This document shows, one piece after another, positions 1 through 64,000 of a DNA stretch of 64,000 nucleotides. The notes below the pieces were generated by a model. The model was given only the letters and a program-made list of their open reading frames with translations. It did not search any database and was not told the DNA's origin. The stretch lies in the NCBI GenBank assembly GCA_000526255.1, contig JAFS01000001.1, forward strand, positions 682,001 to 746,000, given 5' to 3'. Source of the stretch: Verrucomicrobia bacterium LP2A (GTDB lineage Bacteria; Verrucomicrobiota; Verrucomicrobiia; Methylacidiphilales; Methylacidiphilaceae). Made by a program: the position numbers and the translations under genes. Numbering within the stretch: the stretch's first letter is position 1; each line of letters opens with the position of its first letter.

Positions 1-202
1 GCTGAATCTGGGTGTAGAACTTCCCGGAGGAGCCATAAACCACGTCCACCTCGGCGCGGGCGTTGGCCTGCTGGAAGCTGGTGACGATCTCATCCATCGC
101 AAACTTGAGATCGGCCGCTGCCGCGATGGTAATTTTTTTGGCATGGGCGGATGCCGCGCACCAGAATAAACAGGCAAAAAGCAGGGACTGGATCGGTTTC
201 AC
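1..202 (-). CDS. modA: ModA-like molybdate/tungstate-binding protein, 3' part cut by window edge
   Basis: A GTG start at 202 lies behind a clear AAGGAG ribosome-binding site and opens a signal peptide (hydrophobic run ending in ASAHA). It is followed by KKITIAAAADLKFAMDEI and a YGSSGKFYTQI stretch. This matches the N-terminus of periplasmic substrate-binding proteins of the ModA family (molybdate/tungstate ABC uptake). Only 67 residues are inside the window. It is read 17 bp behind a second modA-like gene in the same direction, so the two form a tandem pair. The paralogues differ clearly in sequence, which argues against a recent duplication and suggests different anion preference; that last point is inference. 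Confidence 0.8.
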   Translation of the reverse strand, partial: MKPIQSLLFACLFWCAASAHAKKITIAAAADLKFAMDEIVTSFQQANARAEVDVVYGSSGKFYTQIQ

Positions 203-219
203 GGGATTTCTCCTTGGAG

Positions 220-969
220 TCAGAATTCGTAGCCGTAGGCGCGGATCACTTTCCTGGCCGCCTCACTTTTGAGGTAGGCAAGCAACGCATCGGCTGCTGG
301 ATTGCCTTTGCCGTGGCTGAGCAGCACTGCGGCTTGCTTGAGGGTTGAATAGAGGCTGGTCGGCACGATCCAGTGGGAACCGGAGGCGAATTGGCCGTCC
401 TTGTAAACCTGAGAGAGCGCTACGAAACCCAGCTCGGCGTTTCCCGTGGCGGCGAACTGATAGGCCTGGGTAATGTTCTCGCCAAGGACGAGCTTGCTTT
501 CGAGCGGCGCATAAACATTGAGCCTGGTCATCACCTCGACCGCCGCAGCGCCGTACACCGCGACCTTCGGATTGGCGATGGCCAGATGCCGGAAATCGCC
601 TCGCTTGAGCACCTCGCCCTTGTCATCCACCAAGCCCGGCTTGGCGCTCCAGAGCACGAGCTTGCCAATGGCATAAGTAATCTGGCTCTCCGGTATCGCC
701 AGGCCGTCCCGTTCGAGGCGCATTGGGGTCTGGTCATCGGAGGAGACCAGCACGTCGAAGGGTGCGCCGTTCCTGATCTCTGCGTAGAACTTGCCCACCG
801 GCCCATAGGCGACGATCGCCTGATGGCCGGTCGCCTTCTCAAACTCTGGGGCAATCCGTTCCATTGGCCCGGTGAAATTGGCGGCCACCGCGACATGGAC
901 GCTTTCGGCATGGGAGAAGGTGCCCAAGAAGAGCGAGCAGGCAAGCAACAAGGGGAGCAGGAGTCTCAT
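220..969 (-). CDS. modA: Molybdate/tungstate ABC transporter substrate-binding protein (ModA family)
   Basis: About 249 residues from the ATG at 969, which directly precedes a signal peptide (MRLLLPLLLACSLFLGTF..SHA). An in-frame ATG at 1017 exists, but it would put a charged stretch before the signal sequence. The mature protein has the ModA pattern: VHVAVAANFTGPMERI, then YGPVGKFYAEI, then PFDVLVSSDDQ, and a C-terminal SEAARKVIRAYGYEF typical of the family. It would bind an oxyanion in the periplasm and deliver it to a ModBC-type importer, which is not in the window. It is first in a tandem pair with the gene ending at the window edge. Confidence 0.85.
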   Translation of the reverse strand: MRLLLPLLLACSLFLGTFSHAESVHVAVAANFTGPMERIAPEFEKATGHQAIVAYGPVGKFYAEIRNGAPFDVLVSSDDQTPMRLERDGLAIPESQITYAIGKLVLWSAKPGLVDDKGEVLKRGDFRHLAIANPKVAVYGAAAVEVMTRLNVYAPLESKLVLGENITQAYQFAATGNAELGFVALSQVYKDGQFASGSHWIVPTSLYSTLKQAAVLLSHGKGNPAADALLAYLKSEAARKVIRAYGYEF

Positions 970-1393
970 GGGCAGCTTTCTTTTCCTCGGATCATGACAC
1001 AAGAGAACCCGCCGCATTGCGCTTGTCCGGTTCGCTGCATCGTTCCGTGAAAAAAGATATGACGACTAGCCTATAGCATCTGGTGTACCAGAACAGAGCG
1101 AAGATCGGGAAGGGGCGGTCGGTGAACGTGCGGAGTGCCGCCCTTCCTGCCTGTCGCGCCGTCAACCACCGGCCTTCCGAGCCCTCGATTGAGTGAGTCG
1201 ATCCGCAGCCACGCGCGTCTGCAGGGCACGCCGAGCGAGCGGGCCGCGCCGACAGCTCGGAGCAGGTCGGTATTGCCGGGGCCGTTGAAGGTGCGCGCTT
1301 GCACCCGGGAACATGCCGAGGGAGGAGGATGCGCGTAGGCCTTCGGAGCCGATGGGGGATGGGTTGGCACCGAGCGCCGCAGACGAGCCACTC
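970..1393. other. Gene-free stretch between modA and the alkyltransferase gene
   Basis: Roughly 420 bp. Its left part would hold the modA promoter (AT-rich around 1045-1075). The rest has open frames on both strands, but none has a convincing start, ribosome-binding site or recognisable motif. I see no RNA gene, repeat or clear terminator. Confidence 0.4.
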
Positions 1394-1921
1394 TCATCGC
1401 CCGCTCTCCCGCCGCAAGAGCGCTTCCTTCCGCTCGATTCCCCACCGGTAGCCCGACCGGTGGCCATCGGCCCTCCCGACACGATGGCAAGGGATTGCGA
1501 CGGCCATGGGATTGGCGGCACAGGCACGGGCCACGGCGCGAGCCGCCTTTGGCGCGCCGATCCGCCGGGCGATCTCGCCATAGCTCACCTGCCTGCCTGA
1601 CGGAATTTCCCTCAGGGCTCGCCAAACTCGGTATTGGAAGGCGGTACCGCGGATGTCCAAGGGCAGGCCCAGGCCTTGGGCCGGGGCTTCGATGAAACCG
1701 ACCACCTCGGCGACGAGCGGCTCGAGTGCCGAGTCCCCGCCGATCCGCCGGGCTTTGGGAAGGCGCTCCCGCAGATCGCGGAGCAGGGCTTCTGGATCAT
1801 CGCCCAGGGAGATGGCGCAGACCCCGCGAGGACTCACCGCCACCAGGATCGATCCCAGCGAGCAGATGCCAAAAGCATAGCGAATTGCGCTGCCGATGTC
1901 GGCGGCCTTTCGCTCCATCAA
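1394..1921 (-). CDS. ogt: Methylated-DNA--[protein]-cysteine S-methyltransferase
   Basis: 175 residues. The C-terminal half carries the family signature: FQYRVWRALREIPSGRQVSYGEIARRIG (helix-turn-helix DNA-binding part), then the active-site loop with PCHRV, whose cysteine accepts the alkyl group from O6-alkylguanine, and a GYRWGIERKEALLRRE tail. The first 70 residues form a poorly conserved N-terminal domain, as in Ogt or the C-terminal domain of Ada. It acts in cytoplasmic direct-reversal DNA repair. The start lies only 3 bp from the end of the rhodanese-like gene read in the same direction, so it may be the last gene of that small operon. Confidence 0.9.
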   Translation of the reverse strand: MMERKAADIGSAIRYAFGICSLGSILVAVSPRGVCAISLGDDPEALLRDLRERLPKARRIGGDSALEPLVAEVVGFIEAPAQGLGLPLDIRGTAFQYRVWRALREIPSGRQVSYGEIARRIGAPKAARAVARACAANPMAVAIPCHRVGRADGHRSGYRWGIERKEALLRRESGR

Positions 1922-1924
1922 ATC

Positions 1925-2422
1925 TTATCCCCCTTTTTCGGTCGGATAGCCCTTGTGGGTCCAGTCCTGGGCAAAGTCATGGGGCAGGTAGAGAACCTTG
2001 GCAGCCGAGAATCCCAGCTCCTTCGCGGTCTCGAATGCCGGCCGGATGTTGGGGCAGACGTCCAGGGGACAGCAGCCGCAGTAGAGAAGGATCTTCTTAT
2101 CCTTGGGGAGCGAGGAGAGAACCTTCTTGAGCGCCTCGATGCCTTCGGGGTCCTTTCCCGCCCCGACATAGATCGAGCCGGGAATATGGCCCGCCTTGTA
2201 GAGGAAAGGAAAGCCGACCTGATAGATCTGGTAGGAAGGGCTTCCCGCCTTCTGCAGCGCCAAAAAATCCTTCGGCAGGAGGATGTCGCTTCTCGTCCAA
2301 GGGTCACCCGGAGCGATTGGAATCGAAGGCTCTTCTCCCCGGAGAGGGGCGACGCCCCATAGCGTGAGGAGGAGGAGAAATCCGAGGGCCAGTCGGAACG
2401 AGGAGAGGGGGCAAGCGATCAT
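1925..2422 (-). CDS. Exported rhodanese-like protein
   Basis: 165 residues from the ATG at 2422, which overlaps the TGA of the upstream methyltransferase gene (ATGA), indicating translational coupling. Residues 1-29 are a signal peptide (LALGFLLLLTLWGVAPLRG). The rest is a single rhodanese-type domain: the GHIPGSIYVG motif is followed by KKILLYCGCCPLDVCPNI, a cysteine-rich version of the active-site loop (CxCC...C) where classical rhodaneses have one catalytic cysteine. Similar exported proteins are thought to handle sulfur or thiol chemistry in the periplasm; the substrate here cannot be told. It is followed closely by ogt. Confidence 0.75.
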   Translation of the reverse strand: MIACPLSSFRLALGFLLLLTLWGVAPLRGEEPSIPIAPGDPWTRSDILLPKDFLALQKAGSPSYQIYQVGFPFLYKAGHIPGSIYVGAGKDPEGIEALKKVLSSLPKDKKILLYCGCCPLDVCPNIRPAFETAKELGFSAAKVLYLPHDFAQDWTHKGYPTEKGG

Positions 2423-3234
2423 GCGGGCGATTCTCCCAATCTTTGGCGCGGCTCCGCAATCGGGAAGCTTGTCCGAAATCCGATCGGACACTCCCTTTCC
2501 TCCCGATCCGCGGCGACCGCCAGGAATGCGGCGCCCAGGGAGGCGCGGCGCCCTAACCAGGGATCGATCGGCTCGAAAAGTCGTGCCGCCCATCCCCAGG
2601 GGGGATAGTAGACCGCCCCGGCCACCCGTTTCACAGCGAGGCCCCCATTCTCGAGAAGTCGGCAAAGCTCGTCCGCCGTCCGAAAGCGGGCCTTCTGCCA
2701 GAACTCGTCTCCGAGCCAGCCGCGGATCCGGCGGCGGGCGGCCCACACGCTCCATCGGCCCAGCTCTCCGATCACCAGCCTTCCTCCCGGAGCCAGGACG
2801 CGAGCCATCTCTCGCACGACGGCGTCGGGGTCGCGAACAAAGCAGAGGACGGTGACCGCCGCGACGAGGTGGAAGCTCCCGTCCGCAAAGGGCAGGTTCT
2901 CCCCGCTTCCGAGCCTCACGGAGACCGCTGCTCCCTCGGCCCGGGCCCGCTCGCGGGCGGCTTCGACCATTGCCCGACTCGGATCGACGCCCATTGCGTG
3001 CGCTCCCCGAGCCGCGGCCCATACCAGTAGCGCTCCATCTCCGCAGCCCACGTCCAAGAACGTCCTCCCTCTGAGCTCTCCCGCAAGCTCCAGGAGGAGC
3101 CGCCGCTCCAACCGGTCGGTGATCCGGCCGAGGGTTGAGGCGCGCCAGAACCGAAAGCCATCCGGAGGCACGATGCCCGCGAATCGGGCGGTGTCGACGG
3201 CGCGCCCGGGGGCGGCGGATAGGAATAGCTTCAT
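2419..3234 (-). CDS. Class I SAM-dependent methyltransferase
   Basis: 271 residues from the ATG at 3234, preceded by AGGAAG at a good distance. Motif I is FLDVGCGDGALLVWAA (SAM-binding GxGxG), followed by GVDPSRAMVEAAR (acidic loop) and the post-motif ENLPFADGSFHLVAAVTVLCFV with MARVLAPGGRLVIGELGRW. This is the UbiE/Methyltransf_11 fold. The C-terminal third (YYPPWGWAARLFEPID) is not diagnostic. The acceptor is unknown. It overlaps the next gene (rhodanese) by 4 bp, so the two proteins are probably made together, perhaps in one sulfur or small-molecule pathway; that link is inference. Confidence 0.8.
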   Translation of the reverse strand: MKLFLSAAPGRAVDTARFAGIVPPDGFRFWRASTLGRITDRLERRLLLELAGELRGRTFLDVGCGDGALLVWAAARGAHAMGVDPSRAMVEAARERARAEGAAVSVRLGSGENLPFADGSFHLVAAVTVLCFVRDPDAVVREMARVLAPGGRLVIGELGRWSVWAARRRIRGWLGDEFWQKARFRTADELCRLLENGGLAVKRVAGAVYYPPWGWAARLFEPIDPWLGRRASLGAAFLAVAADREERECPIGFRTSFPIAEPRQRLGESPA

Positions 3235-3384
3235 GACGCGCTTCCTGGAAAAGAATATACAGCGCATTTCCTTTCGGTCGACCTCTCGGGGGGGCGGGAA
3301 GCGGCCAAGGTGTGGCCTCGCTCTTCCCCGGCTTGCCTTTCGGAGAAGCGGAACCATAGCATCGAGGCGAACCAATCCTCGTTC

Positions 3385-3861
3385 GTGAAAAAAATCCTGC
3401 TCCTGCTCCTTGCCGTATCTGCCTTTGTCCCGCTCAGAGCCCATGCCCATGTGCTGCTCGCTCGGTGGACGCCAGCGGAAAGGCCGGAATCCGGCCCCTT
3501 GGGAAACGGGACCGGGACGCTGGTTCGTGGGATGATGGAGTATCGGACCCTGCCGAACCGGCACTACATCGTCCTTGGCTATGTTCGGGCGTGCAACGGA
3601 TTGTTCGGGAGCGCACGCTCCCGGGCGGTCACGTTGGCAAGGGAGCACGGAGCGGACGCGATCCTCGCGCTCAGCCGTGCGACCCGATCGCCGGGTCATT
3701 TCCTGCTCCATGGGAAACCGGTCGAATCTTCCCTTGTCGTGGGTGCCTATGCGGCGATCCGCTTTCTCCAGCGAAAGAAGGAGAAGCCCGCTTGGGGCAT
3801 TGCCGCCACAGCGCTCCCGGTCTCCCCTCCCGCAGCCGCGTTGCCGGGCGAACGGGGCTAG
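3385..3861 (+). CDS. Small exported protein of unknown function
   Basis: 158 residues if started at the GTG at 3385, which begins a textbook signal peptide (VKKILLLLLAVSAFVPLRAHAH). The frame is open further upstream, but that part is not signal-like. The mature part has a stretch LAREHGADAILALSRA and VVGAYAAIRFLQRKKE, reminiscent of small heavy-metal-binding/YbjQ-like alpha-beta folds (AREHGADAI...), but no motif is decisive. The gene is monocistronic, divergent from the methyltransferase gene and convergent with the following lipoprotein gene. Confidence 0.55.
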   Translation: MKKILLLLLAVSAFVPLRAHAHVLLARWTPAERPESGPLGNGTGTLVRGMMEYRTLPNRHYIVLGYVRACNGLFGSARSRAVTLAREHGADAILALSRATRSPGHFLLHGKPVESSLVVGAYAAIRFLQRKKEKPAWGIAATALPVSPPAAALPGERG

Positions 3862-3872
3862 CCAGCCTACGG

Positions 3873-4310
3873 CTACGGGGCCTTCGCCGCTTGCCGCTCC
3901 AGACGGATCGGCTTTCCGTCCACCAAGTGGCTCGGATCGAGAAGGGAATCGCCTTGCCGGTGGAAGACCGCGTAGACCTTCCCCTCGGAGCCGATCAGGA
4001 TCCGCTCGCCCCCGGCTCGGTATTCCGATTCCCACGAATCGGCTTCGGTCCGGCCATCCGGCCAGCGCACGGTCCGCTGCATCACCGCCTTTCCTCCCGG
4101 CGTAAGGAAGAGCGTCACCCGGACCGTCGACTGGTCCGCCTCGGTCCAGCTGCCTCCGTATTGGCCCGCGGGGGAGGAGGAGCCGGAACGGCAACCCAAG
4201 AGGAGAAGCGAAAGGAAGAAGAACAGGAGGGGCGGAGGACCCGCTCGGAGCGCATACGCCCGCCGCCCTGCCTCCCGGAGGGGGGCCTTCTCTCGCTCGT
4301 AATCGGCCAT
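3873..4310 (-). CDS. Putative lipoprotein of unknown function
   Basis: 145 residues. A hydrophobic segment (PPLLFFFLSLLLLGC) ends in a lipobox-like LLGC, so the mature protein would start at the cysteine near residue 40. The start is probably internal to the long N-terminal basic region. The mature part contains GGSWTEADQSTVRVTLFL, WPDGRTEADSWESEYRAG and YAVFHRQGDSLL, giving a beta-rich small domain as in META/copper-resistance NlpE-like lipoproteins, but no family is certain. It lies 13 bp after the VOC gene's start in the same direction. Confidence 0.55.
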   Translation of the reverse strand: MADYEREKAPLREAGRRAYALRAGPPPLLFFFLSLLLLGCRSGSSSPAGQYGGSWTEADQSTVRVTLFLTPGGKAVMQRTVRWPDGRTEADSWESEYRAGGERILIGSEGKVYAVFHRQGDSLLDPSHLVDGKPIRLERQAAKAP

Positions 4311-4323
4311 GGCCGCGACCCGT

Positions 4324-4737
4324 CTAGAGATCGAGCTTCTCCGCGTTGATCTCGATCAAGTTCCGATCGGGGTCGAGCAGATACATCTGGGGGAATCCGG
4401 CCACCGAATGGGGATCGACCTTGATCCGGTGGAGCTCGTCGTCTGCCTCGGGGGTGTAGCCTTTCCGTCCAAGCTCCTCAAGCGCTTCCCGGTAGCTGGC
4501 GACCCGCAGGGCGAAGTGTCCGTCCCGGGAGTCGATCCCCTTGCCCGTGCGCATGGTCTGGCCAGGAGAGACGATCAGGTGGATTCGCTGGCCGTCCGCA
4601 AGGGCAAACCAGGCTCCCGGGAAAGGGAAGGGGGCTCGGGGGACTTCCGCAAGCCCCAGGACCTCGCGATAGAAGGTTTTCGATCGTTCCAGGTCGGTGA
4701 CCGGCAGGGCGGCGTGATGAAGGAGAAGCATGTTCAT
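4324..4737 (-). CDS. VOC-family (glyoxalase/dioxygenase-fold) protein
   Basis: 137 residues, one vicinal-oxygen-chelate domain: HHAALPVTDLERSKTFYREVLGL at the N-terminus (paired beta-alpha-beta module with the metal-ligand histidine), then GHFALRVASYREALEELGRKGY and MYLLDPDRNLIEINAE, where the last Glu is the usual metal ligand. The length matches single-unit VOC proteins that act as dimers. The substrate is unknown (glyoxalase, bleomycin resistance and ring-cleavage proteins all share this fold). It is read in the same direction as the lipoprotein gene that follows. Confidence 0.8.
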   Translation of the reverse strand: MNMLLLHHAALPVTDLERSKTFYREVLGLAEVPRAPFPFPGAWFALADGQRIHLIVSPGQTMRTGKGIDSRDGHFALRVASYREALEELGRKGYTPEADDELHRIKVDPHSVAGFPQMYLLDPDRNLIEINAEKLDL

Positions 4738-4818
4738 GGAAAGGTTCTTATGCGACGGCGATTCGGAAAGGAAGAGCGGAGGCGACTTCCGAAACAGGCT
4801 ATGGATCCTATCGTGCGC

Positions 4819-6108
4819 CTAGAACTCCTCCTGCAACAGGTCGAAGAGCACCCGGATGCCCCGCTCGAATTCGGCGACGGGAATCCGTTCCGAATCGGAA
4901 TGAGCGCTCCAAGCGGTTTCGGGATCGAGGACCATCGGCATGAAGCCGTAGGCGACGGCCCCTTTCTGGCGCAGGTAGCGGGAGTCGGTGAAGCCCGAGC
5001 TGAGCAGCGGGCTCACGACCGCCTCGGGATAATGGCGTCCGACCGTCCGCTCGATGGCCGCGAAGAGGGGGGTGTCCCAGCGACTCGGAGGGGCGGGGTC
5101 CGCCACCTCGTTCGCCAGCTCGATCGATACCGGCAGATCGGCTACCAGGGATTGGAGCAAGGAAAGGAACTCCTGGGGATCGACCCCGGGGAGGAGGCGG
5201 CAGTCCAAGGTCGCCTCGGCGACCGAGGGGATCACGTTGATCTTGGGGGGGCTGCCCACCCCCGCCGAGAGGCTGGTCAGGGCGACCGAGTTGCGCCGGA
5301 TCGAGTCGGTGAAGGGATGGGGAGCGAGCGACGCCCCGACCCGGGCGACCATCGCGTCCACGACCTCGGGAGGCCGGTCGACCTCCTTCCGTTCGAGGAT
5401 CCGGGAGATGGCGCGCAAGAGGACCGCTGGGGCGTCGTCCCGGGTCGGGATTGAGCCGTGGCCGGGCCGGCCGGTTGCGCGCAGCCGGAGCCAGACAGGC
5501 TGCTTGTCCCCCACTTGGATTACAAAGACGAGCTTGGGCGAAGCAAAGAGATCGCGGGTACCGAACCCCGACTCGTCGAGCACATACTCAGGCCCAAGAT
5601 CGTTCCAGTGATTTTCGATCATCCAGCGGATGCCGTACTGGCCCCCGCTCTCCTCGTCTGCGGTGGCCAGAAAGAGGACCGTCCGCGGCGGCACGATCGC
5701 AGCCCTCTGAAGGGCCAGGAAGGCCATGAGCTGCTGGATCCCCAGCCCCTTCATGTCGAGAGTGCCCCGACCCCAAAGGAAGCCGTCTTGGACTGTCGCG
5801 GCGAAGGGGGGAAGTTTCCATCGGGAGGCATCCGCCGGGACCACATCCATGTGGTTGAGCAGGAGAAGGGGCTTGCGCGTCGGATCGCGTCCGGGCAGGC
5901 GGGCGAGAACGTTGCGCTGCGTTGGGCCGCTCGAATAGACCTGGGCGGAAAATCCGCTCTCCTCCAGGAGCCGTCGCAAGAAATCCGCCGTCTCTGTCGT
6001 GTCGGCCGGAGGGTTGACCGAAGGAATGCGAATATAAGCCTGGAGGATCTCGAGCGCCTCCTCGCCCAGGCGGTTCCAGTCGAGGGGAGAAGAACCAGTC
6101 GTCGGCAC
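4819..6108 (-). CDS. M20-family metallopeptidase (ArgE/DapE/carboxypeptidase G2 type)
   Basis: About 429 residues from a GTG at 6108. The open frame extends far upstream, but homology-like sequence begins just here (LDWNRLGEEALEILQAYIRIPSVNPP). Metal-binding motifs are in order: LLLNHMDVVPAD (first His and Asp), WGRGTLDMKGLG (bridging Asp), LATADEESGG (catalytic Glu-Glu) and a C-terminal AWSAHSDSERIP with the last His. A lid/dimerisation domain (RATGRPGHGSIPT) sits between. It hydrolyses an N-acyl-amino acid or dipeptide; the exact substrate is unknown. The C-terminal end is complete. Confidence 0.85.
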   Translation of the reverse strand: MPTTGSSPLDWNRLGEEALEILQAYIRIPSVNPPADTTETADFLRRLLEESGFSAQVYSSGPTQRNVLARLPGRDPTRKPLLLLNHMDVVPADASRWKLPPFAATVQDGFLWGRGTLDMKGLGIQQLMAFLALQRAAIVPPRTVLFLATADEESGGQYGIRWMIENHWNDLGPEYVLDESGFGTRDLFASPKLVFVIQVGDKQPVWLRLRATGRPGHGSIPTRDDAPAVLLRAISRILERKEVDRPPEVVDAMVARVGASLAPHPFTDSIRRNSVALTSLSAGVGSPPKINVIPSVAEATLDCRLLPGVDPQEFLSLLQSLVADLPVSIELANEVADPAPPSRWDTPLFAAIERTVGRHYPEAVVSPLLSSGFTDSRYLRQKGAVAYGFMPMVLDPETAWSAHSDSERIPVAEFERGIRVLFDLLQEEF

Positions 6109-6290
6109 GATGATCCGGTTTTGGCGGATCGCAATGGTCTTGTCAAAGACGAAAGAGGACGACTCCCGCCTCCTCCGGTCTGGCGGACGCAACCGGTTCT
6201 GCCCAGCTGGGGTGACGCGCTTTCGCCGATCGACGCACGGGTTAGGAAAAGAAGGGACAACCCTCGATAAGGAAATAAGGAGAAAAAGAG

Positions 6291-6989
6291 ATGGCTTCGC
6301 TTCAAGTCCACCTGACCGTAGGCCAGAGCGCCTCGATGCCGCATATGCCCTGCACGCTCGATCCGCAGATGCGGGTCTTCTTTCAGCGTAATCTCGACCC
6401 GTTCGACTCCTCTTTGAGCGCGACCGATCTCCTTCGGGCAGCGGGCAATGTGCTGAGCGTGGTCCGCTCGAGCCTTTCCTGGGCAAGGCAGCTCTTTGCC
6501 GCTCCCTCCTCTCTGCAGCCCGATCCGAGGAGATCGAAGGCGGGGAAGGAAAACGCGAAAGAAAATCCGCCATCGCCCGCGGCGGAGGAACGGGGAACCG
6601 ATTCCGCGTCGAAGTCGCGCTCCGGACCGGAACCCAAAGCGGCAGCGTCGGCCCGAGAAGATTCCCCGACCGAGGAGCGCGTGCGCCGGACGCAGGAGGC
6701 CGGTCGAGCGGCGACCGCCGAGGCAAAGGAGGGACTCCGTCGGGCCCGGAAGGAGAAACGGGCCGAGCAGGCGGCGACGGCTGCCGACCTCCCCCGCGAC
6801 TCCGGGCTCCATGGGCTCCATCTGGCGATCGAGCTTTCGGTCCACGGGGAGCGGGAGGGAGGGAGAGCGGGGACGAACTCGAGCGGGTCAGCACCGAATT
6901 GTCTGCCTTCGTTCCGGGGCTCGCTGAGCGTCCACTTCCCTCCGTCCCCATCCGGAGCCTCACGGAGAGGCGGCAGGGAGGGGAGGTGA
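6291..6989 (+). CDS. Hypothetical protein, possible frameshift near its 3' end
   Basis: 232 residues from an ATG with a strong AAGGAG site 10 bases upstream (TAAGGAGAAAAAGAG). Residues 1-70 look folded (VHLTVGQSASMPHMPCTLDPQ and DLLRAAGNVLSVVRSSLSWARQLF). The middle is a highly charged, Ala/Arg/Glu-rich low-complexity region that could form a long helix (EERVRRTQEAGRAATAEAKEGLRRARKEKRAEQ). The last 35 codons look less protein-like than another forward frame, which reads ELERVSTELSAFVPGLAERP from about 6870, so a one- or two-base indel near 6850-6875 may have changed the C-terminus. No family is recognised. Confidence 0.5.
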   Translation: MASLQVHLTVGQSASMPHMPCTLDPQMRVFFQRNLDPFDSSLSATDLLRAAGNVLSVVRSSLSWARQLFAAPSSLQPDPRRSKAGKENAKENPPSPAAEERGTDSASKSRSGPEPKAAASAREDSPTEERVRRTQEAGRAATAEAKEGLRRARKEKRAEQAATAADLPRDSGLHGLHLAIELSVHGEREGGRAGTNSSGSAPNCLPSFRGSLSVHFPPSPSGASRRGGREGR

Positions 6990-7052
6990 GGGATCAGGGG
7001 AAACCGACGTCAGAGAAAAAAAGGGGGCGGGAGAGCCGAGCTGCCATGCCGC

Positions 7053-7700
7053 TCAAGCGGGCTTCTTCCGGTTCTCCTCGAGAAAGCTTCGCGCTTCGGC
7101 GAGGTCGGCGAAGAGGAAGCTCGGGCGGGCCGCCGCGAGCTTGGCGCGGGTGTCGTAGCCGGTCAGGAGCGCTCCCGAAAGGATGCCGGCCGCATGAGCC
7201 GCTTCAATGTCATGGACCATGTCGCCCAAAAAGATCGCGTCCTGCGGCTCGAGCCCCTTCTCCTCCCGCAGCCGGGAGAGGGTCACGCGCTTGTCGGCGA
7301 CCTCCGTATGGATCTCGGCAAAGTAGTCGAGAATCCCGTGCCGTCCGGCCTGATCCAGGAAGTGGTCCTTTTGAATCGTGCTCAGGAGAATCGTTCGCAG
7401 GCCCTGGGCGCGGCAAAACTCGAGAAAGTCGGCGGCGTGAGGCAAGAGGGGGATCTGCGGACGGAAGAAACGGAAGGCGGTATGGTAAAAGCGATCGAGA
7501 GTCTCCAAGGGAACTTCCGGAAGGATCGTCCGGTAGAAATCGCGCAGCGGAAGAAAAAAGCACTCCCGGAACTCTTCGACGGTCATCGTTGGCTTCCGGT
7601 AGAGGGTGAGCACCTGGTTGGCCGCCCGATGGACGAAGGGCAGGTCGTCGGCCAGGGTGCCCGACCAGTCGAGCAGGATCGTGCCAATGGGCTGGCTCAC
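7053..7700 (-). CDS. HAD-superfamily hydrolase (phosphoglycolate phosphatase-like)
   Basis: About 215 residues from a GTG at 7700 that overlaps the TGA of the L,D-transpeptidase gene (GTGA). HAD motif I is TILLDWSGTLADD (nucleophile Asp; the second catalytic Asp position is Ser, as in some phosphonatase/Gph-like members). Motif II is LRTILLSTIQ, a Lys follows in EVADKRVTLSRL, and motif III/IV is DAIFLGDMVHDIEAAHAAG. A helical cap occupies residues 20-90. It is likely a phosphatase on a small phosphoester; substrate unknown. It is third in an operon with LOG and L,D-transpeptidase. Confidence 0.8.
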   Translation of the reverse strand: MSQPIGTILLDWSGTLADDLPFVHRAANQVLTLYRKPTMTVEEFRECFFLPLRDFYRTILPEVPLETLDRFYHTAFRFFRPQIPLLPHAADFLEFCRAQGLRTILLSTIQKDHFLDQAGRHGILDYFAEIHTEVADKRVTLSRLREEKGLEPQDAIFLGDMVHDIEAAHAAGILSGALLTGYDTRAKLAAARPSFLFADLAEARSFLEENRKKPA

Positions 7701-8218
7701 AAGCGGTTGCCTCCTTCCTCGATCAAAACCCGCGTCCCGATCGAGACATGCTCGAAAAGCTCGACCATCTCTTCGTTTCGCAGGCAGATACAACCTTTGC
7801 TCATGGGTTTTCCGATTGAGTATTCGTGATTGGTGCCGTGGAAATAGACGAAGCGCGCGCGTGTGGTCAGATTGTGCGGCTCCATTCCCGCCAGCCAGAG
7901 GATGCGCGTGAGGATCAGGCTCTGCTCGCAGAAGGGAGTGTCAGGAGTCCAGAGGAATCCGGTCGGCCGCCGTGCGCGAAACTCGGTGCCCAGCGCAGAG
8001 CCCTCTCCGATCTTTTCGCAGACGAAGTGCCATCCGCGAGGGGTCCGGTGGCTTTCCGGCTCCTCCCCGCAGCCGAGAAGGGCGGTGCTCACCGGCGCTT
8101 CCCAGACCGGCTCCTTGCCGCTCAGGACGCGCACCTTCTGCTCCCAGACCGAGACATGCAGCCAGATCCCTTCCGGCGCGGAGGAAAGGGCAGATTGGTT
8201 CCAGGGTTCAAAATGCAT
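7697..8218 (-). CDS. L,D-transpeptidase (YkuD domain)
   Basis: 173 residues, a compact YkuD catalytic domain. The active site is HGTNHEYSIGKPMSKGCICL near residues 126-145: the conserved His and the SxGCIxxRN cysteine nucleophile are present. Upstream, RTPRGWHFVCEKIGEG is the usual substrate-strand region. No signal peptide is visible, which is unusual for an enzyme that crosslinks peptidoglycan or attaches lipoprotein, though many short YkuD proteins are annotated this way. It overlaps the LOG gene by 11 bp and the HAD gene by 4 bp, so it is part of a tight three-gene operon. Confidence 0.85.
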   Translation of the reverse strand: MHFEPWNQSALSSAPEGIWLHVSVWEQKVRVLSGKEPVWEAPVSTALLGCGEEPESHRTPRGWHFVCEKIGEGSALGTEFRARRPTGFLWTPDTPFCEQSLILTRILWLAGMEPHNLTTRARFVYFHGTNHEYSIGKPMSKGCICLRNEEMVELFEHVSIGTRVLIEEGGNRL

Positions 8219-9251
8219 TGAGCTGGTCGATCAGTTGCCGCAGGCGGCCATAGGATCTGCGGTCGAAGGGAAAACAGAGCCGCGGGAGGGAGAGAAGCTC
8301 CGGTTCGTTGGCCTCGGGCGGCAGGGCCCCGGTCCTCTGAAACGAGCCGGGCCGGGCGACGATGTCCTCGAAATCCCGCTCGATTGCCGCGAGCGTCGAG
8401 TCGTCGGGCGCCCGATGGATCCGTAGGGCCAGAAGCTCTCCCACGAACCGGTAGGAATGAAAGTTGTAGTAGAAACGCTCGATCTCCCGGGTCGCTTCCT
8501 CCAGTTCGTCGGTGAAGGTGAACAGGTGAAAGTCCTGCTCGGCAATCAGCCCGCGGGAGAGTAGCTCCTTGCGCAAGAACTCCTGAAAAGCGCTCCAATA
8601 GGAGCCTCCCGGGTAGTCGATGAAGACCATCGGGACGATGGGGGCCTTGCCCGTCTGCATGAGCGTGAGCGCCTCGAAGCATTCATCCATCGTTCCAAGG
8701 CCGCCGGGAAAGAGGGCGATGGCGTGGGATTCTTTGACGAAGTGGAGCTTCCGAGTGAAGAAGTAGCGGAAGAAAATCAGCTTCCGGTCGCCTTCGATCA
8801 CCTCGTTCGGGCGCTGCTCGCAGGGAAGGCGGATGTTCAGCCCGAAGCTCATCTCCTTTCCGGCGCCGAGCTGGGCCGCACCCATGATCCCGTCCCCGCC
8901 CCCCGTCAAGACCATGAAGCCCGCCTTGGCGATCTGCTGGGCGAAGCTCCGGGCCATCCGCCAGTCCGGGGTGTCGGGAGCGAGCCGGGCCGAGCCAAAG
9001 ATCGTCACCTTCTTGACCCCACGGTAGGGTTGAAAGACAGCGTCGGCATACCGGATCTCCTTGAAGGCCTGGTTGATCATCCGGATATCGCCGGGTGTGG
9101 TGCCCTGGCGGGCGAAGCGGATGGCGGTCGCCACCATCTCGAAATACTCTCGCTGACCACTGCCGATGCCCGCCGCTTCGAGCAGCTCGGCGATCTTCTG
9201 ATCCAGCGCGGGCTCGCCTGTCGAATAGCTCGCGCTTTTTTTTTCCGCCAT
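8208..9251 (-). CDS. LOG-family protein (TIGR00730 / lysine-decarboxylase-like fold)
   Basis: 347 residues. It has a Rossmann-like core with GGGDGIMGAAQLGAGKEMSFG and the signature PGGLGTMDECFEALTLMQ, the PGGxGTxxE phosphoribohydrolase motif known from LOG cytokinin-riboside-monophosphate hydrolases and bacterial nucleotide 5'-monophosphate nucleosidases. Flanking N- and C-terminal helical extensions (about 80 residues each) make it longer than plant LOG and put it in the larger bacterial subgroup. Probable role: release of base from nucleoside monophosphates; exact substrate unknown. It is first gene of the operon with the L,D-transpeptidase and HAD genes. Confidence 0.8.
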   Translation of the reverse strand: MAEKKSASYSTGEPALDQKIAELLEAAGIGSGQREYFEMVATAIRFARQGTTPGDIRMINQAFKEIRYADAVFQPYRGVKKVTIFGSARLAPDTPDWRMARSFAQQIAKAGFMVLTGGGDGIMGAAQLGAGKEMSFGLNIRLPCEQRPNEVIEGDRKLIFFRYFFTRKLHFVKESHAIALFPGGLGTMDECFEALTLMQTGKAPIVPMVFIDYPGGSYWSAFQEFLRKELLSRGLIAEQDFHLFTFTDELEEATREIERFYYNFHSYRFVGELLALRIHRAPDDSTLAAIERDFEDIVARPGSFQRTGALPPEANEPELLSLPRLCFPFDRRSYGRLRQLIDQLNAF

Positions 9252-9259
9252 CCAGGCTC

Positions 9260-9265
9260 TATAAT
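9260..9265 (+). promoter_or_regulatory. Candidate -10 element in the divergent 30-bp gap
   Basis: TATAAT lies 16 bp before the ATG of the MTHFR fusion gene, in the very short gap to the divergent LOG gene. A -35 box would have to lie within the start of the LOG coding region, where there is only a T-run. The site is seen; function is inferred. Confidence 0.35.
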
Positions 9266-9281
9266 GCGTCCGCTTCCCATC

Positions 9282-11108
9282 ATGGCAAATTTATTAGAAC
9301 GGCTCTCCCAGCGGCTCCTTCTGGGCGACGGTGCGCTCGGAACCTACCTCTATTCGCTCGGGCTTCCTCGCAGGTATTGCCTCGAAGAGGCGAACTTGAG
9401 TCGCCCGGATCTCGTGCGGCGCGCCCACGCCGACTACCGGCAGGCGGGGTCGGGAGTTCTCCGCACCAACACGACGGGGGCCAACCGCGCGAGCCTCAGT
9501 CGGTTCGGCCTCGAGCAGAGGGTGGTCGAGATCAACCGGCGAGGGGTCGAGCTCGCCCGAGAGGCCGCAGGAGAAGGGGAGTGCTTCCTCGCCGGAAGCG
9601 TCGGTCCGATCTGGCTCCGTCCCTGGGAGGGAAGCCTCTCTCCAGAGGAACGGCGGTCCCTCTATCGGGAGCAGATCACGGCACTGTTGGAGGCGGGCTG
9701 CGACGTCATTCTTCTGGAGACCTTCACCGAGCTTTCCGAAGCGACGCTTGCGCTCTCGGTCGCCCGGGAAGCGGGGGCTCCGCTCGTCGCGGTCTCGCTC
9801 GCCGTATTCGAGGAAGGCCGGCTTGGCAACGGCGACACGCTCGCCTCGGGCCTCGCCTCGCTTCGACAATCCGGAGCCCGGATCGTCGGCATCGGCGGAA
9901 GCTGCGGCGTCTTGGCCTCACTCCATCTGCTCGAGGGGATCGAGCTGCGTCCGGGGGAGATCCTCTGCGCCTTTCCGAACGCGGGGAAGCCTGAGTTCTA
10001 CGAGGGACGTCTCGCCTATTCGGCCAGCCCCGAATATTTCGGCGCGAGCGTCGAGCGCTTTGTCGAGGAGGGGGTCCATCTGCTGGGAGGGGATTACGGC
10101 ACGAGCCCGCTCCACATCGCGGCGATGGCGCCCGAGATCGCCCGCCGCCGTCCCCGCCTCGAGAAGCCGCGGCGGCTCCGCGTTCCCGTGATCGAGGCGG
10201 CGAGGGAGGAAGAGCCGCCCAAGGTCGAAGAGGAGAGCCTCTTGGAGCAGTGCAAGCGGAAGCCGGTCGCCATGGTCGAGCTCGATTCTCCGCGGACGCT
10301 TTCGATGGACAAGTTCCTCGAAGGGGTTCGCGCCCTGGAGAAGGCGGGGGCCGACGCCCTCACGCTGGCCGACAACTCCCTGGCCATCCTCCGGGTCAGC
10401 AATCTCGCGGCGGCGGTAGCGGCCCAGCGCTGCTCCCGGCTCCAGACGGTCCTCCACCTCGCCTGCCGCGATCGGAACCTGCTCGGCCTCCAGTCTGAGC
10501 TCATGGGGTTTTCGGTGCTCGGCTTCCGTCACGTGCTCGCCCTGACCGGAGATCCCGCCAAGGCGGGCGACCATCCTGGCGCGACCTCGGTCTACGACCT
10601 CAACTCACTGGGGCTCATCAAGTTAATTGCAAAGCTCAACGCGGGGGTCTCCGCCGCGGGGCGCGACCTCAAGGCGAAGACCAACTTCGTGGTCGGATGC
10701 GCCTTCAATCCCAACTCGGTGCAGTTCGATTCGCAGGTGCGCAAGCTCGAGTCGAAGATCGCCGCCGGTGCGCAATATGCGATGACCCAGCCGGTCTTCG
10801 ACGCGGAGCTGGTCCGGAAGAGCGCCGAGCGGCTCCAGCCCCTGGGCATCCCGGTTTTCGTCGGGATCATGCCGGTGCTCAACTCCCGCAACGCCGAGTT
10901 CTTGCACAACGAGGTGCCGGGGATTTCGATCCCGGAAAGCCTGCGGGAGCGGCTGCGGCATCTCGAAGGGCCGAAGGCGGCGGAAGCGGGGCTGGATGCG
11001 GCGCGAGCGCTGGGGGAGGCGGTGCTCGAGCGGTTTAGAGGGGTCTACCTGATTACCCCGTTCACGCGGTACGACCTCTCCGTCCGGCTCCTGGAGGAGC
11101 TTTTCTGA
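9282..11108 (+). CDS. Homocysteine S-methyltransferase-like / methylenetetrahydrofolate reductase fusion
   Basis: 608 residues from the ATG at 9282. Residues 1-300 are a homocysteine-methyltransferase TIM barrel (LLLGDGALGTYLYSLG; GAGVLRTNT-type loop; CDVILLETFTELSEA). Residues 315-608 are a MetF-type flavin reductase (PVAMVELDSPRTLSMDKFLE; VLALTGDPAK; FVVGCAFNPN; GAQYAMTQPVFDAE; GIPVFVGIMPVLN). The domain order matches bifunctional YitJ proteins. Odd: the barrel's zinc motif, normally GGCCGT, reads GGDYGT (about 10090-10107), so the two adjacent zinc cysteines are missing, and the upstream NC motif is altered to GGSCG. The reductase half looks intact, so it probably supplies 5-methyl-THF; methyl transfer by the barrel is doubtful. 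Confidence 0.85.
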   Translation: MANLLERLSQRLLLGDGALGTYLYSLGLPRRYCLEEANLSRPDLVRRAHADYRQAGSGVLRTNTTGANRASLSRFGLEQRVVEINRRGVELAREAAGEGECFLAGSVGPIWLRPWEGSLSPEERRSLYREQITALLEAGCDVILLETFTELSEATLALSVAREAGAPLVAVSLAVFEEGRLGNGDTLASGLASLRQSGARIVGIGGSCGVLASLHLLEGIELRPGEILCAFPNAGKPEFYEGRLAYSASPEYFGASVERFVEEGVHLLGGDYGTSPLHIAAMAPEIARRRPRLEKPRRLRVPVIEAAREEEPPKVEEESLLEQCKRKPVAMVELDSPRTLSMDKFLEGVRALEKAGADALTLADNSLAILRVSNLAAAVAAQRCSRLQTVLHLACRDRNLLGLQSELMGFSVLGFRHVLALTGDPAKAGDHPGATSVYDLNSLGLIKLIAKLNAGVSAAGRDLKAKTNFVVGCAFNPNSVQFDSQVRKLESKIAAGAQYAMTQPVFDAELVRKSAERLQPLGIPVFVGIMPVLNSRNAEFLHNEVPGISIPESLRERLRHLEGPKAAEAGLDAARALGEAVLERFRGVYLITPFTRYDLSVRLLEELF

Positions 11109-11344
11109 GCGAAGGAAGCCGCCCTCCCGGATGCCGCAGCGGACTCTTCCTCCTTCCTCGCTCCGTCTATTCCGAGAACGAGCTTGCGTCTTGGGCCGCC
11201 CGGTCCGAATCCTGGCAGCGGGAGGCGCGCACGGTGCACGTCTATTTCGACAACACGGCGGGCGGGGTGGCGGTACACAACGTGCACAACGCACTGAGCT
11301 TCCTGGCCCTGCTTCATCCGGAAGGAAGGGAGGGTTCCCGGTGA
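11105..11344 (+). pseudogene. DUF72-family C-terminal remnant
   Basis: A frame that ends at TGA 11342-11344 reads RSVYSENELASWAARS, then VHVYFDNTAGGVAVHN and ALSFLALL. This is the characteristic C-terminus of DUF72 proteins (YSDxELxxW ... VYVYFNNDxxGxAxxNA). The other roughly 200 residues are absent: upstream lies the end of the MTHFR gene, with no room for them. It is best read as the 3' stump of a deleted DUF72 gene. Its stop codon overlaps the GTG start of the next gene. Confidence 0.6.
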
Positions 11345-11970
11345 GATCCCGGCTCCTCCTCTTGCTCCTCGCCTTCTTCCTCCTCATCGGGAGGGCTTCT
11401 CCTTCTCCTCCCCCCCTGGCCCCTGGCACTTCTGACCCTTCTGCTCCGGAAAGGAAGGCCCCCAAGAAAGAGCCCACGATCTTTGCCGTAGTCGAATACG
11501 GGCCTCGGATCTCGCCCGAAGTGCAGTCCGAGAAGGACCGCTACCTCGCGGCGCTCTCCGAGGCCTTTGAAGCCAAGGTCCAGCAGGAAGCGGCCCGGAG
11601 GCGGCTTTCCCTGGCGGGACTCGCCATGACGCCGACCCACGGCTTTGTGACCGTTGCCTTTTTCCTGAACGACGCCGGCGTGATCACGGAAAAGACCGTG
11701 CTCCGCAGCGAGGGAGAAGCTGCCGGCCTGGTCGAGCGCACAACCCTCGACGCGCTTCGTGCGCTGACTCTCTACATTCCTCCGCCGCCGGGAGTCCGGG
11801 CCGAACTGGGGGAGGGGGCGTGGAAGTTCTTCTGCTGCTGGTGGCCTCCGGGGTTCGGTGCCCTCAATGACGACCTGGCCACCGCCTCGCGGTCGATCGA
11901 CAAGTTTGCCGCGTTCCTCGACGCCAAGGCCCCGTCGGGCCGCCCTCTGGAAATCCGGCGCGGGCACTAA
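11341..11970 (+). CDS. Exported protein with TonB-C-like domain
   Basis: 209 residues from the GTG at 11341 (GGAAGGGAGG upstream). A signal peptide (RLLLLLLAFFLLIGRASP) is followed by a proline-rich linker. Residues 50-180 (KDRYLAALSEAFEAKVQQEAA, then HGFVTVAFFLNDAGVITEKTV, then TTLDALRALTLYIPPPPGV) have the rhythm of TonB C-terminal domains: helix, strand carrying V-x-V-x-F-x-I-x-x-x-G, then helix ending in PP. It lacks the N-terminal membrane anchor usual for TonB, so it is more likely a periplasmic TonB-like/TolA-like protein. Family placement is tentative. Confidence 0.5.
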   Translation: MRSRLLLLLLAFFLLIGRASPSPPPLAPGTSDPSAPERKAPKKEPTIFAVVEYGPRISPEVQSEKDRYLAALSEAFEAKVQQEAARRRLSLAGLAMTPTHGFVTVAFFLNDAGVITEKTVLRSEGEAAGLVERTTLDALRALTLYIPPPPGVRAELGEGAWKFFCCWWPPGFGALNDDLATASRSIDKFAAFLDAKAPSGRPLEIRRGH

Positions 11971-12087
11971 AGCGAGCGCCCGTTCCGCATCTCCGGGGAA
12001 CAATTTTCTTGCCTGGGAAAGGCTGGAGTTGCCTATTGGCTCCCGTATCGCTAAAAGGGGTTCCTTTGCCCCTAAGAAGAGAAGCTG

Positions 12088-12609
12088 GTGAAGCTCGAAA
12101 GTCTGCAGCAGATCACGGCGGCCCTGAATGCCGCGGGCGCCCGCTTTCTGGTTGTTGGGGGATTGGCAGTGGTCGCCCATGGCTACGGGAGATCGACCAT
12201 GGACATGGATCTGGTCGTCGACTTTTCCCGGCACAACCTCTCGTCCGCCTTTTCGGCCTTGGCCCAATTGGGCTATCGACCGGTGCCGCCGGTCGATCCC
12301 ATGGATCTCGCCGATCCTTCCGCCCGCAAGCGCTGGGTGGAGGAAAAAGGGATGCGCGTGCTGCCGCTCCAGAGCGAAGCCCATTGGGAAACGCCCGTCG
12401 ACATCTTTGTCGTTGAGTCGTTCTCCTTCGAGCGGGAGTACGAGCACGCCCTGCAGGAACGCCTGCCGGGCGGGGAACCGATCCGATTTGTGCGCGTCGA
12501 GACTCTGATCGCCATGAAGCAGGGCGCGGGTCGCCATCAGGACCTCGCCGACATCGCCGAGTTGAAACTTTCGATCGAGGAAGAAAGAGGAGAGAAGAAT
12601 GGAAGCTAA
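12088..12609 (+). CDS. Nucleotidyltransferase-fold protein (MNT/AbiEii-like)
   Basis: 173 residues from a GTG at 12088. The N-terminus has the minimal nucleotidyltransferase core: ARFLVVGGLAVVAHGYGRSTMDMDLVVDF, that is, the GG(x)AxxxHG and R-S-T-x-D-x-D-L motif with two catalytic Asp residues. VDIFVVESF supplies a third acidic position. VETLIAMKQGAGRHQDLADI is the typical C-terminal signature (KxxAxRxQDxxDI). Such proteins occur alone or in toxin-antitoxin and abortive-infection pairs. The stop overlaps the start of a downstream frame (12599) that could encode the N-terminal part of a partner. Confidence 0.75.
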   Translation: MKLESLQQITAALNAAGARFLVVGGLAVVAHGYGRSTMDMDLVVDFSRHNLSSAFSALAQLGYRPVPPVDPMDLADPSARKRWVEEKGMRVLPLQSEAHWETPVDIFVVESFSFEREYEHALQERLPGGEPIRFVRVETLIAMKQGAGRHQDLADIAELKLSIEEERGEKNGS

Positions 12610-12844
12610 AGCCAATCCGAGCAGCAAAGAGTGGGACATTCCCCGGAACGCGCAGCGGAGGTTCTTTTGCGCCCTGCCGCTGGGCAGGAAGCTGGCGATT
12701 GCGGCCGACCTGGCCGACTTGGTCCGCGTCTTCCAACGGAGGGCTCCTTCATCGACGATCCTCGCCTCCGGCGCTTGGTCGCAAGCCCCCGCCGTTCCGC
12801 GGGAAGGCATTGCCGCCGGAACGGTCGCCGAAGAGGCGCGGGAG

Positions 12845-13978
12845 ATGAACCGGGCGGTCTTCCGTCCGGCGGCCCAGGGCTCTCTCGGTGGCCGACTCCG
12901 CTCCGTCGGCTTAGCGGCCTTCCTCGCCGCGATCCTGACGGGCCCCCTCTGGGCCGCCTCGGACGCGAAGCCGAGCAGCCCGACTCCGACCGCCGCAGCG
13001 CACGTGATCAAGTTCGTGCATGTGCCGGAGATCCTGGAAGAGCAGGGGCCTCGTCCGAAGAACGTCTGGGTCTATGGCCGATTCACGGCCCGCGGCCCGG
13101 TCTCCGACGGACTCTTCGTTGCCTCGGTCAATGAGGGGATCAACTGGCCCGATTGGGAGGAGCATTTCAACCTCATCGACAACCCCGGGAACTACGTCTT
13201 TCGGCGGGTCGTCTTCTGGACCAAGTCGCCGTTGCCGGAGATGCGGAAGGGGACCAAGTTCATGATCCCGAAGGAGCACCCGGCAAGGCTTGTGGAGATC
13301 GACCAGGTGGATGGCACAATCGCGCGCATGGTGCTCGAATCGCCGCCCGTGATCGAGTCGCAAATCGGAGCCGGACGTCCGGTCAAGCCGGAAGCCGACT
13401 CCGCAGGGAAGACCTCGGGTGGCGAGCGGCCGCGCAGGGTGGTCTACTTCAAGCAGCTCGGCTCAATCGCCAAGGTCGAGGGATCGCATCCAGAAAACCT
13501 TTGGACCTGGGGAAACTTCAGCGCCCGTTCTGACCTCCGGGACGGCATCTTCACCGCCACCCCGGCCGGAGTCGAGAGCCGTCGGGTAATCGAATGGATC
13601 GCCGGAGCGGTCTTGATCTATCCGATCGTCGAGATCCCCAGCAGGGTAATCTTCTATGTGCATCGCCCAAGGAAGATCCGAAGCGGAGAGCGGGTTGAGG
13701 TCACCGCGAAGCACCCGGCGCAGGTGAGGCGGCTCTTCATGGCCGGAGGAGTTCTCGTCTGGCTCGATCTCGATCCACCCAATGTCTCCGGGATTTCCGT
13801 GAAAATGGGATCGAGCGGCGGAAAGCCCGGCGTTTTGATGACCCCGGCTTCCTCGGCACCGACTCCGGACTCCGCTCCGGGAGCGGCGACCCCGATTCCT
13901 ACGCCCTCGAAGGTCTCTGCGGCGACCACTCCACTAGAAGGCCCTTCCCCCGAACGGGTCGCAACAGAATCCCCGTAG
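12845..13978 (+). CDS. Exported protein with two tandem repeats, unknown function
   Basis: 377 residues from the ATG at 12845 (GGCGCGGGAG upstream), which precedes a signal peptide (LRSVGLAAFLAAILTGPLWAAS). The same frame is open from an ATG at 12599 overlapping the nucleotidyltransferase stop; those 82 extra codons (WDIPRNAQRRFFCALPLG...) would bury the signal peptide and may be a decayed partner gene fused in frame. The mature protein contains two similar units of about 110 residues: the first has PKNVWVYGRFTARGPVSDGLF and the second PENLWTWGNFSARSDLRDGIF. A Pro/Ser/Thr-rich tail follows. No known domain. Convergent with, and overlapping, the response regulator gene. Confidence 0.55.
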   Translation: MNRAVFRPAAQGSLGGRLRSVGLAAFLAAILTGPLWAASDAKPSSPTPTAAAHVIKFVHVPEILEEQGPRPKNVWVYGRFTARGPVSDGLFVASVNEGINWPDWEEHFNLIDNPGNYVFRRVVFWTKSPLPEMRKGTKFMIPKEHPARLVEIDQVDGTIARMVLESPPVIESQIGAGRPVKPEADSAGKTSGGERPRRVVYFKQLGSIAKVEGSHPENLWTWGNFSARSDLRDGIFTATPAGVESRRVIEWIAGAVLIYPIVEIPSRVIFYVHRPRKIRSGERVEVTAKHPAQVRRLFMAGGVLVWLDLDPPNVSGISVKMGSSGGKPGVLMTPASSAPTPDSAPGAATPIPTPSKVSAATTPLEGPSPERVATESP

Positions 13979-14645
13979 CGGATTGGCCCAGCTTCCTTCG
14001 CAGGTTGACCAGGTGGACGTGCAGGAGGCGCGGCAACGGTGCTTTTCCCAGGCGGCGACGACGCAGTTGCGCCGCCAGCTCCTCGATGAGAACGATTCGT
14101 CCCGCATGTCGGAAGAGGTAGCTCGCGATGGCGAACTCGGTAGGTGTGAGGACCACTGCCCGCCGGCCGCTCCGCAAGAGCCGCTTCTCCCGATCCAAAA
14201 TCAGAGGGAGCGCGGCGCGCCAGGCCGGAAAACTTCGGCCCCACCGGCGGTCGAGGCTTTCCAGGATCGCCCGGAGCTCCTCCTCGGAACCTCGGAGGGG
14301 CAGGAGGAAATCCGCTCCCCTCTCCAAGGCTTCCCTTCGCGCCTCGGGGTCGTCTCTTTCCCCCAACGCCACGACCGGAACCCACCAGGGAAGCCTGCGG
14401 AGTCGGAAGAGGAGATCGCTCTCCGGCCGCATCTCCGTCGGCCACCGGAGCAGGACGACCGGAGAAGGCGCCTGATGGATAAGTTCCATTGTTTTTGCGG
14501 GATCTGCCAAGCTTTCGTGCGGAATTTCCGCGCTTTGCAGCAAAACGTCGAGATTGCTCGCCACCCGCTCGGAAAAACCGACAAGAAGCACGTGGAGCCG
14601 CTTTGCTGCTTTCCACGGTTCTCCCGTCGAGGGGTCTGCCATCAT
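13899..14645 (-). CDS. OmpR-type winged-helix regulator with degenerate receiver
   Basis: 248 residues from tandem ATGs at 14645/14642. The C-terminal part is a winged-helix (Trans_reg_C) domain: AVVLTPTEFAIASYLFRHAGRIVLIEELAAQL, HVHLVNLRRKLG and RPVRGKGLLV. The N-terminal 120 residues have receiver-like periodicity (HVLLVGFSERVASNLDVLLQ ... VPVVALGERDD ... GADFLLPLRGSEEELRAILES), but the acidic pocket is gone and the strand that should end in the phospho-acceptor Asp reads VVLLRWP. It is therefore probably phosphorylation-independent. No kinase gene is adjacent. Its 5' end abuts the divergent lysozyme-like gene. Confidence 0.7.
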   Translation of the reverse strand: MMADPSTGEPWKAAKRLHVLLVGFSERVASNLDVLLQSAEIPHESLADPAKTMELIHQAPSPVVLLRWPTEMRPESDLLFRLRRLPWWVPVVALGERDDPEARREALERGADFLLPLRGSEEELRAILESLDRRWGRSFPAWRAALPLILDREKRLLRSGRRAVVLTPTEFAIASYLFRHAGRIVLIEELAAQLRRRRLGKAPLPRLLHVHLVNLRRKLGQSATGILLRPVRGKGLLVEWSPQRPSRA

Positions 14646-14654
14646 GCCCTCGGG

Positions 14655-15506
14655 GTGGGTCGATCCCCTGTGCCGCCGCAACAGGCTTTCCGGCCACGAC
14701 CGAGGGGGAGAGCCTCTGCGGTCCCGAAGCTCTGGCTCTTGGCCGGCTGGATCGGCCTTCTGGTGGCTCAGGTTTCCGCCTCGGCGTCCTCGATCTCCCC
14801 GGCGCAAGCCGAATCGATCGGCCGACGCCTCTGGCAGAACGAGTCCGGGGAAACCCTCTCGGGACTCACCGCCTGGAATGCCGGGGAAGACTTCGCTTCG
14901 CTCGGCATCGGCCACTTCATCTGGTATCCCGCCGGAGTCCGCGGCCCTTTCGAGGAGAGCTTTCCCCCACTGCTCCGTTTTCTCGAGCAGCAAGGGGTCT
15001 CCCTTTCGGAATGGCTCAGGCATGCCTCTGCCTGTCCTTGGCCCAACCGGCAGGCGTTCCTGGCCGAGGCGGGTGGGGAGCGGATGCGCGAGCTTCGCTC
15101 CCTTTTGGCCGACACGGTCGGGGAGCAGACCCGATTTGCGATCGACCGATTGGAACGGTCTCTCCCGAAGATGCTCGTCTCCCTGCCGGAAGGGGAGCGG
15201 CCGCGGATCGAAACGAACTTCCACGCCCTGGAAACCACTCCGGGCGGCCTCTTTGCGCTCGTCGACTACGTCAACTTCAAGGGGGAGGGAACCTTTCCGA
15301 CGGAGCGTTATCAGGGGGAAGGGTGGGGACTCCTGAACGTCCTCCAGGCGATGGAGCCGGGACCGGCCCTTCCGTCCTTCCGACGGGCGGCTCGGTTTGT
15401 TCTCGAGAGGAGGGTACGCAACGCCCCTCCGGCGCGGCACGAGGAGCGCTGGCTCCGTGGCTGGCTCAACCGGGTCGACGGCTATCGCGAGGGGAGTGCG
15501 GGCTAA
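14655..15506 (+). CDS. Exported protein with possible lysozyme-like fold
   Basis: About 283 residues if read from the GTG at 14655; an in-frame GTG at 14670 is an alternative. The first clear feature is a hydrophobic export segment (LWLLAGWIGLLVAQVSASAS). Next comes SIGRRLWQNESGETLSGLTAWN, and then FASLGIGHFIWYPAG. The E...GIGH spacing recalls T4-type lysozymes, in which a catalytic Glu is followed by T(I)GIGH, so a muramidase-like activity is a reasonable guess. The rest (ALVDYVNFKGEGT, RYQGEGWGLLNVLQ) is conserved-looking but not assigned. It is divergent from the response regulator and overlaps the end of the AttH gene by 4 bp. Confidence 0.55.
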   Translation: MGRSPVPPQQAFRPRPRGRASAVPKLWLLAGWIGLLVAQVSASASSISPAQAESIGRRLWQNESGETLSGLTAWNAGEDFASLGIGHFIWYPAGVRGPFEESFPPLLRFLEQQGVSLSEWLRHASACPWPNRQAFLAEAGGERMRELRSLLADTVGEQTRFAIDRLERSLPKMLVSLPEGERPRIETNFHALETTPGGLFALVDYVNFKGEGTFPTERYQGEGWGLLNVLQAMEPGPALPSFRRAARFVLERRVRNAPPARHEERWLRGWLNRVDGYREGSAG

Positions 15507-16621
15507 TGGAGAGGTGCACCGGCGTAGCCGGTGAGCTCCATGTAGCCGACCCCGTGGAGCGGCTTGCCCCCGCGGATGCCGGAAACCCGGACCGCTCCCT
15601 CCCAGTAGGCGATCTCCCCGAGCGCATGGAGATCGAGCTCCTGATCGGCCATGCGGGGGCGGACTTCGACCTCCAACCCGAGTGAAGGCACCCGGATCCG
15701 CCACCCCGCCGGGTAGCAGGCGCCGGTGTGGGGGCTCTTCCAGAGCTCAAGCCGCTCGAGCGTAAACTCCCCGTAGCGGAGCCCCCTCCGGGTTCCGTCC
15801 GGTTCGACCCAGCTTCCGCCGGCGGTCGTGTCGATCGAGCCGTCCTTCTTCCGGAGCCCGTAGAGCATCAGCTCCTCGCCCGAATCGAGCTGGAGAGCGA
15901 ACCAGTCCCATCCGACCTGGTTCTTTCCCAGGGCGCTCGAGCTGAACTCGTGATCAAACCAGCTCGTGCCACGGAGCGAGAGGATCTTCTTTCCCTCCTC
16001 GATCGTCCCCTGGGTCTCGAGCCGCGTGAAGGAGTAGTAGTAGGAAGCGGCTCCCGGCTCGTCGGCCTTCCGGCTCAAGCCCAGCTCTCCGTGGAGCACC
16101 GGAGGCTTGCGGGGGACGAGCACGAGATCGAGCTTCTTGCCTCTCTCCGCGGCATGGACCCGGAGCGAGCCCTCGGGCCGCTGCTCGATCCGCCAGCTCC
16201 CGACCCAGACCTCCATCTTCCCCTCGGCGCTTCCCGCCTCCCCGAGCGCCCCCCGGTCGGCCCGCTCTGTAAAGAAGAACTCCTTGGCCCCCAGGTCGCT
16301 GATTGCGAAATGGCCGAAGAAGAGATCCCGGATCTTCCACCGGCTCGCGCCTTGCGGGGGCGCGCGGAAGAGGCCGCGCCGAAAGAGGGTCAGCTCGAAG
16401 CCGTAAGCCGCCCCGGTGGGAGAGCAGAGATTGCCGGTCAGGTACCACCACTCGATCTGAAAGTCGGAATGGTTGCCGTGATCCCGGGGGAAGCTCCAGC
16501 TCCACGGATGCTCCGCAAAGGCCCAGCCCTCGGCGGCATCAAGCCGCGCCGAGCCTCCGCCCCAACCACCCCAGAGGAGGGCCAGTAGAAGGAGGGCGTT
16601 TGCCGCAAGGCGGGAGCGCAT
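15503..16621 (-). CDS. AttH/CrtC-like lipocalin-domain protein
   Basis: 372 residues with a signal peptide (ANALLLLALLWGGWGGGSARLDAAEG). The diagnostic motif of the CrtC/AttH family is clear: HSDFQIEWWYLTGNL, then GFELTLFRRGL, FGHFAISDL, GTSWFDHEFSSS and QVGWDWFALQLDSGEELMLYGL. The family includes carotenoid 1,2-hydratase and the AttH proteins encoded with ABC exporters. It lies 13 bp behind an FtsX-type permease gene, with the ATPase upstream of that. This ABC-permease-AttH arrangement suggests a periplasmic partner for lipid or hydrophobic-compound traffic; carotenoid hydratase activity is less likely in this setting. Confidence 0.8.
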   Translation of the reverse strand: MRSRLAANALLLLALLWGGWGGGSARLDAAEGWAFAEHPWSWSFPRDHGNHSDFQIEWWYLTGNLCSPTGAAYGFELTLFRRGLFRAPPQGASRWKIRDLFFGHFAISDLGAKEFFFTERADRGALGEAGSAEGKMEVWVGSWRIEQRPEGSLRVHAAERGKKLDLVLVPRKPPVLHGELGLSRKADEPGAASYYYSFTRLETQGTIEEGKKILSLRGTSWFDHEFSSSALGKNQVGWDWFALQLDSGEELMLYGLRKKDGSIDTTAGGSWVEPDGTRRGLRYGEFTLERLELWKSPHTGACYPAGWRIRVPSLGLEVEVRPRMADQELDLHALGEIAYWEGAVRVSGIRGGKPLHGVGYMELTGYAGAPLH

Positions 16622-16634
16622 GGGGTGGGCGAGC

Positions 16635-19181
16635 TTACTCCATCCGCATCGCTTCGGCGATCGGAATGCGGGCGCACTTCCGCGCGGGCCAGTAGGCCGA
16701 AAGGACGGCGGCCAGGATGACGGCGGGCGGGAGCTCCCAGAGCAGCTTCCAGGGCATCGTCCACCGTACGGTCCAGCCGAAGAAGGAGGGATTGATCACG
16801 TAGGTGAGCACAAGCGAGAGCCCCGTCCCGGCCAGCAGGCCGAGTAGTGCCGCGATGGCGCCGAGAAGGGCCGCTTCCCCGACGAGCATCGCTTCGACCC
16901 CGCAGCGGCCGACCCCGATCGAGCGCAAGACCCCGATCTCCCGGCGGCGTTCGACGCTCAAGATCACGAAGTTGAGGAAGATCCCGCTGGCGCAGACGAT
17001 GAGCGTGATCCCCTTGAGCAGCTCGGTGACCGTGAAGGTCTGGTCGAAGACCCGGAAGACCTCCTTGCGCACCTCCCGGTTCGAGAAGACGACCCAATCC
17101 CCGATCGGTGCGATCTGCCGCTGGAGGCTCCTCCGGACCCCTTCGGGGTCAGATCCCGGCCGGAGGTAGAGCCCCAGGGTCTGGCAGCGATCCTCGTCCC
17201 AATAGCGCCGATAGGCCCCCCAGTCGATGAGGAAGAGCCCGAACTCGGTCGTGTAGTCGTAGAAAACCCCGGCGATCGTAAAGGGCCGCTCGCCCCGGGG
17301 AGTCGGGATCTTGATCTGGTCTCCCTCCTGGACATGGAATCGCTTGGCGAAGCTCTCATTGACGATGATCCGGTCCAATCCCGCCGATTCGGCCAAGATC
17401 CGTCGCGCGGCGCCCCGGCGCAGGGAGAGGCCGCTATATTCGGCTGCGATGGGAAAGCGGAGGGCGGCGCACTTGACCGTCTCTCCCCGAAAGACGATCC
17501 GCTGCTCCCGGTAGCGCTCGTAGGCGGCGACAGAGGGAAGGGAGGCGACCGCCGCCTCGATCTCCGGAGGGAGCGCCTGCTGGGTCCCCGCCCGGACGTT
17601 GATGGCGGGGGCGACGAAGAGGTCGGCCGTCACGGTCCGGTGGAGCCAGTCGTCGACCGTCTTCCGGAAGCTGTAGATCATGACGGTGACGCTCACATAC
17701 ATCGCGAGCGCGGCCAGCAGAGCGGCGACGGTGATCGCATTGTGGTGGAGCGAACGCGCAAAATGGGCCATCGCCAGCCGCGGCAGGACCGAAGGGAAGC
17801 GGAAGCGGAGCGCGATCTCCCGGCAAACCAGCGGCACAAGCAATGTGAACCCGAGCAGGGCAAAGAGAGCCGAGCCGAAGCTGAGCGCGGCCGGTCCGGT
17901 GACGAGCGCGAGCCAGGCGAGACCTCCGGAGAGCCCCCAGCAGACGACCGCCGCGACCGCCCATCCGGGTCCGGCCCGACGACTCTTCTCCGCCAGCGTT
18001 CCAAGCGAGAAGGCCTCCACGGGGTCGACTCCCGCCGCTTCCCGGGCCGGAAACCAGGCCGCCGCCGCCACTGCGGCGAGGCCAGCGAACGAGGCGATCC
18101 CGATCGCTCCGGCCGAGACCGAGATCCGCTCGATGTGGAGCAGGGCATAGATCGCGGTCACACTTTCGGAAATCACGCCAAGCAAGCTCCGCGCCAGGAA
18201 CAGGCCGAAGGGCAGGCCGAGCAGGACGCCGACGCCCCCCACCAGGAGCGCCTCCCCTAAAAAGAGACATTGGACCCTCGATCGCGAGAGCCCGAGGCTT
18301 CGCAAGAGCCCGATCTCCCTCCGCCGACGGACGACCGAAGCCTCCACCGCATTGTAGATCATGTACATCGCAACGAAGAGGGAGACCAGGGAGAGGGCGG
18401 TCAGGTTGAGCTCGAAGGCGCCGAGCATCTTTTCCACCCGCCGGCTCCGCCCTTCCGGAGTCTGGACGATCACCGAAGGAGGTAGCCGCTCCCGGAGCGA
18501 GGAGGCGACCCGCCCGGGGTCGGCTCCTTCCGCGAGGAGGCAGCTGATCCGGGAAAGCTTTCCGACGCTGCCAAAGCTCTCCTGGGCTCCCGCGATATCG
18601 AGGAGGGCCAGATGCTCATCGGCCCCGACCGCTTTCCCCTGGAACTCGACCAGGGAGCGGAGCACGAATTGGGCCGGCCCCATCTCCGTCCGGACGGTGA
18701 TCCGGTCTCCAAGGTGCAGGCCCAGCTTGCGGGCCAGCGTTGCCGTGAGAGCGATTGCCTGGGGATCCCGGAAGAACTCGAGCAGGTCGCTCTCCGAGCT
18801 TCCGCCCGCTTCGAGCGTGAAGGCCCGGAAGGGGACGTTGGAGAAGAGGTCGATCCCTTCGAGCTGAAGATATTCCCCGGGGTGGTCGGCGATCAGGCAG
18901 ACCTGCTCGACCAGCGGGGTGGCCGCCTCGATCTCCGGAGTGCTCCGGACCGTCCGGAGGAGCTCCTCGTCCATCGGCACTCCATCGCCCGATACCTCCA
19001 GGTTGGCCTTGCCGGCCGTGGCATCGACCGAGGCCCGGAACGCGGCCAGGGCGCTCCGGTTGAGGACGAGGACTCCGACGAAGAGGGCGACGCCCAGAGC
19101 CACCGAGAGCACCGTGATAGCCGACATCGCCGGATGACGCAGGATCTGACGGCCGCAGTGGCGCAGGAAAAGGGCGAGCAT
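16635..19181 (-). CDS. ABC transporter permease with two FtsX/MacB modules
   Basis: 848 residues. Each half has the FtsX/MacB-type layout: an N-terminal anchor (ILRHPAMSAITVLSVALGVALFVGVLVL), a large periplasmic domain (residues about 45-250), and three helices with the RRREIGLLRSLGLSRSRV motif. The second half repeats it: IVLSVERRREIGVLRSIGVGRCGVEA. The last residues (YWPARKCARIPIAEAMRME) are the usual ending. Together with the LolD-like ATPase 15 bp upstream and AttH downstream it would form a mechanotransmission-type exporter or lipoprotein/lipid handling system in the inner membrane. Confidence 0.85.
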   Translation of the reverse strand: MLALFLRHCGRQILRHPAMSAITVLSVALGVALFVGVLVLNRSALAAFRASVDATAGKANLEVSGDGVPMDEELLRTVRSTPEIEAATPLVEQVCLIADHPGEYLQLEGIDLFSNVPFRAFTLEAGGSSESDLLEFFRDPQAIALTATLARKLGLHLGDRITVRTEMGPAQFVLRSLVEFQGKAVGADEHLALLDIAGAQESFGSVGKLSRISCLLAEGADPGRVASSLRERLPPSVIVQTPEGRSRRVEKMLGAFELNLTALSLVSLFVAMYMIYNAVEASVVRRRREIGLLRSLGLSRSRVQCLFLGEALLVGGVGVLLGLPFGLFLARSLLGVISESVTAIYALLHIERISVSAGAIGIASFAGLAAVAAAAWFPAREAAGVDPVEAFSLGTLAEKSRRAGPGWAVAAVVCWGLSGGLAWLALVTGPAALSFGSALFALLGFTLLVPLVCREIALRFRFPSVLPRLAMAHFARSLHHNAITVAALLAALAMYVSVTVMIYSFRKTVDDWLHRTVTADLFVAPAINVRAGTQQALPPEIEAAVASLPSVAAYERYREQRIVFRGETVKCAALRFPIAAEYSGLSLRRGAARRILAESAGLDRIIVNESFAKRFHVQEGDQIKIPTPRGERPFTIAGVFYDYTTEFGLFLIDWGAYRRYWDEDRCQTLGLYLRPGSDPEGVRRSLQRQIAPIGDWVVFSNREVRKEVFRVFDQTFTVTELLKGITLIVCASGIFLNFVILSVERRREIGVLRSIGVGRCGVEAMLVGEAALLGAIAALLGLLAGTGLSLVLTYVINPSFFGWTVRWTMPWKLLWELPPAVILAAVLSAYWPARKCARIPIAEAMRME

Positions 19182-19196
19182 GGAGGCGAGGGCGAC

Positions 19197-19901
19197 CTAA
19201 CTCTCAGGCAACTTCGCAGGCTCCTCCCCGAGGATCTGTCCATCCCGCATCCGGATGACGCGGGAGCTGGCCGCCGCCACCTCCTCGCTGTGCGTGGCGA
19301 GCACGAGCGTCGCCCCATGCCGCCTCCCCAGATCGCGGAAGAGATCGATCACGATCCGGCTTGCCTCCGAATCGAGGTTTCCGGTCGGCTCATCCGCCAG
19401 CACCAGCCCGGGTTCGAGCAGGAGCGCCCGCGCGACCGCGACCCGCTGCATCTCTCCCCCGGACAACTGCTCAGGTCGGTGGTGGCTCCGGTGGGCGAGC
19501 CCCACCTCTTCCAGGAGAGCCCGCGCCTTCCGCCGCGCCTCCTTGGGCGCCATGCCCCGGAGGAGACCCGGAAGCTCGACGTTCTCCTCGGCGGTCAAGG
19601 TTGGCAGGAGATTGAAGAACTGGAAGACGATCCCGATCTTCCCCAGCCGCATTGCGGTGAGCTTCCGATCCTCGAGCTCCGCCAGCGATTCGCCCAAGAC
19701 GACTACTTTCCCTTGGCTCGGCTGGTCGATTCCCGCAAGCAGGTGGAGCAGCGAGCTCTTACCGCAGCCGCTCGGACCCACCAGTGCTACGAATTCGCCC
19801 TCCTCGATCTCGAGGCTGACCGAGCGGAGCGCGCAGGTGGCCCCCTCCCCCGAGCCGTAATACTTGGAAACCTGATCAAACCGGGCAACGATGCGTCTCA
19901 T
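19197..19901 (-). CDS. LolD/MacB-type ABC transporter ATP-binding protein
   Basis: 234 residues from the ATG at 19901; the frame is open further up but without family sequence. Walker A is GPSGCGKSSL, the Q-loop FQFFNLLPTLTAEENVELP is the version typical of LolD/MacB ATPases, the signature is LSGGEMQRVAVARAL, Walker B VLADEPTGNLDS and the switch His is in LATHSEEVA. It energises the FtsX-type permease encoded directly downstream; AttH completes the operon. Confidence 0.9.
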   Translation of the reverse strand: MRRIVARFDQVSKYYGSGEGATCALRSVSLEIEEGEFVALVGPSGCGKSSLLHLLAGIDQPSQGKVVVLGESLAELEDRKLTAMRLGKIGIVFQFFNLLPTLTAEENVELPGLLRGMAPKEARRKARALLEEVGLAHRSHHRPEQLSGGEMQRVAVARALLLEPGLVLADEPTGNLDSEASRIVIDLFRDLGRRHGATLVLATHSEEVAAASSRVIRMRDGQILGEEPAKLPES

Positions 19902-20015
19902 CGAATCATTCTCTCTCCTGAAGCCTCTTGGGAAGCGGCCGCTCCGTTCCCGTTCCGGTGGTGAGCACGACTGCGCCCAAACTTGACCATCTTTGCTCAC
20001 GAATTGCAACCTGCG

Positions 20016-23000
20016 CTAGGGCAAAGCATCCTCCCCAGGACGGTCGTCTCCCTCGGCCAAGAGAAGAAGATCGGGATCGCCCGTTACCGCGAGGTTTTGC
20101 GAACAGACCCGCTCGACGCCAAACGCCTCCAGATAGCGGGGACCGCCCGACTTGGGCCCTAGGCCGGAGAGCCCCTCTCCGCCGAAGGGTTGGAAGGAAA
20201 CCGCGGCCCCGATCATCGACCGGTTGACGTAGAGGTTGCCGACCCGCGCCCGCTCCCGAACCAAGCGAACCCGCTCGGAAAGGCGCGTCTCCAGCCCCAT
20301 GGTCAGCCCGAAGCCTCTCCCGCCGATCTCCTCGAGGAGGAGCTCGAGCTCCTCGATGCGGAAGCGCGCGACCGGGAGCAGGGGACCGAAGATCTCCCGA
20401 TCGACCAGAGCATGGGAGGGAATCTCCACCAGTTGGGGGCGGAAGTAGTAGCCGGCGGCCGCAGCGGTCGCGGCCAAGGGAGCCCTGGACAAGAGCTTGC
20501 CCGCACGCGAGAGCCGCCAAGCCTGACTTTCGAGATCGAGCAGGGCCTTCCGCTCGATCAGAGGCCCCACGTCAGTCGCCAGATCCCGCGGATCTCCGAC
20601 CACCAGCTCCTCGACCGCACCGCCAAGCAGAGAGAGCAGACGCGGAGCCGCCTCTTCCTGGACCAGGAGGAGGCGGAGAGAGGAGCAGCGCTGGCCCGCG
20701 CTCCGAAAGGCCGAAACCAAGATGTCGTCGACGACCTGCTCGGCGGCCGCTGTCGCGTCGACCACCATGACGTTGACCCCGCCGGTCTCGGCGATCAGAG
20801 GGGCCAGGGCTCCTCCCCGGCCGGCCAGGACCTGGGCGATCCGGGAGGCGACCTCGCTCGATCCGGTAAAGGCGACTCCGAAGATCCGGGGATCGAGGAC
20901 AAGCGCCTCGCCGACGCGCCCGTCGCCGGGGAGCAGGTGGAGGACCTCCGGGGGGATGCCCGAGGCAAGCGCGAGCCGGACCGCCTCGGCCGCGACGAGC
21001 GGAGTCTGCTCGGCTGGCTTGGCGACCACCGCGTTCCCCGCCGCCAAGGCCGCCACAACCTGCCCCAGAAAGATCGAAAGCGGGAAGTTCCAAGGGCTGA
21101 TGCAGGCAAAGAGCCCCCGTCCCCGCCAGATCACCTCGTTGAGCTCCCCCGCGGCTCCTCCCAGCCTCCGGGGAGCCATGAAGAGCCGTCTCGCCTCCGC
21201 CGCATAGTACCGGCAGAAGTCGATCGCCTCCCGAAGCTCCGCCAGCGCATCGGGAAGGGTCTTTCCCGCCTCCTCCCGGAGGAGGAAGAGGAGCCTCCCC
21301 CGCTCCCGCCAGAGGCGGTCGGCGAGCGCCTCCAGAGCTTTTGCCCGTTCCCGGACGGAAACCCGTTCCCATTTTCGCGCCCAATCGGAGCCAATCCGAA
21401 GCGCTTCCGCGATCTCTGCTTCCGCGGCCCAGACGACCGTTCCGACCCGTCGGGAGGGATCGGCCGGAGAAAGAATCGGCTCCTCCTTCCCCCCGAGGGC
21501 CCTTCCCGCCACCAGCGGCTCGGCATGGCCAGGGCCGGCCGCCGCTGCGACTTCCCCAAGAAGCGCTTCCACCGCTCCGGGGTCCCCCCAGTCGATTCCT
21601 TCCGCCCGCCGCCAATCCGGTGCGGAGAGGTCGGCTGGCTTCGGGATCCTTGGATGAGCCGCAGGCTGCAGGCGTGCTGTCCGGCTCACGGAAAGAGGAG
21701 GGGCCTCCCGGTTCCCGGAGCCGAGGAAACCCTCCTGTCCGACGCCATTTTCCAGCAGGCGCCGGGCGAGATAGCCGAAAAGCTCCGTTCGCGTCCCGAA
21801 GGGGATGTAGAGTCGGACCGGAAGCCCCAGCTCCCGCACCACCGCATAGAGGGGGTCGGCGACCCCGTAGAGCCGCTGGAGCTCCCACCCGCCCCTCCCG
21901 CCTTCCGCGAGGCAGAGGATGGCCGCCACCGTCCTCGGGTCATGGGTCGCGAACTGGGGAAAGAGCCGGTCCGTGCCTTCGAGCAGCCGCTTTACGCAGG
22001 CCAAATAGGAAAGATCGGTCAGCGCCTTCCGCGTGAAGACGGGATAGCCGGCCAGCCCCAGCGCCTGCGCCCGCCGGATCTCGGCATCCCAATAGGCTCC
22101 CTTGACCAGGCGTACGGCGAAGCGCTTTTGCTGTTCCGCGGCGGCTTCCCCAAGAAGCTCCACCGCCGCCCACGCGCGCTTCTGATAGGCCTGGACGACG
22201 ATTCCCAAGCCGCTCTCCCCATCGATCTCCGGCTCCGCCAATAGGCGGAGGAAGAGATCGAGAAGAGGCCAAAAGCGGTCGGACTCCTCCGCGTCGAAGA
22301 CAAGTCGGATCCCCGCCTTCCGGGCCCCACGCCAGAGCTCCCGGACCGAAGCGTAGATCTCCTCTCCGATCCGCTCCTCCTGAAGGGGCTCCCACCGGGG
22401 ATGGAGGACCGAAAGCTTGAGCGAAAGCTCGGGCGTCTCCTCGCCAGAGACTCCCGCTTGCCCGAAGAAGGCGATCGCCCGGCCATACCGTTCGCGGGCG
22501 TCGTCCGCCGTCCTTTTGCTCCTCGCCGCCTCCCCGAGCCTGTCCCAGCAGAACCGGTAGCCTTGGGTGCGGAGGCGTGCGATCTGCCGCCTCCCCCCGC
22601 GCACGTCTTCCGCGAGGACGAAGCGCCCGACAATCGCCCCCACGATCTTCCGAACCGATTCCCGGACGGCCGCCCGCGCCCCCCGGTGGAGCCAGCCGGG
22701 CAGGGGGGCATCGCGCTCCCAACGGGTGAGGAGCCGCAGCCCACTCAATCCCCAGGAAGCGGCCCGCCCGATCGGCTCTCGGGCATCGTGCTCCCCGGAG
22801 CGCCACTCCCCTTCGATCAGCTTCTCGGCGAGCAGCGAGTCGGCCGTCTGGTCATCGGAGATCCGCGGCAGAGCCTCGGCGAGCTGGAGGAGCAGCCGCC
22901 CCTCCTTCTGCGAAAGGGGATAGCGGGCCAGGATCCGATCGACCCAGTGCGGCCGTTCCTTCGCCCGCATCTGCTCGTGCAGCCATCGGGTCTTTTCCTC

Positions 23001-23150
23001 AATCTGGCGGTCGAGCGACTCTGGATGAGGGAAGAGGGTGCAAAGCCGTTCCCGACAGAGATCGTCGTCTTCTCCCTGGACCGAGAGCAGCCGCTCCCGG
23101 AACGCTTGGAGCCCTCCCTTCCGATCCTCTTTTCGTTGCGTGCCCTCCAT
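20016..23150 (-). CDS. putA: Bifunctional proline dehydrogenase / delta-1-pyrroline-5-carboxylate dehydrogenase
   Basis: 1044 residues. Residues 1-470 are an FAD-dependent proline dehydrogenase barrel (LSLKLSVLHPRWEP; VRLVKGAYWDAEI; PVFTRKALTDLSYLACVKRLL; FATHDPRTVAA; RLYIPFG). Residues about 520-1000 are an NAD-dependent aldehyde dehydrogenase (FACISPWNFPLSIFLGQV; VAFTGSSEVASRI; IAETGGVNVMVVDATA; the nucleophile in SAGQRCSSLRLLL; REIFGPLLPVARF). It converts proline to glutamate with substrate channelling. There is no N-terminal ribbon-helix-helix, so it is the short PutA type that does not act as a repressor. Confidence 0.93.
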   Translation of the reverse strand: MEGTQRKEDRKGGLQAFRERLLSVQGEDDDLCRERLCTLFPHPESLDRQIEEKTRWLHEQMRAKERPHWVDRILARYPLSQKEGRLLLQLAEALPRISDDQTADSLLAEKLIEGEWRSGEHDAREPIGRAASWGLSGLRLLTRWERDAPLPGWLHRGARAAVRESVRKIVGAIVGRFVLAEDVRGGRRQIARLRTQGYRFCWDRLGEAARSKRTADDARERYGRAIAFFGQAGVSGEETPELSLKLSVLHPRWEPLQEERIGEEIYASVRELWRGARKAGIRLVFDAEESDRFWPLLDLFLRLLAEPEIDGESGLGIVVQAYQKRAWAAVELLGEAAAEQQKRFAVRLVKGAYWDAEIRRAQALGLAGYPVFTRKALTDLSYLACVKRLLEGTDRLFPQFATHDPRTVAAILCLAEGGRGGWELQRLYGVADPLYAVVRELGLPVRLYIPFGTRTELFGYLARRLLENGVGQEGFLGSGNREAPPLSVSRTARLQPAAHPRIPKPADLSAPDWRRAEGIDWGDPGAVEALLGEVAAAAGPGHAEPLVAGRALGGKEEPILSPADPSRRVGTVVWAAEAEIAEALRIGSDWARKWERVSVRERAKALEALADRLWRERGRLLFLLREEAGKTLPDALAELREAIDFCRYYAAEARRLFMAPRRLGGAAGELNEVIWRGRGLFACISPWNFPLSIFLGQVVAALAAGNAVVAKPAEQTPLVAAEAVRLALASGIPPEVLHLLPGDGRVGEALVLDPRIFGVAFTGSSEVASRIAQVLAGRGGALAPLIAETGGVNVMVVDATAAAEQVVDDILVSAFRSAGQRCSSLRLLLVQEEAAPRLLSLLGGAVEELVVGDPRDLATDVGPLIERKALLDLESQAWRLSRAGKLLSRAPLAATAAAAGYYFRPQLVEIPSHALVDREIFGPLLPVARFRIEELELLLEEIGGRGFGLTMGLETRLSERVRLVRERARVGNLYVNRSMIGAAVSFQPFGGEGLSGLGPKSGGPRYLEAFGVERVCSQNLAVTGDPDLLLLAEGDDRPGEDALP

Positions 23151-23321
23151 CTTTCCTCCGGCCGTGAAGCGCCGCCCTGGTTATACACCGCAAGCGCTTC
23201 AGGGCAAAGGGGCAGAGGAGGAGCATCGGTGCCGAGCGGCATCCCGATGGGCGGTGGGTGCCCGGGAGAACCAGAGCCTTTCCCCGAGTTCCGATAGAGG
23301 AGAATCGCGACGGCTCTCGGC

Positions 23322-23347
23322 ATGTAAAATGCTTTTAGCAATTACAT
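23322..23347. repeat. Inverted repeat, candidate operator before the globin gene
   Basis: ATGTAA (23322-23327) and TTACAT (23342-23347) form perfect arms of a 26-bp site, with a nearly symmetric TGC/GCA pair inside. It lies just upstream of, and partly over, the expected -35 position of the promoter at 23358, in an AT-rich island inside GC-rich DNA. That placement suits a repressor such as an NO-responsive Rrf2-type protein. The match to any known consensus is only general. Confidence 0.4.
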
Positions 23348-23363
23348 ACGTAGTTTATATAAT
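23335..23363 (+). promoter_or_regulatory. Candidate promoter of the globin gene
   Basis: A perfect TATAAT at 23358-23363 sits 27 bp before the globin ATG. The -35 region, about 17 bp upstream, is TTAGCA-like and weak, which is common for activated or repressed promoters. The surrounding 50 bp is strikingly AT-rich compared with the rest of the window. Confidence 0.5.
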
Positions 23364-23389
23364 ACATTTAACCTCCAAAACGCTCCCCC

Positions 23390-23989
23390 ATGGACAACCA
23401 CGATTCGCAAAACGAGGGTTCAGCCTCTTTCCAGAACGATACAGGCCACTGCTGCTGCACAGGGCAGGGAGAATCCGCGAAATCCCCGGAGGAAAGCGAA
23501 GAGCGCCATGTGTGCGGGGCGAAGGTCGATTTCGTCTATCCCGAAGTCCCTTTTCCTTCCCCGCGGATCTTTGCTGCAGCCGGGGAGCGTGCGCTTCGGA
23601 AGCTTGTCCACCGGCATCATGAATATCTCCTGAAGAGCCCCATCCATTATCTTTTTCCTCCGGATAAGGAATCGCTCGAAAAGCTCGTCAATCGCGCGGC
23701 GGATTTCGTCGTCGAGATGTGCGGTGGCCCGCGCTACTACACCACGACCCGGGGAGAGCCGCGGATGCGGTCGCGGCACTTTTCCACGACGATCGACGAG
23801 AGGGCGAGGGAGATTTGGCTCATCTGCTACCGGGATGCGCTCAAAGAGACGGGGTTCCCCTTGCCGATCCTCGAGGAGTTCTGGAGATGGATCGAGCCCT
23901 TCTCCATCCGAATGATCAACCGGAGGACGACATGGGACCCTCCACGCAGAGTGCCGTTCGCCTCGATTCGGGACTCGTTTCTCACCTGA
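23390..23989 (+). CDS. Truncated haemoglobin (group II-like) with Cys-rich N-terminal extension
   Basis: 199 residues. The globin core spans about residues 58-185: FAAAGERALRKLVHRHHEYLLKSPIHYLF, then LVNRAADFVVEMCGGPRYYTTTRGEPRMRSRHF, where the last His is the expected proximal haem ligand, and the helix AREIWLICYRDALKETGFPLP has the Trp usual in group II truncated haemoglobins. The first 50 residues are an extra acidic segment with a CCC triplet and another Cys (HVCGAK), not part of the fold. Likely roles are NO dioxygenation/binding or O2 scavenging. It lies next to nnrS and a few kb from norCB, which favours NO. Confidence 0.8.
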   Translation: MDNHDSQNEGSASFQNDTGHCCCTGQGESAKSPEESEERHVCGAKVDFVYPEVPFPSPRIFAAAGERALRKLVHRHHEYLLKSPIHYLFPPDKESLEKLVNRAADFVVEMCGGPRYYTTTRGEPRMRSRHFSTTIDERAREIWLICYRDALKETGFPLPILEEFWRWIEPFSIRMINRRTTWDPPRRVPFASIRDSFLT

Positions 23990-24278
23990 GGAGGACCGGG
24001 GACGCCCCCTTTTCGGGACAGGGCAAGATACCTGTGGAGACTGGCGCTTCTAGGAAATAGCGGCGTAAGAGCAGTTCTTACGTAACAACGGAAATGGCCT
24101 TGGCTTGAACCACTGGAGCCATTGAGCAGGAGTGAGCGGGAGCATCCGAGAATTTGCCGGGAGAGGGAACCGCTACAGGGTGGGGTTGTCCAACCTATGT
24201 CTAACGATCGACTCCGTGCGCCGCTAATTGTGCCATGCGCTATGCGGGTCTGAATGCCAAGTACGTGAAAGTAGTTTG
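23990..24278. other. Intergenic segment with a perfect hairpin, before the ISL3 copy
   Basis: At 24064-24082 a 7-bp perfect stem (CGTAAGA / TCTTACG) encloses 5 bases. It is not followed by a T-run, so it may be a weak terminator for the globin transcript or a protein site. The remaining part has no convincing gene; an indistinct reverse-strand frame near 24100-24200 shows no family motif. Confidence 0.35.
24271..24278. repeat. Left 8-bp target duplication of the ISL3 copy
   Basis: GTAGTTTG here is repeated exactly at 25692-25699 on the other side of the element, as expected for ISL3-family transposition. Confidence 0.85.
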
Positions 24279-25691
24279 GGCTCCTCGCTGAATTGAGTGG
24301 GTAAGGGGGGAGCGGATTTCGGTTAAGGGATGGCAAGAAGCGGCGTTCTTGCCATCCGTCTTCGACGGATTTTTGGGGAGAGAGGAAGCCGTCAAGGACA
24401 CTTCGACTTCGTCGATCCTCCTTGACGGCGGATTGCCAGACCGGGCTGCCTGGTTGATGCTTGCGGGATGGACGCGAACAAGCTTTTTGCTGCGGCGCTG
24501 CAACTGGGTTCGGAATGGAAGGTGAGCCGGAGTGAGCTCTCCGCGAAGGAGCACACTCTGAAGATCTGGCGAGGGTTTTCAGCAAGGTCATCGGTTTCCC
24601 TGTCCGGAATGTCGAAGAGCTTCCCCCGTACACGACACGGTGGAGAAGCGGTGGAGGCACATGAACTTCTGGCAGTACCGGACCGAGTTGATCGCTCGGG
24701 TTCCTCGGATCGACTGTCCGGAGCATGGAGTTCGGCTGGTGGAGGTTCCTTGGGCCAGGGCGGGGAGCGGGTTTACTCTCATGATGGAGGCGGTCATTTT
24801 GATGCTTTCCCGGGAGATGTCGGTTTCCGCGATGGCGGAGATGCTCAAGGAGCAAGATACCCGGCTCTGGCGGGTCTTGGGGCACTACGTGGAAAAGGCC
24901 TACCGACGCGAGGACTGGAGCGAGGTCAAGAAGATCCTGGTGGATGAGACCAGTAGCAAGCGGGGCCACCGTTACGTGACGGTCGTTACCGATGCGGAGA
25001 GCCGGAAGCTGCTCTTCCTTGCCGAGGGGAGAGGAAAGGAGGCTCTGGAGGCCTTCGCCAAGGAGATGGAGGAACATAATGCCGATCCGGGGCAGATCGA
25101 AGCGATCTGCATGGATATGAGCCCCTCCTACATCTCTGGAGCCCGGGAGTTTTTTCCGAAGGCGGAGAGGATTTTTGATCCTTTCCCTCTCATGCAGATG
25201 GCGGGAGGGGCGGTGGACCAGGTGCGCAAGGAGTTCGGGCGTCAAGGGTTGCTGCCGAAAGGAAGCCTCTGGGCGCTCCGAGGCAACGAATGGACGCGAA
25301 GCGAGGAGCAGAAGGGTCTGCGGAGTTCCCTTTGCGCCGCCTATCCTCGATTGGGAAGAGCCATTGGGTTGCGGGAGGCTCTCCAAGAGATCCTCTCCCA
25401 GGAGGATCCCCAAGAGCTCCGCTGGTGGTTCCGGTGGGCTGATCGCAGTCGGCTTGCCCCCTTCCGAAGACTCTCCAAAACCATCAAAGAGCATCTGGGG
25501 GGAATCATCGCCTTTCTCCAGAGCCGGATCACCAACGGAACCATCGAAGCGATCAACGGGCTGATCCAGCTTGCCAAAAGGATGGCCAGAGGCTTTCGGA
25601 GCTTCCGCTACCTGAGAATTGCCGCGTTCCTCAAAGCCGGAAAGTTGCGGCTCGATCTTCCCGCTCTACCCACTTGAAACAGCGAAGAGGC
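24279..25691 (+). mobile_element. ISL3-family insertion sequence, copy 1 (complete ends)
   Basis: 1413 bp bounded by imperfect inverted repeats of about 26 bp: the left end begins GGCTCCTCGCTG and has GAGTGGGTAAG, the right end read inward begins GCCTCTTCGCTG and has AAGTGGGTAGAG. Exact 8-bp duplications GTAGTTTG flank it. This is the only copy in the window with intact duplications, so it inserted most recently or has not recombined. It carries one transposase gene, which seems split by a frameshift near its 5' end. Confidence 0.9.
24468..25677 (+). CDS. ISL3-family transposase (apparent +1 frameshift near 24576)
   Basis: The N-terminal 36 codons from the ATG at 24468 (MDANKLFAAALQLGSEW ... 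LKIW) continue only after a +1 shift at GGGTTTT (24573-24579), giving FQQGHRFPCPECRRASPVHD with the zinc-finger CPEC typical of ISL3 transposases. The main frame then runs uninterrupted from 24640 (GTG) to 25677 with RTELIARVPRIDCPEHG, the DDE-type core (VDETSSKRGHRYVTVVTDAE; ICMDMSPSYISGA) and IEAINGLIQLAKRMARGFRS. Either the enzyme is made by frameshifting or internal start, or this copy is an inactive passenger. The same shift is present in the other copies. Confidence 0.8.
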
Positions 25692-25699
25692 GTAGTTTG
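25692..25699. repeat. Right 8-bp target duplication of the ISL3 copy
   Basis: GTAGTTTG, identical to 24271-24278. Confidence 0.85.
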
Positions 25700-25895
25700 C
25701 TGCCACCCGGATTATGGATCCGACTATGGATCGAGACGGGCCGCACATAATGTTCTGCTGGTGAGGATCGTGTGAGAGGATGGCATCATGCCTGACACTG
25801 TCGTCGCTTCCCCGTGGCAAAGCGTCATTCCTTCGATAGGACCGCCGGAAGCTTCCGGGCTAGTCATGGGTATGTCGGCCATTGCTCATGCGGCA

Positions 25896-26381
25896 TTAGA
25901 AGAGCCCGTGTGCCCCTCCAACGGCGGCAAGGATCGCGAGCAGAGCAAGCGCAAGCAGGACTGCATGGAGACGGAGCATCACTTTTAGCGTCTGGTCCGG
26001 TGCAGCAGCAGCACGACGATTGATAAGACGGTGAACGATGAGCGGCTCGAGGACAAAGAGAAGGATCGCAAAGAGGAGCCAGACCACGATCATCAAATCC
26101 ATCCACCAAAAGCGCACGTCAGTAAGACGGTTCCATAGATGGTACTGGTAGAGCATGTAGAGCCCACTCAAGAGGACCAGCAGGACCGCAATACGAGCTT
26201 GCGGGGCAAAGCGGCACTCGACAACACTGAACTCTACGAGCCAGCTCTGCGCTGGCTTCTTCCTCATCGTCGGCAGAATAACCGTCGTGACAAACCAGAC
26301 TCCGCCGATCCACGCGACCACAGCCAGCATATGAACAATGCGTGCAACGACCCCCCAGTCCATATTGGATATCTTCTCCAT
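25896..26381 (-). CDS. Four-helix membrane protein encoded behind nnrS
   Basis: 161 residues with four evident transmembrane segments: VARIVHMLAVVAWIGGVWFV, ARIAVLLVLLSGLYMLYQYH, LMIVVWLLFAILLFVLEPLI and LHAVLLALALLAILAAVGG. The conserved-looking histidines in helix 1 (RIVHMLA) and in the last helix (LRLHAVLL) recall CopD/DUF2269-like haem or copper membrane proteins. It starts 17 bp after the nnrS stop on the same strand, so it is co-transcribed with nnrS and probably belongs to the NO-related module. Function unknown. Confidence 0.7.
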   Translation of the reverse strand: MEKISNMDWGVVARIVHMLAVVAWIGGVWFVTTVILPTMRKKPAQSWLVEFSVVECRFAPQARIAVLLVLLSGLYMLYQYHLWNRLTDVRFWWMDLMIVVWLLFAILLFVLEPLIVHRLINRRAAAAPDQTLKVMLRLHAVLLALALLAILAAVGGAHGLF

Positions 26382-26398
26382 ATCGAATCATCCTTTTG

Positions 26399-27601
26399 TC
26401 AAATCGGCCTTGCGCCAGCGGCAACACAGGGTTGAGTCAGCACACGTCCGTAAAAGATCGCGAAGAGGCCAAAGGCTGCGGACCATAAAGCGCCGGAGGC
26501 CCACAAAACATGCAACATCTGTGCACCCGTCAGCGGGGAGAGGACGCGCAGAACGGTCGCTAGCGTCACCAAGACATAGATTACTTGCGTTCGCCAGCCC
26601 GCGACAAGCGGCCGATCCGTGTGACCCAATGAGGCACGGGTCATAACGGCGAGCGTCATTGTGCCGATTGCACCAACCGTCAAGAGATGGAGAGCCGCCG
26701 TCGCCGGAAGGAGATCGAGGAGCCTGCTCAGTCCAAGCAGCGCCAGCCCGATCGCAAGCCAGCCGTAGCCAACGTGGAGAACGAAAAGGAGCGGGTTTCG
26801 CGCCACCTGATGGCCCTGCCAGCGGGACATCCGTAAACCATTGGCGCCCCCGGCGATGACCGTGCACCAGGCAGTCCACAGCGCGGCTGGATTAACCAAC
26901 CATGCGAAGAGCGCAAGCATGGTCAACCCAAGAACCGCACGATCAAATCGGCCCTCCGGAGGCGGGAGGGCAACAGCCGCGCGGTTCTTTAGGAGGGACC
27001 TCCGCGTAAAGCTCGGAATGATCCGGCCACCGACCAGGGTAATAAGGATCAATAGGGTAGCAACACCGACCCGATTTCCGACATTGGCTGTATCGGCGAT
27101 GTGGAGGACGTCCAGGTGCACGAGAAGATTGCCAACGAGCAAAAGCGATACCGCACCAACCATCGGCAAGTTGGACCAGCTCCTTCCTCCGACGATCTCA
27201 CGGGCGACAAGGCTGAGAAACGCTAGAGGAAAAGAGAGGTCGGCCACCGCGGCCGCTCGCGCCCCGATCCAAGCGGATAGCAGGATGCCAATCCGCCCGA
27301 GCACCCAAAGTGCGAAGAGAATCGTTAGAGGCCAACCTTGCAGGGGCATGCGCCCGGTCCAGTTGGGAATGGCCGTAAGCAGAAAGCCGGCGACTGCTGC
27401 CGCGCCAAAGCCGAAGATCATTTCGTGGATGTGCCAAATCAATGGCGGGAGTAAGCTCGGCAATACGACGCCCTTGTCATAGAGCAACAGCCACAAAGGG
27501 ATCCCGATGGCGGCCCAGATCGCCGCCCCAAGGAAAAAGGGCCGGAATCCCGCCGAGAAAAGAACCGAGGCCAGATCCGGGCGATAACGAGGAATTCGCA
27601 T
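26399..27601 (-). CDS. nnrS: NnrS family haem/copper membrane protein (NO stress)
   Basis: 400 residues, very hydrophobic, about twelve membrane segments expected for the family. Signature sections are visible: LFSAGFRPFFLGAAIWA near the N-terminus, PPLIWHIHEMIFGFGAAAVAGFLLTAIPNWTG (family hallmark with His residues), LLILITLVGGRIIPSFTRR, LHLLTVGAIGTMTLAVMTRASLGHT and the C-terminal helices. NnrS proteins protect against nitrosative stress and are regularly encoded with nitric oxide reductase. Here norCB lies about 7 kb away, separated by IS elements and xoxF. Confidence 0.9.
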   Translation of the reverse strand: MRIPRYRPDLASVLFSAGFRPFFLGAAIWAAIGIPLWLLLYDKGVVLPSLLPPLIWHIHEMIFGFGAAAVAGFLLTAIPNWTGRMPLQGWPLTILFALWVLGRIGILLSAWIGARAAAVADLSFPLAFLSLVAREIVGGRSWSNLPMVGAVSLLLVGNLLVHLDVLHIADTANVGNRVGVATLLILITLVGGRIIPSFTRRSLLKNRAAVALPPPEGRFDRAVLGLTMLALFAWLVNPAALWTAWCTVIAGGANGLRMSRWQGHQVARNPLLFVLHVGYGWLAIGLALLGLSRLLDLLPATAALHLLTVGAIGTMTLAVMTRASLGHTDRPLVAGWRTQVIYVLVTLATVLRVLSPLTGAQMLHVLWASGALWSAAFGLFAIFYGRVLTQPCVAAGARPI

Positions 27602-27883
27602 TATGGTCTCACATCACCACTGCCATTCCACGGATGGCCGCTTGCCACGGCGAACATCCGCATCATTGCGGTTCGACATCGTGACGAGCTTACAGTCGCG
27701 CAAGCGAATCTTCAGTTGCGCTACGGTCGGTAGGGTGAAACTCCTTTAATCTTCCATAAGTTGCTCCATCGTTAAGATCAACAGAAGCTGCGTGTTCGAT
27801 GTCTCTGGCATCGACGGCGAACCATCATTTTTCTGATAGTAAGATCTTGACACGGCTGAAATCGAGGGTCGCCAAGCAGTACG
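27602..27883. other. Upstream region of nnrS
   Basis: 280 bp between the nnrS start and the left end of ISL3 copy 2. It should contain the nnrS promoter. A TTGATCTTAACGAT stretch (reverse strand, about 27770-27785) resembles half of an FNR/CRP-like site, but the second half is poor. No gene seen. Confidence 0.3.
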
Positions 27884-29207
27884 GACTCTCTCGCTGAATT
27901 GAGAGGGTATGAGGGCGGATTTTCGGTTAAGGGATGACAAGAAACGGGGTTCTTGCCATCCATCTTCGACGGATTTTTGGGAGTGAGGAGGCCGTCAAGG
28001 ACAGTTCGACTTCGTCGATCCTCCTTGACGACCGATGGCCAGGCTGGGCTGCCTAGTGGATGCTTGCGGGATGGACGCGAACAAGCTTTTCGCTGCGGCG
28101 CTGCAACTGGGCTCGGAATGGAAGGTGAACCAGAGTGAGCTCTCCGCGAAGGAGGATGCTCTGAAGATCTGGCGAGGGTGTTCAGCAAGGGCATCGGTTT
28201 CCCTGTCCGGAATGTCGAAGACCTTCCCTCGTACACGACACGGCGGAGAAGCGGTGGAGGTTCCTTGGGCCAGCGCGGGGAGCGGGTTTACTCTCATGAT
28301 GGAGGCGGTCATTTTGAGGCTTTCCCGGGAGATGTCGGTTTCCGCGATGGCCGAGATGCTCAAGGAGCAGGATGCCCGGCTCTGGCGCGTCTTGGGGCAC
28401 TCCGTGGAAAAGGCCTACCGACAAGAAGACTAGAGCGAGGTCAAGAAGATCCTGGTGGATGAGACCAGGAGCAAGCGGGGCCACCGTTCCGTGACGGTCG
28501 TTACCGATGCGGAGAGCCGGAAGCTGCTCTTCCTGGCCGAGGGGAGAGGAAAGGAGGCTCTGGAGGCCTTCGCCAAGGAGATGAAGGAGCATAACGCCGA
28601 TCCAGGGCAGATCGAAGCGATCTGCATGGACATGAGCCCCTCTTCCATCTCTGGAGCCCGGGAGTTTTTTCCGAAGGCGGAGAGGATTTTCGATCCTTTC
28701 CCTCTCATGCAGATGGCGGGAGGGGCGGTCGACCAGGTGCGCAAGGAGTTCGGGCGTCAAGGGTTGCTGCCGAAAGGAAGCCTCTGGACTCTCCGAGGCA
28801 ACGAATGGACGCGAAGCGAGGAGCAGAAGGGTCTGCGGAGTTCCCTTTGCGCCGCCGATCCTCGATTGGGAAGAGCCATTGGGTTGCGGGAGGCTCTCCA
28901 AGAGATCCTCTCCCAGGAGGATCCCCAAGAGCTCCGCTGGTGGTTCCGGTGGGCTGATCGCAGTCGGCTTGCCCCCTTCCGAAGACTCTCCAAAACCATC
29001 AAAGAGCATCTGGGGGGAATCATCTCCTCTCTCTTGAGACGGAACACCAACGGAACCATCGAAGCGATCAACGGGCTGATCCAGCTGGCCAAAAGGATGG
29101 CCAGAGGCTTTCGGAGCTTCCGCTACCTGAGAATTGCTGCGTTCCTCAAAGCCGGAAAGTTGCAACTCGATCTTCCGGCTCTACCCACTTGCAACAGGGA
29201 AGAGGCA
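27884..29207 (+). mobile_element. ISL3-family element, copy 2 (decayed)
   Basis: Closely similar to copy 1 over its full length, with recognisable ends (left CTCTCTCGCTGAATTGAGAGGG; right CTCTACCCACTTGCAACAGGG). The 8 bp on each side do not match, so either recombination has exchanged a flank or the duplication has decayed. Relative to copy 1 it lacks 88 bp exactly between two GTGGAGG repeats. Confidence 0.85.
28071..29193 (+). pseudogene. Inactivated ISL3 transposase, copy 2
   Basis: Begins MDANKLFAAALQLGSEW as in copy 1. The 88-bp deletion removes the segment around RTELIARVPRIDCPEHG and, by chance, brings the N-terminal and main frames back into phase. An in-frame TAG at 28431-28433 (after EKAYRQED) then interrupts it, and the normal stop at the end of LPALPT has become TGC. 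It is therefore a non-functional copy, useful only as a recombination target. Confidence 0.8.
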
Positions 29208-29338
29208 TGGTGGGGGGGCCTTGGCTTCCGTCGAGCCGGCTCAGTTGCTCGATCTTTTCACGCAGGGAGCGGATCGCCGAGGGTCTGGACCAGTCCGCCC
29301 TTTCCCGTCAGATGCATGGATCTAACTGATCCGCCGGA

Positions 29339-31201
29339 TTACTGCACGCAGAAGGTGTAGAGCGTGCCGCCCATCGGAATGTTGTAGAACCCATTCTCCC
29401 CAGCCATTCCAGCAACGCCGAGGCCACCATAGGGATCCGCCGGGTCGAGACCCGCGGTAACCGGGAGGCCGATCCAGCCGCCGATGCCGGTCAGGATCGA
29501 AACATACTGCTTGCCACCCACCTCGAAGGAGATCGGGTTGCCGATGACACCGGAACCGAGCTTCTGCTGCCAGAGGATCTTGCCGGTCTTCCGGTCAACC
29601 GCGCGGAACCAGCCGTCAAGGGTGCCGTAGAAGGCGAGCCCGCCATCGGTGACCAGCGCACCGCTCCAGGTCGGGAAGCGCTCCGGAATGTCCCAGCGAG
29701 CCTTGCCCATGATCACGTCGAACGCCTTGAAGCGTCCGAGAATGCCCGGCTTCTCCGCCTTCATCAGAACGTTGGCGAAGACATAGACGCTACCCTGATT
29801 GGTGTGGGCACGCTCCATCGGCTCGGACGTCATCCCCCAGTTGTTGGTGGGGGCATAGAAGACGTTGGCTTCCTTGGGATCGACGGCGACTGGCTGCTGA
29901 TCCTTTCCGCCCAAGGCCGACGGGTAGGCCTGCACGGCCTTGCCGACCTCGAACGGAGAATGCTCCTTGACCTTGACCGGGCGGCCCGTCTTCATGTCGA
30001 TCTTCTCGGCCCAGTTGACCGTCACGAACTTGTTGGCGCGGATGAGCGTGCCGTCCGTGCGGCTGAGGACGTAGGCGAAGCCGTTGCGGTCGAAGTGGAC
30101 CAGGCAGGGCTTCTTGGCGCCGTCGACGGTGATGTCGACGAGCACATCCTCGTTGACGCCGTCATAGTCCCACTGGTCGAACGGGGTCATCTGGTAGCCC
30201 CAGACGGCCTCGCCCGTGTCAGGCTTGCGGGCAAAGATGGTCATCGACCACTTGTTGTCCCACTTCCAGGGCTCATTGGCCTCCTCGTGGGTCTTGGCCT
30301 CGGTACGGTAGCTGGGGCTCCAGAGACCGGGATTGCCCGTGTTGCAGTAGACCAGATCGAGCTTCGAATCGTAGCTATACCAACCCCAGGCGCAGCCGCC
30401 ACCCCGCTTCCACTCTTCGTCAGGATAGGTCTTCACGCCGAGATCCTGGCCGGCCTGTCCATACTCGGGGTGCTTGCTGTTGAAGTCGGGGCCGAGGAGC
30501 ACGTCCGAGTCGGGGCCGGTGCTATAGGCCTGCCAGACCATCTTGCCCGAGTTGAGATCGAAGGCGGCGAAGCGGCCTCGCGCGCCGAACTCGTCGCCGC
30601 CGTAACCGGTGAAGACCTTGTCCTTGACGATGATCGGGGCGGGAGTGCTTGTCTCACCCTTGTTGAGATCAGCAAACTTGGTCTTCCAGAGCTCCTTCCC
30701 GGTGTTGGCATCCAAGCAGACGACGTAGCCGTCGAGGGTGTTGAAGACGACCTTTCCGTCGGCGTAGGAAGCGCCACGGTTCACCGTGTCGCAGCAGGCG
30801 GTCGAGACCGCCTTGTCATCCTGCCTCGGAACGTACTTCCAAAGGACTTCGTAGGCCCCCCCCTTGGAGAGGTCGAGCGCCCACACGATGTTGGGATACG
30901 AGCTCACCACGTACATGCGGTCGCCGATGACGAGCGGCTGTCCTTCGTGGCCGCGGAGCGTGCCCGTCGAGAACGACCAAGCCATGTGCAGGCTCTTGAC
31001 GTTCTGCGTGTTGATCTGCTTCAGGGACGAGTGCCGGGTGTTGGCGTAATCTTTGCCCGGAGCCGCCCAGTTCTTGGGATTCTCCGTGAGCTTCAAAACA
31101 TCGTCGTTGGAATAGGCTGACGGAATCACCGTCGCGGAACCGACCGCCAGTGCCAGGAGCATCCCGGTAGAGAGCTTCTTCCTACTTTTCGGAAACCTCA
31201 T
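29339..31201 (-). CDS. xoxF: Lanthanide-type PQQ-dependent methanol dehydrogenase
   Basis: 620 residues from the ATG at 31201, which has a strong GGAGGAGG site and a signal peptide (LSTGMLLALAVGSATVIPSAYS). An eight-bladed quinoprotein propeller: ACCDTVNRG holds the adjacent-cysteine pair at the PQQ site, GDEFGARGRF and CNTGNPGLWSPSYR give the metal-binding Glu and Asn, and QWDYDGVNE has the Asp-x-Asp whose second Asp marks lanthanide (XoxF) enzymes; calcium MxaF has Ala there. It oxidises periplasmic methanol (and formaldehyde). No xoxG, xoxJ or pqq gene is adjacent: ISL3 copy 2 lies behind it and IS1380/intron debris in front. Confidence 0.95.
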   Translation of the reverse strand: MRFPKSRKKLSTGMLLALAVGSATVIPSAYSNDDVLKLTENPKNWAAPGKDYANTRHSSLKQINTQNVKSLHMAWSFSTGTLRGHEGQPLVIGDRMYVVSSYPNIVWALDLSKGGAYEVLWKYVPRQDDKAVSTACCDTVNRGASYADGKVVFNTLDGYVVCLDANTGKELWKTKFADLNKGETSTPAPIIVKDKVFTGYGGDEFGARGRFAAFDLNSGKMVWQAYSTGPDSDVLLGPDFNSKHPEYGQAGQDLGVKTYPDEEWKRGGGCAWGWYSYDSKLDLVYCNTGNPGLWSPSYRTEAKTHEEANEPWKWDNKWSMTIFARKPDTGEAVWGYQMTPFDQWDYDGVNEDVLVDITVDGAKKPCLVHFDRNGFAYVLSRTDGTLIRANKFVTVNWAEKIDMKTGRPVKVKEHSPFEVGKAVQAYPSALGGKDQQPVAVDPKEANVFYAPTNNWGMTSEPMERAHTNQGSVYVFANVLMKAEKPGILGRFKAFDVIMGKARWDIPERFPTWSGALVTDGGLAFYGTLDGWFRAVDRKTGKILWQQKLGSGVIGNPISFEVGGKQYVSILTGIGGWIGLPVTAGLDPADPYGGLGVAGMAGENGFYNIPMGGTLYTFCVQ

Positions 31202-31271
31202 TTGGTAGCCTCCTCCGTTTGGGTTGCGGGAGTCCTGCCCGGTGGGCATCTGTCCTCAAGCTACAAAGGAA

Positions 31272-31300
31272 GCGATAACTTCTTTCCGGATAACGGTCAA
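31272..31300 (-). promoter_or_regulatory. Candidate xoxF promoter
   Basis: On the reverse strand, TTGACC (31300-31295) and TATCGC (31277-31272) are spaced by 17 bp, about 70 bp before the xoxF start. The -10 match is weak, so this is only a suggestion. The IS1380 remnant ends about 60 bp further upstream, so the promoter region itself seems to have escaped the insertions. Confidence 0.3.
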
Positions 31301-31361
31301 GTGTAAAGGTGGCGCTGCTGTGTAACTCAGATTAAGACGCAAAAACCGTATGCTAACGTGC

Positions 31362-31883
31362 TTAGTCGCCATTTCTCACCAACGCTAGGTTTTGCGCGCG
31401 AGAGGCAGCCCCGAGTCGATTGCGAGGACGTTCGGCGAGGAAAGGGTCTTCGTGAGCGGCGATGGAGCAAGATTTCTCCTCGTTTTGGCTTAATGCGAGC
31501 TCTGTAAAGGGCAAAAAGTCGGCTTTGGGAGCCAGGCTCCGCCCGCTGGGAGGCTCTGCTGCATGGGGGAAACGCTCTGGTTTTCAGGGATGCTCAGGAA
31601 CGCAGCATCGGGAAGAGGTGGGGGAAGAGGGGCTTCCCAGGATAGGCACTGCTCATCGACAAGAGGATGCATCGGACGCGGACACGGACCAGCGTCCCGA
31701 TCTTGGAGAGCCTGAGCCGGAGGGGGTCGACCTGACCCTGGGCCCACTCCGTTCCTTGCAGAGCTAGCCCTCGCAGCGCTTCGACCAGGGTGTAGGCCAG
31801 AGCGGAGAAAGAGAGGCGAAGCGGGTCGCTGGCCATTGGCGCGGTCGAGAGCCGGGCGGCAAAGCGGAGAAGCTCTTTTCCCG
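31362..31883 (-). mobile_element. IS1380-type remnant A (3' end)
   Basis: The outer end TTAGTCGCCATTTCTC at 31362 matches the terminal repeats of the MITE at 37801 and the start of remnant B at 40247. The segment is almost identical to 40247-40762. It contains the C-terminal part of an IS1380-family transposase and is continuous with group II intron copy A on its upstream side. Confidence 0.75.
31594..31883 (-). pseudogene. IS1380-family transposase, C-terminal exon (copy A)
   Basis: Reads GKELLRFAARLSTAPMAS, then LRLSFSALAYTLVEALRGL, and VDPLRLRLSKIGTLVRVRV. This matches the conserved end of IS1380 transposases (FADRTST..MRANQLRL..., LKIGALVR). It is preceded immediately by the 3' end of the group II intron, so it is the downstream exon. 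There is no upstream exon for this copy. Confidence 0.75.
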
Positions 31884-33104
31884 GTAGGGACGCTCCTTGC
31901 GGAACGCCCCCCGGACAGATCCGTGCAAGCCCGATTCAGGCACACGGCTCCCACCTTGAGTGCTTGACGGCGAAGCGACGCTCGGGCCAAGGATGCAGAA
32001 TAGGCGGTGGTGGCAGCCAGGCATCAACGAGTTTGGGCATTTGCTTCCAGGTCAACTGACCGCGCTGGCCACGCCGTGACAACGCGCGCTTCCAGAGCTG
32101 TGCAATGCGAACCCGAAACAGCCGCAGCGCCGGATAGTTCGTCGGCACTGCGTGGTATGCATAAAAGCCCCTGACCACCTGCGCCAGCCATTTTCCTTGA
32201 TCAGGAATCAGCTGGTGCCGCCTTCGCTGCAATTCCTCTTGCACGCGCTGTATCGTGCGCTGCAGACGGTCGCGGCGGGTTCTTCGCAGAAGTTGGAAGC
32301 CACCCGTGCGCTTCTGGCCACAGATCATGGTAAAGCCGAGAAAGTTGAAGGTCTCCGGTTTGCCCCGACCACGTTCTTTTCGATTGAGAGCCGCAAAACG
32401 GCCAAACCGAATGATCCGTGTCTTGTCCGGATGCAGTTGCAGCGAGAATGCCTTCGACCGCGTCCCCATCTCCGCCAGAAACCGCTGGGCATCGGCTTCA
32501 TACTCAAAGCCGAGGACACTATCATCGGCGTAGCGCACTATGATCATGTCCCCGCGGGCGTGGCGTTTCCGCCACTGTTGCGCCCAGAGATCGAACACGT
32601 AATGCAAATAGACGTTGGCCAACAGGGGCGACACCGTCGCACCCTGAGGCGTGCCTGCTTCGCTCTCCGTGACAACCTCCGCCTCCAGTACTCCCGCCTT
32701 CAGCCATTTGCGGATCAGACGGAGGATGCGCTCGTCGCCGATTCGATGCTCCAGGAAACGAATAAGCCATTCATGACTCACCGTGTCGAAAAAGCTTCGA
32801 TAATCTGCATCGAGTATCCAGCTCACCTTCCGTCGTTGAATGCCGGTTGCCAAAGCATCCAGCGCATCGTGCTGACTGCGCTTCGGCCGGAATCCATACG
32901 AGAACCCGAGGAAATCTTCCTCGTAGATCGCATTCAGCACCGCCACCACCGCCCGCTGGAGGAGCTTATCCTCCAGCGACGCGATGCCCAACGGCCGCTG
33001 CCGCCCATCCGGCTTTGAAATGTACTTCCTCCGGCTGGGCAGTGCCCGGTACGCGCCCCGATGAACCCGATCATGCAGACCTTGCGGATTGCTCTCCAGG
33101 TTTG
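31884..33104 (-). mobile_element. Group II intron, copy A, 5'-truncated
   Basis: Nearly identical to the matching part of intron copy B. Its 3' end is defined by domain V/VI-like sequence on the reverse strand (GAGCCGTGTGC ... GCACGG, then GCGTTCCGCAAGGAGCG and TCCCTAC). It stops at 33104, where ISL3 copy 3 begins; the 5' ribozyme domains and the first part of the reverse transcriptase are missing. It cannot splice or move by itself. Confidence 0.85.
31936..33104 (-). pseudogene. Group II intron reverse transcriptase/maturase, N-terminally truncated (copy A)
   Basis: Retains KPDGRQRPLGIASLEDKLLQ (RT domain 1-2), YGFRPKRSQHDALDAL, ILDADYRSFFDTVSHEWL, GTPQGATVSPLLANVYLH, IIVRYADDSVLGF (catalytic YADD) and the maturase region WLAQVVRGFYAYHAVP. 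The C-terminus (LPPPPILHPWPERRFAVKH) has no HNH endonuclease. About 125 N-terminal residues seen in copy B are lost at the ISL3 junction. It differs from copy B by few bases, for example Pro to Ser in KYI(P/S)KPDG. Confidence 0.85.
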
Positions 33105-34067
33105 GGCTCCCCGCTGAGGTGAGTGGGTAAGGAGAGCGGATTGTCGGTTAAGGGATGGCAAGAAGCGGGGTTCTTACCATCCGTCTTCGACGGATTCCTG
33201 TGGAGAGAGGAGGCCGGAGGCCGTCAAGGGCACTTCGACTTCGTCGATCCTGCTTGACGGCGGATTGCCAAGCCGGCCTGCCTGGTGGATGCATGCAGGA
33301 TGGACGTAAACAACCTTTTTGCTGCAGCGCTGCCACTGGATTCGGAAGGGAAGGTGAGCCGGAGTGAGCTCTCCGCGCGGGCTCATGCTCTGAAGATCTG
33401 GCTAGGGTTTTGAGCAAGGTCATCGGTTCGCCTCTCCGGAATGTCGAAGACCTTCCCCCATGCAGGACACGGTGGGGAAGCTGTCGAGGCAGATGGACTT
33501 CTGGCGGTACCGGACCGAGTGGATCGCTCGGGTTTCTCGGGTCGACTGTCCGGAGCATCGAGTTCAACTGGTGGAGGCGGGAGGGGCGGTCGACCAGGTG
33601 CGCAAGGAGTTCGGGCGTCAAGGGTTGCTGCCGAAAGGAAGCCTCTGGGCTCTCCGAGGCAACGAATGGACGCGAAGCGAGGAGCAGAAGGGTCTGCGGA
33701 GTTCCCTTTGCGCCGCCGATCCTCGATTGGGAAGAGCCATTGGGTTGCGGGAGGCTCTCCAAGAGATCCTCTCCCAGGAGGATCCCCAAGAGCTCCGCTG
33801 GTGGTTCCGGTGGGCTGATCGCAGTCGGCTTGCCCCCTTCCGAAGACTCTCCAAAACCATCAAAGAGCATCTGGGGGGAATCATCTTTTCTCTCTTGAGA
33901 CGGAACACCAACGGAACCATCGAAGCGATCAACGGGCTGATCCAGCTGGCCAAAAGGATGGCCAGAGGCTTTCGGAGCTTCCGCTACCTGAGAATTGCTG
34001 CGTTCCTCAAAGCCGGAAAGTTGCAACTCGATCTTCCGGCTCTACCCACTTGAAACAGCGAAGAGGC
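33105..34067 (+). mobile_element. ISL3-family element, copy 3 (internally deleted, chimeric flank)
   Basis: The left end (GGCTCCCCGCTGAGGTGAGTGGG) interrupts intron copy A directly after TTTG. The right end is typical (CTCTACCCACTTGAAACAGCGAAGAGGC). A large internal deletion joins CTGGTGGAGG to the GGCGGGAGGGGCGGTCGACC region. The sequence beyond the right end is not the continuation of the intron and no 8-bp duplication exists, so the right half probably came from another copy by homologous recombination. Confidence 0.85.
33301..34053 (+). pseudogene. Truncated ISL3 transposase, copy 3
   Basis: Starts like the others (ATG GAC at 33301) but with several substitutions and the same phase problem after LKIW. 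It loses the catalytic centre through the internal deletion and resumes at GGAVDQVRKEFGRQGLLPKG to the normal end LPALPT. Non-functional. Confidence 0.8.
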
Positions 34068-34865
34068 ATTTTTGCAACGAAGCAGTTTGAAGCGATGAGA
34101 AAGCGGAGAGCTGCTTCGCACGCCTTGAATTCCCTCCAAGCGAGTGATTCACAATCGGTCCGGTTAGAGCCGACCGCTTTGCGGAAGCGGTTTCGCCCAT
34201 TTCGGTTGACGGCGTGCGAACAACTTTCTCCAGTGTCAGGCAACAAAACCCAAAAGAATCGACTCACACACAAAAAAGCGGATACTACCGGTGACCCTTT
34301 CCGCCGCCGTGAAGCCTTCGACCGCCCACGATCGCGTTAAACCCTTTTTTCCCAACCTGGAACAGTTCGGTTATCCAATCTCCCGCTATGCTCATCCGTC
34401 CGGATCGGCTTGGCGATGTTACTCAACCCCTGGATCGACTCGGAAGCATTCGATCTCTTTTAGCCCCTCCATCGAAATCGGCGGCGGCATTCGCCACTGC
34501 TCCATCGTCCGCTCGGTATCGACTCCGCTCATCCCAGCGTGCAGCCTGCGGCAGGGGATGCCCATCGAGCTGACGAGCGGGGTAGTCTTCTCTTTGGCCG
34601 CATCCCTCTCTGGCATATCCGACGTACTCCGGCGTTATCGCTCCGATGTTCGTTGTGACGAGCACATCTCACTGATGCTGGCAGCGATCCGCTGCAGATT
34701 CGACCCACTCTTCATCCGCCAGGAAGGGCTGGCACTCGGACTCTGCGTCCCGGCCAGCCGTCCCAACGATCCCGCGGATCTGCTCATGTACAACCTCGCC
34801 CGCTTCCGCAGGAGTACAACCCCATCTAGGGTCGCCGGACATCCCGACTCTGCGACTGCACGACC
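34068..34865. other. Gene-poor segment before norC
   Basis: About 800 bp. Open frames exist on both strands (for example forward 34291-34869, and reverse 34419-34616 with ISMEGLKEIECFRVDPGVE), but none has a clear ribosome-binding site or known motif, and their codon use is not convincing. The segment may hold decayed genes brought in by the ISL3 rearrangement. The norC promoter should lie near its right end; I cannot point to specific boxes. Confidence 0.35.
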
Positions 34866-35468
34866 ATGAGCAACTCCCACGGCGCAGACCCGGCGTTCTG
34901 GCGCGCTGGTGCGATCAGTGCGACCGTCGTGATGCTGGTGATCCTCGGGCTGCTGAGCGTCAACAGCCTGACCGTCATCACTGCCGGTGGGTCGCACGTA
35001 CCGCCCTACACGGCAATCAATCAGCAGATCTTGTATCGGTACGATCCGGTCAAGGGTTACGACATGCCGGTAATCGGCGGCGAGGATCTTCTTTTCGGAC
35101 GACGCTACGACCCAGAGCAGGCGCGGGCGCTCGTCACCCGCGGCAAGCTGGTGATCCAGACAAAGGCTTGCATCGACTGTCATACCTTCTTCGGCATCGG
35201 TGCCTACTTTGCGCCCGACCTCACCAAATCGTGGCTCGATCCCGCCTGGGATCAGCTATGGATGCCGATGACCGGAAGCAAGACCCGGGAGGAGGCGATG
35301 GTGAAGTTTCTCATCCATCCCGATCGCTATCCGACCTGGAGCCGTCAAATGCCCGACCTGCATCTGACCCAGCAGGACGCCGAGGGGGTGGTCGCATATC
35401 TGAAATGGATGTCGGCGATCAACACCAACGGCTTTCCGGCCAACTTCGGCCATGCCCCACAACCCTGA
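34866..35468 (+). CDS. norC: Nitric oxide reductase cytochrome c subunit
   Basis: 200 residues. One N-terminal membrane anchor (GAISATVVMLVILGLLSVNSL) is followed by a periplasmic domain with ALVTRGKLVIQTKACIDCHTFFGIGAYFAPDLTKSW: CIDCH is the haem c site and the GAYFAPDL stretch is the NorC hallmark. MPDLHLTQQDAEGVVAYLKWM supplies the axial Met region. It passes electrons to NorB in the membrane-bound cNOR that reduces 2 NO to N2O. It is followed by norB after 13 bp, with two small membrane-protein genes behind. Confidence 0.93.
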   Translation: MSNSHGADPAFWRAGAISATVVMLVILGLLSVNSLTVITAGGSHVPPYTAINQQILYRYDPVKGYDMPVIGGEDLLFGRRYDPEQARALVTRGKLVIQTKACIDCHTFFGIGAYFAPDLTKSWLDPAWDQLWMPMTGSKTREEAMVKFLIHPDRYPTWSRQMPDLHLTQQDAEGVVAYLKWMSAINTNGFPANFGHAPQP

Positions 35469-35481
35469 TGAGGAGAACGAC

Positions 35482-36882
35482 ATGTACCAATCCCAGAAAC
35501 TGGCGATCAAGTATCTAGTCGTCGCTTTTGCGCTCTTCGGCGTGATGATCGCCGCTGGACTGCTAACGGCTGCGTACTACCTCCAGCCCAGATTGTTGTT
35601 CAACACTCTGGACTTCAGCACGGCCAAGATCCTGCATATCAACACGCTGGTCGTGTGGAACCTGATGGGGTTTTTCGGAGCGGTCTACTGGTTCCTGCCC
35701 CAGGAAGTCGAGCGCGAGGTGGTCGGCATCCGGCTGGCCAACGTGATGTTCTGGGTATTCTGCGCCGCATTCCTTACCGTCGCCGCGGTGTTCGCCGTGG
35801 TGCAAACTGGGCCGAGCGCCGAGTCAACCCTCTGGCTGATCAACCAGGGTCGCAAGTATGTCGAGGCGCCACGCTGGGCGGCGCTCGGGATCCTGGCCAT
35901 TGTCGCGGTCTTTATGTTCAACATCATCGCCACCGCGGTGAAGGCACGCCGGCTCTCAGGGGTGCTCGGCGTGCTGATCGTCGACCTTGTGCCACTCTTC
36001 GTTCTCTACCTCGACGCCTTCCCCAGCGAAACCAACATGGCCAAGGACATGTACTGGTGGTGGTGGCTCGTGCACCTGTGGGTCGAGGGCACCTGGGAAG
36101 TGCTGATCGCCTGTATCATGGCCTGGACGCTGATGCGTCTGCTCAACACCTCGCGCCGCATCGTCGAGACTTGGCTGTACATCGACATCGGTCTGGTGAT
36201 GGGCTCGGGCATTCTGGGGCTGGGACACCACTATTACTGGATCGGCACGCCCAAGTACTGGTTCGCCCTTGGCGGTTTCTTCTCGGCGCTCGAGCCGCTG
36301 CCGCTGATCGGCATGGTGGTGCACGCCATCTATGATGCGGGCGTTCATCGCATGCATTGCAGCAACCGCCCAGCGCTCTACTGGATGTTCGCTGAGGCCT
36401 TCGGCAACTTCTTCGGCGCGGGGGTCTTTGGCTTTATGATGACCCTGCCGCAAATCAACCTCTTCACGCACGGCACGCAGTGGACCGCTTCACACGGCCA
36501 CTTCGCTTGGTGGGGCGCCTATGTCTGCGGGCTGATCTCGATCTTCTACGTGGTGTTAGCCGAGGCACGCGGCGCTCGGCAGATCGACGGTCCATTATGG
36601 AAATGGTCGTTTGCGCTGCTCAATCTCGGCATCATCGGCATGGCTGGAGGGCTGCTGATCGCCGGGATGGCGCAGACCTTCCACGAGCGCGCCCTTGGCG
36701 GATCGACGCTGCAGTCGTTCATCACGGCACAGGCCAGCTCCTGGTTCGTCGAGGGGATGTGGATGCGGATGGCCTTTGGCGTGATGTTCGCGATTGGCTA
36801 CGTGCTGCTGGTCGTTGACCTGGTACGGGTCGGGCGCATGGCATCGGTGGTAGAGCTGCGCATCCCCGAGGTCGGCGCATGA
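35482..36882 (+). CDS. norB: Nitric oxide reductase catalytic subunit
   Basis: 466 residues from the ATG at 35482 (GAGGAG site; an in-frame ATG at 35452 overlaps norC and is less likely). A haem-copper-oxidase-like multi-helix protein: HINTLVVWNLMGFFGAVYWFLP holds a haem His, VHLWVEGTWEVLIA has the two Glu residues typical of NOR, including the FeB-site Glu, GLGHHYYWIGTPKYWFALGG gives the FeB His pair, and TASHGHFAWWGAYV the haem b/b3 His residues. It works with NorC. It overlaps the next gene by 4 bp (ATGA). Confidence 0.95.
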   Translation: MYQSQKLAIKYLVVAFALFGVMIAAGLLTAAYYLQPRLLFNTLDFSTAKILHINTLVVWNLMGFFGAVYWFLPQEVEREVVGIRLANVMFWVFCAAFLTVAAVFAVVQTGPSAESTLWLINQGRKYVEAPRWAALGILAIVAVFMFNIIATAVKARRLSGVLGVLIVDLVPLFVLYLDAFPSETNMAKDMYWWWWLVHLWVEGTWEVLIACIMAWTLMRLLNTSRRIVETWLYIDIGLVMGSGILGLGHHYYWIGTPKYWFALGGFFSALEPLPLIGMVVHAIYDAGVHRMHCSNRPALYWMFAEAFGNFFGAGVFGFMMTLPQINLFTHGTQWTASHGHFAWWGAYVCGLISIFYVVLAEARGARQIDGPLWKWSFALLNLGIIGMAGGLLIAGMAQTFHERALGGSTLQSFITAQASSWFVEGMWMRMAFGVMFAIGYVLLVVDLVRVGRMASVVELRIPEVGA

Positions 36883-37172
36883 AGCCCGAGGAACTACTCT
36901 GGACTGCGGTGATGCTCGGCCTCTTTCTCACCCTGGCTGGGGCCTATGCGCTCTTCTGGGTAGCGGGCCGGTTGCACTCCAAGCGGACGCTAGCCGGGCT
37001 TGGCTATGCCTGTTACGGTGGGCAATGGGCGGTCGCGGTAATGCTCTGGTTGACCTCCTCGCTCACGTTGCCGTGGAAGTTGCTGCTTACCGCGTCAGCC
37101 GTGCTATGCAGCATCATTCCCTGGATCTCGCTGCACTACCTGGAGCAACTGGAAGGAACGGCAAAAGAATGA
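36879..37172 (+). CDS. Small membrane protein in the nor operon
   Basis: 97 residues, overlapping norB by 4 bp. Three membrane segments: LWTAVMLGLFLTLAGAYALF, GGQWAVAVMLWLTSSLTL and LLTASAVLCSIIPWISLHY. The last one ends in HYLEQLEG. It is not NorE, NorQ or NorD by length or motif. Tight coupling implies it is made with NorCB, so an assembly or accessory role is plausible, but the family is unknown to me. Confidence 0.7.
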   Translation: MKPEELLWTAVMLGLFLTLAGAYALFWVAGRLHSKRTLAGLGYACYGGQWAVAVMLWLTSSLTLPWKLLLTASAVLCSIIPWISLHYLEQLEGTAKE

Positions 37173-37510
37173 GGGTGAGCATGATTTCCAATCTGGCGTC
37201 TACCGCCCTCGGAGTATGGCTCTCCTACGCGGCGATTCTCGACCTGAAGCGGCTGCGTGACGGAGCGTGGGACGCCTATGCTGCGGCAGTGGTCACGATC
37301 GTGCTGGCCCTGCTCTCGCGGCGGCGCGATTTCGCTCGCTGGCCGGGCACGACCGAGATCGTTGCTGCGTCAATCGCGCTTGCGGCGCTGGCTCTCTTTC
37401 ACGCCGGAATGCTCGACGAGCTGGTGGCTTTCTGGCTCGTGTTCTTTGCTGGCAACGTCATTTCCATTCTGGCACTCTGGGCCGCGTTATACCATCCCCG
37501 AACAGCATGA
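37169..37510 (+). CDS. Second small membrane protein in the nor operon
   Basis: 113 residues from the ATG at 37169, overlapping the previous gene by 4 bp (ATGA). Four hydrophobic segments are visible: NLASTALGVWLSYAAILDL, AYAAAVVTIVLALLS, IVAASIALAALALFHAGML and FWLVFFAGNVISILALWAAL. The pairing of short helices and RRRDFARWPG loop recalls SPW-repeat membrane proteins, but this is only a likeness. Last gene of the norC-norB-orf-orf unit. Confidence 0.7.
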   Translation: MRVSMISNLASTALGVWLSYAAILDLKRLRDGAWDAYAAAVVTIVLALLSRRRDFARWPGTTEIVAASIALAALALFHAGMLDELVAFWLVFFAGNVISILALWAALYHPRTA

Positions 37511-38064
37511 GCGGAAATGCCTTGGGAGCTACAACGGCGAGAACAACGATGACGAGGCTACGGACTTCATTGACTTGGGACGTGACAATGGGAGAGCCGA
37601 GATTGCCTGATTTCGGCTCGGCGCTCCAGTTCGCGTCGGCCCGATCGCTGCGGTCGTTTTTACCAACCTCATCGGAGACACCGCAAGAGACCGTCGCAGA
37701 GCTTTGTCGAGGAGAGCGAGCGCACTCTATCTCCTTCCTCCGCGATCGAGGCCGCGACCCCGCTCGAATGCTGGTTCACTTCGAAAGAATTCGATCTTCT
37801 TTAGCCGCCATTTCTCACCAACGCGAGGTTTCGCGCAAGAAAGGAAGGCCCGAGTCGATTGCGAGGATGTTCGGCAGGGAAAGGGCCTTCGCGAGAAATG
37901 GCGGCTAAGGTCACTCTACGGCTTCGCGAGCTCCAAGACCTTTGTTCGCTGGCGCGGGTGCTGTTGGACCATCGCTTCCAAGCGTCGACCCCCATGCGGC
38001 TGGGTCCGTGGGCCGGACTCTCCCGCATCATCCTTCCCGCCTTGGGAAGCGAGCTCGTCTACGG
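37511..38064. other. Intergenic region containing a MITE
   Basis: Apart from the element at 37801-37908 I find no gene. The segment 37511-37800 has scattered short frames and no motif. 37909-38064 is the gap behind the convergent ndh gene. No clear terminator for either operon. Confidence 0.35.
37801..37908. mobile_element. MITE-like element related to the IS1380 remnants
   Basis: 108 bp bounded by perfect 16-bp inverted repeats, TTAGCCGCCATTTCTC at the left and GAGAAATGGCGGCTAA at the right. The interior (CCGAGTCGATTGCGAGGA and neighbours) matches the terminal 90 bp of the IS1380-type remnants at 31362 and 40247. It has no coding capacity. It is best read as a non-autonomous deletion derivative of that IS. 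No obvious target duplication is left. Confidence 0.75.
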
Positions 38065-39405
38065 CTACCTGGACGAGCCGGATGTCCCGGGTCGATCCTC
38101 GATCCGGGAACTCGCGCTTGGGCTACGTCGTTTTGGTCTTCCGGTTCCCTCGGATCGGAGGAGAATGCGGGCTCCCGGCCGATAAGTGAGGTAGGCCCAG
38201 GTCCACTCGAAGAGCACGCTGACCTTGTTGCGAAATCCGATCAAAAAGGCTAGGTGGATCGCTAGCCAGGCGAACCAGGCGACCGGGCCGTTGAACGCCG
38301 CTCTTCCGATCCAGGCAACGGCCGCTGCGCGGCCGATCGTGGCCATCATTCCCTTGTCTCGGTAATGGAAAGGATCTCGATTCTCAGGACGGGCCGTGCC
38401 TGGGCCGAGATCGCGAATGATCACGCCTGCGACGTGGCGTCCCATCTGCATGGCTGCAGGGGCAATCGCGGGCACGCCTGGCACCGAAACCATGTCACCG
38501 ATCGCAAAAACATTCCGATGACCGGGCAGGCTCAGGTCGGGAAGCACGAGCAACCGTCCGGACCGGTCTCTCGGTACTGGCAGGCTTGCGGCGAGGGGGT
38601 GGGGAGAGACTCCCGCCGCCCAAAGAATGGTAGCGGTCCGAATCGTCTCTGCGGCCAAGACCACCGATCGCTCGCGGAGGTCTTGAACGGGGCTGAAGAG
38701 TCGGACGTCGACTCCGAGGCCTCGTAATTTCTGCTCTGCGATGCGTCCCAGCCTTTCTGGAAATTGGGTCAGAAGGCGGGAGCCCGCTTCGATAAGCAGA
38801 ATCCGAGCCTTCGTCGGATCGATGCGACGAAAGTCTCGGCGCAGCACGCGGCGGGCCAGCTCGGCGATCGCTCCCGCCAACTCCACTCCGGTCGGCCCGC
38901 CTCCCACGACGACCACCGTGAGAAGCTCCTCTCGCTTGCGGAGGTCCTCGGTGCTTTCTGCCTCCTCGAAAGCAAGAAGCAGTTGGTTGCGGATCTGATG
39001 GGCATCGGAAAGAGCCTTAAGACCCGAGGCGTGCTCGCTCCAGGTGGCGTGGCCGAAGTAGCCGGTGATCGCGCCCAGAGCCAGGACAAGGTAGTCATAC
39101 GGCACCGCTCCTCCCTCGAGGAGGACTTCCTCTTTTTGGAGGTCGAACCCTCGAATGTCGTCCATGCGAACAATGATTTGCGGGAAGCGCCGAAGGATCG
39201 AGCGGATCGGTACGGCGATGTCCGGGCCGGAAAGCCCGGCGGTAGCCACCTGATAGAGGAGCGGCTGGAAAAGATGATAGTTCTCCTTGTCGATCAAGAG
39301 AAGGTTTCCGGCCCGACGCGATCGGGAAAACCATTCGCCCAAGGTCCTGGCTGCGGTAAGGCCTCCAAACCCGGCTCCACAGATGACGATACGCGGGCTA
39401 CTCAT
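38065..39405 (-). CDS. ndh: Type II NADH dehydrogenase
   Basis: 446 residues from the ATG at 39405 (an ATG at 39429 is also in frame). The FAD-binding motif is RIVICGAGFGGLTAARTL, NADH-binding VVVVGGGPTGVELAGAIAELA, and the second FAD segment NVFAIGDMVSVPG. ENYHLFQPLLYQVATAGLSG is typical of NDH-2. The C-terminal amphipathic/membrane region is FNGPVAWFAWLAIHLAFLIGF. It oxidises cytoplasmic NADH and reduces quinone without proton pumping. It lies alone between the MITE and IS1380 remnant B. Confidence 0.92.
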   Translation of the reverse strand: MSSPRIVICGAGFGGLTAARTLGEWFSRSRRAGNLLLIDKENYHLFQPLLYQVATAGLSGPDIAVPIRSILRRFPQIIVRMDDIRGFDLQKEEVLLEGGAVPYDYLVLALGAITGYFGHATWSEHASGLKALSDAHQIRNQLLLAFEEAESTEDLRKREELLTVVVVGGGPTGVELAGAIAELARRVLRRDFRRIDPTKARILLIEAGSRLLTQFPERLGRIAEQKLRGLGVDVRLFSPVQDLRERSVVLAAETIRTATILWAAGVSPHPLAASLPVPRDRSGRLLVLPDLSLPGHRNVFAIGDMVSVPGVPAIAPAAMQMGRHVAGVIIRDLGPGTARPENRDPFHYRDKGMMATIGRAAAVAWIGRAAFNGPVAWFAWLAIHLAFLIGFRNKVSVLFEWTWAYLTYRPGARILLRSEGTGRPKRRSPSASSRIEDRPGTSGSSR

Positions 39406-39429
39406 GGGAAGAGCCCCATCCGCCGACAC

Positions 39430-40246
39430 CCTATTTTCCCTCAGATCGGGACGGAGAAGTACTTTGCCGCCAAGGTCTGCAAGGCCTGCCTAAGCAGATG
39501 GACCGGGAGAAAGTTGCTCGCTCGTAGGATCATCTCCGTTTTCCGATAGGGCGAAATCGAGAAGGGAAAGAGGCTTCTTTCAGGGAAGTCGGTTCGAGGA
39601 GGGGAGGACTATTCACCGGCGCAGGCGTAGCTTGAAAACAAAGTGGCGTGAATTGCTAGAAAAAAGGAAAGCCTCGGCCAATCCGCCTCGGCTGGTCCGC
39701 AGGGAACTCCCTTGGGGAAAGATCTCGAGTCTCTCGAAGGCGATCCGGGGATTCAAACGGAGCCATGGAAAGAGCGGTTGAGCCGGGGCGAGACTTGGTG
39801 AAAGGGGGGCCGCAGGGGTCGTGGGTTGTTGGGACCGTCACCACGGCCGAAGGCCTGCCCTTTCTGCGGGCCGAGTCGCCCGTCCACCTGTGGAACGCCG
39901 GCTCGGCGCCCTGCGGGAAGCTGGGGTTCCCCTCCGGGATCTGCGTGCCTCCTTGACGGAGCGGGCCCGACCGGCTCTTCTGACGCAGCGTGTTTTCGAA
40001 GAGGGAGGACGGCGACATTGGCCGGAAGGGGAGAGGGCGCGGCTGCTCGAAGAGTGTTTTCCCGTGGTCGACGCGCTTGATGTGGAATACTGCTCCCTCG
40101 AGCGATGGCGGCAATGGTGGAAGCGTGCGCGAGCGGAAGGAGAGTGGCGCATTCCTTCCGTTCATTGGTTGGAGGGCAGCCCGGGCGAGGCGCGGATTCA
40201 GGAGTGTTGCTCCTTTCTGGTAGACGCTAAGCCGGACTGGGCTGAC
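39430..40246. other. Gene-poor segment between ndh and IS1380 remnant B
   Basis: A forward stretch around 39955-40210 reads like protein (LLEECFPVVDALDVEYCSLE and WKRARAEGEWR), and a nearby frame has PKACPFCG with a CxxC pair. These pieces lie in different frames, so this may be a frameshifted zinc-ribbon-type or IS accessory gene in decay. No ribosome-binding site supports an intact gene. Confidence 0.35.
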
Positions 40247-40762
40247 CGCCATTTCTCACCAACGCTAGGTTTTGCGCGCGAGAGGCAGCCCCGAGTCGAT
40301 TGCGAGGACGTTCGGCGAGGAAAGGGTCTTCGTGAGCGGCGATGGAGTAAGATTTCTCCTCGTTTTGGCGGAATGCGAGCTCTGGAAAGGGCAAAAAGTC
40401 GGCTTTGGGAGCCAGGCTCCGCCCGATGGGAGGCTCTGCTGCAGGGGGAAGCGCTCTGGTTTTTGTGGATGCTCAGCAACGCAGCATCCGGAAGACATGG
40501 GTGAAGAGGTGCTTCCAAGGATAGGCGCTGCTCATCGACAAGAGGACGCGTCGGACGCGGACACGGACCAGCGTCCCGATCTTGGAGAGCCTGAGCCGGA
40601 GGGTGTCGACCTGGGCCTGGGCCCACTCCGTTCCTTGCAGAGCCAGCCCTCGCAGCGCTTCGACCAGGGCATAGGCCAAAGCCGAGAAGGAGAGGCGAAG
40701 CTGATTGCTGGCCATTTGCGCGGTCGAGAGCCGGGCGGCAAAGCGGAGAAGCTCTTTTCCCG
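40247..40762 (-). mobile_element. IS1380-type remnant B (3' end and downstream exon)
   Basis: Nearly identical to 31362-31883. The reverse-strand frame GKELLRFAARLSTAQMAS ... LRLSFSALAYALVEALRGLAL ... LRLRLSKIGTLVRVRV ends at 40473. It is the downstream exon of a transposase gene split by group II intron copy B; the matching upstream exon is at 43995-44115. Confidence 0.75.
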
Positions 40763-41275
40763 GTAGGGACGCTCCTTGCGGAACGCCCCCCGGACAGATC
40801 CGTGCAAGCCCGATTCAGGCACACGGCTCCCACCTTGGGTGCTTGACGGCGAAGCGACGCTCGGGCCAAGGATGCAGAATAGGCGGTGGTGGCAGCCAGG
40901 CATCAACGAGTTTGGGCATTTGCTTCCAGGTCAACTGACCGCGCTGGCCACGCCGTGACAACGCGCGCTTCCAGAGCTGTGCAATGCGAACCCGAAACAG
41001 CCGCAGCGCCGGATAGTTCGTCGGCACTGCGTGGTATGCATAAAAGCCCCTGACCACCTGCGCCAGCCATTTTCCTTGATCAGGAATCGGCTGGTGCCGC
41101 CTTCGCTGCAATTCCTCTTTCACGCGCTGTATCGTGCGCTGCAGACGGTCGCGGCGGGTTCTTCGCAGAAGTTGGAAGCCACCCGTGCGCTTCTGGCCAC
41201 AGATCATGGTAAAGCCGAGAAAGTTGAAGGTCTCCGGTTTGCCCCGACCACGTTCTTTTCGATTGAGAGCCGCAA

Positions 41276-41283
41276 AACGGCCA
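41276..41283. repeat. Left 8-bp target duplication of the IS256-family element
   Basis: AACGGCCA, repeated exactly at 42607-42614. The uninterrupted sequence exists in intron copy A near 32397, where it occurs once. Confidence 0.9.
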
Positions 41284-42606
41284 GATTGTGCAACCCCTTT
41301 TCTGTAAATTTCGGTGTCGGCGCTCATCCGCGTAGGGCTACGGGCTGAGGGTGAGGTAAACCTTGCCGGTCATCCACTCGTCGTCGAGTTCGGCAAGGAG
41401 AGCCGAGACGAGCCGTAGGCAGGATTCGGGATTGGGGAAGATGCTGGCCACACGGGTGCGGCGTCGCAGTTCCCGGTTGATACGCTCCAAGCCGTTGGTG
41501 GTGCGCAGCCGCAGGTGGTGCTCGGGCGGGAAGTCGAAGACCGTCAGACCCTCAGCAATGGCCCCCTCGGCCCAGCGTGCGAGCTTGGGGTGTTCCTTGT
41601 GCCAAAGCGCAAGGGTGATCTTCAACAGCCGCTCGGCTTCGGCCCGGTCGGGGGCATTGAAGATGGCGCGCAACTGAGCGGCAACCGTCTTTCTCGCCTC
41701 GACGCGGATGACGAACTGACGGGCGTTTTGTTGCAGGTGGAACTGGCAGCGTTGCCAGGGAACCGCAGGCAACACCGCTCGGCGGGCGGCCTTGAGCCCC
41801 GCGTGGTCGTCGGCAACGATGAGCCTCACCCCCTTGAGCCCTCGACGCATGAGGCCCTCCAGACAGTGCCGCCAATGGATCTCGGCCTCCGAAGTGGCCA
41901 CCTCACAGCCCAGCACCCGGCGCTTGCCCGAAGCCTCGACGCCGACCGCGACCAAGACGGCGCAATCGACGATTTTTCCCTCCAGGCGGACCTTCTCGTA
42001 GCGGGCATCGAGAAAGAGGTAGGGCACTTCGCCCAAGGGACGCTCACGCCAGGCGGAAAGCCCCTCATCGAGCTTGGCGGCGGCGCGACTGACCTGGGCC
42101 GATGAAAGCTTGATTTCTGGCCCCAAGAGCCGCTGCAACACATCGATCACGCGCCGGGTCGAGACACCCTGGACATACATCTCGGCCAGAGCGAGATGGA
42201 CGGCTTGATCGGTGCGCGTTCCCTTTTCCAGAGCGGAGGGATAAAAGTCACCCGAGCGCACTTGCGGTACCTCGAAGGTAATCTCGCCCAGCTTGGTCAG
42301 AACCGTCTTGGGTTTGAAGCCGTTGGCATAATCGCGCCGGTTTGCGCTGCGCTCGTAGGGCAGGGCGCCCAGAAAGTGCGAACGCTCCATCCTGGCGGCC
42401 TCGTTGACGAGGATGCGCAAGGCTTCGCCAGCGCCCTCCAGGCCATGCTCCAGCAGTACCGCATAGGCTGCCTCCAGTGGATTGGGTTCGATTCGCATTG
42501 CCATGTGGGCATACTCCTTTCTCAAAGCTTTGGCACCATGACCGCTGCCCGGCGAGCTTTCAGCCTACTGCTGAAAAGGAATTTACAGAAAGAACGATAC
42601 GCAACT
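41284..42606 (-). mobile_element. IS256-family insertion sequence
   Basis: 1323 bp, with 8-bp duplications AACGGCCA on both sides and imperfect terminal inverted repeats sharing TTCTGTAAATT (left GATTGTGCAACCCC..., right end read inward AGTTGCGTATCG...). It sits inside the reverse transcriptase gene of intron copy B. It encodes one intact transposase, so it may still be active. Confidence 0.92.
41338..42525 (-). CDS. IS256-family (Mutator-type) transposase
   Basis: 395 residues, intact. N-terminal DNA-binding part, then the DDE core: VPYLFLDARYEKV (first Asp), VRLIVADDHAGLKAARR (second Asp) and TTNGLERINRELRRRTRV (catalytic Glu), with WQRCQFHLQQNARQF between, all typical of IS256 transposases. 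Full length for the family (about 400). It catalyses movement of the surrounding element. An in-frame ATG at 42504 (MAMRIEPNPLEAA) is the alternative start. Confidence 0.92.
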   Translation of the reverse strand: MRKEYAHMAMRIEPNPLEAAYAVLLEHGLEGAGEALRILVNEAARMERSHFLGALPYERSANRRDYANGFKPKTVLTKLGEITFEVPQVRSGDFYPSALEKGTRTDQAVHLALAEMYVQGVSTRRVIDVLQRLLGPEIKLSSAQVSRAAAKLDEGLSAWRERPLGEVPYLFLDARYEKVRLEGKIVDCAVLVAVGVEASGKRRVLGCEVATSEAEIHWRHCLEGLMRRGLKGVRLIVADDHAGLKAARRAVLPAVPWQRCQFHLQQNARQFVIRVEARKTVAAQLRAIFNAPDRAEAERLLKITLALWHKEHPKLARWAEGAIAEGLTVFDFPPEHHLRLRTTNGLERINRELRRRTRVASIFPNPESCLRLVSALLAELDDEWMTGKVYLTLSP

Positions 42607-42614
42607 AACGGCCA
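42607..42614. repeat. Right 8-bp target duplication of the IS256-family element
   Basis: AACGGCCA, identical to 41276-41283. Confidence 0.9.
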
Positions 42615-43994
42615 AACCGAATGATCCGTGTCTTGTCCGGATGCAGTTGCAGCGAGAATGCCTTCGACCGCGTCCCCATCTCCGCCAGAAACCGCTGGGC
42701 ATCGGCTTCATACTCAAAGCCGAGGACACTATCATCGGCGTAGCGCACTATGATCATGTCCCCGCGGGCGTGGCGTTTCCGCCACTGTTGCGCCCAGAGA
42801 TCGAACACGTAATGCAAATAGACGTTGGCCAACAGGGGCGACACCGTCGCACCCTGAGGCGTGCCTGCTTCGCTCTCCGTGACAACCTCCGCCTCCAGTA
42901 CTCCCGCCTTCAGCCATTTGCGGATCAGACGGAGGATGCGCTCGTCGCCGATTCGATGCTCCAGGAAACGAATAAGCCATTCATGACTCACCGTGTCGAA
43001 AAAGCTTCGATAATCTGCATCGAGTATCCAGCTCACCTTCCGTCGTTGAATGCCGGTTGCCAAAGCATCCAGCGCATCGTGCTGACTGCGCTTCGGCCGG
43101 AATCCATACGAGAACCCGAGGAAATCTTCCTCGTAGATCGCATTCAGCACCGCCACCACCGCCCGCTGGAGGAGCTTATCCTCCAACGACGCGATGCCCA
43201 ACGGCCGCTGCCGCCCATCCGGCTTTGGAATGTACTTCCTCCGGCTGGGCAGTGCCCGGTACGCGCCCCGATGAACCCGATCATGCAGACCTTGCAGATT
43301 GCTCTCCAGGTTTGCCTCGTAGTCCGACCATCTCACCCCGTCCACTCCGGGAGCCGCGTTGCGCTTGAGTGCGTAAAACGACTGACGGAGTAGATCGACG
43401 CTGATATGGTGGAGCAGCGCAGTGAACCGTTCCTTCTTCCTCGCCTTTGCTACTTGCCGTACACGCTCCAGCGCCTGTGACACGCGAACCCGGCCCTGAG
43501 TCCGGTCCGTGCTTTGCTGATGCGTGTTCCCCTCGGTCCTCGCCCTTGGCTCCACCGGCTCCGCCGCCGGTTTCCCGGCCTTGTTCGTCGGCTTCTCAGC
43601 TACTATGGCGAGGTCAGACTTCTTGGGTCCGTTCATCATCGGCTTTGGCTCCTCACCTTCCCGATGCGGACCGGTAGTGCTTGCCGGTCAGGCCCAAGAT
43701 CTCCCGGTTCCCGTGCGAAGAGCGTGCGCACATGCCAGGTTCTAAGACCACGCCGAACCGATCGAAGGCTCGCGTTATCGCCTCCGGCCGTGTTGCCTTC
43801 CACGTCAAAGACCGTGTCAGCGTTCGGAACATAAACCATTTTCGCGGCTCCATGGCTGGCCTGTGCGTACCCTTGTCAACGCTTCACCGTTGTCCTCACG
43901 GTCAACGGCGCATGACTCAGGGCCACTGTGATTCGCTATTTCTTCAGTGCAGTGGACTTGCACCACCTACTCTTCGCCGGTTTTGCCGGCGCAC

Positions 43995-44115
43995 CCTTGA
44001 TCCGATTCTCCCTCTCTCCACCAGAAGAGGAGAGCTTCTCGTCGAGACACTGGGCGCGCCTCTCTTCGGTGGAGAGAGAGGGGATGACAAAGCAAGGATT
44101 CCTTCCTTTTCTCAG
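43995..44115 (-). pseudogene. IS1380-family transposase, upstream exon fragment
   Basis: About 40 codons ending at the group II intron 5' splice site: LRKGRNPCFVIPSLS, then GGERENRIKG. IS1380 transposases have (N)PRFVVTSL ... ARGExENRIKE at this position, followed by the FADRTS segment found in the downstream exon 3.2 kb away. The roughly 300 residues that should precede are absent, so the transposase is dead even after splicing. Confidence 0.65.
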
Positions 44116-44318
44116 CACTCGGTCGTTGAACAGAATGCCAAGCCAGAGCGGTTCGCCTGAAATGCATCCGCGCCTCACCCTCGCCAGACTCAGCAGAGCG
44201 CCCGTAAGCCCTGAATGAGCCAGAGCACGAGCAACGGACGCTTTTGCTAGCAAAAACATGCATGTACGATCTGAGATAATACGGTTCGGATTGATGATCG
44301 CCGTTCCTCGGCAGAGCC

Positions 44319-44867
44319 ATTACGAGCACCTTTTTCACCATCGGCCATTCGACCCGGACGATCGTTGAATTCGTCGATCTGCTCCGGGCGTCGAGCATCA
44401 ACCTGGTCATCGACGTGAGGTCGGTACCGCGATCGCGTACGAATCCACAGTTCAATGGCGAGAGCCTTCCCGAAACACTGGCGCCGTGGCAGATCGGCTA
44501 TGAGCCTATCGTCGGGCTGGGTGGTTTCCGCGGAAAGAGGCGCAGCGTGATCCCTTCGCCCAACCGGTATTGGCAGATGAGCAGTTTTCGTAATTATGCG
44601 GACTACGCGCTGACGCCGCCGTTCGCAGCGGGTCTGGCGCAGCTCCGAGACCGAGGCAGGCGGCACCGATGCGCCATTATGTGCGCCGAGGCGGTCTGGT
44701 GGCGCTGCCATCGGCGTATCATCACCGACTACCTCCTCGCCGCAGGCGAACGCGTAATGCACATCCTCGGGGTGGAGCATATTGAGGAAGCCCATCTGAC
44801 GCCCGGCGCTGTGGTTCGCGACGACGGGACGGTAACCTACCCCGGCGAGGATCTGCCCCGAAAGTGA
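44319..44867 (+). CDS. DUF488 family protein, start unclear
   Basis: About 182 residues. TFFTIGHSTRTIVEFVDLLR is the standard DUF488 N-terminus, followed by INLVIDVRSVPRSRTNPQFN, GGFRG and RRHRCAIMCAEAVWWRCHRRII with the conserved Cys-x-E-x-x-x-x-CHR motif. In frame, stop codons lie just upstream (TGA near 44292) and no ATG, GTG or TTG precedes the TIGHS motif; only an ATT at 44319 fits, otherwise a GTG at 44415 would remove the conserved start. Either an ATT start is used or the gene lost its 5' end. Function of DUF488 is unknown. Confidence 0.75.
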   Translation: MTSTFFTIGHSTRTIVEFVDLLRASSINLVIDVRSVPRSRTNPQFNGESLPETLAPWQIGYEPIVGLGGFRGKRRSVIPSPNRYWQMSSFRNYADYALTPPFAAGLAQLRDRGRRHRCAIMCAEAVWWRCHRRIITDYLLAAGERVMHILGVEHIEEAHLTPGAVVRDDGTVTYPGEDLPRK

Positions 44868-44966
44868 TCGGAGATGACTCTCGCGTAGCCATTGGCGTCC
44901 GCAACGAGAGCGTTCGAAGGCATCGAAGGGCCAAGCGCACCCACCGTTCCTTCATCAAGGCGGAAG

Positions 44967-45057
44967 TGGCGGAGCCGGAGGGATTCGAACCCTCGGTACC
45001 CTTTTGGGGTACAACGGTTTAGCAAACCGTCCCTTTCGGCCACTCAGGCACAGCTCC
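44967..45057 (-). tRNA. tRNA-Ser (anticodon GCU)
   Basis: On the reverse strand the acceptor arms are GGAGCTG and CGGCTCC, pairing over 7 bp with one G-T. The anticodon stem-loop is ACGGT-TTGCTAA-ACCGT, so the anticodon is GCU. A long variable arm (TACCCCAAAAGGGTA) marks a class II tRNA, and the T-loop is GGTTCGAATCC. CCA is encoded (44967-44969 side). Reads AGC/AGU serine codons. Confidence 0.95.
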
Positions 45058-45190
45058 GGGAGATTGCTCACTTCTGCTCCCGGGCGTGGCTCATGTCAAG
45101 GCCACAAGCGGCTTCCCACTTGACGGCCTTTAGCCGTCTTGTCAGCCTGAGCCTGCCCGCGAGACGGATCCACCGGGAAGCGGGAAGACA

Positions 45191-46138
45191 ATGGAAGACC
45201 AAGGACAGGACGAGGGCAGGCGGGAGAAGAAGCGGCTCTGGACCCGGATCGCTCGGAGCGCCGGCGCAGGCCTGCTGGTCTATGCCGCAACTCGGTTTCT
45301 TCTGGGAGGAGAGGGGAGCTTCGCCTCGACGGAGGATTCGATCCTGAGCGCCCACGCGGTGCGGATCTCGCCCCGGGTCTCCGGATACCTGGAGAAGCTC
45401 CTCATCGACGACAATACGCGGGTGAGCCAAGGGCAGCTTTTGGCCTTGATCGACCCGAGGGACTACCAGGCGCGAGTTGCCGTCGCGGATTCCGCACGGC
45501 TCTTAGCCGGGACCGAGTGGATTCGGATGCATCGGCTGGTCACCACGCATGCGACGCCCGAGCTCAACCTCGATGCGGCGGTCGCCGTGAACACCACCAC
45601 CGAGGCTGCGCTCCGCTTGGAGAGCTTGGCCCTCGGCTATAGCGAGATCCGGGCGCCGATTGCCGGGAAGATCTCAGGACGCCGGGTAGACCAGGGAAAC
45701 TTAGTGGCTCCAGGGCAGTTTCTCTTCTCGATTGTGCCCGAAGGGGTCTGGGTGACGGCCAACTTCCGGGAAAGGGAGCTCCGCCACATTCGTCCGGGAA
45801 TGGCGGCGGAAATCCGGATCTGGGCGCAGCCGGGCCGCCTCTACCGGGGGCATGTGGAGAGCATTCAGCGCGGGACCAATTCGGCCTACAGCGCCTACCC
45901 GTTGCTGGACATGCGGCTCAACTATGTCAAGCCGGAGCAGCGGATTCCGGTGAAGATCCTCTTCGATGAGCCGCCCGCGGCGCTTGCCGAGCTCGGTCCC
46001 TGGATGACCGCCGCGGTGAGGATTCCGACGAGCTCCGCGAAGGCGGGGTTCGATTGGGCGCTCCTGATGGGGGCGGGCGCAGCGATGGCCGTCTTCGCCT
46101 TCCACTCCGGTCCCCGCGGACGAAGGTCCGGCGGGTGA
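45191..46138 (+). CDS. HlyD/EmrA-type membrane fusion protein
   Basis: 315 residues. One N-terminal membrane helix (SAGAGLLVYAATRFLLGG), then the biotinyl-lipoyl-like half ILSAHAVRISPRVSGYLEKLLIDDNTRVSQGQLLALIDPRDYQARV. The helical hairpin is short (about 70 residues). LALGYSEIRAPIAGKISGRRVDQGNLVAPGQ is the second lipoyl half, and FRERELRHIRPGMAAEIRIWA the beta-barrel domain. A C-terminal hydrophobic segment (WALLMGAGAAMAVFAF) is unusual. It would bridge an inner-membrane exporter to an outer-membrane channel, but no transporter gene is adjacent. Confidence 0.82.
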   Translation: MEDQGQDEGRREKKRLWTRIARSAGAGLLVYAATRFLLGGEGSFASTEDSILSAHAVRISPRVSGYLEKLLIDDNTRVSQGQLLALIDPRDYQARVAVADSARLLAGTEWIRMHRLVTTHATPELNLDAAVAVNTTTEAALRLESLALGYSEIRAPIAGKISGRRVDQGNLVAPGQFLFSIVPEGVWVTANFRERELRHIRPGMAAEIRIWAQPGRLYRGHVESIQRGTNSAYSAYPLLDMRLNYVKPEQRIPVKILFDEPPAALAELGPWMTAAVRIPTSSAKAGFDWALLMGAGAAMAVFAFHSGPRGRRSGG

Positions 46139-46143
46139 GGCGA

Positions 46144-46812
46144 TCAGCCACCCATGTTGGCTTCTTCGGCGGCGGCGCGCAGCTCGCGGAGGGGATCGTT
46201 CTCTCTTTCGCCGAGGAGCCGACTTTCTAAAATGACTCGGTCCGCTCCGTGGATGACCACGGAGGGGAGGCTCTCCCGAGTCACCCCGCCTTCCACCTCG
46301 ATCTCGTAGACGAGGTTGCCCGCTTCCCGATGGGCCTTTGCCTGCGCGACTTTCCGGAGCGTCTCGGGCAGGAGCGGCTGCCGCAGGCCGGGGTTGGCGG
46401 TAAGGCAGAGAAGAAAGTGGATGTGGGGAAGATATTTGAAGGCTTTTTGCAAGAGGGTGATCGGATTGAGGGCGAGCCCGCAGCGGCAGCCCATCGACCG
46501 AATGAGCTCGATCGTCTTTTGCACCTCGTGGCGGGCCTCCAGGTGAACCGTCACAATGTCGGCCCCGGCTTCGATGAAGGCACGGGCGTAGCGGTCGGGC
46601 TGCTCGATCCGGAGATGGACCTCGATGGGCAGCTCGGTCGTCGTGCGAAGGGCGGCAACGAAACGGGGGCCGCCACCCAGATCGGGCACGAAGTGGCCGT
46701 CCATCACCTCGACGTGGAGGAAGTCGATCCCGGCCGCTTCCAGCTCGCGCACCTCGCTCTCCACCTGACAGGGCTTGGCACCAACCACGCCGCCAAACCG
46801 CACTCGTCTCAT
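46144..46812 (-). CDS. Ribulose-phosphate 3-epimerase homologue with altered active site
   Basis: 222 residues, the usual length. The TIM-barrel pattern of Rpe is clear: EVRELEAAGIDFLHVEVMDGHFVPDL, ELPIEVHLRIEQPDRYARAF, GADIVTVHLEA, GLALNPITLLQKAFKYL and YEIEVEGGVTRESLP. Both catalytic Asp positions are changed to Glu: HVDVMDGHF is HVEVMDGHF and VDGG is VEGG. The N-terminal SLLSAD is also replaced (GAKPCQ). It may act on a different sugar phosphate or be a sluggish paralogue of the Calvin/pentose-phosphate enzyme. The VOC gene ends 12 bp upstream of its start on the same strand. Confidence 0.7.
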   Translation of the reverse strand: MRRVRFGGVVGAKPCQVESEVRELEAAGIDFLHVEVMDGHFVPDLGGGPRFVAALRTTTELPIEVHLRIEQPDRYARAFIEAGADIVTVHLEARHEVQKTIELIRSMGCRCGLALNPITLLQKAFKYLPHIHFLLCLTANPGLRQPLLPETLRKVAQAKAHREAGNLVYEIEVEGGVTRESLPSVVIHGADRVILESRLLGERENDPLRELRAAAEEANMGG

Positions 46813-46824
46813 GCGGGAGGACTC

Positions 46825-47211
46825 CTACGCTCGCTTGCGCTCGATCAGCTCGATCTCGTACCCCTCCGGTCCGTCGATGAACGCAAAGCGCGTTCCGGAG
46901 CGGCTCGCCGTGGGGCCGTCGGAAAAGGGATAACCCCTTTCCGCGGCCTCGCGGCCGAAGTCCTCCAGGTCATCGACCTCGAAGGCCAGATGCGTCAGAT
47001 CGGGCGGTACGACCACCGGTCCCGACGCGGGGTAGTGGCAGATTTCGAGCAGCTCCTCGCTTTCGGGGGCTTTGAGAAAGACCAGCGTGGAGCCCCGAGG
47101 GGAGGTTGATCGACTCACTTCCTGGAGACCGAGCAGATCGGTAAAAAAGGCGACGATCTTCCCCAAATCGTTCACGCGATAACGCGTGTGCAGCAGCCGG
47201 CGCACCTTCAC
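46825..47211 (-). CDS. VOC-family glyoxalase-like protein
   Basis: About 128 residues from a GTG at 47211. The open frame upstream lacks family sequence. RLLHTRYRVNDLGKIVAFFTDLLGLQEV starts the VOC module, followed by SEELLEICHYPASG, DLTHLAFEVDDLEDFGREAAERGYPF and AFIDGPEGYEIELIERK, giving His/Glu metal-ligand positions as in lactoylglutathione lyase. It lies 12 bp upstream of the epimerase homologue on the same strand, so the two are probably co-expressed. Confidence 0.75.
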   Translation of the reverse strand: MKVRRLLHTRYRVNDLGKIVAFFTDLLGLQEVSRSTSPRGSTLVFLKAPESEELLEICHYPASGPVVVPPDLTHLAFEVDDLEDFGREAAERGYPFSDGPTASRSGTRFAFIDGPEGYEIELIERKRA

Positions 47212-47305
47212 CGTGGTTCCCCCGGCTCTTCCGTAAAATCGAGAGGCGCCTTTGAAAAACATTCCCCGGGTGCGCATGAGCGAGCCGAGACCGGATTTCC
47301 CATGA

Positions 47306-48376
47306 CTACCACTGTTGCCGGAAGAGTTCGTCCCGCTGGAGATCCACCAAGAACAGGCTGAGCCATTCCGCGAGCGTCTCGAGGTCCTGGAGATGGACAA
47401 TCTCGACCGGGCTGTGCATGTACCGGTTGGGGATGCCGAGGGCTGCAGTGGGAATGCCCCCGCGCTGCAAGAAGATGGCGTCCGCATCGGTACCCGACCG
47501 GCGCGGGTCGATTCCCTGCTGATAGGCGATCCCATGTGCGCGGGCAACCTCCGCCAGTCGGCGGACCAGGAGAGGATGGTTGACGCTTCCGCGGCTCAAG
47601 ATGGGTCCCTTGCCGAGCTGCACGTCTCCTTGGCGCTTCTTGTCGGCGATCGGAATATCGGTCGCGTGGCCGACGTCGACCACGACCGCGGCGTCGGGAT
47701 GGGCCGAGTAGCCGACCATCGCGGCGCCGAAAAGGCCATTTTCCTCCTGGATTGTCGACGCTGCGATAACACAGGAGTGCAACTTCTCCCGCCGTAGGGC
47801 GGCTTTCCGGAAGGCCTCGGCCACGACGAAGGCCCCGACTCGGTCGTCGCAAGCCCTACCCACCCAGAGATCCCCATGGAGGGGGGCAAAGCCCGAGTCG
47901 TAGGTGATGAGATCGCCGACGGAGACTCGCTCCAGGGCCTCCTTTTGGCTCTCGGCCCCAATGTCGATGAAGAGCTCGTGCCACTTGGGCGGATCCTGTT
48001 TTCCCTCCCGGTCCTGCAGGTGGATGGCGAGGGAGCCGATCACGCCCAGGACGGCTTCCCCGTCGTGCTGAATCCGCACCCGCTGGCCGCGCGCCAGCAG
48101 CGGATCGGATCCTCCGACGGTGGTGAAATAGACAAATCCACGCTCGTCGACATACTGGACCTGGAAGCCGATCTCGTCGATGTGAGCCGCCAGGAGGATC
48201 TTGGGAGATCCCTCCGGGTGGAGCAGGGCGATCGCGTTGCCATAGGCGTCGGTCTCGACGCGGTCGGCGTAGGGCTTGACGTAATCGATCCAGGACCGTT
48301 GAGCGACCATCTCGCCGCTCGAGGGACTAGGAGTCTCGATCAGGGTTCGCAGGAAATCTAACTGTTCTTTCTGCAC
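47306..48376 (-). CDS. M42-family metallo-aminopeptidase
   Basis: 356 residues. The co-catalytic metal residues of M42 peptidases are present: ILLAAHIDEIGFQVQYVD, the bridging Asp in VGRACDDRVGAFVVAEAF, the catalytic EE in ASTIQEENGLFGAAMVG, and VVVDVGHATDIP. The PDZ-like dimer domain lies between residues 75 and 165. ALGIPNRYMHSPVEIVHLQDLE is the standard C-terminal metal-His motif. Cytoplasmic peptide degradation; these proteins were once called endoglucanases. Confidence 0.9.
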   Translation of the reverse strand: MQKEQLDFLRTLIETPSPSSGEMVAQRSWIDYVKPYADRVETDAYGNAIALLHPEGSPKILLAAHIDEIGFQVQYVDERGFVYFTTVGGSDPLLARGQRVRIQHDGEAVLGVIGSLAIHLQDREGKQDPPKWHELFIDIGAESQKEALERVSVGDLITYDSGFAPLHGDLWVGRACDDRVGAFVVAEAFRKAALRREKLHSCVIAASTIQEENGLFGAAMVGYSAHPDAAVVVDVGHATDIPIADKKRQGDVQLGKGPILSRGSVNHPLLVRRLAEVARAHGIAYQQGIDPRRSGTDADAIFLQRGGIPTAALGIPNRYMHSPVEIVHLQDLETLAEWLSLFLVDLQRDELFRQQW

Positions 48377-48418
48377 AGGAGAAACACCGTAGCCAAAGTT
48401 TTCTTCTTCCGCAACCGC

Positions 48419-49066
48419 CTACTTGCCGACAATCGGCTTCGCCCGGGCTGCGCGCGCGTGCAGGACCTCCCGGGCCACTGGAAGCAGGGAGAAGGCGATG
48501 ATCAGCAAAAGAAAGAGGTGGAGGTGGCTCTGGACCGCCGGAGCGCTTCCCAGGAAAAAGCCCGCGAGCAGGAAAAGGGCCACCCAGGAGATGCCCCCTG
48601 CGGCGTTCCAGAAGAAAAAGCGGGAATAGGTCATCGTCCCGACACCGGCGACGAAGGGGGCGAAGGTCCGGAGGACCGGGATGAAGCGGGCGAGGACGAT
48701 CGCACGGGCGCCATACCGGCGGCAGAGGGCTCGGGCGCGAATCAGGTGCCGCCGGTTGAGCCAGCGGGCTTGGGAATCGCGAAAGATCGCGGGTCCCACG
48801 CGCCAGCCGATCCAGTAGTTCATCGAGTCCCCGAGCACCGCGGCAAGGATGAGGCTCAGCAGGAGGGTGGGCAGATGGAGCCAACCTTGGCCGGCGAAGG
48901 CCCCCAGGAGAAAGAGAAGGCTATCCCCCGGAAGGAAGGGGGTGACAACCAGGCCCGTTTCGCAAAAGACGATCGCGAAGAGCAGGGGGTAGGCCCAGAA
49001 CCCATGCTCCTTCACAACCGATCGCAGGAGATCTTCCCAGCCTGCCAGTAGTGCCAGCCAATCCAT
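48419..49066 (-). CDS. DedA-family membrane protein
   Basis: 215 residues. Family landmarks: FAIVFCETGLVVTPFLPGDSLLFLLGAFA (E-x-G-x-x-x-P-x-x-P-G-[DE]), LAAVLGDSMNYWIGWRVG, YGARAIVLARFIPVLRTFAPFVAGVGTM (R-x-(I/V)-P-x-(V/I)-R) and a C-terminal membrane segment. DedA proteins are undecaprenyl-phosphate or phospholipid flippases needed for envelope homeostasis. It is divergent from hsp20. Confidence 0.9.
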   Translation of the reverse strand: MDWLALLAGWEDLLRSVVKEHGFWAYPLLFAIVFCETGLVVTPFLPGDSLLFLLGAFAGQGWLHLPTLLLSLILAAVLGDSMNYWIGWRVGPAIFRDSQARWLNRRHLIRARALCRRYGARAIVLARFIPVLRTFAPFVAGVGTMTYSRFFFWNAAGGISWVALFLLAGFFLGSAPAVQSHLHLFLLLIIAFSLLPVAREVLHARAARAKPIVGK

Positions 49067-49090
49067 CGCTTGTCGCCCTCCTCGCCTAGC

Positions 49091-49118
49091 TTGACATTCT
49101 GGGTCCGCCGTGTAGGCT
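49091..49118 (+). promoter_or_regulatory. Candidate hsp20 promoter
   Basis: TTGACA at 49091-49096 and TAGGCT at 49113-49118 with 16-bp spacing, about 75 bp before the hsp20 start, in the gap to divergent dedA. The -35 is perfect, the -10 weak. Confidence 0.4.
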
Positions 49119-49194
49119 TGTCAGTACAAATTGGCTGCTGCGCAACAGGTCGCGCAGTGGCAGACGCAGGGAACTCACACGAAAGGAGAAGGCA

Positions 49195-49668
49195 ATGAAT
49201 GGCTTGGTACGACGAGGTCCGGCAGGAGCAGGTGTTTGGGATCCTTTCCGCGAGTTGGAGGAGATGCGGAAGCGAATGGCGTCGCTTTGGGACCGGCCTT
49301 TGGAGCTCCTCGAGGCGCCGAGCGAGCGGCTCGAGCTCGCCGAATGGCGGCCCCTGGCCGACATCACCGAGGATGACAAAGAGTATCTCGTGAAGATCGA
49401 GATACCCGGCATGAAGCGGGACGAGGTGAAGGTATCCATGGAGTCGGGTGTGCTCACGATATCCGGCGAACGGAAGCTGGAGAAGGAGGAAAAGAGCAAG
49501 AAGTATCATCGGGTCGAGCGGGCCTATGGCTCCTTTTCCCGATCGTTCGTAATTCCCGATGACGTGGTCGCGGAGAAGATCGATGCGGAGTTCAAGGAGG
49601 GAATCCTCCAGGTGCATCTCCCGAAGGGGGAGCACGCGAAGCCCAAGACGATCGAGGTCAAAGGCTGA
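49195..49668 (+). CDS. Small heat shock protein (Hsp20/alpha-crystallin)
   Basis: 157 residues with an AAGGAG site before the ATG. The alpha-crystallin domain covers residues about 50-145: WRPLADITEDDKEYLVKIEIPGMKRDEVKVSMESGVLTISGERK, then YGSFSRSFVIPDDVVAEKIDAEFKEGILQVHLPK, with the conserved G-x-L (GILQV) and the ELPG-like EIPG. A cytoplasmic holdase chaperone. Single gene followed by a good terminator hairpin. Confidence 0.93.
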   Translation: MNGLVRRGPAGAGVWDPFRELEEMRKRMASLWDRPLELLEAPSERLELAEWRPLADITEDDKEYLVKIEIPGMKRDEVKVSMESGVLTISGERKLEKEEKSKKYHRVERAYGSFSRSFVIPDDVVAEKIDAEFKEGILQVHLPKGEHAKPKTIEVKG

Positions 49669-49692
49669 AGCGTTTTGCACGTAACCTCGAGA

Positions 49693-49730
49693 GAAAGGCT
49701 CTTCCCGCGCGGAAGGGCCTTTCCGTTTCC
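49693..49730 (+). terminator. Rho-independent-type terminator after hsp20
   Basis: A GC-rich stem formed by AAAGGCTCTTCC and GGAAGGGCCTTT with a short CGCGC loop, followed by T-rich CCGTTTCC. It lies 25 bp behind the hsp20 stop. Confidence 0.65.
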
Positions 49731-49870
49731 TAGCCGCGTTTCCCGGCCGGGCGGAAGCGGAGAGCCGCCTCCTCCGGGGCGGAAATTCGATTGACAGAAG
49801 GCCTGGGCGGGGACAAAAGTCGCTAATTCTCTGGCGCTTATCGCGCGGATCTCGCAGGAAGGAGGAGGAG

Positions 49871-50779
49871 TTGCACAAGGGGTTCTTGGTTGGGGTTGTT
49901 TTCTGCGCCATCGCCTGCGGGTCGGCCTGGTCCTCCCCGGCCCCCTCCGCAGACTCCGAGCTCCCCGAGCAGTCCCCCCAAGGCCCTTTGCTTGCGGGAA
50001 CGGGTCTGGAAGACGGGATTTCGCCCCAGGCTCCGCAGGGAGGAGGGAAGGAAGCGCCGCCCTTAGAAAATCCCTTCACCGTAAAATCGGGACTCTATGC
50101 CGGCATCTTTGGCGGAGGCGCCTTTTCCAACCCAGAGTATGGATATTCGTCCTATCCCGCGCCGGTGGGCCTTTCGCCCTTCACGGAGAGAGGGGGCATC
50201 GTCAACGGGGTGGGGGGGCTGCTGTTCGGCTACGAGTTCGCTGGCAATAAGATTGGGGACAGTTGGGACTTCTACTGGAGGCCCGCCGTCCAGCTCGACG
50301 CCTTCTACCTCGGCTTGACTGCCGCCTCCTCCGGGCCGGGCTATGGCGCTCCCGCGGTGCCGGGTGCCATCGATAGCAAGCAGAACTTCAACGCCGGGGT
50401 CATCACGGTGGATGGCCTCCTCAATTTGTATACACCGGTCCTGACCCTCCATTTTGGAATTGGAGTGGGTGGCGCCTACATCAGCAACTCGTCGGCCTCG
50501 GCGGTGCCGAACGGAGGGCCGGCCAGTGGGCAGAACCTGCTCGGCGCCGGCATCAACACGAGTGCCGGCGCGTTCGCAGTCGAAGGGATCGCGGGTATCG
50601 ACCGGTGGATCAACAAGCGCTGGTCGGTCTTCGTCGAATACCGCTACCTCTTGCTCACCGGAACCAACTTTAGCTATAGCGGCAATCCGGCGGTCTTTGG
50701 CCCAGGGCAGGTGGTGAACCAGCACTTCGACCAGTTCACCGCCAACCTGGTGCTCGCCGGACTTCGCTACAAATTCTGA
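49871..50779 (+). CDS. Outer-membrane beta-barrel protein (OmpA/OmpW-like)
   Basis: 302 residues from a TTG at 49871 with GGAAGGAGGAG directly before it. A signal peptide (GFLVGVVFCAIACGSAWSS) is followed by a Pro/Gly-rich segment. From residue 70 on come alternating amphipathic strands: KSGLYAGIFGGGAFSNPEYG, NGVGGLLFGYEFAG, LTLHFGIGVGGAYIS and WSVFVEYRYLLLTGTNFSYS, ending in LVLAGLRYKF with the terminal aromatic residue that marks outer-membrane barrels. Role unknown (porin-like or structural). Its stop overlaps the ATG of the next gene. Confidence 0.75.
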   Translation: MHKGFLVGVVFCAIACGSAWSSPAPSADSELPEQSPQGPLLAGTGLEDGISPQAPQGGGKEAPPLENPFTVKSGLYAGIFGGGAFSNPEYGYSSYPAPVGLSPFTERGGIVNGVGGLLFGYEFAGNKIGDSWDFYWRPAVQLDAFYLGLTAASSGPGYGAPAVPGAIDSKQNFNAGVITVDGLLNLYTPVLTLHFGIGVGGAYISNSSASAVPNGGPASGQNLLGAGINTSAGAFAVEGIAGIDRWINKRWSVFVEYRYLLLTGTNFSYSGNPAVFGPGQVVNQHFDQFTANLVLAGLRYKF

Positions 50780-51093
50780 TGAAAAAACTCTCTCCTCTCC
50801 CAGCGTTCGTTCTGGCGGTCGGACTCTGCGGCCTCTTCTTCCGATCCTCCGCGTGGGCCGGTTGGGAATTCCAACCGCCCATCCCCAAGTTTCCCTACGG
50901 CCCGACCGATCCATTGGGCACTCCCTATTGCGTCGCGGCGACCGATCTGGTCTACGGCCCGACGCCGCCCTACGTGCATGGCTCGTCGGAAGTTGCGAAG
51001 CTCGAGAAATCGAAGCGCGCTTCTCACCGGTTGACCAAGAGGAAAGCTGAATCGGGGAAGGCCGAATCTTTCGACGCCAAGGGAAAACCCTAG
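50779..51093 (+). CDS. Small exported protein of unknown function
   Basis: 104 residues, starting on the last base of the barrel-protein stop (TGATG), so translationally coupled. Signal peptide KKLSPLPAFVLAVGLCGLFFRSSAWAG. The mature peptide has PPIPKFPYGPTDPLGTPYC, VYGPTPPYVHG and a lysine-rich tail. It is proline-rich and probably cell-surface or periplasmic. No family recognised. Confidence 0.6.
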   Translation: MKKLSPLPAFVLAVGLCGLFFRSSAWAGWEFQPPIPKFPYGPTDPLGTPYCVAATDLVYGPTPPYVHGSSEVAKLEKSKRASHRLTKRKAESGKAESFDAKGKP

Positions 51094-52652
51094 CGGTCGA
51101 GCGACAGATTCCCGGAAGCTTCGCGCGCGGGTCCCAGCCGCTCTGCTTCCTCTCCTGGCATGGGCCGGCGCAGGGCACTGGGAGGGAGATAGACGCCGAT
51201 CAGCTCCCTCTGCCACCACTCCCCGGTATGCCGGAGCGTTCCCCACGAGCTGAACCGGTATTCGTAGAGGAGGGCCCGGACATAGGTCGGGGGAGCGGAA
51301 GCAAACGGATTGGAGGCGAAGAGGGCAGCCACTTCGGGGCTTCCCTCCAGGAGTCGCTGGGCGAGCCGCGGAAACCAGGCGGTGCGGGCCGGTCCGCTCA
51401 AAGCGGCAAACCACATCTGCCAATCGAGCCTCGGCTGGTAGGGAGCGACGAACGCGGGCATCTTGCGTAGGTCACCCGGTTTCCAGCGAAAGGGGTAGAC
51501 TAACCAGCTCTCCCCGTCTTGGCTCCCCTCGATCACGATCTCCAGCCGCCGGGTCGTCATGACCGCAAAGGCTCCATAGTCGTTGACGCTGCGAAACGGA
51601 CTGATCGCGGTGAGAACGGAGGCCACCGGCCGAGCCGGCCGGACTCCCAGCACCGCCAGAAAGAGCGGCAGGCTCAGCAGAAAGAGGAGCCCGCCCAGGA
51701 TCGGGCTCGACCGACGCTGGAGGAGGGAAACGGGGCGGGTATCGCACGAGAGGCGGGGAAGGAACCGGCGGAGGAGAGTATCGTCTAAGAGGGAGAAGCC
51801 GAGGATCAAGGTGAGCCAGTTGTAGAAGGCATGGTTTCCCGTGAGCAGGATGAAGAGCTGCAAGAGGACCGATACCGCAAATCCCAGGAGGCAGCCAAGG
51901 CGGCCCGCAAAAAAGAGGAAGGGGACTGCGAGCTCGGTCGCGAGGACCAGGAAGGTCGTGCTCTCATGGAAACCGAGAGGAAGATGGAAGAAAAACCAGG
52001 AAAAGGGGGAAGGGAGTGGCTGGGTTTCGTAGTGGTATTGGAGCGCCGTCAGCGCACGCCAGGTGGTGTCTCCGCTCGCCAGCTTGACGACACCGGAGAG
52101 AAAGAGGACGCGGAAGAGAAGCCACCGCAGCCAGAACGAAGCGAGCGGCGGGGGAGAGGGGGCAACACCCCACTGCGGCCGCAGCCGCCATGGGGCAATC
52201 AGGACAGCCAGGAGGCCGGCTTCGAGGAGGAGGCTGTCCCACTGGAAGAAAAAGAAGTCCCGCCCCAGAGAGACGAAGGAGAGGTAGAGCGCCCAGAGCG
52301 CAAAGGCGATCCAGGCGGGAGCAAAGTCGCAAAAAAGAAGGAGGGCGAGGAGAACCCCGGTCCAGGCAAGGACCCGCAGGAGAAGATCGCTCCCCCCGGT
52401 CCACCAGAAGAGGGAGGGTGCCAGGAGATAGCGGGAAGCGCCCAGGTTCGCCCTCCCCACGACGAGCGCTTCGGCAACCGGCAGGATGCCGCGCGATCCC
52501 AAGAGCCCCGGCAGTTGAATCGCCAGCGCGAGGAAAGCGATCGCGTAAACGGCGGAGATTCCCCGGAGAAAGAGCCAGATCCCCAGTCGGTACGTGTGGC
52601 GGCGACTACCGAGTGCGGTGGGGAGGAAGAGAGCTAGCCGTCGGTAGGCCAT
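51090..52652 (-). CDS. Lipase maturation factor family membrane protein
   Basis: 520 residues. Multi-helix N-terminal 320 residues with family-typical pieces: YRLGIWLFLRGISAVYAIAFLALA, RDFFFFQWDSLLLEAGLLAVL, WLLFRVLFLSGVVKLASGDTTWRALTALQYHYETQPLP and LTGNHAFYNWLTLILGFSLLDD. The soluble C-terminal domain follows: NDYGAFAVMTTRRLEIVIEGSQDGESW, PYQPRLDWQMWFAAL and VRALLYEYRFSSW. In vertebrates LMF1 assists lipase folding in the ER; the bacterial role is unknown. It overlaps the peroxiredoxin gene's end by 19 bp. Confidence 0.88.
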   Translation of the reverse strand: MAYRRLALFLPTALGSRRHTYRLGIWLFLRGISAVYAIAFLALAIQLPGLLGSRGILPVAEALVVGRANLGASRYLLAPSLFWWTGGSDLLLRVLAWTGVLLALLLFCDFAPAWIAFALWALYLSFVSLGRDFFFFQWDSLLLEAGLLAVLIAPWRLRPQWGVAPSPPPLASFWLRWLLFRVLFLSGVVKLASGDTTWRALTALQYHYETQPLPSPFSWFFFHLPLGFHESTTFLVLATELAVPFLFFAGRLGCLLGFAVSVLLQLFILLTGNHAFYNWLTLILGFSLLDDTLLRRFLPRLSCDTRPVSLLQRRSSPILGGLLFLLSLPLFLAVLGVRPARPVASVLTAISPFRSVNDYGAFAVMTTRRLEIVIEGSQDGESWLVYPFRWKPGDLRKMPAFVAPYQPRLDWQMWFAALSGPARTAWFPRLAQRLLEGSPEVAALFASNPFASAPPTYVRALLYEYRFSSWGTLRHTGEWWQRELIGVYLPPSALRRPMPGEEAERLGPAREASGNLSLDR

Positions 52653-53179
52653 GGTCGAGGCGGGTCGTCGGGCTCCTGCTGCGGTTCCCCGGCTCCCGGC
52701 AACTCCTCGGCCCCGGGGAGGGGTATCCGCAACCGCGCTTGCAACATGCGGAGCAGGTCTTGGGCGTGAACGCCGACGCGCGGATGAAGGTCTCTCCAGA
52801 CGATGACGCCCTCCTCGATCAAGAAGGAGGCCCGCTTCACGAATCCGAGAAAGGCGGGCAGCCCGAAGGCTCGGGTGGCCTCGCCGGATTGATCCGAGAG
52901 AAGGAGGAAGGGGAGATCGTGCCGCCGCCGGAAGGAAGCGAGCCGCTTCGGGGAGTCGCTGCTGATCCCGACGATCCGCACCTTCCAGGGAGCCAGCCCG
53001 TTCCCATGGTCGCGAAGGTTGCAGGCCTGCCGCGTGCAGTAGGGGGTGTGAGCGCGCGGATAGAAGTAGAGAAGAATCCTGCCGGAAGCGAGGAGCTCGC
53101 CCAGGACGATCCTCCTCCCCTCGGGATCGAGGAGCGTTGCCGATGGCGCGCGGCTACCGACCGGGAGGGCTCGACGCAT
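52634..53179 (-). CDS. bcp: Bcp-type peroxiredoxin
   Basis: 181 residues. Active-site strand RILLYFYPRAHTPYCTRQACNLRD gives the peroxidatic Cys (TPxCT) and the resolving Cys five residues later, as in the PrxQ/BCP subfamily; KVRIVGISSDSPKRLASFRRRHDLPFLLLSD follows. The C-terminal 30 residues are a proline-rich extension not usual for the family. It reduces hydrogen and organic peroxides with thioredoxin. It overlaps the lipase maturation factor gene downstream. Confidence 0.88.
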   Translation of the reverse strand: MRRALPVGSRAPSATLLDPEGRRIVLGELLASGRILLYFYPRAHTPYCTRQACNLRDHGNGLAPWKVRIVGISSDSPKRLASFRRRHDLPFLLLSDQSGEATRAFGLPAFLGFVKRASFLIEEGVIVWRDLHPRVGVHAQDLLRMLQARLRIPLPGAEELPGAGEPQQEPDDPPRPWPTDG

Positions 53180-53229
53180 GGGCTTGTCTTGTCACGGCGG
53201 CCGGGTCATGCTGCCGCTGGAACGGCAGT

Positions 53230-54663
53230 ATGAGAAAGGACGAAGGCAAGGTCAAAGCCGCTCTCGGCTCGGAAAGGAGCCGAGAGGGATCTGGCGCCCC
53301 GAAGCAGAACTGGGTTCCCGCGTTTCTCGCCGAGTTTCCGGAGGCGGCCACGGCCGATCCCGAGGCGCTCGCCCAGAACGCGGGCGATGCCTGGCTGGCG
53401 GCCCACGCTCCTCAAGCCGTCTTCTATCCGGAAAGCGCCGAATTGGTCGTCCGCTTGGCGCGATGGGCCTCCGAGGCGGGAGTTCCGATCACCCCGCGAG
53501 GGGCGGGAAGGGGCTATGTGGGAGGGTGCGTCCCGGTCCGTGGAGGGATCGTCGTCAACTTTTCCCGAATGAACCGGATTCGCGAAATCGATCCGCGGGA
53601 CGGGGTCGCGGTCGTCGAGCCCGGAGTAGTCACGGCTCACCTCCAGGATGAGGTCGCGAAGCTCGGCTGGTTTTATCCGCCCGATCCCGCGAGTGCTGCC
53701 GAAAGCAGCCTGGGAGGCAATGTCGCGACGAACGCCGGAGGGCCCCGCTGCCTCAAGTACGGGGTCACCCGCCACTATGTTCTCGGCCTCGAGGTCGTGC
53801 TGGCCGACGGGACTCGGATCCGCGTCGGCGGGCGTACCCACAAGAACAAGGTCGGGTTCGACCTGGTTGGCCTTTTCGTGGGCTCCGAGGGGCTTTTGGG
53901 GCTTGTGACGGAGGCGACGCTCCGGCTGATCCCGCGCCCGCCCTACCGAATCGCCGTGGCGGGCGTCTTCCCCTCGATCGAGGCGGCGGCGGGGGCGGTC
54001 GAGCAGATCTTCGCCGCCGGCTTCCTCCCTTCGGCCCTCGAGATCGCCGACCGGTTCACCCTGGAGCGCGCTCGCGAATTTTGCCCGGAGCCGCTTCCGC
54101 CCGGAGAAGCCCATCTTCTGGTGGAGTGCGACGGCCAGCCGGCGGGAGTCGACGCGGAGATCGACAGCCTATTGCCGATCCTCCGGCGGTCGGGCGCGGG
54201 AGAGCTCCTGATCGGCCGCGGGGAGGAGGGCTGCGAGCGGCTCTGGCGGACCCGGCGCTCCTTTTCGATGGCGCTCAAGGCGAGCAACCTCACCAAGCTC
54301 AACGAGGACGTCGTCGTCCCGAGGAGACGGCTCGTCGATCTCGTGCGCCTGGGAAGCGAGATCGAGAAGCGCTACGGGTTTCCCGTCGCCTGCTTCGGCC
54401 ATGCGGGGGACGGCAACATCCATGTCAACCTGATGATCGACCGGAGCCGGCCCGGTGCGGACGGGCGTGCGGAGGAAGCCCTCGACCTTCTCTTCCGCCA
54501 GATCGTTGCCTGGGGGGGATCGATCACGGGGGAGCACGGAATCGGCATCGCCAAGGAGCGCTGGTGGCCTCTGGCGGTATCTCCGGAGGTTCGCGCCCTT
54601 CACGAACGATTGAAGAGCGCCTTGGACCCGAATGGCTTGCTCAATCCGGGAAAATTCGTTTGA
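53230..54663 (+). CDS. glcD: Glycolate oxidase FAD-binding subunit (GlcD-type)
   Basis: 477 residues from the ATG at 53230. FAD-linked oxidase domain: PITPRGAGRGYVGGCVPVRGGIVVNFSRMNRI, PPDPASAAESSLGGNVATNAGGPRCLKYGVTRHYVLGLEVVLADG and VGLFVGSEGLLGLVTEATLRL. C-terminal cap: VACFGHAGDGNIHVNLMID and SITGEHGIGIAKERWW, the GlcD/D-lactate dehydrogenase signature. In an organism fixing CO2 by the Calvin cycle it would oxidise glycolate from photorespiration-like side reactions. glcE and glcF are not adjacent. Confidence 0.85.
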   Translation: MRKDEGKVKAALGSERSREGSGAPKQNWVPAFLAEFPEAATADPEALAQNAGDAWLAAHAPQAVFYPESAELVVRLARWASEAGVPITPRGAGRGYVGGCVPVRGGIVVNFSRMNRIREIDPRDGVAVVEPGVVTAHLQDEVAKLGWFYPPDPASAAESSLGGNVATNAGGPRCLKYGVTRHYVLGLEVVLADGTRIRVGGRTHKNKVGFDLVGLFVGSEGLLGLVTEATLRLIPRPPYRIAVAGVFPSIEAAAGAVEQIFAAGFLPSALEIADRFTLERAREFCPEPLPPGEAHLLVECDGQPAGVDAEIDSLLPILRRSGAGELLIGRGEEGCERLWRTRRSFSMALKASNLTKLNEDVVVPRRRLVDLVRLGSEIEKRYGFPVACFGHAGDGNIHVNLMIDRSRPGADGRAEEALDLLFRQIVAWGGSITGEHGIGIAKERWWPLAVSPEVRALHERLKSALDPNGLLNPGKFV

Positions 54664-54739
54664 TTATCTTGGCCTCACCCCTCAACCTGCCCAATTCGGG
54701 CCGGATCTCTTGCCGAGGGAGTCGGGTCCAAGGAAGCGT

Positions 54740-55264
54740 ATGTCATTCGAGGACACCTTTTCCTACTCGCTCGAGTCGAGCCGAGTGATCCTGCTGCCCC
54801 GCACCCGGGTGGCGACGTTCCGGACTTCCTTGATCCACTACACGCTCATGACCGAAGCGATGGATCGCGTCGGCACGACCTTCGTCCGCGAGGGGAACCT
54901 CCAGGCGGAGCGGCCGCAGATCCTCCTGCCGAAGGCCATGGCAAAGCTGCTTCTGGAAGGCTTCGGCCAAAAAGCCCACACCTACGCGGAATGGCTCGGC
55001 CGGCAGCCCGGAACGCTCGCGTTCTTGCACTACGGCTTTCAATTCCGCAAGGAGGAGTTGCGGTTCCGGCAGGTGGAGGCTCCGATCGATTCGGTGACCC
55101 AGTCCGTAACGCGCGCTGTCGAGGAGCGGGAAGATCCATTTGCGGCGGTCCTCGTCGGTGTAGAGGACGGTTGGGAGGTCTCGCTCCTCCGCTTTTTCCT
55201 CGAATGGATGCAAAAATCCCTTCCGCGCAACATCCACGATTTGCGCCAGGAAGGGTTCCTCTAA
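54740..55264 (+). CDS. Conserved-looking hypothetical protein
   Basis: 174 residues from the ATG at 54740, with AGGAAG well placed. No signal peptide. Features include ATFRTSLIHYTLMTEAMDRVG, ERPQILLPKAMAKLLLEGFG, GTLAFLHYGFQFRKEELRFRQV and ISLLRFFLEWMQKSLPRN-like helices at the end. Balanced composition and clean borders support a real protein, but I recognise no domain. It lies 76 bp behind glcD and may share its transcript. An ISL3 fragment begins 25 bp after its stop. Confidence 0.65.
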   Translation: MSFEDTFSYSLESSRVILLPRTRVATFRTSLIHYTLMTEAMDRVGTTFVREGNLQAERPQILLPKAMAKLLLEGFGQKAHTYAEWLGRQPGTLAFLHYGFQFRKEELRFRQVEAPIDSVTQSVTRAVEEREDPFAAVLVGVEDGWEVSLLRFFLEWMQKSLPRNIHDLRQEGFL

Positions 55265-55288
55265 GAACGGTGGGAAAGGGCGCGCGCC

Positions 55289-55550
55289 GTTCCCTTTGCG
55301 CCGCCGATCCTCGATTGGGAAGAGCCATTGGGTTGCGGGAGGCTCTCCAAGAGAGTGGGGGAATCATCGCCGTTCTCCAGAGCCGGATCACCAACGAAAC
55401 CATCGAAGCGATCCACAGGCGGATCCCACTGGCCAAAAGGAAGGCCAGTGGCTTTCGGAGCTTCCGCACCCTGAGAATTGCCGCGTTCTCCAAAGCCGGA
55501 ACGTGGCAGTTCGCTCTTCCGGCTCTACCCACTGGAAACAGCGAAGAGGC
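55289..55550 (+). mobile_element. ISL3 fragment (right end, internally deleted)
   Basis: Matches the last part of the ISL3 copies: GTTCCCTTTGCGCCGCCGATC, then a deletion, then GGGGGAATCATCGCCGTTC through to CTCTACCCACTGGAAACAGCGAAGAGGC. It is more diverged than copies 1-3, so it is an older insertion. It lies at the left edge of the toxin-antitoxin cluster. Confidence 0.8.
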
Positions 55551-55581
55551 AAACTTGAGAACCGTCCGAGGAGAATCGCTC

Positions 55582-55953
55582 CTACACCAACTGGATGATC
55601 TGATTCAGGATCATGCACACCTGTCCAAAAACAGCATCCGATATCGTTTTCATTGGATGCGGAGCAGCCTGTCGGGCCCGCCAGTCAAAGGACTTTGGCT
55701 GATGGCACAGGATATAGCTGGTTTTCCCCATCTTCCGGCCAGATGCGACGCCCGCAGCCACGGCGAATGGATTGTCGGAATGGTATTCCGCCGTGGTCAT
55801 GGGCAACCCAATCACCAGGGAAGTTCGATCATTGAAGGAGCCCGGCGAAAGAACCAGAAACGGATGACGATCTCTCATCTCCCGCCCGCATTGAGGGGTG
55901 CAGTCGATCCAGATGATCTCCTGCCGTTCTGGCACCCAACCCTTTTTTACCAC
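55582..55953 (-). CDS. mazF: MazF/PemK-type endoribonuclease toxin
   Basis: 123 residues from a GTG at 55953. IIWIDCTPQCGREMRDRHPFLVLSPGSFNDRTSLVIGLPMTT is the MazF/PemK fold signature (short SH3-like barrel with R-P/HPFLVLS). Later come YILCHQPKSFDWRARQA and ISDAVFGQVCMILNQII. Sequence-specific mRNA cleavage is expected. The start overlaps the end of the antitoxin gene by 7 bp, the usual mazEF order. Confidence 0.88.
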   Translation of the reverse strand: MVKKGWVPERQEIIWIDCTPQCGREMRDRHPFLVLSPGSFNDRTSLVIGLPMTTAEYHSDNPFAVAAGVASGRKMGKTSYILCHQPKSFDWRARQAAPHPMKTISDAVFGQVCMILNQIIQLV

Positions 55954-56198
55954 CGTTCGGCACCCACCCGCGCTTCTGCGGCCATCACTTCCCCGCCATG
56001 CCGTGCCGGATGGAACAACCGCAGACGATCCGCCAGACCGAGATCCGCCGACGGCACAGGCTCCACGATGACCCGTCCGTCCTCAACGCGCAACCGGACT
56101 TCCTGGCCACACTGGAATCCGGTTGCCCTGACGATGGCTGCCGGCAGTCGCACGCCTAGATTGTTCCCCCATTTCCTGATGACCAGTGTGGATTCCAT
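55947..56198 (-). CDS. mazE: MazE/AbrB-type antitoxin
   Basis: 83 residues. The swapped-hairpin DNA-binding domain is MESTLVIRKWGNNLGVRLPAAIV with GQEVRLRVEDGRVIVEPV. The C-terminal 30 residues (DRLRLFHPARHGGEVMAAE) would bind and neutralise MazF. The promoter is probably autoregulated and lies in the 86-bp gap shared with the divergent AbrB-like gene. Confidence 0.88.
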   Translation of the reverse strand: MESTLVIRKWGNNLGVRLPAAIVRATGFQCGQEVRLRVEDGRVIVEPVPSADLGLADRLRLFHPARHGGEVMAAEARVGAERW

Positions 56199-56284
56199 CT
56201 AGATCTCCTTTCCGTTATAAGGATAAACATAAGTTTATACAGGTTCTTGGAAGAAGGCAAATCGCCAGCGGAAAAAGATGCAGC

Positions 56285-56551
56285 ATGCACACAACCCATC
56301 TGCGCAAGGTCGGCGGCTCGATCCTGCTGGCCGTCCCGCCCGCCTTCCTGGACCCACTGCGCCGGCAAGCTGGCACGATGGTCGGCCTTGCCATCGAACA
56401 TGGCTGCTTGGTGGTGCATCTGAATCCACGGCAGCGCCAGACGACGCGATCCAAGCTGCCGGCCGAAGCCGAAGCGGTTGGCGGCGATCCGCTGCCGCTG
56501 GAAGAACGCGCATGGGTTAACGCTCCGGTGGTTCGCCGCGAGCGGCTGTGA
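56285..56551 (+). CDS. Second AbrB/SpoVT-like antitoxin, apparently orphan
   Basis: 88 residues from the ATG at 56285. HTTHLRKVGGSILLAVPPAFLDPL followed by GTMVGLAIEHGCLVVHLNP is an AbrB-type swapped hairpin. The C-terminus (DPLPLEERAWVNAPVVRRERL) resembles the toxin-binding tail of ChpB/PemI antitoxins. The expected PemK-type toxin gene does not follow; only a GTGAAGGGGGACC that looks like a toxin start remains at 56548. It may still act as an antitoxin or repressor. Confidence 0.65.
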   Translation: MHTTHLRKVGGSILLAVPPAFLDPLRRQAGTMVGLAIEHGCLVVHLNPRQRQTTRSKLPAEAEAVGGDPLPLEERAWVNAPVVRRERL

Positions 56552-56565
56552 AGGGGGACCGCCGG

Positions 56566-56745
56566 TCAATGCTCCGCATGGAGCTCCGCCATCAGGTCCT
56601 GAGCGACGGTGAACCTCTTGCCACTGCCAGGCTCAATCTCGGCAATGGATTCCTGGGTTGCGGGGTTCCCTGCCTTCCCGGCGGGGCCGTGGTCGGCTCT
56701 CTGGGGCTTTGACGCTCCCGATCTCCTGTTCGCCATGGTTCGCAT
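56566..56745 (-). CDS. Short RelB/prevent-host-death-like fragment
   Basis: A 59-codon frame from ATG 56745 to TGA 56566. The last 25 residues, IAEIEPGSGKRFTVAQDLMAELHA, look like the toxin-binding tail of RelB/DinJ-type antitoxins (xxFxSxxELMAxLH). The first half (MANRRSGASKPQRADHGPAG) is not antitoxin-like, so this could be a truncated antitoxin with its toxin lost. It is downstream of the GNAT toxin gene on the same strand. Confidence 0.35.
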   Translation of the reverse strand: MRTMANRRSGASKPQRADHGPAGKAGNPATQESIAEIEPGSGKRFTVAQDLMAELHAEH

Positions 56746-56764
56746 GATTGGATTTTGGCCGTGC

Positions 56765-57274
56765 TTACTCTGGGGATAGGCGAGCCCGGACAGTTGCCAG
56801 CGGCAGAAACAGGGTCTGCGGCGAGTTGGGGAAAGCGAGGAAGCCGTGGTGTTGGTAAAAACCCGCCGAAACCTCGTCCTTGGCGTCCACCATCATCGCA
56901 TAGGCGGCGATCTCGGAGCGATCGGCGCGTTTGAGCCCATCGATGAGCAACGCACGGCCTAGCCCCTTCCCTGTGAAGGCTCGATCAACGGCAAGACGCC
57001 CGATGCGGACTGCAGGCACGGTCGGGTACCGCGGCAGCTTCCTCCGGATGCTCATTGGCAGATCGGCGAGCAGCAGGCTTGCCGATGCCAAGGTGTAGTA
57101 ACCGGCAATGCGGTTCCCGCCAATCGTGGCGACGAAGCAAGCGGCCATGCGGCGGCGAATGTCCTGGCTAGCCTGCTCGCGGAGGTAACGGTTCAGCGGC
57201 TCCGACTCGCTGCGAAAGGATTCTCGGTCATGCGTCCCATGGAGCGGTACGATCCGGAACGAGGCACCGCTCAT
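56765..57274 (-). CDS. GNAT acetyltransferase toxin (TacT/AtaT-like)
   Basis: 169 residues. RMAACFVATIGGNRIAGYYTLASASLLLADLP and AVRIGRLAVDRAFTGKGLGRALLIDGLKRA: the acetyl-CoA loop is R/Q-x-x-G-x-G/A (FTGKGLGRALL). AAYAMMVDAKDEVSAGFYQHHGFLAFPNSPQTLFLPL is the typical C-terminus of toxins paired with DUF1778 antitoxins, which acetylate aminoacyl-tRNA and stop translation. It overlaps the antitoxin gene by 4 bp (ATGA). Confidence 0.88.
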   Translation of the reverse strand: MSGASFRIVPLHGTHDRESFRSESEPLNRYLREQASQDIRRRMAACFVATIGGNRIAGYYTLASASLLLADLPMSIRRKLPRYPTVPAVRIGRLAVDRAFTGKGLGRALLIDGLKRADRSEIAAYAMMVDAKDEVSAGFYQHHGFLAFPNSPQTLFLPLATVRARLSPE

Positions 57275-57552
57275 TCACTCCGCACGATCTTGCTCTGAAT
57301 GGCGAACCCGCGCTCCAATGCTGGCGATATTGGAGGTGGGGAGATAAGCGCCTTGGCAAAGCATTCCTGATCCACCAACGACAGTCGGATGACTTCGGTC
57401 TGTTCAATGACACGTTGTGCGGATTCCTGCACTGCGGCAATAACGAAATCCGTCATGGTTCGTCCCTGAAGTTCGGCGGCGCGCTTGAGCATCGCATGAA
57501 GATCCCGACTGATTCTCGCCTCAAGGCGAGCCGTAGAAGCGGTTGCTGGCAT
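57271..57552 (-). CDS. DUF1778 antitoxin (TacA/AtaR-like)
   Basis: 93 residues behind GGAGG. N-terminal ribbon-helix-helix: TARLEARISRDLHAMLKRAAELQGRTMTDFVIAAVQE. The C-terminal segment (EVIRLSLVDQECFAKALISPP) binds the GNAT toxin. It would autoregulate the operon from an operator in the 57553-57660 region. Confidence 0.88.
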   Translation of the reverse strand: MPATASTARLEARISRDLHAMLKRAAELQGRTMTDFVIAAVQESAQRVIEQTEVIRLSLVDQECFAKALISPPPISPALERGFAIQSKIVRSE

Positions 57553-57850
57553 CGTAATATCCCTCCGGGAGACTGATACGGCAAAAGACCGTACAGCTCA
57601 ACGCGAATCGTTTGATCTCTCCGCAATCGAAGGTCTCGACCGTGCTCCAACGATGTCGCATTTGTTTAATGGTAATCCCTGCCGCTAGCGCCTGAGATCC
57701 CGGAAAACGTCTGGCTCCATCAGAAGCTTGCGCAGGCGCGGAAGATCACGTGGCGGGGCGTCCACGCTGACTTTTGGCGGCGCTTTTTGTCGGGCGTCTG
57801 GAGCTCCTCCGCGGTGGTGAAATGATCGTCTACGGTGTAGGGAATGGGCA
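57553..57850. other. Intergenic region upstream of the TacAT-type pair
   Basis: About 300 bp. The inverted GACTGATACGGC/ GACCGTACAGCTC area near 57572-57600 could hold the antitoxin operator. No gene seen. The exonuclease gene starts at its right end. Confidence 0.3.
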
Positions 57851-58288
57851 ATGATCCTCGTCATTGATCTTGAAGCAACTTGCTCGGACGATGGAAGCAT
57901 GACGCGCGAGCAGATGGAGGTGATCGAGCTTGGGGCGGTCTGGGCAACGCCCGCCGGTGTCATTATCAACGCCCTGCAGTGCTTTGTCCGACCCGTCGAG
58001 CGCCCGATCCTCAAACCCTTCTGCATGGCTCTGACCCACATCGAGCAAGCCCAGATCGAGCGCGAGAATGCTCAGCATGGTCTTCCGGATCCCCTAGCGG
58101 GGCTGCCCCACATCAACCTCAAGGCGGCCTTCGCCAAGGCTCCCGGGATCAAGCGAACCGGGATGCCAACAGCCTTGCCGATTGCCGGAATTCAGAGGGA
58201 AGGCGAGCACCACCGCGCCCTTTCTGACGCCCGGAACATCGCCCGGCTCTTGCCGTTCTGCCGAGTCGAATCGACCGCAGGGGATTGA
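57851..58288 (+). pseudogene. DnaQ-like 3'-5' exonuclease with missing central motif
   Basis: 145 residues; related proteins are about 180. ExoI is intact (MILVIDLEATCSDDGSM with Asp-x-Glu), as are VIELGAVWATPAGVIINALQCFVRP and LTHIEQAQIE. The sequence then jumps straight to HGLPDPLAGLPHINLKAAFA, so the FxSWGxYD-type segment with the ExoII Asp is missing. ExoIII-epsilon is present (GEHHRALSDARNIARLL). The deletion keeps the frame. It should be catalytically dead or strongly impaired. Confidence 0.7.
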
Positions 58289-58755
58289 TTGCATCGACCG
58301 GCCGAGCAAAGCTAGCGACAACTTGAAGGCTCATCCACAAAGCGGCCTCACGTCTGAGCAGACCCCTGACCGATGGAAGACTGGGTGGGACGGCATCCGC
58401 ATTTCCAACAACATTGCGGCGCAGCGTGAGGTTTGCCGCCTCTTTGCTGTTTCCCGTGGGTAGAGCCGGAAGATCGAGCCGCAACTTTTCCACTTTGAGG
58501 AACGATAACACATCCGGCAGCCAAAGAGGGAAGGGGGGCATCGCTCCGCCGACCGATGAGGCTTCCTACCGCGTGGCTCGGCCTGGTCGTGGTGGAGTCA
58601 CGGCACGATCGCAAGGAGATTCCGGAATCCACCGAAGCAATCCCCTTGTGGTAGAGTGGCTGCGTGCAAGTGCCCGAAGACGGGACAGGGGGCGGGTTCG
58701 GTTGCATCCATTCCCCAACCCACCGAGGCGGGCGGATGAACGAGGGGTCCTGCCC
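58289..58755. other. Gene-poor segment with an ISL3 end fragment
   Basis: 467 bp between the exonuclease and rsmE. It contains the ISL3 terminus at 58438-58503 and otherwise no supported gene. The rsmE promoter should be in the right part. Confidence 0.4.
58438..58503 (-). mobile_element. ISL3 right-end fragment, inverted
   Basis: GCCTCTTTGCTGTTTCCCGTGGG and TAGAGCCGGAAGATCGAGCC are the ISL3 right terminal repeat and adjacent transposase end read on the opposite strand. Only about 65 bp remain. It marks the right edge of the toxin-antitoxin patch, opposite the fragment at 55289. Confidence 0.75.
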
Positions 58756-59520
58756 ATGGAGCGTTATTATTTGCCCGAGCCGGAGGAAGATCTCCTCGGA
58801 ACCCGCGAGTCGGACCACGCCCTGCGGGTGATGCGCCACCGGGAGGGGGACCGAATCGCCCTCTTCGACGGCGCTGGCATGGAGTGGATCGCAGAGGTGA
58901 CGGGCCGAAGGGGCCGTCAGCTTGCCTTCCGCCGGATCGCGGAACGAAGGGTCGCTCCTCCCCCGTGGAGAATCGCGATCGCCCAGGCGATCTTGAAGGC
59001 GAAGGCGATGGATCTCTTCTTCCAGAAAGCGATCGAGCTTGGGGTGACGGAAATCTTCCCGGTGCTTTGCGCCCGCTCGATCGAGCCGGAGGAGAGGGTG
59101 GGGCAGAAGCAGGCCCGCTGGACCGAGATCGCGATCGCCGCCGCCAAGCAGAGCGGGCGAGCGTGGCTTCCGACGATCCACGCACCGATCGGCCTCGGCG
59201 CGCTGGGCCGGGAGTCCTCCTCCTATCCCTTGCGGCTCTTTGGATCGCTCCACGAGGGGGCTCCGCCGCTGCGGTCGCTCTTGACCGCTCACCGGAAGGA
59301 AGCGGAGCGCGGCGTTCTTTCCTTGATCGGACCGGAAGGAGACCTTACACCGGCAGAACGCACGTACCTGGAAGATGCGGGGTTTCTCCCGGTCTCCTTG
59401 AGTCCGACGGTCTTGCGGGCGGAGACCGCGGCGCTCTTTTGCGCTGCAGCCTTCCTTTACGAGCTGGCTGACGAGGGATCGGGGAGGCGGGAGGAAGGAG
59501 TATGGCAAAAGAGATTGTGA
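58756..59520 (+). CDS. rsmE: 16S rRNA m3U1498 methyltransferase
   Basis: 254 residues from the ATG at 58756. N-terminal PUA-like domain (RYYLPEPEEDLLGTRESDHALRVMRHREGDRIALFDG), then the SPOUT knot domain: IAIAQAILKAKAMDLFFQKAIELGVTEIFPVLCARSI, ARWTEIAIAAAKQSGRAWLP, LIGPEGDLTPAERTYLEDAGF (SAM-binding GPEGG-like) and LSPTVLRAETAALFCAA. It methylates U1498 in the decoding region of the 30S subunit. It overlaps hldD by 19 bp. Confidence 0.93.
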   Translation: MERYYLPEPEEDLLGTRESDHALRVMRHREGDRIALFDGAGMEWIAEVTGRRGRQLAFRRIAERRVAPPPWRIAIAQAILKAKAMDLFFQKAIELGVTEIFPVLCARSIEPEERVGQKQARWTEIAIAAAKQSGRAWLPTIHAPIGLGALGRESSSYPLRLFGSLHEGAPPLRSLLTAHRKEAERGVLSLIGPEGDLTPAERTYLEDAGFLPVSLSPTVLRAETAALFCAAAFLYELADEGSGRREEGVWQKRL

Positions 59521-60458
59521 TCACGGGGGGAGCCGGCTTCATCGGCTCGAACCTCGCCCTGGAGCTCCAACGCCGGGAGCCGGGCGCGGAGATCTTGCTG
59601 GTCGATGATTTTCGGAGCGGCTCCTTTCCTAATCTTGCCGGGTTCCGCGGAGACCTGGTCACAGCCGACGTGGGCCTTCTCGACTGGCCTCGCCTCCTCG
59701 GCAACCGGACTCCTGAGCTGGTCTTCCATTTGGCCTCGATCACCGATACGACCGTGACCGATACGGCCACCCAGATGCGCGCCAATGTCGAGGGGTGGCG
59801 CCACCTCCTCTCGTGTTTCGCCGGGAAGTCGGTCCGGCTGGTCTACGCCTCTTCCGCCGCCGTCTACGGCATCTGCACCTCCGTGCGGAACCGGGTCGGG
59901 GATCCGGAACGGCCCGCCAATGCCTACGGCTTTTCCAAGCTCCAGATGGAGCATCTGGCCTGGTGTTTCGCCCGGGAAAACCCGGGCATCCCCCTCTGCG
60001 GGCTGCGTTACTTCAATGTCTACGGACCGCGCGAGACCCATAAGGGGAAGTCGGCGAGCATGATTGGCCAGCTGGCCGCCCAGATCCATTCCGGGACGCG
60101 CCCGCGCCTCTTCGTCGACGGAACCCAGAAAAGGGATTTCGTCTACGTCGCCGATGTGGTCGAGGCCACGCTCTCCGCGGCGAGCGCTGCCCTCGCCGCC
60201 AAGGGGCACGCGGTCTTCAACGTGGGCTCGGGCCAGGGCCGATCCTTCAACGAGGTGATCCGCTGCCTCAACGCCGCACTCGGGACCCAAGCGGAGCCCG
60301 AATACTTTCCCTGTCCCTATCGGTTTTTCCAGCCGCACACCGAAGCCGATCTTTCAGCCACCCGGGCCACCATCGGATATGAGCCCCGCTTCTCCTTGGA
60401 AAAGGGGATCGAGGCCTATCGCGAATCGGGTTGGCTCGGGCGCGATCCCCTGGAGTAG
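59502..60458 (+). CDS. hldD: ADP-glyceromanno-heptose 6-epimerase
   Basis: 318 residues of the extended SDR family. NAD-binding EIVITGGAGFIGSNLALEL, YASSAAVYG, the catalytic Y-x-x-x-K in NAYGFSKLQMEHL, then LRYFNVYGPRETHKGKSASMIGQLAAQI: the HKG-x-x-ASM segment distinguishes heptose epimerases from UDP-galactose epimerases. RLFVDGTQKRDFVYVADVVEA follows. It supplies L-glycero-D-manno-heptose for LPS inner core. It overlaps rsmE, so both may be on one transcript. Confidence 0.9.
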   Translation: MAKEIVITGGAGFIGSNLALELQRREPGAEILLVDDFRSGSFPNLAGFRGDLVTADVGLLDWPRLLGNRTPELVFHLASITDTTVTDTATQMRANVEGWRHLLSCFAGKSVRLVYASSAAVYGICTSVRNRVGDPERPANAYGFSKLQMEHLAWCFARENPGIPLCGLRYFNVYGPRETHKGKSASMIGQLAAQIHSGTRPRLFVDGTQKRDFVYVADVVEATLSAASAALAAKGHAVFNVGSGQGRSFNEVIRCLNAALGTQAEPEYFPCPYRFFQPHTEADLSATRATIGYEPRFSLEKGIEAYRESGWLGRDPLE

Positions 60459-60497
60459 AGGCTTGCTTCCTGCTTCACTCTCCCCCATCTTTTTTTT

Positions 60498-62063
60498 GTG
60501 AGCTCTCCGCAGTTTCCCCCCGACGGCGAGGAGTGGCAGCGCCGCTTCCAGGACATGTTTCGCGCGTTTTCGCCGGCAGGGGTCGTGACCGAAAAGAAGG
60601 AGGAAGGAAAGAACCGGGAAGCCTTCGAGAAGCAGATCCACTCCTTTTCCCTCACGCCGAAGGATCTCAAAGCCTACCTCGACCGATTCGTCATCCAGCA
60701 GGAGGAGGCGAAGCGGGTCCTCTCCGTCGCCGTCTGCGACCACTACAACCATGTTCGGGCCGCTCTCTCGGGCCAGGATCTCCCTCACTACGTCAAGCAG
60801 AACGTCCTTTTGGTCGGCCCGAGCGGTGTGGGAAAGACCTACCTGGTGCGCTGCCTGGCTGAGCGGATCGGGGTGCCGATGGTTCGCGGAGATGCGACGA
60901 AGTTTTCCGAGACGGGCTACGTGGGGGGCGATGTCGAGGACCTCGTCCGGGAACTGGTCCAGCAGGCCGGGGGCGATGTCTCCATTGCGCAGTACGGCAT
61001 CGTCTATCTGGATGAGATCGACAAGCTGGCGGGGTTCAGCTCGATGGGTCGGGATGTGAGCGGGCGGGGAGTGCAGGCGAACCTTCTCAAGCTGCTCGAG
61101 GAGACCGAGGTTCCCGTGCGGGCTCCGTACGACCTGCAAGGCCAGATCCAGACGATGCTCGACTTCCAGCGGGGTGGCCGGGAGAAGCGGACGGTCAACA
61201 CCCGGCATATTCTCTTCCTGGTCAGCGGAGCCTTCACCCGCCTTCCGGAGATCGTCTCACGCCGCATGCGGCGTGGGCACATCGGGTTCCGAGCGGCGGG
61301 AGCCGAGGCCGATGGGGGCGAAGCGGTCAAGGAAGCCGTCACCGCCGACTTCATCGAGTATGGGCTCGAGCCCGAGTTCGTCGGGAGGCTTCCGGTCCGG
61401 GTCTTCTTCGAGGCGCTCTCCGCGGACGATCTCTTCCGGATCCTGCAGGAATCGGAGGGCTCGATTCTCCGGCAGTATGTCGCCGCCTTTCAGGCCTACG
61501 GGATCTCGCTGCATTTCACCGAAGGGGCGTTGCGCCGCATCGCCAAGTGCGCCGCCATAGAAGAGACCGGAGCCCGTGGGCTCATGACGATCGGGGAGCG
61601 GGTGTTGCGCCCCTTCCGCTTTGAATGCCCCGGGACAGGCCTGCGCGAAATCGTGATCGACGAAGCAGCCGTGGAAAACCCGGAAGAGGCGCTCGCCGCG
61701 ACCCTGGCCCGGTTCCGTGAAGGGGGAGGGGAGAGCGTCCAGGAGGTAGAGGCGTTCGTCGAGGAATTTTTCCGCGCCCATGAGCTTCGGCTCCGCTTCG
61801 ACCCCCAGGCGGTGCAGGCGCTTCGCGCCGAGGGGGGCTCCCAACCCGGTGCTGTGGCTGCGCTCTGCCGGACGAAATTCAAGGATTTTTCCTTCGGGCT
61901 CCGCCTCATTCGGGCCAACACTGGTCAAGACACCTTTACGCTTCCCGCGGAAGCGGTCCAGGATCCCGAAGCGGTGCTGAGCCGCTGGGTGCTCGCCTCC
62001 TACGCCGATTCGACCAAGGCGGCCTCCGAGAATCAGGAAAAAAAGAGCACCGAGGCGGAGTAG
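60498..62063 (+). CDS. ClpX-like AAA+ unfoldase without the N-terminal zinc domain
   Basis: 521 residues from a GTG at 60498. Walker A VLLVGPSGVGKTYLVRCLAE, GDATKFSETGYVGGDVEDLVREL, Walker B GIVYLDEIDKLAG and GVQANLLKLLEETEVPV match ClpX. EPEFVGRLPVRVFFEAL and GARGLMTIGERVLRPF give sensor 2 and the C-terminal lid. An IGF tripeptide (GHIGFRAAG) sits where ClpX has its ClpP-docking loop. The C4 zinc finger is absent: the N-terminus is PPDGEEWQRRFQDMFRAF. An extra C-terminal region of about 110 residues (VEEFFRAHELRLRFDPQ) is unlike ClpX. Probably a paralogue with other adaptors or substrates. Confidence 0.82.
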   Translation: MSSPQFPPDGEEWQRRFQDMFRAFSPAGVVTEKKEEGKNREAFEKQIHSFSLTPKDLKAYLDRFVIQQEEAKRVLSVAVCDHYNHVRAALSGQDLPHYVKQNVLLVGPSGVGKTYLVRCLAERIGVPMVRGDATKFSETGYVGGDVEDLVRELVQQAGGDVSIAQYGIVYLDEIDKLAGFSSMGRDVSGRGVQANLLKLLEETEVPVRAPYDLQGQIQTMLDFQRGGREKRTVNTRHILFLVSGAFTRLPEIVSRRMRRGHIGFRAAGAEADGGEAVKEAVTADFIEYGLEPEFVGRLPVRVFFEALSADDLFRILQESEGSILRQYVAAFQAYGISLHFTEGALRRIAKCAAIEETGARGLMTIGERVLRPFRFECPGTGLREIVIDEAAVENPEEALAATLARFREGGGESVQEVEAFVEEFFRAHELRLRFDPQAVQALRAEGGSQPGAVAALCRTKFKDFSFGLRLIRANTGQDTFTLPAEAVQDPEAVLSRWVLASYADSTKAASENQEKKSTEAE

Positions 62064-63220
62064 CCGTGGAGGTAGTTGACGTTTCCGACGGGCCCGATCT
62101 CCCCGCTCGCGAAGAATCCGGCGGCGGGCAGCCGCGGAAAGAGCTCCTGGATTAACCCCGCGTCCCGCCCGGCCACGCCGAAGAGCCCCTTGCCCCTCCC
62201 GGCGCAGAGGCTGACCAGAGCGGCCAGCGGCTTGCGCGTGAGGAAGTGCTCGATCTTTTCGGTCTGGAGCATCTGCCGCAAGGACCGCTCGGCCGATTCG
62301 GGATCGCGCAACTGGTATTGCAGCGTCTGGCCGACGCGCACGAGCGCCCCAACGGCAACCGCACCCGAGGAAGGATCAGCTCCCAGGATGTTGCGCACGA
62401 GGAAGTCCCCTTGGTGGAACTCGTCCCGGTACTCGGAAACGGCGAGCCCGACGAAGATGTGTCCATGGGCCTTTTCGCGCTCCCGGTCCGAAAGGGATTC
62501 GAAGGCGTTTGCCAAGGCCTGATAGGCGCTCCCGGCACCCAGGGTATAGAGGATATTCCGATCGGCCCCGGTCACAGTATAGGGATCGCCGATCGGCCGA
62601 CATCCTTGAGAGACGACGACATGAAAGCCGATATCCCCTTGGAGGGCGATCGCGACGCCACCTTCCACGGGCTTCCGGTCGAGAAAGACGGCGGTTTCCC
62701 CTTCGGTGGTCCCGCCCGCCAAGCCTCCCCAGACCGGGATCCCTGGATAGGCGCGGTTCCAGATGCGCAACAGCCGCTCCACGGGAAGAACGTTGGGATT
62801 GGCGAAGAGGAGCCATCCCGCTGCGTCCCCGGGCCCGAGCCCCGTGATCCCGTGCCAGGTCGCGGGCTCTTCCTCGGCTTCCAACTCTTCGCGCAAGAGA
62901 GCGACCGGAGTGGCCCTCATCCCCGGATGGCGGAGACCGAGCACGGAAAAGCCCTCCTCGGCTTCGTACTCGGCCCCTTCGGCAAGGAAGCCCTGCCCCG
63001 TTACGGCAACGAGGAGCGGGGCATGACCGTAGATGGTCATCACTTCGCAAAGATCGGTCAGATAGGGCGCGTACGAGGAGGAGGCGAAGACGACCGTGAG
63101 CGAGGGGTCGCCGCCGAGCTTCACGCGCAGATCTTCAGCGAGCGTTCGACTGGCCGGCTCGGAAAAGGAACCGGAATAGGCAGCGGACACCGCACGAGAA
63201 GCATCCATAGGGAAAATCAT
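62033..63220 (-). CDS. FIST-domain protein (FIST N and C domains)
   Basis: About 395 residues from the ATG at 63220. PSLTVVFASSSYAPYLTDL starts the N domain, with HAPLLVAVTGQGFLAEGAEYE and GIPVWGGLAGGTTEGETAVFLD; GVAIALQGDIGFHVVVSQGCRPIGDPYTVT is the link into the C domain, which ends in GLIQELFPRLPAAGFFASGEIGPVGNVNYLHGYSASVLFF. The CxxGRG (CAGRGKGLFG) and GFFASGEIGP signatures are typical. FIST domains are thought to sense small ligands such as amino acids. It overlaps the ClpX-like gene's end on the opposite strand by 31 bp. Confidence 0.88.
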   Translation of the reverse strand: MIFPMDASRAVSAAYSGSFSEPASRTLAEDLRVKLGGDPSLTVVFASSSYAPYLTDLCEVMTIYGHAPLLVAVTGQGFLAEGAEYEAEEGFSVLGLRHPGMRATPVALLREELEAEEEPATWHGITGLGPGDAAGWLLFANPNVLPVERLLRIWNRAYPGIPVWGGLAGGTTEGETAVFLDRKPVEGGVAIALQGDIGFHVVVSQGCRPIGDPYTVTGADRNILYTLGAGSAYQALANAFESLSDREREKAHGHIFVGLAVSEYRDEFHQGDFLVRNILGADPSSGAVAVGALVRVGQTLQYQLRDPESAERSLRQMLQTEKIEHFLTRKPLAALVSLCAGRGKGLFGVAGRDAGLIQELFPRLPAAGFFASGEIGPVGNVNYLHGYSASVLFFS

Positions 63221-63239
63221 CAATTTTTTTGGTCCTCTG

Positions 63240-64000
63240 TCAATGCCTGGAAAAGGCAAAATCCCTAGGCCAAATCTCTTGCGCGATCCCGAGGCTCTCC
63301 CGCATGAGCCGGTAGCCGACGTGGCCCTGCGGAAAGGGGAAGAAGTGACAGCCCTGCCATGCGTCCCGGAACTCCTGCAGGAGGTGCAGCGGCACGACCC
63401 GATCGTAGGTCCCCCCCAAAAGGAGGACCTCCTCGGGCTGGAGATACGGACGAGAAAGGCTCGGGCAGACCAGCCGGAGGTGGGGTGCCGCCGTCTCCGG
63501 AACAACGTCCAACCGCTCGAGCGTCCGGCGGATGCCGCGCCCGCTCGGGGATTCCCACATGGCGTGCTCGATCCGGAAGATCGGCTCGAGGAGCAGGAGC
63601 CGGTCGAAGACCCGTTCGACGCAGGCCGCCTCGGCGAGGACCCAGCCGCCGTAGCTAATCCCCCAGCCCCCCATGAGCCGGGTCCCCTGGGCTCGCAGCC
63701 AGTGGGCAAAGACACGCAGATCGAGCACCCCCTGGCGCAAGGTCTCAGCCGTGCGGACCAGGTCCGCCGTCACGCACACCTCCCCGGGAAAGAGCCCCAA
63801 GGGCCGCCGGGCATAATGGTAGGGGAGATGCATGAAGGCCGCGTTCCATCCCAAGGCATTGAGCCGACCAGCCCAATACCGGTAGCCAATGCCGCTCACC
63901 GACATCAGGCCGTGCGCGATGACCATGGTGGGTCCGCTCCAGCCTTCGGGCCCGAGCCAGAAATCGAACACGGCCGTCCGGTTGCGCCGCGCCGGTCCCG
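63240..64000 (-). CDS. Alpha/beta hydrolase, N-terminus beyond window
   Basis: At least 253 codons. The frame is open to the window edge (RNRTAVFDFWLGPEGW reads naturally), so the GTG at 63971 is probably not the start. Alpha/beta-hydrolase features: MVIAHGLMSVSGIGYRYWAG, the nucleophile elbow MGGWGISYGGWVLAEAA (G-x-S-x-G), VLLLGGTYDRVVPLHLLQEF with the acid Asp, and a late His in FPQGHVGYRLM. Family resembles abhydrolase_1/prolyl-oligopeptidase-like acyl hydrolases. It is followed by the FIST gene after 19 bp on the same strand. Confidence 0.75.
   Translation of the reverse strand, partial: GPARRNRTAVFDFWLGPEGWSGPTMVIAHGLMSVSGIGYRYWAGRLNALGWNAAFMHLPYHYARRPLGLFPGEVCVTADLVRTAETLRQGVLDLRVFAHWLRAQGTRLMGGWGISYGGWVLAEAACVERVFDRLLLLEPIFRIEHAMWESPSGRGIRRTLERLDVVPETAAPHLRLVCPSLSRPYLQPEEVLLLGGTYDRVVPLHLLQEFRDAWQGCHFFPFPQGHVGYRLMRESLGIAQEIWPRDFAFSRH

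Follow-up and report, generated by a model that had tools for sequence, protein, structure and literature searches.

According to one review, YitJ of B. subtilis consists of a homocysteine methyltransferase that uses AdoMet, fused to an MTHFR (PMC6302742); which methyl donor canonical YitJ uses is not settled. In MetE, the N-terminal barrel is a former zinc/homocysteine barrel that has been disabled by substitutions, among them a Cys to Tyr change, and that is kept as a structural partner of the active barrel (PMC539065). Here we describe a fusion of a homocysteine methyltransferase (HMT) barrel with an MTHFR barrel in which the zinc site of the first half has been lost. We found no papers on a zinc-less variant of this fusion in the literature searched.

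The window (the whole stretch of DNA that was analyzed, 64,000 nucleotides) belongs to a 2.47-Mb genome that is 99.9% complete. The nearest named relatives are Methylacidimicrobium species (86%–87% protein identity), which are acidophilic verrucomicrobial methanotrophs; a preliminary description, made from the letters alone, had correctly spoken of a C1-metabolizing organism. The features of the locus are as follows.

8208 to 9251, minus strand: LOG/SLOG-type protein (PF03641, PF18306), the divergent neighbor and locus marker.
9282 to 11108, plus strand: fusion gene for HMT barrel, linker and MTHFR; 608 amino acids plus stop, from the open reading frame and its translation.
9318 to 10130, plus strand: homocysteine S-methyltransferase barrel, residues 13–283 (PF02574, E = 5.7e-46; pLDDT mostly >90).
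9894 to 9908, plus strand: loop after strand 6 that formerly held the first zinc ligand, G205 G206 S207 C208 G209, from the HMMER alignment to PDB 1q7m and the group alignment.
10086 to 10103, plus strand: GGDYGT, residues 269–274, which replaces GGCCGT, with D271 and Y272 in place of the vicinal zinc cysteines.
10131 to 10232, plus strand: inter-barrel linker, about residues 284–317, with low model confidence around 302–313.
10233 to 11105, plus strand: MTHFR (MetF-type) barrel, residues 318–608, with PF02219 at 325–563 and a fold match to Thermus thermophilus MTHFR.

The HMT barrel is N-terminal and the MTHFR barrel C-terminal (PF02574 and PF02219), and the start codon is backed by the sequence MANLL, which is kept in orthologues. 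Over its full length (residues 2–606) the protein belongs to NCBIfam NF006396 (696 bits against a cut-off of 453). Each half is also recognized separately: the HMT barrel by PF02574 (158 bits against 22) and by its fold, and the MTHFR half by PF02219 (97 bits against 24), by its fold and by its catalytic residues. E333, H392, D397, D424, and Q503 are invariant in an alignment of 43 sequences, so that the MetF half is indeed intact, as first described. An AlphaFold model (mean pLDDT 86.6) contains two well-folded barrels whose mutual placement is uncertain (pTM 0.55). The HMT barrel superposes on the MetH structure 8g3h over 292 residues at 2.3 Å and the MTHFR barrel on T. thermophilus MTHFR over 265 residues at 2.2 Å; the joint match of both barrels to two-barrel MetH is at 19 Å rmsd, and the fold comparison informs on fold only.

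What the HMT half lacks is the zinc site, a Cys after strand 6 and a Cys-Cys pair after strand 8. In the HMMER alignment to Thermotoga maritima MetH (PDB 1q7m), G206 sits under the first zinc Cys (INCSLG in MetH, IGGSCG here) and D271-Y272 under the vicinal Cys pair of GGCCGT, which confirms the substitution of GGDYGT for GGCCGT noticed at the outset. The three positions that NF006396 expects to be Cys are thus G, D, and Y. The preliminary description also took GGSCG for the upstream NC motif; it was right that the zinc site is lost, but the Cys of this motif is not a ligand. C208 follows the ligand position by two residues, and some relatives have V, T, S, or L in its place; we therefore reject it as a remaining ligand, and all three zinc ligands (now Gly206, Asp271, and Tyr272) are gone. 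By contrast, the residues that would hold the amine and carboxylate of homocysteine (D16, T62-N63, E146, and N233, assigned by alignment to MetH/BHMT) are present in the window protein and in nearly the whole clade that shares GGDYGT. The earlier remark that fold and substrate loops remain holds to this extent: the fold and most pocket residues are retained. We infer from these substitutions that the barrel neither carries zinc nor has methyltransferase activity, and the label “bifunctional” should not apply to this protein even though its architecture fits NF006396.

The motif is not a peculiarity of one assembly. Thirty-two distinct fusion sequences, from four families of the order (f1, f3, f8, and f9), all have GGDYGT; these families comprise Methylacidimicrobium, Methylacidiphilum, and relatives. 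Among the congeners, including complete genomes, it is identical and is encoded by varied synonymous codons, and the reading frame of the window gene is intact. The possibility that relatives would have GGCCGT and that this sequence is a mere error is thus ruled out for the order, and we consider an error or a pseudogene to have practically no chance of being correct. The variant also occurs in three other families of the order, whose members need not be methanotrophs, which weakens a connection to methanotrophy as such.

In other lineages the picture is different. When aligned with fusions of other Verrucomicrobiota, as had been proposed, nearly all related fusions sampled in the rest of the phylum are found to keep NC...GGCCG, including those of the Pedosphaera, Chthoniobacter, and Spartobacteria groups (58 aligned sequences). 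In a wider phylum sample, 38 of 39 readable fusions have the zinc cysteines (one further locus, L194, is unreadable and is not counted among the 39). The exception is L201 (G377:C16:25802-27553, minus strand), a divergent second HMT-MTHFR fusion from another class of the phylum, with GVNGGQ and GGFSGT and no zinc cysteines; the other fusion copy in the same genome, L214, is canonical, and the loss in L201 is independent and followed a duplication. A Bacillota fusion (Cytobacillus) has the canonical cysteines. In family f4 (subdivision 6 freshwater lineages) the motif reads GGGSGV, and E146, T147, and N233 are gone as well. The fusion L096 has a partial site (MNASLG and GGCVGT) with a single zinc Cys, together with the LOG synteny described below, and is possibly an intermediate in the loss of the zinc site.

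In a full-length tree from which the trait columns had been left out, the Asp-Tyr sequences form one side of a branch with an SH-aLRT of 100. This tree indicates a single origin of the Asp-Tyr state, and the loss of the zinc site is clade-wide and ancient. The MTHFR half alone shows the grouping less clearly, as the long-branched, barrel-less sequence of G016 falls inside it. The f4 and Asp-Tyr groups are joined in the full tree with weak support and have the LOG synteny in common; on MTHFR alone, a common origin of their losses has an AU p-value of 0.17.

In the named-contig set, the LOG-type gene adjoins the fusion at each of the 30 zinc-less loci; it also adjoins the barrel-less MTHFR L159 and is found beside none of 50 canonical fusions. 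Only 30 bp separate its start codon from that of the fusion, and the pairing is kept across zinc-less lineages. The fusion does not lie in a met operon: its neighbors encode the LOG-type protein, a YkuD transpeptidase, a HAD hydrolase, and an M20 peptidase. No Rfam match near the fusion points to riboswitch control of the kind found at some met genes. Two RNA features were noted elsewhere in the window.

43738 to 43960, minus strand: group II catalytic intron (Rfam RF02005, 186.9 bits).
44970 to 45057, minus strand: tRNA, noted with the intron.

Does the cell have another way to make methionine? Our genome-wide statements are based on profile searches. In the source genome the fusion is the only PF02574 protein and the only PF02219 protein, and hence the sole MTHFR. 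The preliminary description had proposed a search for metE or metH elsewhere: a full MetE is present, in which the HTHMC, E, and DCG zinc motifs are intact, while neither a MetH nor a second MTHFR was found by profile search of this 99.9% complete genome. The same holds more widely: MetH and/or MetE is present in all 21 GGDYGT genomes of at least 90% completeness, and in all of these but one (G048) the fusion is the only MTHFR. Among carriers of the canonical fusion, G132 (98% complete) has no MetE, no MetH, and no other PF02574 protein, which leaves its zinc-bearing fusion as the only methionine synthase candidate seen. It is the single such case; in G067, which we also considered, a further PF02574 protein lies in an 877 amino acid frame.

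These observations bear on the idea that the barrel still methylates homocysteine, either through another metal site (built, for example, from D271, Y272, C208, and D16) or without a metal. Carboxylate zinc ligands (Glu or Asp) are known in MetE-type enzymes (PMC7857596), C208 is near the old site in sequence, and the homocysteine pocket residues are kept. However, C208 varies within the clade, where no new His or Cys has become fixed, and a further methionine synthase is present in all near-complete genomes that carry the variant. Apart from a sequencing error, this is the least probable of the explanations we consider.

We next ask whether the barrel is under selection. The ratio of barrel to MTHFR divergence is 1.66 in the Asp-Tyr clade (5%–95% range, 1.45–2.0), 1.71 in zinc-bearing fusions (1.45–1.94), and 3.87 in family f4 (3.0–4.8). 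Within Methylacidimicrobium the dN/dS of the barrel is 0.09–0.14. Since the Asp-Tyr barrel evolves at the same relative rate as barrels that have the zinc site, and with a dN/dS of about 0.1, it is not simply decaying; it is under normal, undiminished purifying selection despite the lost zinc site. The f4 barrel is decaying. In family f5, the locus L159 of G016 (G016:C32, 4042–4938, plus strand) has a syntenic MTHFR of 298 amino acids in which the start of the linker is kept and the HMT barrel is missing; the profile search finds no PF02574 protein anywhere in the G016 genome, and a full MetE is present. One could regard the barrel as a remnant on its way out, with a meaningless Asp-Tyr pair, as the f4 pattern (GGGSGV, E146Q, N233D, and the ratio of 3.87) and the complete loss in G016 would lead one to expect. 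The rate and dN/dS of the window clade, and the fixation of Asp-Tyr in four families, speak against such plain decay, which we rate as improbable, only slightly less so than continued homocysteine methylation.

The Asp-Tyr clade is further distinguished by a set of fixed, largely clade-specific residues (Y22, L26, G206, K236, Y240, D271, and Y272), and its pocket is well retained: D16, T62, and E146 in 31 of 32 sequences each, N63 in all 32, and N233 in 29. The same-family orthologue L016 (G008, 1501–3324) has N for D16 and K for E146 and retains Asp-Tyr. The fixation of D271 and Y272 along with Y22, L26, K236, and Y240 counts against a non-catalytic barrel, and these residues could form a new active site. 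It is conceivable, for instance, that Asp271, Tyr272, Lys236, and Tyr240 make up a metal-free site that acts on an amino-acid-like or C1-bearing substrate in a reaction coupled to MTHFR. The Asp and Tyr are among just 51 invariant sites of the 290 in the barrel across the 32 sequences, the four further residues are fixed as well, the pocket is mostly kept, and selection is not relaxed. But f4 shows decay of the barrel and the syntenic locus of G016 lacks it, the G008 orthologue has lost both amine-binding carboxylates while keeping Asp-Tyr, and the neighboring genes point to no pathway. We regard new catalysis as unlikely, if less so than decay. A broader possibility, to which we give somewhat more credit and which we still hold only tentatively, is that the barrel was converted once, at the base of the order's main clade, into a zinc-free domain with an Asp-Tyr pocket, ligand-binding or catalytic, that controls or extends MTHFR. 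If true, this would be a prokaryotic MTHFR with a built-in sensor derived from the downstream enzyme of its own pathway.

Taken together, we think it probable that the fusion is a working MTHFR whose HMT barrel is non-catalytic and either plays a structural part or senses a ligand, and that “bifunctional” is a mis-annotation. The absent zinc ligands, their fixed replacements, the intact MTHFR residues, the backup by MetE or MetH, the purifying selection, and the sister lineages in which the barrel is decaying or absent all favor a non-catalytic barrel. The fusion would be the cell's MTHFR, with a predicted NAD(P)H-dependent activity from methylene-THF to methyl-THF, and another enzyme would use the methyl-THF for methionine synthesis (MetE in this genus; in the other families of the order, MetH and/or MetE). 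The HMT barrel, presumably unable to hold the zinc that activates homocysteine, would not methylate it, and may be retained in folded form as a partner of the MTHFR half that has no catalytic function. With MetE or MetH carrying out the methylation, the zinc site could be dispensed with; the barrel was fixed in remodeled form in one clade and decayed or was lost in others. In the window clade the barrel would most likely be of use in assembly or stability, or in sensing an amino-acid-like ligand in the remodeled pocket. The large retention of D16, T62, N63, E146, and N233 counts against a purely structural barrel, which would have no need of them. The role of the barrel is likely to be new or altered; the “new role” first proposed for it stands only as far as the undiminished selection goes, and the regulation or channeling of methyl-THF offered as an example would be no more than a candidate for it.

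The family that annotation pipelines call bifunctional includes an entire clade in which the methyltransferase half is without the metal site that it needs, and predictions of the methionine pathway in these organisms are therefore probably wrong at that step. The order also provides a natural series (zinc site intact, Asp-Tyr fixed, degenerate, and barrel absent) for studying how a catalytic domain can turn into a partner without catalytic function, and it raises the question of MTHFR regulation by a domain that descends from methionine synthase.

How does the fusion compare with known systems? It has the two-barrel architecture of YitJ/SamT-type HMT/MTHFR proteins (NF006396, PRK08645) and is approximately 43% identical to the Cytobacillus member, but the other sampled members (Cytobacillus and canonical Verrucomicrobiota) keep NC...GGCC whereas this clade has no zinc cysteine. 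With the homocysteine domain of MetH (T. maritima 1q7m/3bof) it shares the barrel fold and the pocket residues DGA, TN, ETF, and PNAGKP; it differs in lacking the three zinc cysteines and in its second barrel, which is MTHFR here and a folate-binding methyltransferase barrel in MetH. The N-terminal barrel of MetE belongs to another family, and its partner is a zinc barrel rather than MTHFR. In eukaryotic MTHFR (human, Chaetomium; PDB 6fcx, 8qa6, and 8uy2), the barrel is joined to a non-catalytic, AdoMet-sensing regulatory domain. The fusion likewise joins an MTHFR barrel to a domain that is probably non-catalytic, but the eukaryotic domain is C-terminal and unrelated to the HMT barrel. Ligand sensing by the HMT barrel is a hypothesis only.
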